From: Actinomycetota bacterium
GTDB taxonomy: Bacteria; Actinomycetota; Actinomycetes; Actinomycetales; Microbacteriaceae
Assembly (NCBI GenBank): GCA_016870695.1
Contig: VGAV01000022.1
Location: 1 to 14,057, forward strand
Reading direction: 5' to 3'
Length of the DNA stretch: 14,057 nucleotides
This document shows positions 1-14,057 of the stretch, piece by piece. The notes beneath the pieces are model-generated. The model searched no databases. It had not been told where the DNA came from and saw nothing but the letters and a program-made list of their open reading frames with translations. The number at the start of each line of letters is the position of its first letter. The first letter of the stretch is position 1. Position numbers and translations under genes: made by a program.

Positions 1-570
1 TCGCTTCTCTCGCGCGTGCCGCTGCACTCCGTCATCGGCCCCGGACAGCGCCGGTGGGCGCGCATCCGGTCGGTCTCGAAGTTCCTGGGGCCGGACCTGT
101 GCCTCGCCCTCACCGCCTCCGACGCCGAGACCGCCGACCGCCTCGCGGTGCGGCTGACCCCCGGCACCACGTGGGTCAGCCACATCCTCCAGCGCCTCGC
201 CCTCGCTCTCCTCACCGACGAGGCGGTGCGCGCCGACATCGCGGACGCGGCCCGCCACTACGCCGCGCGGAACGCCGCCTTCGCACGGCTGCTGGGGGAT
301 CGCGGCATCCCGGTCCCCGTCGGGGACGGACTGAACTTGTGGGTGCCGCTGCCGGCTCCGGCGGCCGAGGTCCGAGAGGACCTGATGCGCCGCGGGTGGC
401 TGGTGCGCGGCGGGGAGCACTTCCAGCTCTCGCCCGACGACCCGGGCGAGCACCTGCGCCTGACGGTGCACGACCTCGACGACGACGCCGCCCGCCAGCT
501 CGCCGACGACATCGCCGCGGCCGTGCGTGCGCGCGGCGGTCGGGACAGGAGTGGGAGGATCGGAGGATGA
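1..570 (+). CDS. MocR/PtsJ-type PLP-dependent regulator, C-terminal part (5' truncated)
   Basis: This is the C-terminal end of a class I aminotransferase-fold protein; the reading frame is open from base 1, so the gene starts outside the window. The sequence SVSKFLGPDL (Lys codon at 79-81) is the PLP-lysine site of the fold, and the later HLRLTVHDL carries the Arg that binds the substrate carboxylate in aminotransferases. MocR proteins join an N-terminal GntR-type winged helix to this domain and often sense pyridoxal phosphate; PtsJ-type members sit beside pyridoxal kinase genes. Here the stop overlaps the pdxY start in ATGA, which suggests translational coupling and a role in controlling vitamin B6 salvage. 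The DNA-binding domain is not visible, so a plain aminotransferase remains possible. Confidence 0.75.
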   Translation, partial: SLLSRVPLHSVIGPGQRRWARIRSVSKFLGPDLCLALTASDAETADRLAVRLTPGTTWVSHILQRLALALLTDEAVRADIADAARHYAARNAAFARLLGDRGIPVPVGDGLNLWVPLPAPAAEVREDLMRRGWLVRGGEHFQLSPDDPGEHLRLTVHDLDDDAARQLADDIAAAVRARGGRDRSGRIGG

Positions 571-1418
571 AGGTCCTCTCCATCCAGTCCGCCGTCGCGT
601 ACGGTCACGTCGGCAACTCCGCCGCCGTCTTCCCCCTCCAGCGCATCGGCGTCGAGGTGCTGCCGGTCTACACGGTGAACTTCTCCAACCACACCGGCTA
701 CGGCGCGTGGCGAGGACCGCTCATCTCGCCCGAGGACGTCGCCGCGGTGATCGCCGGCATCGAGGACCGCGGGGTCTTCCCCGAGATCGACGTGGTCCTG
801 TCGGGCTACCAGGGCGGCGAAGGCATCGCCGACGTCATCATCGACACGGTCGCGCGGGTGAAGAAGGCGAACCCGGATGCCGTGTACGCGTGCGACCCGG
901 TCATGGGCAACGCCAAGTCGGGGTGCTTCGTCGCCCCCGCCATCCCGGACCTGCTGCGCGAGCGCGTCGTGCCGGTGGCCGACATCCTCACGCCGAACCA
1001 GTTCGAGCTCGGCTTCCTCACCGGGACCGAGCCCGGGAGCATCGACTCGACCCTCGCGTCGGCCGACCTCGTGCGCGCCCGCGGACCCCGCACCGTGCTG
1101 GTGACCAGCGTCGAGCGCCCCGACCGCGAGGCCGACACGATCGAGATGATGGTCGTCGCCGACGCGGGCGCGTGGATCGTCCAGACGCCCCTCATCCCGA
1201 TGAAGGCGAACGGGTCGGGCGACGTCACCGCGGCCCTGTTCACCGCGCACCTGCAGCGCACGGGCGACCCCGCCGACGCCCTGGCCCGCACGGCGTCCAG
1301 TGTCTTCGACCTGCTGTCCAACACGTTCGAGGCCGGCTCCCGCGAGCTGCGCCTCATCGAGTCGCAGGAGGCGTACGCGCACCCGCGCCTGCAGTTCCCG
1401 GTCCGCCAGGTGCGCTGA
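567..1418 (+). CDS. pdxY: Pyridoxal kinase PdxY
   Basis: This cytosolic ribokinase-superfamily enzyme phosphorylates pyridoxal with ATP in the B6 salvage pathway. The product is 283 residues, normal for PdxY. Visible motifs are the N-terminal SIQSAVAYGHVGN, with the substrate-side loop, CDPVMGN at 109-115, LTPNQFEL at 141-148, and the C-terminal KANGSGDVTAALF with the anion-hole GSGD at 216-219 (Asp219 is the expected catalytic base). The ATG at 567 is preceded by GGGAGG at 553-558 with 8 nt spacing, and it overlaps the stop of the upstream MocR-type gene by 4 bp. The two genes probably form one unit. The gene ends against a repeat-bearing junction and faces the HIT gene. Confidence 0.93.
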   Translation: MKVLSIQSAVAYGHVGNSAAVFPLQRIGVEVLPVYTVNFSNHTGYGAWRGPLISPEDVAAVIAGIEDRGVFPEIDVVLSGYQGGEGIADVIIDTVARVKKANPDAVYACDPVMGNAKSGCFVAPAIPDLLRERVVPVADILTPNQFELGFLTGTEPGSIDSTLASADLVRARGPRTVLVTSVERPDREADTIEMMVVADAGAWIVQTPLIPMKANGSGDVTAALFTAHLQRTGDPADALARTASSVFDLLSNTFEAGSRELRLIESQEAYAHPRLQFPVRQVR

Positions 1419-1438
1419 CCGTCTTCCCTCCCCCGCGC

Positions 1439-1576
1439 TGACTTGGCGCAAAAGTACGCCAAGAGCCCCCGCGCGCGGACATCTGCGCCAAGTCACGGCC
1501 CCTCGCACAAACCCAGCGCTGACTTGGCGCAAAAGTACGCCAGAAGCCCCCGCGCGCGGACATCGGCGCCAAGTCA
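1439..1576. repeat. Two tandem copies of a 57-bp palindromic element
   Basis: Two copies, 1439-1495 and 1520-1576, have the same length, differ at only three positions and start 81 bp apart. Each begins with TGACTTGGCGC and ends with its exact reverse complement GCGCCAAGTCA, so each can fold into an 11-bp stem (12 bp in copy 1) around a loop of about 35 nt. Inside copy 1, TTGGCG (1443-1448) and CGCCAA (1457-1462) can form a competing smaller hairpin; in copy 2 one base change shortens it to 5 bp. The element lies between the convergent ends of pdxY and the HIT gene. It could be a bidirectional terminator, a REP-like dispersed repeat or a small non-autonomous mobile element. The function is not known. 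Confidence 0.9.
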
Positions 1577-1578
1577 CC

Positions 1579-1605
1579 GCCCGACCAGGCCACGGCCCGA
1601 CCAGG
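1579..1605. repeat. Short direct repeat next to HIT stop
   Basis: The 11-mer GCCCGACCAGG occurs at 1579-1589 and again at 1595-1605. It follows the second 57-bp palindromic copy and ends 16 bp from the HIT stop. No function is evident; it may be a by-product of slippage in GC-rich DNA. Confidence 0.6.
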
Positions 1606-1621
1606 GGCAGGCGGGGGCGGG

Positions 1622-2245
1622 TCAGGCGGCGCCGGCTCCCGCCGCCCACGCGTCCGCGACCGTGCGGCGGACGTCGCCCAGCAGCTGCGGCAGCGCCTTG
1701 GTCTTGGCGATGATGGGGAAGAAGTTCGCGTCCGAGGCCCAGCGCGGCACGATGTGCTGGTGCAGGTGCCCGTCGACGCCGGCACCGGCGATCGCGCCCT
1801 GGTTCATGCCCAGGTTGAAGCCGTCGCACCGCGAGACCGCGCGGAGCACGCGCATGCCCTGCTGCGTCAGGTCGCCGATCTCCGCCACCTCCTCGGGGGT
1901 CGCCTGGTCGTACGTGGCGATGTGCCGGTACGGGCAGACCAGGAGGTGCCCCGAGTTGTAGGGGAACAGGTTGAGCAGCACGTAGGCGGAGCGGCCGCGG
2001 GCGACGATCAGGCCGTCCTCGTCGGTCTTCCCCGGTGCGGCGCAGAACGGGCAGTTCTGCTCCATCGGCTCGCGCCCGGCCTGGATGTAGGCCATCCGGT
2101 GCGGCGTCCACAGGCGCTGGAACTCGTCCGGGACCCCGGCCAGCTCGCCGGCGGCGACGAGCTCGACGGGCGTGCCGTCGGACGCGGTTCCGGGCGCCGT
2201 GGCATCCGGGATCCCTCCGCCCGAGACGTCAGGCGTCTGCGTCAC
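1622..2245 (-). CDS. HIT-family protein, Ap4A phosphorylase-like
   Basis: This histidine-triad nucleotide-binding protein has 207 residues. The HIT signature is HLHQHIVPR, with His160, His162 and His164, and a CPFC pair at 65-68 probably binds zinc together with downstream histidines. Its position directly after thrS matches Mycobacterium tuberculosis Rv2614c-Rv2613c, where Rv2613c was described as a diadenosine tetraphosphate phosphorylase; that supports an Ap4A-degrading role, fitting because aminoacyl-tRNA synthetases make Ap4A. The chosen start is the GTG at 2243-2245, which overlaps the thrS stop as GTGA and has GAGGA (complement of 2252-2256) 6 nt upstream. The first 35 or so residues are low in complexity. 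The exact nucleotide substrate is inferred from context only. Confidence 0.85.
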
Positions 2246-4251
2246 GCGAGGTCCTCGGCTGTGTCGACGAGCGTGCGCGCGGAGATCGCGCCGGTGATGC
2301 GCGCGACGGCTTCGTCGACGGGGATGCCGTTGAGCTGCGTGCCGTCGCGGAAGCGGAACGACACCGTGCCGTTCGAGCGGTCCTGCTCGCCGGCGATCAG
2401 CATGAGCGGCACCTTCTGCGTGGTGTGCGTGCGGATCTTCTTCTGCATGCGGTCGTCACTGTGGTCGGCCTCGGCGCGGACGCCCGTGGTCTTGAGGTCG
2501 GCGACGATGTCCTGCAGGTAGTCGCCGTACTCGGCGGCCACGGGGACCGCCACGACCTGGACCGGCGCGAGCCACACCGGGAACGCACCCGCGTAGTGCT
2601 CGAGCAGGATCGCGAAGAAGCGCTCGACCGAGCCGAACAGGGCGCGGTGGATCATGACGGGGCGGTGCTTCTCGCCGTCGGGACCGGTGTACTCGAGCTC
2701 GAAGCGCTCGGGCTGGTTGAAGTCGAGCTGGATGGTCGACATCTGCCACGTGCGGCCGATCGCGTCGCGCGCCTGCACCGAGATCTTCGGACCGTAGAAG
2801 GCGGCCCCGCCCGGGTCGGGCACGAGCTCGAGGCCGGACGCCTCGGCGACCTCGCGGAGCGTCTCGGTCGCCTCGGTCCAGAGGGCGTCGTCGCCGATGA
2901 ACTTCGGGTTGCCCTCCTCCTTCGTCGACAGCTCCAGGTAGAAGTCGTTCAGGCCGTAGTCGCGCAGCGTCTGCAGCACGAAGTCGAGGCTGTGGGTCAG
3001 CTCGCCCTTCACCTGGTCGGCGGTGACGTAGATGTGGGTGTCGTCCTGCGTCATGCCGCGCACGCGCGTGAGGCCCGACAGCGTGCCGCTCTTCTCGTAC
3101 CGGTAGACCGACCCGAACTCGCTCAGGCGCAGGGGAAGCTCGCGGTAGCTGCGCCCGCGCGAGCGGAAGATGAGGTTGTGGAACGGGCAGTTCATGGGCT
3201 TGAGGTAGTACTCCTGGCCCTCGCGCGACACGTGCCCGTCGGCGTCCACGACCTCGTCGAGCACCATCGGGGGGTACATGCCGTCGGCGTACCACTGCAG
3301 GTGGCCGCTCGTCATGAACAGGTCGCCCTTGGTGATGTGCGGGGTGTTGACGACCTCGTAGCCGCTGGCGAGCAGGCGCTCGCGCATGTACCGCTCGATC
3401 TCGTAGCGGATGATGCCGCCCTTGGGGTGGAACACCGACAGCCCCGGGCCGATCTCGTCCGGGAACGAGAAGAGGTCGAGCTCCTTGCCGAGCTTGCGGT
3501 GGTCGCGCTTGGCGGCCTCCTCGAGACGGTGCTGGTAGGCGCGAAGCTCGTCCTTGGTGGGCCAGGCGGTGCCGTAGATGCGCTGGAGCTGGGGGTTCTT
3601 CTCGCTGCCGCGCCAGTAGGCGCCGGCGATGCGGGTGAGGTCCCACCCGTTGCCGATGAGGCGCGTGCCGGGCACGTGGGGTCCGCGGCACAGGTCCTTC
3701 CACGCCGTCTCGCCGTCGCGGGTGACGTTGTCGTAGATCGTCAGCTCGCCGGCGCCGACCTCGACCGACGCGCCTTCGGCCGCCTCCGCGGAGCCGCCCT
3801 TCAACCCGATGAGCTCGAGCTTGAACGGCTCGGCGGCCAGCTCGGCGCGCGCCTCGTCGTCGCTGACGACCCGGCGCACGAACCGCTGGTTCTCGCGGAC
3901 GATGCGCTCCATCTCCTTCTTGATGACCTTGAGGTCGTCGGGGGTGAAGGGCTCGTCGACCTGAAAGTCGTAGTAGAAGCCGTCGGTGACGGGCGGACCG
4001 ATGCCGAGGTTCGCCTGCGGCTTGACGCGCTGCACCGCCTGCGCGAGGACGTGCGCGGTGGAGTGCCGCAGGATCGACAGGCCGTCGGCGCTGTCGATCG
4101 TCACGGCCTCGACGTCGTCCTCGGCGGTGACCGTCGTGGCGAGGTCCTTCAGCTCGCCGTTCACGCGCAGCGCGACGACCGATCGATCGGGGAAGAGGGC
4201 GAAGCCGTCGGCGGGAAAGGTGTGCTCCGACGGCAGGGCGGCATCAGTCAA
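2242..4251 (-). CDS. thrS: Threonyl-tRNA synthetase
   Basis: This class II synthetase charges tRNA-Thr in the cytosol; it is 669 residues from the chosen start. Order of parts: an N-terminal TGS domain (about 15-55), the editing domain with HSTAH (His63, His67) and C188/H192, the catalytic core and the C-terminal anticodon-binding domain (from about 560). The catalytic zinc ligands are in place: Cys355 in MNCPFH, His406 in DDTHIY and His535 in MIHRALFG. Motif 2 lies at about 375-400 ([10 protein letters not shown]). The frame stays open far upstream, but the TTG at 4249-4251 is preferred because GGAG (complement of 4258-4261) lies 6 nt before it and the protein then begins just before the TGS domain. 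The stop overlaps the HIT start. Confidence 0.96.
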
Positions 4252-4257
4252 GGCGGT

Positions 4258-4283
4258 CTCCAATAAAGCTCGCTCCCAGGCTA
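4258..4283 (-). promoter_or_regulatory. thrS -10 box and ribosome binding site
   Basis: On the minus strand TAGCCT (complement of 4278-4283) is a good actinobacterial -10 box and would start the message near 4271, giving a leader of about 20 nt. GGAG (complement of 4258-4261) lies 6 nt before the TTG start and decides that start. No convincing -35 box is seen, and there is no room for a T-box leader. Confidence 0.5.
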
Positions 4284-4324
4284 CCCGCAGGGTGTGGCGC
4301 GGACGGCACGCGGCGTGCCCCATC

Positions 4325-5488
4325 ATGGGACCCGTGACCCTGGCGATCATCGGCGGCGTGCTCTGGCTTCTCGGCATCGTCGCCCTCCTCACCGGAGCCC
4401 TGCCCACCGACGACGCCCTCGCCGTCGCGGAGCGCGTGTGGCCCATCCTGCTGTTCGTCGTCGCCGTCACGGTCGTCGCGGAGCTGGCATCCAAGGCCGG
4501 CCTGTTCGACGTCGTCGCCGCGCGCCTGGCGCGGGTCGCGCGCGGACGGACGGCGCTGCTGTGGGTGCTCGTGGTCGTGCTCGCCACGGTGGCCACGGCG
4601 TTCCTCTCCCTGGACACCACAGCGGTGCTGCTGACGCCGGTCGTCGTCGCGATGGCCGTGGCGCGGAGGATGGACCCGCTGCCCTTCGCCTTCGTCACCG
4701 TGGTGCTGGCCAACACGGCCTCGCTCGTGCTGCCGGTGTCGAACCTGACGAACCTGCTCGCCTCGGACGCGCTCGGCGGCGGCCACGACCCGATCGCCTT
4801 CCTCGCCCTCCTCGGCCCCTCCGCGCTCATCGCGATCCTCGTGTCGGTCGCCGTGCTGACCGCGGTGTTCCTCCGCCGCCTGCCGCGGACCTATCCCGAC
4901 GCCCCCGCCCCCGCCGTCGCCGATCCCCTGCTCCTGCGCGTGTCGGGCGTGGTGACCGTCGCCCTCCTGCCGCTACTGGTCATCGGGCTGGAGCCCTGGA
5001 TGCCGGCGGTCGGCGCCGCCGTCGTGCTCGTGGCCGTGTTCGCCTGGCGTGCGCCGCGGGCGCTCGGCATCCGTCTCGTCCCCTGGTCGCTGCTCGTGTT
5101 CGCCGGCGGGCTGTTCCTCGCGGTGGGCGCTCTCGAGGCGCTGGGCATCGGACGGGTGACGTCCGTCCTGGCCGGCACCGGCGACGACCTCGTGTCGCTC
5201 TGGCAGCTGGCCGGCGCCGGCGCCCTCGCGGCCAACGGCATCAACAATCTGCCGGCCTACCTCGCGCTGGAGTCGGCCGCGGGGTCGCCGGCACGACTGG
5301 CGGCCCTGCTGATCGGGGTGAACGCCGGTCCGATCGTCACTCCGTGGGCGTCGCTGGCCACGCTGCTGTGGCACGACCGCCTCGTCGCGGCGGGCGTCGA
5401 GGTGCGCTGGTCGCGGTTCGTGGTGCTCGGCGCGGTGATCGCCCCGCTGATCCTGCTGCTGGGCGTACTGCCCCTCGCCCTCGTCTGA
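4325..5488 (+). CDS. ArsB/SLC13-type ion permease
   Basis: This is a 387-residue integral membrane protein with about ten hydrophobic segments spread over the whole length. Features of the ArsB/NhaD/SLC13 ion transporter superfamily are [11 protein letters not shown] at 95-105, SNLTNLL at 139-145, NGINNLP at 304-310 and [14 protein letters not shown] at 331-344; the two halves look like the usual inverted repeat with re-entrant loops. Substrate cannot be read from the sequence: arsenite, organic anion and other ions are possible, and no arsR or arsC lies nearby. ATG at 4325 was chosen; it has no Shine-Dalgarno sequence, and GTG at 4334 is an alternative with GGGA close by. The gene is divergent from thrS with 73 bp between starts. 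Confidence 0.78.
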
Positions 5489-5521
5489 CCGGGGCGGCGC
5501 CGGGGCCGGGGCGCCCGCAGC

Positions 5522-5656
5522 CGCTCGCCGAACTCCGGAGTCTTGCGCGTGCGCGCGCTCGCCGAACTCCGGAGTCCGTGCGCGTGTGCGCGCTCACCGG
5601 CGCGAACCGGCGCGATTCGGCGCGACGGCGGCGCGGATCTCCGGAGTTGCGCGAGC
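5522..5656. repeat. Palindromic repeat cluster with inverted third copy
   Basis: The 21-mer motif beginning CGCTCGCCGAACTCC and ending GGAGTC occurs at 5522-5542 and 5556-5576 (34 bp apart), and an imperfect inverted copy (CTCCGGAGTTGCGCGAGC, two mismatches) is at 5639-5656. Each direct copy holds the perfect 10-bp palindrome ACTCCGGAGT (5532-5541, 5566-5575). Between the second and third copies GGCGCGA occurs three times at exactly 10-bp steps (5599, 5609, 5619). The whole 135 bp has inverted ends. It lies between the convergent permease and PPOX genes and could act as a transcription stop, or be a small dispersed or mobile repeat. The rest of 5489-5689 shows only GC-rich sequence. Confidence 0.8.
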
Positions 5657-5689
5657 CGGTTCTTGCGAAGCCCGGCACGGCCGGCCGCG

Positions 5690-6082
5690 TCACTCGTCGT
5701 ACGCGCGCGCCCAGGCGCGCCCGGGCTCGACGAGCCAGGCGACGAAGTTCTCGCGGATCGGGTACGGCTCGCCGGTGTAGAGCGTCGAGATGCGGTCGAC
5801 GACCTCCAGGGCCGCGGCGCCCTCGAGTCGCTCCACGGCGGTGCCGCGGACGAACGCCATCGCGAGCGGGTCGTCGGGCTTGGTCACCGAGACGGCCACG
5901 CGCGGGTCGCGCTGCAGGTTCCGGTCCTTCAGCGCCCCCGCCTCGGTGAAGAAGGCGAGCCGCTCCCCCTCGACGCCGACCCACACGGGAACGGAGTGGG
6001 GCGCCCCGTCCTTCATCAGCGTCGACAGGTGCGCGACGGCGGTGGTCTCGAAGTACGGCTTGGCGGTGGTCCAGTCGCTCAT
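5690..6082 (-). CDS. PPOX-class (FMN/F420-binding split barrel) protein
   Basis: This 130-residue protein has the pattern of small pyridoxamine-phosphate-oxidase-like split-barrel proteins: an N-terminal helix (FETTAVAHLSTL), the strand pair DGAPHSVPVWVGVEGERLAFFT, then LKDRNLQRDPRVAVSVTKPDDP, where ARG/LYS-rich strands bind the cofactor phosphate, and a YTGEPYP segment near the C-terminus. Actinobacterial members often use F420 or FMN to reduce small molecules, but the cofactor and substrate are not determined by what is seen. ATG at 6080-6082 gives the usual N-terminus; the frame extends upstream only as low-complexity GRG-rich sequence. No clear Shine-Dalgarno is seen. It is divergent from the nit cluster (197 bp between starts), so a link is possible but unproven. 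Confidence 0.8.
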   Translation of the reverse strand: MSDWTTAKPYFETTAVAHLSTLMKDGAPHSVPVWVGVEGERLAFFTEAGALKDRNLQRDPRVAVSVTKPDDPLAMAFVRGTAVERLEGAAALEVVDRISTLYTGEPYPIRENFVAWLVEPGRAWARAYDE

Positions 6083-6219
6083 GCATGGTGCAACGTCGCG
6101 GCCCCTCGCGGTTCTTCCCCGCCCGCGGCTCCCGCTCCCCGAATCCGACTCTCCCGCCCGACCGCCCCGACCGCCCCACCGCCCGCGGGCCGGACGCGAT
6201 ACGACGACCCGTCCACCGC

Positions 6220-6279
6220 GAAACACGACTGCTATCCGGTGGTCGTCGTGCGGAAACAGTCGAGGTCTCTACTGGGGGC
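6220..6279 (+). promoter_or_regulatory. Candidate nitD promoter with GAAAC boxes
   Basis: GAAACACGAC (6220-6229), TCCG (6235-6238), GAAAC (6253-6257) and CTGGG (6272-6276) occur in the same order and at the same distances as in the region before nitB. The two GAAAC boxes are 33 bp apart, three 11-bp steps, which recalls the spacing of GlnR boxes (gTnAC-n6-GAAAC), though the middle boxes match poorly. TCTACT at 6268-6273 is a possible -10 box that would place the transcript start at about the ATG (6280), i.e. a leaderless message; the only Shine-Dalgarno-like run (GGGGG, 6274-6278) is too close to the ATG. Confidence 0.45.
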
Positions 6280-7374
6280 ATGACCAACGAAGCCGTCCAC
6301 ACCGACATCCATCCGGATCGTGTCGCGACCCGGGTCAGTCTCGCTCTGCTGGGCGTCCGCAGCGACGCCCCGGTCCGCCGGTCCGGCGGGGCGGGTCCGA
6401 GCGACGACGGTCACTTCGTGATCGACGGCGACGGCGCTGCCATCCCCCTGAATCCGAACAGTCCCTACGTCGTGTCCGCGTCGGGGCGCCTCACCCGGGA
6501 CGGCGCGGACCTCGGGTTCGACGTCGCGCCGGTCGTGCGCCCGCGGTTCTACGACCTGCAGACGTCCGAGGGCGTCGCCTACGACAAGATCGCCAAGTTG
6601 CACGGCAAGAACGTCCTCGCCACGACGGTCGTGCAGACGTGCGTGCGGTACGACGAGAGCGAGCGCTGCCGCTTCTGCGCCATCGAAGCGTCCCTCGACG
6701 CGGGCACGACCATCGCCGTCAAGACGCCGGCCATGCTCGCGGAGGTCGCCGAGGCCGCGGTGCGTCTGGACGGCGTCACCCACATGGTGATGACCACCGG
6801 CACGTCGAACGGCTGGGACCGCGGCGCGAAGCACCTCGCCCGCTGCGTGCGTGCGGTCAAGGCGGCCGTGCCGCAGCTCGAGATCCAGGTGCAGTGCGAG
6901 CCGCCGGCGGACCTCCAGGCCATCACGGACCTGTACGAGGCGGGCGCCCGGTCCATCGGCATCCATGTCGAGTCCATGGACGACGAGGTGCGCCGGAGAT
7001 GGATGCCGGGCAAGTCGCGGGTCGGCCTGGACGAGTACCGCGCCGCCTGGCGCGAGGCGGTGCGGGTGTTCGGCTGGAACCAGGTGTCGACCTACCTCAT
7101 CGTCGGCATGGGCGAGGAGCCGGATGCCGCCGTCGAAGGCGCCCGTGAGCTCATCGAGATGGGCGTGTACCCGTTCGTCGTCCCGTTCCGCCCGCTGAAG
7201 GGCACTCTCGCCACCGACGTGGACCGGGTGCCGGCGCCCCACCGCGCCACGGTGGACCACATCACGACACGGGTCGCGGCGCTGCTGCAGGCGGCGGGCA
7301 TGCGGGGCGAGGACCAGCGCGCCGGGTGCGCCGCGTGCGGGGCGTGCAGCATCCTCAAGACGGCGGGCGCGTGA
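6280..7374 (+). CDS. nitD: MSMEG_0568-family radical SAM protein (NitD-like)
   Basis: This 364-residue protein belongs to the radical SAM group found only in Nit1C-type clusters; the symbol follows the pseudomonad nit genes. The expected iron-sulphur site is Cys121-X8-Cys130-X2-Cys133 (QTCVRYDESERCRFCAIE), not the standard CX3CX2C. Following parts fit a TIM-barrel radical SAM core: VTHMVMTTGTSNGWDRG (166-182) in the GGE-like position, EIQVQCEPP (201-209), GIHVESMDD (227-235), and YLIVGMGEEPD (272-282). The C-terminus has a second cysteine set, Cys350-X2-Cys353-X2-Cys356, which may bind another cluster. The reaction is unknown. ATG at 6280 was chosen because homologues begin shortly before this core. 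It overlaps the next gene by one base. Confidence 0.9.
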   Translation: MTNEAVHTDIHPDRVATRVSLALLGVRSDAPVRRSGGAGPSDDGHFVIDGDGAAIPLNPNSPYVVSASGRLTRDGADLGFDVAPVVRPRFYDLQTSEGVAYDKIAKLHGKNVLATTVVQTCVRYDESERCRFCAIEASLDAGTTIAVKTPAMLAEVAEAAVRLDGVTHMVMTTGTSNGWDRGAKHLARCVRAVKAAVPQLEIQVQCEPPADLQAITDLYEAGARSIGIHVESMDDEVRRRWMPGKSRVGLDEYRAAWREAVRVFGWNQVSTYLIVGMGEEPDAAVEGARELIEMGVYPFVVPFRPLKGTLATDVDRVPAPHRATVDHITTRVAALLQAAGMRGEDQRAGCAACGACSILKTAGA

Positions 7375-8765
7375 TGTTCGACCTGCCCGTCCTGACGGGG
7401 GCGCTCCCGCGGCAGGCGGCGGCGGCGTGGGAGATCCGCGTCGCGGACCCCGGCCAGGTCCGGGCGTACCGGGACCTCCGCCGCGACGTGTTCGTCGCCG
7501 AGCAGGGGCTGTTCCCGGGCTCGGACCGCGACGACGTCGACGACGATCCGCGGACGATCGTCCTCGTCGCGGTCACCGCGGAGGGCGAGGTCCTCGGCGG
7601 CGTCCGCCTCGCCCCCGCGACCCCGCGCGACATCGGCTGGTGGACCGGCGGGCGGCTCGTGGTCCGCCGCACGGCTCGGCACGCCGGCGGCATCGGCCCG
7701 GAGCTGGTCCGCGCCGCCTGCCGGGAGGCGCTGCGCCGCGGCGTCCTGCGCTTCGAGGCGACCGTGCAGATCCCGAACGAGTCGCTGTTCCGCCGCCTCG
7801 GATGGCTGCGGTGGGGAGAGGCATCCATCTCCGGAGTCCCCCACGTGCGCATGCGCTGGCCGATCGACCGGATCGCGGAGCTCGTCGCCGCGACGAAGCT
7901 CCCGCTCGGCGACGTCCTCGCCGGGCTGCGTGACGACCACCCCGACGGACTGGGCGGTGCCGGCTGGATCGGCGACGACGGCGCCCTCGTCGCCGGGACG
8001 GACGTGGTCGTGGCGACCGACGCGATCCTGCCCGCGATGATCGAGAAGGACCCCGAGTGGGCCGGGTGGTGCGGTGTGCTCGTCAACGTCAACGACATCT
8101 CCGCGATGGGGGCGCGGGCGGTGGGACTGATGGATGCCGTCGCGGCACCCACCCCGTCGGCGGTGCGTCGCATCGTCTCGGGACTGCGCAGCGCGGCCGT
8201 GGCCTGGGGCGTGCCCATCCTCGGCGGGCACACGCAGGTGCGCGCGTCGCCCTCGCTCGCGGTCACCGCCATCGGGCGGACCGTCTCCCCCGTCCCCGGC
8301 GGCGGAGGAAGGGCGGGACACCCGCTCGGCCTCACCGTCGACCTGCACGGGCGCTGGCGGCGCGGCTTCGAGGGGCGGCAGTGGGACTCGACCTCGTCCC
8401 GCACCGGCGAGGAGCTGCGGCACCTCGCGGGGCTCATCCCCGGCCACCGTCCCGCCGCTGCGAAGGACGTCAGCATGGCCGGCATCGTCGGCACCGCGGC
8501 GATGCTCGCCGAGGCGTCCGGCACCGGCGCGCGCATCGACGTGGCCGCCGTCCCCGCGCCCGACGGCGTGGCCTTCGGCGACTGGATGACGTGCTTCCCC
8601 GGCTTCGGGATGGTGACGGCCGGAGCGCCGCCGCTGGCCTCCCCGCTCGCCGCATCCGCGACGGTCGGCGAGTTGACCACCGCCCCGGGGGTGACCCTCC
8701 GCTGGCCGGACGGCGTCGAGACCCGGGCGGTCGACTCCGGCGCCACCGGTCTCGGTGCGGCGTAA
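7374..8765 (+). CDS. GNAT acetyltransferase-AIR synthase-like fusion (NitE-NitF)
   Basis: A 463-residue two-domain protein. Residues about 20-165 are a GNAT domain of the MSMEG_0567/Sll0786 type: VRAYRDLRRDVFVAEQGLF, GGVRLAPA, then GGRLVVRRTARHAGGIGPELVRAACREA (acetyl-CoA phosphate-binding region) and FEATVQIPNESLFRRLGW. Residues about 175-463 are an AIR synthase/PurM-like ATP-binding domain of the Sll0787 type, with LVNVNDISAMGARAVG (NDISAMGA at 240-247), the superfamily's metal and ATP motif, and PILGGHTQV at 281-289. In pseudomonads these are separate nitE and nitF genes. The ATG at 7374 overlaps the radical SAM stop as TGATG; GTG at 7371 is an alternative. The substrates of both domains are unknown. 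Confidence 0.9.
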   Translation: MFDLPVLTGALPRQAAAAWEIRVADPGQVRAYRDLRRDVFVAEQGLFPGSDRDDVDDDPRTIVLVAVTAEGEVLGGVRLAPATPRDIGWWTGGRLVVRRTARHAGGIGPELVRAACREALRRGVLRFEATVQIPNESLFRRLGWLRWGEASISGVPHVRMRWPIDRIAELVAATKLPLGDVLAGLRDDHPDGLGGAGWIGDDGALVAGTDVVVATDAILPAMIEKDPEWAGWCGVLVNVNDISAMGARAVGLMDAVAAPTPSAVRRIVSGLRSAAVAWGVPILGGHTQVRASPSLAVTAIGRTVSPVPGGGGRAGHPLGLTVDLHGRWRRGFEGRQWDSTSSRTGEELRHLAGLIPGHRPAAAKDVSMAGIVGTAAMLAEASGTGARIDVAAVPAPDGVAFGDWMTCFPGFGMVTAGAPPLASPLAASATVGELTTAPGVTLRWPDGVETRAVDSGATGLGAA

Positions 8766-8882
8766 CACGACCTCATTCCGACCGAAACCATTCCGAAACG
8801 CCCGGCGCCCACGCTGGGAACAGGGAAACCGATTCACACCCGACTGCTCCACCCCTGCACCACCGACGCGAAGGACATCATC
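8762..8882 (+). promoter_or_regulatory. Candidate nitB promoter with GTAAC/GAAAC boxes
   Basis: This 117-bp gap (plus the last bases of the previous gene) holds GTAAC (8762-8766), GAAAC (8784-8788) and GAAAC (8795-8799); all three are in 11-bp register, as in GlnR operators of actinobacteria (a fourth position, TCATT at 8773, is a poor match). The islands GTAACACGAC, TCCG, GAAAC and CTGGG align without gaps to the region before nitD. CACGCT at 8810-8815 is a weak -10 candidate in the same place as TCTACT there. The message would have a leader of about 60 nt; AAGGA at 8871-8875, 7 nt before ATG, is the ribosome binding site. Nitrogen control is inferred, not shown. Confidence 0.45.
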
Positions 8883-9410
8883 ATGACCTCTGACCTCGAC
8901 GCGCAGATCGCGGAGAACATCGCCGCCTCGCTCAAGGAGATCCCCCACCCGTCGCTGCCGAAGGGCAGCAACATCTACGGCTCCACGAAGCTGTTCCCCG
9001 ACTTCCAGGCGGAGAACGGCGAGAGCTACTTCACCCTCATCCACGGCATCCCGCACGAGTCCTCGGTGAGCTTCGTCGCGATCCTCCAGGCGACCCGCGC
9101 GCTCCGGAAGGGCTTCGAGTCGGCGATCTACCTCTACGGCCCGGGCACCCTCGCGGCCGCCGCGAACCGCGGCTTCCCCACCACGGGCGACGCGGGCTTC
9201 CCCGGCGAGCTGAACATGAACAACTCGCTCGAGACGTTCATCAAGGAGGGCGGCACGGTCTACTGCTGCCGCTTCGGACTCGCGCTGCACGGCATCCGCG
9301 AGGAGGACATCATCGAGGGCGTCATCCCCGCGCACCCGCTCGACGTGCAGGACGCGGTCATCTACTACGCCCGCAAGGGCGCGATCATCAACTCCGTCTA
9401 CAACCTCTGA
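8883..9410 (+). CDS. nitB: MSMEG_0572/Sll0783-family protein (NitB-like)
   Basis: A 175-residue soluble protein of the Sll0783 family, found in Nit1C clusters. No enzyme motif is recognised. The alternating pattern YFTLIHGIPHESSVSFVAILQATRALRKGF, AIYLYGPGTL and a central Cys128-Cys129 pair (VYCCRFG) resembles DsrE/DsrF-like alpha-beta folds, but that is a guess from the pattern. In Synechocystis, loss of Sll0783 was reported to stop poly-hydroxybutyrate build-up under nitrogen starvation, and in pseudomonads the homologue belongs to the cyanide-growth cluster. It leads the second nit block, has its own likely promoter and a good ribosome binding site (AAGGA, 7 nt spacing), and is 8 bp from the nitrilase gene. 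Confidence 0.9.
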   Translation: MTSDLDAQIAENIAASLKEIPHPSLPKGSNIYGSTKLFPDFQAENGESYFTLIHGIPHESSVSFVAILQATRALRKGFESAIYLYGPGTLAAAANRGFPTTGDAGFPGELNMNNSLETFIKEGGTVYCCRFGLALHGIREEDIIEGVIPAHPLDVQDAVIYYARKGAIINSVYNL

Positions 9411-9418
9411 GGTCCGCC

Positions 9419-10321
9419 GTGTCGATCACCGTCGCCTCCGTCTCGGCCAACTTCACCCGGGACCTGGAGCAGAATTACGCGCTCATCGCCGATCTGGTGG
9501 CCGAGGCGCGGGCCGCGGGGGTGTCGTTCCTGGCCTTCCCGGAGGCCGCGATCGGCGGGTACCTGTCGTCCCTCGGCAACCACGGCGACACCGTCAAGAC
9601 GACGACCCGGTCGATGCCGCCGGCCATCCGCCTCGACGGCGCCGAGATCGCCCGGGTGCAGGAGATCGCCGGCGACATGATCCTTACGATCGGCTTCTGC
9701 GAGCTCGCCGACGACGGGGAGACGCGGTACAACGCCGCCGTGTGCCTCGACGGCGGCACCGTCTACGGCTCGTACCGCAAGGTGCACCAACCGCTGGGCG
9801 AGAACATGTCGTACTCGGCCGGCGACGCCTACGCGGCGTTCGACACCCCCGTCGGGCGGGTCGGGATGCAGATCTGCTACGACAAGGCGTTCCCCGAGGC
9901 CGCGCGCATGCTCGCCCTCGACGGCGCCGAGATCATCGTCAGCATGTCGGCCTGGCCGGCGGCGCGCACCGCGACCGCGGAGAACCTGCAGGACGATCGC
10001 TGGACCTACCGGTTCAACCAATTCGACATCGCGCGGGCTCTCGACAACCAGGTGTTCTGGATGGCATCCAATCAGTCGGGCACGTTCGGGTCGCTGCGCT
10101 ACGTCGGCAACGCGAAGGTCGTCGACCCGGGCGGCAACATCCTCGCCACGACACTCCTCGGCACGGGGCTCGCGATCGCCGAGATCGACATCGCGGAGAC
10201 GTTCCGGGCGATGCGCGGCGGCATGTTCCACCTGCGCGACCGGCGTCCGGACGTCTACGGCCCCGTGACGCGGACCGACGGCGCCGGGGTCGACGGGTGG
10301 CGGGAGCTCGCTCATGCCTGA
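9419..10321 (+). CDS. nitC: Nit6803-type nitrilase (NitC)
   Basis: This 300-residue carbon-nitrogen hydrolase converts nitriles to carboxylic acids and ammonia. The complete triad is present: Glu42 in FPEAAIGGYL, Lys121 in YRKVHQPLGE and Cys153 in MQICYDKAFPE; Glu127 is the usual second glutamate. Nit6803-family enzymes form oligomers or filaments and accept a range of nitriles in vitro; NitC is required for growth on cyanide in Pseudomonas fluorescens NCIMB 11764. The natural substrate here is not known. Start: GTG at 9419, with GAGG at 9409-9412 spaced 6 nt away and overlapping the nitB stop; there is no better start. Its stop overlaps the next gene by 8 bp. Confidence 0.94.
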   Translation: MSITVASVSANFTRDLEQNYALIADLVAEARAAGVSFLAFPEAAIGGYLSSLGNHGDTVKTTTRSMPPAIRLDGAEIARVQEIAGDMILTIGFCELADDGETRYNAAVCLDGGTVYGSYRKVHQPLGENMSYSAGDAYAAFDTPVGRVGMQICYDKAFPEAARMLALDGAEIIVSMSAWPAARTATAENLQDDRWTYRFNQFDIARALDNQVFWMASNQSGTFGSLRYVGNAKVVDPGGNILATTLLGTGLAIAEIDIAETFRAMRGGMFHLRDRRPDVYGPVTRTDGAGVDGWRELAHA

Positions 10322-10613
10322 AATGCGTTTCACCGTCGAGTGGCCCGACGGGGTGCGGACCTCGCACTACTCGCCGAGCCTCGTGGTCCATGACTTCCTC
10401 GTCACCGGCGAGCGCTATCCGGTCGCGGACTTCGTCTCGCGCGCGCGGGAGGCGCTCGACATCGCCGGCGAGCGGGTGCGCGCGGCCTACGGGTTCGCGT
10501 GCACCTCGGCCGCGGCCTCGCGGGCCGAGATCGCCCGAGCCGCGGACGGCCACGGGACGGGCGAGGTCCTCGTCCTCGCCATGGAGCCTCCGCTCCCGGC
10601 GGTGCCCGCGTGA
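10314..10613 (+). CDS. nitG: MSMEG_0570-family small protein (NitG-like)
   Basis: A 99-residue protein of the MSMEG_0570 'nitrogen starvation response' family, seen only with Nit1C genes. It begins MPEMRFTVEWPDGV, followed by a helix-rich middle (PVADFVSRAREALDIAGERVRAAYGFACTS) with one cysteine, Cys63, and a C-terminal strand VLVLAMEPP. No signal peptide, membrane segment or catalytic motif is seen, and its function is unknown; a partner or carrier for the neighbouring enzymes is conceivable. ATG at 10314 has GGGAG at 10302-10306 with 7 nt spacing and overlaps the nitrilase stop by 8 bp; its own stop overlaps the next start by 4 bp, so the three genes are tightly coupled. Confidence 0.85.
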   Translation: MPEMRFTVEWPDGVRTSHYSPSLVVHDFLVTGERYPVADFVSRAREALDIAGERVRAAYGFACTSAAASRAEIARAADGHGTGEVLVLAMEPPLPAVPA

Positions 10614-11863
10614 TCCCCGTCGAGATCGAGGCGGGCCGGCACTACTCGGCCGTCGTCGTCGGCGGCGGGCAGGCCGGGCTGGCGGTGAGCCGGCACCTCG
10701 TCGAGCGCGGGGTCGACCACGTGGTGCTGGAGCGGTCCTCCATCGCCCACGAGTGGCGGGACGGGCGGTGGGACAACTTCACCCTCGTGACACCGAACTG
10801 GCAGTGCCGTCTGCCGGGGTACCCGTACGCCGGGCCCGACCCCGACGGTTTCATGCGGCGCGACGAGGTGTACGCGTGGGTCCGCGGCTACGCCGACACC
10901 TTCGACGCCCCCGTGGCCGAGCAGGTGGGTGTGGAGCGGGTGACGCGGCGCGACGACGGCGCCTTCCTCGTGACCACGACCGCCGGGACCGTCTCGGCCG
11001 ACGCCGTCGTGTCCGCCACCGGCGGCTACCACGAGCCCCTCGTGCCCGCCTGGGCCGCCGACCTGCCGCCGTCGGTCCGACAGCTGCACTCGCACGAGTA
11101 CCGCAACGGTGGACAGCTGCCGGGCACGGTCCTCGTCGTGGGGACCGGCCAGTCCGGCACGCAGATCGCGGAGGACCTGCACCTGGAGGGACGCCGGGTG
11201 CACCTGGCCGTGGGCCGGGCCCCTCGCGTCGCCCGCTTCTACCGGGGCCGCGACTGCATGACGTGGCTGGCCGACATGGGGGTCTACGACATCCCCGTCG
11301 GGGCGCAGGCCGCCGCCAAGCGCGCGGCGACCAACCACTACGTCACCGGGCGCGACGGCGGGCGCGACATCGACCTGCGCGCGTTCGCCGCGCAGGGCAT
11401 GGCGCTGCACGGACGCGTCGTCGGGATCACCGGGGGCCGGCTGCACTTCGACGACGCGCTCGCCGCGAACCTCGACCACGCCGACGACGTGGCCGCCTCC
11501 ATCAAGCGCGACATCGACGCGTTCATCGCGCGTGAGGGCATCGACGCGCCGGCCGAGCCGCCCTACCGCCCGGTCTGGGCCCCTGCGCCCGGACCCACCT
11601 CGGTCGGCCTGGACGAGATCGACGCCGTCGTGTGGGCGATCGGGTTCCGGCCGGACTGGTCGTGGCTGGGAGACCTGGCGGTGCTCGACGCGCAGCGGCA
11701 TCCCGTGCACGACCGGGGTGTGACCGCCGAGCCCGGGTTCTTCTTCGTCGGGCTGCCGTGGCTGCACACGTGGGGGTCGGGCCGGTTCCACGCGATCGCC
11801 CGGGATGCCGCCCACGTGGCGGCGCAGGTCGACGCGGCCGCGTCGGCTCTCGCCGTGCGGTGA
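10610..11863 (+). CDS. nitH: MSMEG_0569-family flavin-dependent oxidoreductase (NitH-like)
   Basis: A 417-residue FMO-like flavoprotein with two dinucleotide-binding sites. The FAD site is VVVGGGQAGLAVSRHL (GxGxxG at 18-23) with the acidic end of strand 2 at LERSS, and the NAD(P)H site is VLVVGTGQSGTQIAEDL (GxGxxG at 178-183). Between them lies ATGGYHEP, and HSHEYRNGG just before the second site, as in flavin monooxygenases. The C-terminal VWAIGFRPDWSW and FFFVGLPWLHTWGSGRF are typical of this family. It may oxidise an amine or nitrile-forming intermediate, but no substrate is known. GTG at 10610 was chosen because it overlaps the nitG stop as GTGA and starts 15 residues before the Rossmann strand. 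The Shine-Dalgarno signal is weak. Confidence 0.9.
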   Translation: MIPVEIEAGRHYSAVVVGGGQAGLAVSRHLVERGVDHVVLERSSIAHEWRDGRWDNFTLVTPNWQCRLPGYPYAGPDPDGFMRRDEVYAWVRGYADTFDAPVAEQVGVERVTRRDDGAFLVTTTAGTVSADAVVSATGGYHEPLVPAWAADLPPSVRQLHSHEYRNGGQLPGTVLVVGTGQSGTQIAEDLHLEGRRVHLAVGRAPRVARFYRGRDCMTWLADMGVYDIPVGAQAAAKRAATNHYVTGRDGGRDIDLRAFAAQGMALHGRVVGITGGRLHFDDALAANLDHADDVAASIKRDIDAFIAREGIDAPAEPPYRPVWAPAPGPTSVGLDEIDAVVWAIGFRPDWSWLGDLAVLDAQRHPVHDRGVTAEPGFFFVGLPWLHTWGSGRFHAIARDAAHVAAQVDAAASALAVR

Positions 11864-11876
11864 GGCCGGGTCCCGT

Positions 11877-11888
11877 TAGCCTGCTGAC
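11877..11888 (+). promoter_or_regulatory. Possible internal leaderless promoter
   Basis: TAGCCT at 11877-11882 is a good -10 box, the same hexamer as before thrS, and lies 6 nt before the ATG at 11889. Initiation 6-7 nt downstream would give a leaderless message for the second nitrilase-fold gene. No -35 box is clear, and no Shine-Dalgarno sequence precedes the ATG, which fits a leaderless start. Confidence 0.4.
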
Positions 11889-12746
11889 ATGGGATCGGTG
11901 ACGATGGCCGCCGTCGCGGCCCACTTCGGGCGCGATGTCGAGCGTACGCTGGCCAAGCTTCCCGGGATCGTCGCGGACGCGCGGTCGCGAGGCGTCGACC
12001 TGCTCGTGCTGCCGGACGCGACGATCGGCGGCTACCTCCTCGACCTGCACCACCCCGTGGGAGACGGCGACAGCGTCCCCCACTCCGTGGAGATCGACGG
12101 ACCGGAGGTCGCCGCCATCGTCGCACTCGCCGGCGACATGACGGTGTGCTTCGGCATCGCCGAGCGGGCAGTGGAGGACGGCGGCGAGCGCCGGTACAAC
12201 ACGGCGGTGTGCGTCACCGGCTCGGGGGTCCTCGGCACCCACCGCAAGGTGCACCTGCCCCTGGGCGAGGGCGAGGTGTACGAGCCGGGGACGGCGTTCG
12301 AGGCCTTCGACACCCCCGTCGGTCGCCTGGGCATGCTCATCGACTTCGACAAGACCTTCCCAGAAGCGGCGCGGTCGCTCGCCCTGGACGGGGCGGAGAT
12401 CATCGCGTGCCTGAGCGCGTGGCCCGCCAGCGTCACCGACCGGTCCGACCGCATCCGCAACGACCGTCAGGCGCACCTGTTCGACCTGTACGACTGCGCG
12501 CGGGCCGCGGAGAACCAGGTCTACCTCGTCTCGTCCAACCAGACCGGCGTCCTCGGGGGGCTGCGCTTCCTCGGACAGGCCAAGGTCGTCGATCCCGCGG
12601 GCGAGATCGTCGCAAAGACGTGGGCGAAGGGCGGTCTGGCCGTCGCCGAGGCCGACGTCGCCGGCGACATCGCCCGTGCCCGCCGCTCGCTGAACCACCT
12701 CGCTCAGCGCGTCTCCCCCGCCTACCGCCGGGACGCGCCGGTCTGA
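11889..12746 (+). CDS. Nitrilase-fold paralogue lacking catalytic Cys and Glu (possible pseudo-enzyme)
   Basis: A 285-residue protein of the carbon-nitrogen hydrolase fold, clearly related to the intact nitrilase three genes upstream: it shares FDTPVGR, DK.FPEAAR and LALDGAEII, and later NQVYL.SSNQTG and AKVVDP. Lys120 in HRKVHLPLGE is kept and Glu127 is kept. The catalytic Glu position is Asp43 (LPDATIGGYL versus FPEAAIGGYL), and the nucleophilic Cys position is Asp152 (LIDFDKTFPE versus QICYDKAFPE). The reading frame is intact, so it is not a broken gene, but thiol-based nitrile hydrolysis is not expected. It may be a structural or regulatory partner of the active nitrilase, or have a different chemistry. 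ATG at 11889 follows a TAGCCT box by 6 nt. Confidence 0.85.
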   Translation: MGSVTMAAVAAHFGRDVERTLAKLPGIVADARSRGVDLLVLPDATIGGYLLDLHHPVGDGDSVPHSVEIDGPEVAAIVALAGDMTVCFGIAERAVEDGGERRYNTAVCVTGSGVLGTHRKVHLPLGEGEVYEPGTAFEAFDTPVGRLGMLIDFDKTFPEAARSLALDGAEIIACLSAWPASVTDRSDRIRNDRQAHLFDLYDCARAAENQVYLVSSNQTGVLGGLRFLGQAKVVDPAGEIVAKTWAKGGLAVAEADVAGDIARARRSLNHLAQRVSPAYRRDAPV

Positions 12747-12780
12747 CGGCCCCGCCCCCGCCCCGACCGCCGCACACGCA

Positions 12781-12786
12781 GGGAGG
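12781..12786 (+). promoter_or_regulatory. Ribosome binding site deciding the TTG start
   Basis: GGGAGG at 12781-12786 is a strong Shine-Dalgarno sequence 6 nt before TTG at 12793, which supports that start for the glycosyltransferase over later in-frame starts. The rest of the 46-bp gap is CG-rich with no hairpin seen. Confidence 0.7.
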
Positions 12787-12792
12787 ACACCG

Positions 12793-13938
12793 TTGCGCAT
12801 CGCACTGCTGACCTACTCCACCAAGCCCCGCGGCGGCGTCGTGCACACGCTCGCCCTCGCGGAGGCGCTCGCCGCCCGGGGGAACGACGTCGAGGTGTGG
12901 ACGCTCGGGCGCGGCGAGGACACCGCCTTCTTCCGCCGGGTGCGGCCGGAGGTGAGTGTGCGGGTGGTTCCGTTCGCGGCGCGGGACGGCGAAGGGGTCG
13001 GCGAGCGCATCGAGCGGTCCATCGACGTCATGTCCGCCGCGCTCGACACCGACGCGGACGTGGTCCACGCCCAGGACTGCATCTCCGCCAACGCCGCCCT
13101 GCGCCGCGGCATCCCGGTCTTGCGCACCGTCCATCATCTCGACGCCTTCACCACGCCCCAGCTGGTCGCGTGCCACGACCGCGCCGTCCGGGAGCCGGTG
13201 GCGCTGCTGAGCGTGTCCGCGGCCGTGTCGGCGGAGGTCGAGGGGCTCTACGGCCTTCGTCCGCAGGTGATCCCCAACGGCGTAGACGCCTCGCGCTTCG
13301 CTGAGGCAGCGGGATCGGATGCCGCCCCCGCGCGCGACCGCTGGACGTCCGAGCTCGGCGACTACGTCCTCGCGCTCGGCGGCATCGAGCCGCGCAAGGG
13401 CTCGATCGACCTGCTGGAGGGGTTCGCCCGGGTCCGGGCGATCCATCCGGATCTGCGGCTCGTGTTCGGCGGAGGGGAGACGCTGTTCGACTACCGCGAC
13501 TACCGCGCGGCGTTCGACGCCCGCGCCGCCGAGCTGGGGATCGTCCCGACGGTCCTCGGCACCGTGGACGACGACGCCCTGCCCGCCCTCGTCGCAGCGG
13601 CACGGGTGCTCGGGTTCGTCTCCACGAAGGAGGGCTTCGGTCTGGCCGCCATGGAGGCCCTCGCCGCGGGGACGACGGTGGTGGCCCGCGATCTCCCCGT
13701 CATCCGGGAGGTGTTCGGCGATGCCGTCCTGTACGCCTCGACGCCCGAGGAGATCGCGTTCCGCATCGGCAGCGCGCTCACGGCATCCGGCGACGTGGAT
13801 CGCGACGCGGGCCGGCGCCTGGCCCGGGCGCATACGTGGGATGCCGCCGCGCGCGCGCACGAGGCGTTCTACCGCGACGTGATCGGGCAGTCCTCCTCCT
13901 CGGGCACCGCCGCGCACGCTTCCGCCCGGACGCGGTGA
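12793..13938 (+). CDS. MSMEG_0565-family GT4 glycosyltransferase
   Basis: A 381-residue GT-B glycosyltransferase of family GT4 type. The N-terminal acceptor domain starts MRIALLTYSTKPRGGVVHTLALAEALAARG, with the usual glycine loop, and VVHAQDCISA and VHHLDAF follow. The C-terminal nucleotide-sugar domain carries VIPNGVD, LGGIEPRKG (196-203) and the E-X7-E motif Glu280...Glu288 in KEGFGLAAMEALAAG. Homologues sit in actinobacterial Nit1C clusters, so it probably glycosylates a product of the pathway; donor and acceptor are unknown. The TTG at 12793 is supported by GGGAGG 6 nt upstream. It lies 46 bp after the pseudo-nitrilase, and its stop overlaps the next ATG by one base. Confidence 0.88.
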   Translation: MRIALLTYSTKPRGGVVHTLALAEALAARGNDVEVWTLGRGEDTAFFRRVRPEVSVRVVPFAARDGEGVGERIERSIDVMSAALDTDADVVHAQDCISANAALRRGIPVLRTVHHLDAFTTPQLVACHDRAVREPVALLSVSAAVSAEVEGLYGLRPQVIPNGVDASRFAEAAGSDAAPARDRWTSELGDYVLALGGIEPRKGSIDLLEGFARVRAIHPDLRLVFGGGETLFDYRDYRAAFDARAAELGIVPTVLGTVDDDALPALVAAARVLGFVSTKEGFGLAAMEALAAGTTVVARDLPVIREVFGDAVLYASTPEEIAFRIGSALTASGDVDRDAGRRLARAHTWDAAARAHEAFYRDVIGQSSSSGTAAHASARTR

Positions 13939-14057
13939 TGACGGCGCAGACGTTCTCCGCGTTGCTGGCCGATCGCGCCCGACGCGCGCCGGAGGAGCCG
14001 GTCGTGGTCGACGACCGCGAGACGCTCACCGCCCGCGGGCTCGACACCGCGGCGACG
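13938..14057 (+). CDS. Adenylate-forming enzyme, N-terminal part (3' truncated)
   Basis: Only the first 40 codons lie in the window. The start ATG at 13938 overlaps the glycosyltransferase stop as TGATG, so it is translationally coupled to the nit block. The sequence FSALLADRARRAPEEPVVVDDRETLTARGLDTAAT has the typical start of acyl-CoA synthetases and related class I adenylating enzymes, where a helix (LL..RA...PE.PAVV) is followed by a 'LTY.EL' segment. No catalytic motif can be seen yet. If correct, it would activate a carboxylic acid, perhaps the acid made by the nitrilase. Confidence is limited by the short length. Confidence 0.6.
   Translation, partial: MTAQTFSALLADRARRAPEEPVVVDDRETLTARGLDTAAT

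Follow-up and report, generated by a model that had tools for sequence, protein, structure and literature searches.

What can the pocket of a nitrilase-fold protein bind or do when aspartate stands in place of the nucleophilic cysteine and an intact sister is encoded beside it? This testable question is raised by the 14,057-nucleotide stretch of actinobacterial DNA analysed here (the window), where a gene for such a protein, hereafter NitD, shares a cluster with the gene for an intact paralogue, hereafter NitC. We found that the NitD group is a real, conserved, once-evolved Asp-for-Cys branch of the carbon-nitrogen (CN) hydrolases. The NitD gene and its active-site codons are located as follows:

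11889..12746, + strand: NitD, Asp-substituted CN-hydrolase paralogue, 285 aa (ORF, PF00795 match, AlphaFold2 model)
12015..12017, + strand: codon D43 (GAC), at the position of the catalytic Glu; Asp, Gly, Tyr or Asn across the NitD family
12246..12248, + strand: codon K120 (AAG), catalytic Lys kept; present in every NitD counted
12267..12269, + strand: codon E127 (GAG), second active-site Glu kept; aligns with Glu132 of MtCPA
12342..12344, + strand: codon D152 (GAC), at the position of the nucleophile Cys; present in every NitD counted

The NitD ORF is uninterrupted and encodes a full CN hydrolase with D43-K120-E127-D152, matching PF00795 with 123.7 bits over residues 15–257 (gathering cut-off 23.2). 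The AlphaFold2 model has a pLDDT of 90.2 and a pTM of 0.91, with low values at residues 181–190 (57) and at the C-terminal end (56). Querying Foldseek with this model gave 827 matches, the best 50 of which were all CN hydrolases with TM scores (query) of 0.76–0.85; the match to 6ypa had an E value of 5.5e-24 and a TM score of 0.82. By model and Foldseek, NitD has the alpha-beta-beta-alpha nitrilase fold, and the intact, uninterrupted fold described in an earlier sequence-only reading is thereby borne out. The motifs given in that reading are also correct: PDATIGGYL replaces PEAAIGGYL and LIDFDKTFPE replaces QICYDKAFPE, and RKVHxPLGE is retained. NitD and NitC are 48% identical (137/284), and the NitC equivalents of D43, K120, E127 and D152 are E42 (GAG), K121 (AAG), E128 (GAG) and C153 (TGC). 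Instead of the Glu-Lys-Cys triad, NitD thus has Asp-Lys-Asp, in which Lys alone is retained. In domain score, predicted fold, Lys and second Glu it resembles MtCPA (5h8i) and the PH0642-type amidases (1j31, 6ypa), from which it differs in having Asp for Cys, Asp or another residue for Glu, and a changed loop 181–192. Searching the window genome (88% complete) with NitD matched NitD and NitC only; a PF00795 search of the same genome gave five CN hydrolases.

NitD is encoded among the following genes:

6085..7374, + strand: radical SAM protein (TIGR04043, MSMEG_0568 family; family match from 6337)
7326..8765, + strand: GNAT and AIR-synthase-like fusion (TIGR04045 and TIGR04050, MSMEG_0567 family)
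8883..9410, + strand: MSMEG_0572/Sll0783 family protein (TIGR04044)
9419..10321, + strand: NitC, amidase-like CN hydrolase with intact Glu-Lys-Cys, 300 aa
10314..10613, + strand: MSMEG_0570 family protein (TIGR04042); overlaps the last 8 nt of NitC
10499..11863, + strand: MSMEG_0569 family flavin oxidoreductase (TIGR04046)
12793..13938, + strand: MSMEG_0565 family glycosyltransferase (TIGR04047)

All of these families (TIGR04043, 04045/04050, 04044, 04042, 04046 and 04047) score over their cut-offs in the window. The six non-nitrilase genes of the Nit1C cluster are present, with those for the GNAT and AIR-synthase-like proteins fused; the two are separate ORFs in three lower-scoring clusters (L134–L136). 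The gpr-type gene set is likewise found, as six NCBIfam-named proteins including TIGR04047 together with two CN hydrolases. The TIGR04046 match begins at residue 49 of the flavin oxidoreductase ORF, whose true start probably lies later.

In its radical SAM, GNAT, AIR-synthase-like, flavoprotein, 0572-type and 0570-type genes the window resembles the Nit1C clusters of Proteobacteria and Cyanobacteria (PMC1199592). Podar 2005 linked Nit1C to some of the subfamily-1 nitrilases (PMC1199592), and in Pseudomonas the Nit1C NitC is required for growth on cyanide (PMC11049912). Unlike Nit1C, the window encodes no Nit6803-type nitrilase over the cut-off of that family (TIGR04048, 502.6 bits) and has two amidase-like paralogues instead, with NitC at 42.2 bits and NitD at 33.4 bits. 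It also differs in having a glycosyltransferase, known there as an insertion in Burkholderia and Rubrivivax (PMC1199592). A Nit6803-type protein over the cut-off was found in none of the 13 genomes checked. Since no CN hydrolase passes that cut-off in the window or in these 13 genomes, cyanide assimilation cannot be assumed. The nearest solved relatives of NitC by sequence are N-carbamoylputrescine amidohydrolase and PH0642-type proteins; its earlier label of intact nitrilase is not established, and amidase-like CN hydrolase would be the safer name. The defining Nit6803-type nitrilase of Nit1C seems to have been replaced by an amidase-like CN hydrolase in the window cluster.

The substitution at residue 152 is shared by every relative counted. 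Homologues above threshold numbered 4201, 3586 and 3711 in three protein searches, and the best 120 of each yielded 260 distinct proteins (window NitD counted, NitC, listed as P0002, set apart). D152, K120 and E127 are present in all 260 and D43 in 259, with Asn in P0016. Scanning a genome collection with a NitD alignment yielded 517 matches by pattern; confirmed relatives numbered 489, and the best 80 of these 489 loci, all bearing actinobacterial titles, were examined. K120, E127 and D152 occur in 80/80 and D43 in 79/80 (Tyr in L107); codon 152 reads GAC in 78 of these loci and GAT in 2. These protein and locus samples consist of nearest relatives rather than random draws, and they overlap each other and a third sample, an even draw of 296 genomes from the window's class. 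In this third sample 28 genomes bear NitD, with D152, K120 and E127 in 28/28 and residue 43 being Asp in 21 and Gly in 7; 12 of the 28 were also placed in a tree and the other 16 assigned by similarity and residues. In a second draw of 296 genomes, from the phylum, NitD was confined to genomes of the window's class, and relatives from other classes (L032–L035, L038) carry Glu and Cys.

Close homologues in the same position that keep Glu and Cys, proposed earlier as refuting evidence, were looked for, and none of the 80 NitD loci has E at 43 or C at 152. The earlier question whether Asp43 and Asp152 are conserved is answered yes for D152, invariant in the copies counted, but not for residue 43, which tolerates Gly, Tyr and Asn. 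Of the two substituted positions, only D152 is strictly conserved, and residue 43 is looser. An essential Asp43-Asp152 pair was rejected as a candidate, residue 43 being Gly in 7 of the 28 sampled genomes and Tyr or Asn elsewhere. Seven loci (L144, L145, L146, L147, L148, L151, L107) and P0016 have Gly, Tyr or Asn at residue 43 with D152 unchanged. A solitary NitD lies outside any Nit1C-like cluster (L132, 9342–10205, in genome G028); it has K120, E127 and D152, and its TDR motif after W178 is altered.

Trees were built with IQ-TREE. NitD was monophyletic among 38 rows (support 100/98), and again among 32 rows (97/85) including 11 AguB-like outgroup rows, all E-K-E-C. Twelve AguB-like loci had been fetched for the outgroup, and L166 was dropped because its stretch is cut; the longest frames of L157–L159, which hold the remaining CN hydrolases of that genome from which the window comes, were not matched to NitD by phmmer and were left out. 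Glu and Cys are found in the NitC rows (in L146 NitC is cut before residue 43, which is unread there), in the cluster-linked L139 and L142 from another class, in the non-cluster L140, L141 and L143, and in the outgroup. Together with the monophyly of NitD, this makes Glu43 and Cys152 the ancestral state, with Cys-to-Asp having happened once. The outgroup has a gap over about 186–196, and residues 194, 197, 207 and 228 were left unpolarised. Two NitD-less clusters (L131, L133) branch within NitD-bearing groups, so NitD losses occurred.

The nitD gene is under purifying selection. By the Nei-Gojobori method, 66 pairs drawn from 12 Microbacterium-type loci gave a median dN/dS of 0.146 for NitD and 0.134 for NitC; the radical SAM and 0572 proteins each have 0.102, the glycosyltransferase 0.231 and the flavoprotein 0.245. 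Like pseudoenzymes generally (PMC10211241, PMC5106787), NitD shows the consistent absence of a catalytic residue in a retained fold, and it does so under purifying selection. The earlier proposal of selection for a non-catalytic job stands insofar as the substitution is selectively kept in an intact fold (80/80 loci, dN/dS 0.146).

Conservation of the pocket was compared in 36 paired loci, thinned from 83 at 85% NitD identity. Fifteen pocket positions, mapped approximately from the MtCPA residues in PMC4812014 via alignments and without coordinates, have a mean entropy of 0.23 in NitD vs 0.95 elsewhere, and of 0.14 in NitC vs 0.97 elsewhere; random position sets were as low in 0/5000 draws for NitD and 0/5000 for NitC. 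The NitD pocket is slightly less conserved than that of NitC, with residues 43, 50 and 153 relaxed: variation falls at 43, 50, 153 and 184 in NitD and at 156, 181 and 184 in NitC. Differences fixed between NitD and NitC (at least 95%; 81 NitD and 75 NitC rows, all nearest relatives) are D43E, D152C, T156A, Q194W, L197R, A207L and L228V. Some of these differences fail further out, with Val156 in the solitary NitD of L132 and Q194 in the Glu/Cys relatives L139–L143. By alignment, NitD T156, K155, S181 and D184 correspond to MtCPA Trp162, Gln161, Glu187 and Asp190, of which Trp162 and Gln161 hold the catalytic water and Glu187 and Asp190 sit at the pocket mouth (PMC4812014). Outside the pocket, helix entropy is 0.40 in NitD vs 0.60 in NitC at 158–166 and 0.23 vs 0.64 at 193–209; at helix 72–81 it is 1.52 vs 0.93, and in the C-terminal part from 257, 1.30 vs 1.05. 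Helices 158–166 and 193–209 presumably form the A-surface dimer face.

As the best explanation we tentatively favour a NitD that would be a pseudo-amidase, binding a ligand without hydrolysing it and serving the pathway of NitC. The observations beneath it are the substitution, its conservation and single origin, purifying selection, pocket retention and co-occurrence with NitC. In the superfamily, the Cys thiolate forms a covalent intermediate, Glu acts as base and Lys lies in the oxyanion hole (PMC4812014). A CN hydrolase with Glu-Lys-Cys would have been duplicated once; the change of Cys152 to Asp and loss of the Glu43 base would then have abolished the superfamily's thiol chemistry, but the remaining pocket residues (K120, E127, H122, P124, D154, K155, W178) and the dimer-face helices would have been retained. 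Because NitD keeps the Lys, the second Glu and the pocket walls, ligand entry is plausible and thioester chemistry is not. NitD may then bind, and leave uncleaved, a small ligand from the Nit1C/gpr pathway that resembles an amide, a nitrile or a carboxylate; D152 would pair with K120 or this ligand, and NitD may act for the pathway of NitC as a regulatory or co-assembling partner, perhaps in a heteromer. We infer the inactivity, the ligand binding and the contact with NitC from the observations above. Counting against this reading are NitC clusters that lack NitD, the solitary NitD of L132, a locus without NitC (L096) and the rarity of NitC as an adjacent gene, as do the lack of robust rate covariation with NitC and the slightly lower conservation of the NitD pocket. 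Likewise, Q194 is not special to NitD, as it is present in the Glu/Cys relatives L139–L143.

A partnership of NitD with NitC is suggested by co-occurrence. NitC with its Glu-Lys-Glu-Cys accompanies NitD in 74 of the best 80 of 489 loci. Five of the other six lie on short or cut contigs, and the sixth, L096 (7.7-kb contig), has NitD and neither NitC nor the flavoprotein. In the class sample, 27 of the 28 NitD-bearing genomes hold the cluster, the exception being G028. A radical SAM protein over the cut-off was found in 44 class genomes, of which 39 have a NitC-type cluster, 27 with and 12 without NitD; in the other five the clusters score lower (L134–L138), and the stretches examined contain no NitC and no NitD. 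The residues of NitC were read for every one of the 12 NitD-less genomes and for 19 of the 27 NitD-bearing ones; in the remaining eight (G078, G115, G139, G146, G156, G276, G290, G295) NitC was assumed from a second match. The earlier picture of an active and a changed enzyme kept in one cluster therefore describes most NitD loci, but 12 of 39 clusters do without NitD, which means that NitD is not needed for NitC everywhere. That NitD is nearly always found with NitC, and the converse less so, suits an accessory partner or sensor.

The evolutionary rates of NitC and NitD at first seemed to covary strongly, with a partial r of 0.76 that ranks first of 21 pairs (71 loci). The pair still ranks first of 21 (0.52 by rank) in 42 thinned loci across both groups, where the residual Mantel value is 0.65 (0/2000 permutations). 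Within groups it is 0.33 (45 loci; 0/2000) and −0.04 (26 loci; 1344/2000). As the signal is weak or absent inside groups, one deep split carries most of the covariation, and coupled rates were dropped as proof of contact. Across this split (L039–L087 vs L088–L118) both proteins have diverged strongly; NitC and NitD share an identity of 0.47 on one side of it and 0.55 on the other, and the two groups also differ in gene order. No sign of gene conversion was seen, NitC-NitD identity being 0.500 within a locus vs 0.495 across loci.

Gene order raises a different possibility, namely that NitD has the MSMEG_0569-type flavoprotein (FMO0569) or another cluster protein, and not NitC, as its partner, in a structural role or by handing over a ligand. 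Among 75 loci with at least six cluster genes, FMO0569 lies directly 5′ of NitD in 67 and NitC in only 4, and the glycosyltransferase lies directly 3′ in 68. In the Microbacterium-type group (45 loci), NitD and FMO0569 have a partial correlation of 0.57 by rank, first of 21, and a linear one of 0.54, second of 21. Supporting such a link, ten of the 12 NitD-less cluster genomes also lack FMO0569 on the contigs read. The flavoprotein gap was read in five of these ten (L119, L120, L121, L123, L125). There, and also in L149, which bears NitD, a different FAD-type protein stands beside NitC, as judged by eye; for L120 and L149 the gap protein scores over the PF01494 cut-off and has no TIGR04046 among the matches listed. 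However, the residual correlation is 0.05 in the other group (26 loci), and either gene occurs without the other, NitD on contigs L149, L113 and L096 and FMO0569 in L131, L133, L139 and L142. We consider a partnership of this kind unlikely.

An invariant Asp in a conserved pocket suits catalysis by Asp equally well. In such an enzyme, the elbow Asp152 would attack carbon or serve as acid/base, with K120 and E127, in a reaction beyond amide or nitrile hydrolysis that would supply or remove an intermediate in the Nit1C/gpr pathway of actinobacteria. Dehalogenases and epoxide hydrolases arose from alpha/beta-hydrolases when the Ser at the elbow became Asp; if NitD uses Asp chemistry, the same exchange of nucleophile would have taken place in the CN hydrolase fold. 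D152, K120 and E127 are in every copy counted, and the pocket is almost as conserved as that of the active paralogue. The codon change is also suggestive: Cys (TGC) to Asp (GAC) takes two base changes, while one base change from TGC reaches Ser, Gly, Tyr, Phe, Arg and Trp. Asp is thus not the nearest route to inactivity, which argues that Asp at 152 may have been selected as such rather than Cys merely lost. On the other side, the old general-base residue 43 drifts among D, G, Y and N, and to our knowledge no CN hydrolase with Asp-based chemistry has been described. Both the Asp-based enzyme and its proposed pathway role appear quite improbable to us.

A comparably small chance is given to the idea that NitD does no more than cap or join oligomers of NitC and binds no ligand. 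The superfamily dimerises via one conserved face, and a partner chain can wall the pocket (PMC4700190, PMC4812014). In line with this, helices 158–166 and 193–209 are more conserved in NitD than in NitC. A mere cap, however, need not retain its own pocket, and NitC occurs without NitD in 12 of the 39 cluster-bearing genomes.

The window gene set is identical by family name to that of the Mycolicibacterium smegmatis MSMEG_0565–0572 (gpr) operon, in which, by position, MSMEG_0566 should be NitD and MSMEG_0571 should be NitC. This operon is GlnR-dependent and induced in nitrogen-free medium, and its deletion leads to peroxide sensitivity and a lower NADPH/NADP ratio (PMC6039565). The same work takes MSMEG_0566 for an amidase possibly feeding nitrogen assimilation, and the protein appears in nitrogen-limitation or starvation tables with values of 2.96 (PMC4617892) and 8.94 (PMC4222082), given here from excerpts lacking the column headings. 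The published name of aliphatic amidase and the annotation of most named NitDs as amidohydrolase or carbon-nitrogen hydrolase would fit a normal amidase or nitrilase able to withstand both substitutions. Against these names, the nucleophile Cys is missing from every copy counted, including all of the best 120 of 3586 proteins found with the G049 NitD (100% identical to a Mycolicibacterium rutilum protein), which have Asp152, and the base is variable. Moreover, Cys-to-Ser and Cys-to-Ala changes in relatives have been used to hold unreacted ligands (PMC4812014 and a PDB title). An ordinary hydrolase is accordingly very hard to credit, and the database name amidase for NitD is probably wrong. Least credible of all, a local mutation, a sequencing error or a decaying gene, which NitD losses in some lineages and nothing else would favour, is refuted by the conservation of D152 in all samples and the dN/dS of 0.146.

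NitD thus represents a widespread actinobacterial family, mostly annotated as hydrolase where named, that lacks the nucleophile in every copy read. In the open-licence literature we found neither a nitrilase-fold branch described as pseudoenzymes or as having an Asp nucleophile nor a study of actinobacterial Nit1C.

Finally, the end of NitC, with its TGA stop, and the beginning of the 0570 gene share 8 nt at window positions 10314–10321 (ATGCCTGA). This overlap recurs at the same length in 70/73 loci, and the NitC stop is TGA in 73/73. In PMC6039565 the TGA of the matching MSMEG_0571 is read as selenocysteine; the overlapping 0570 start would explain the conservation of this TGA more simply.
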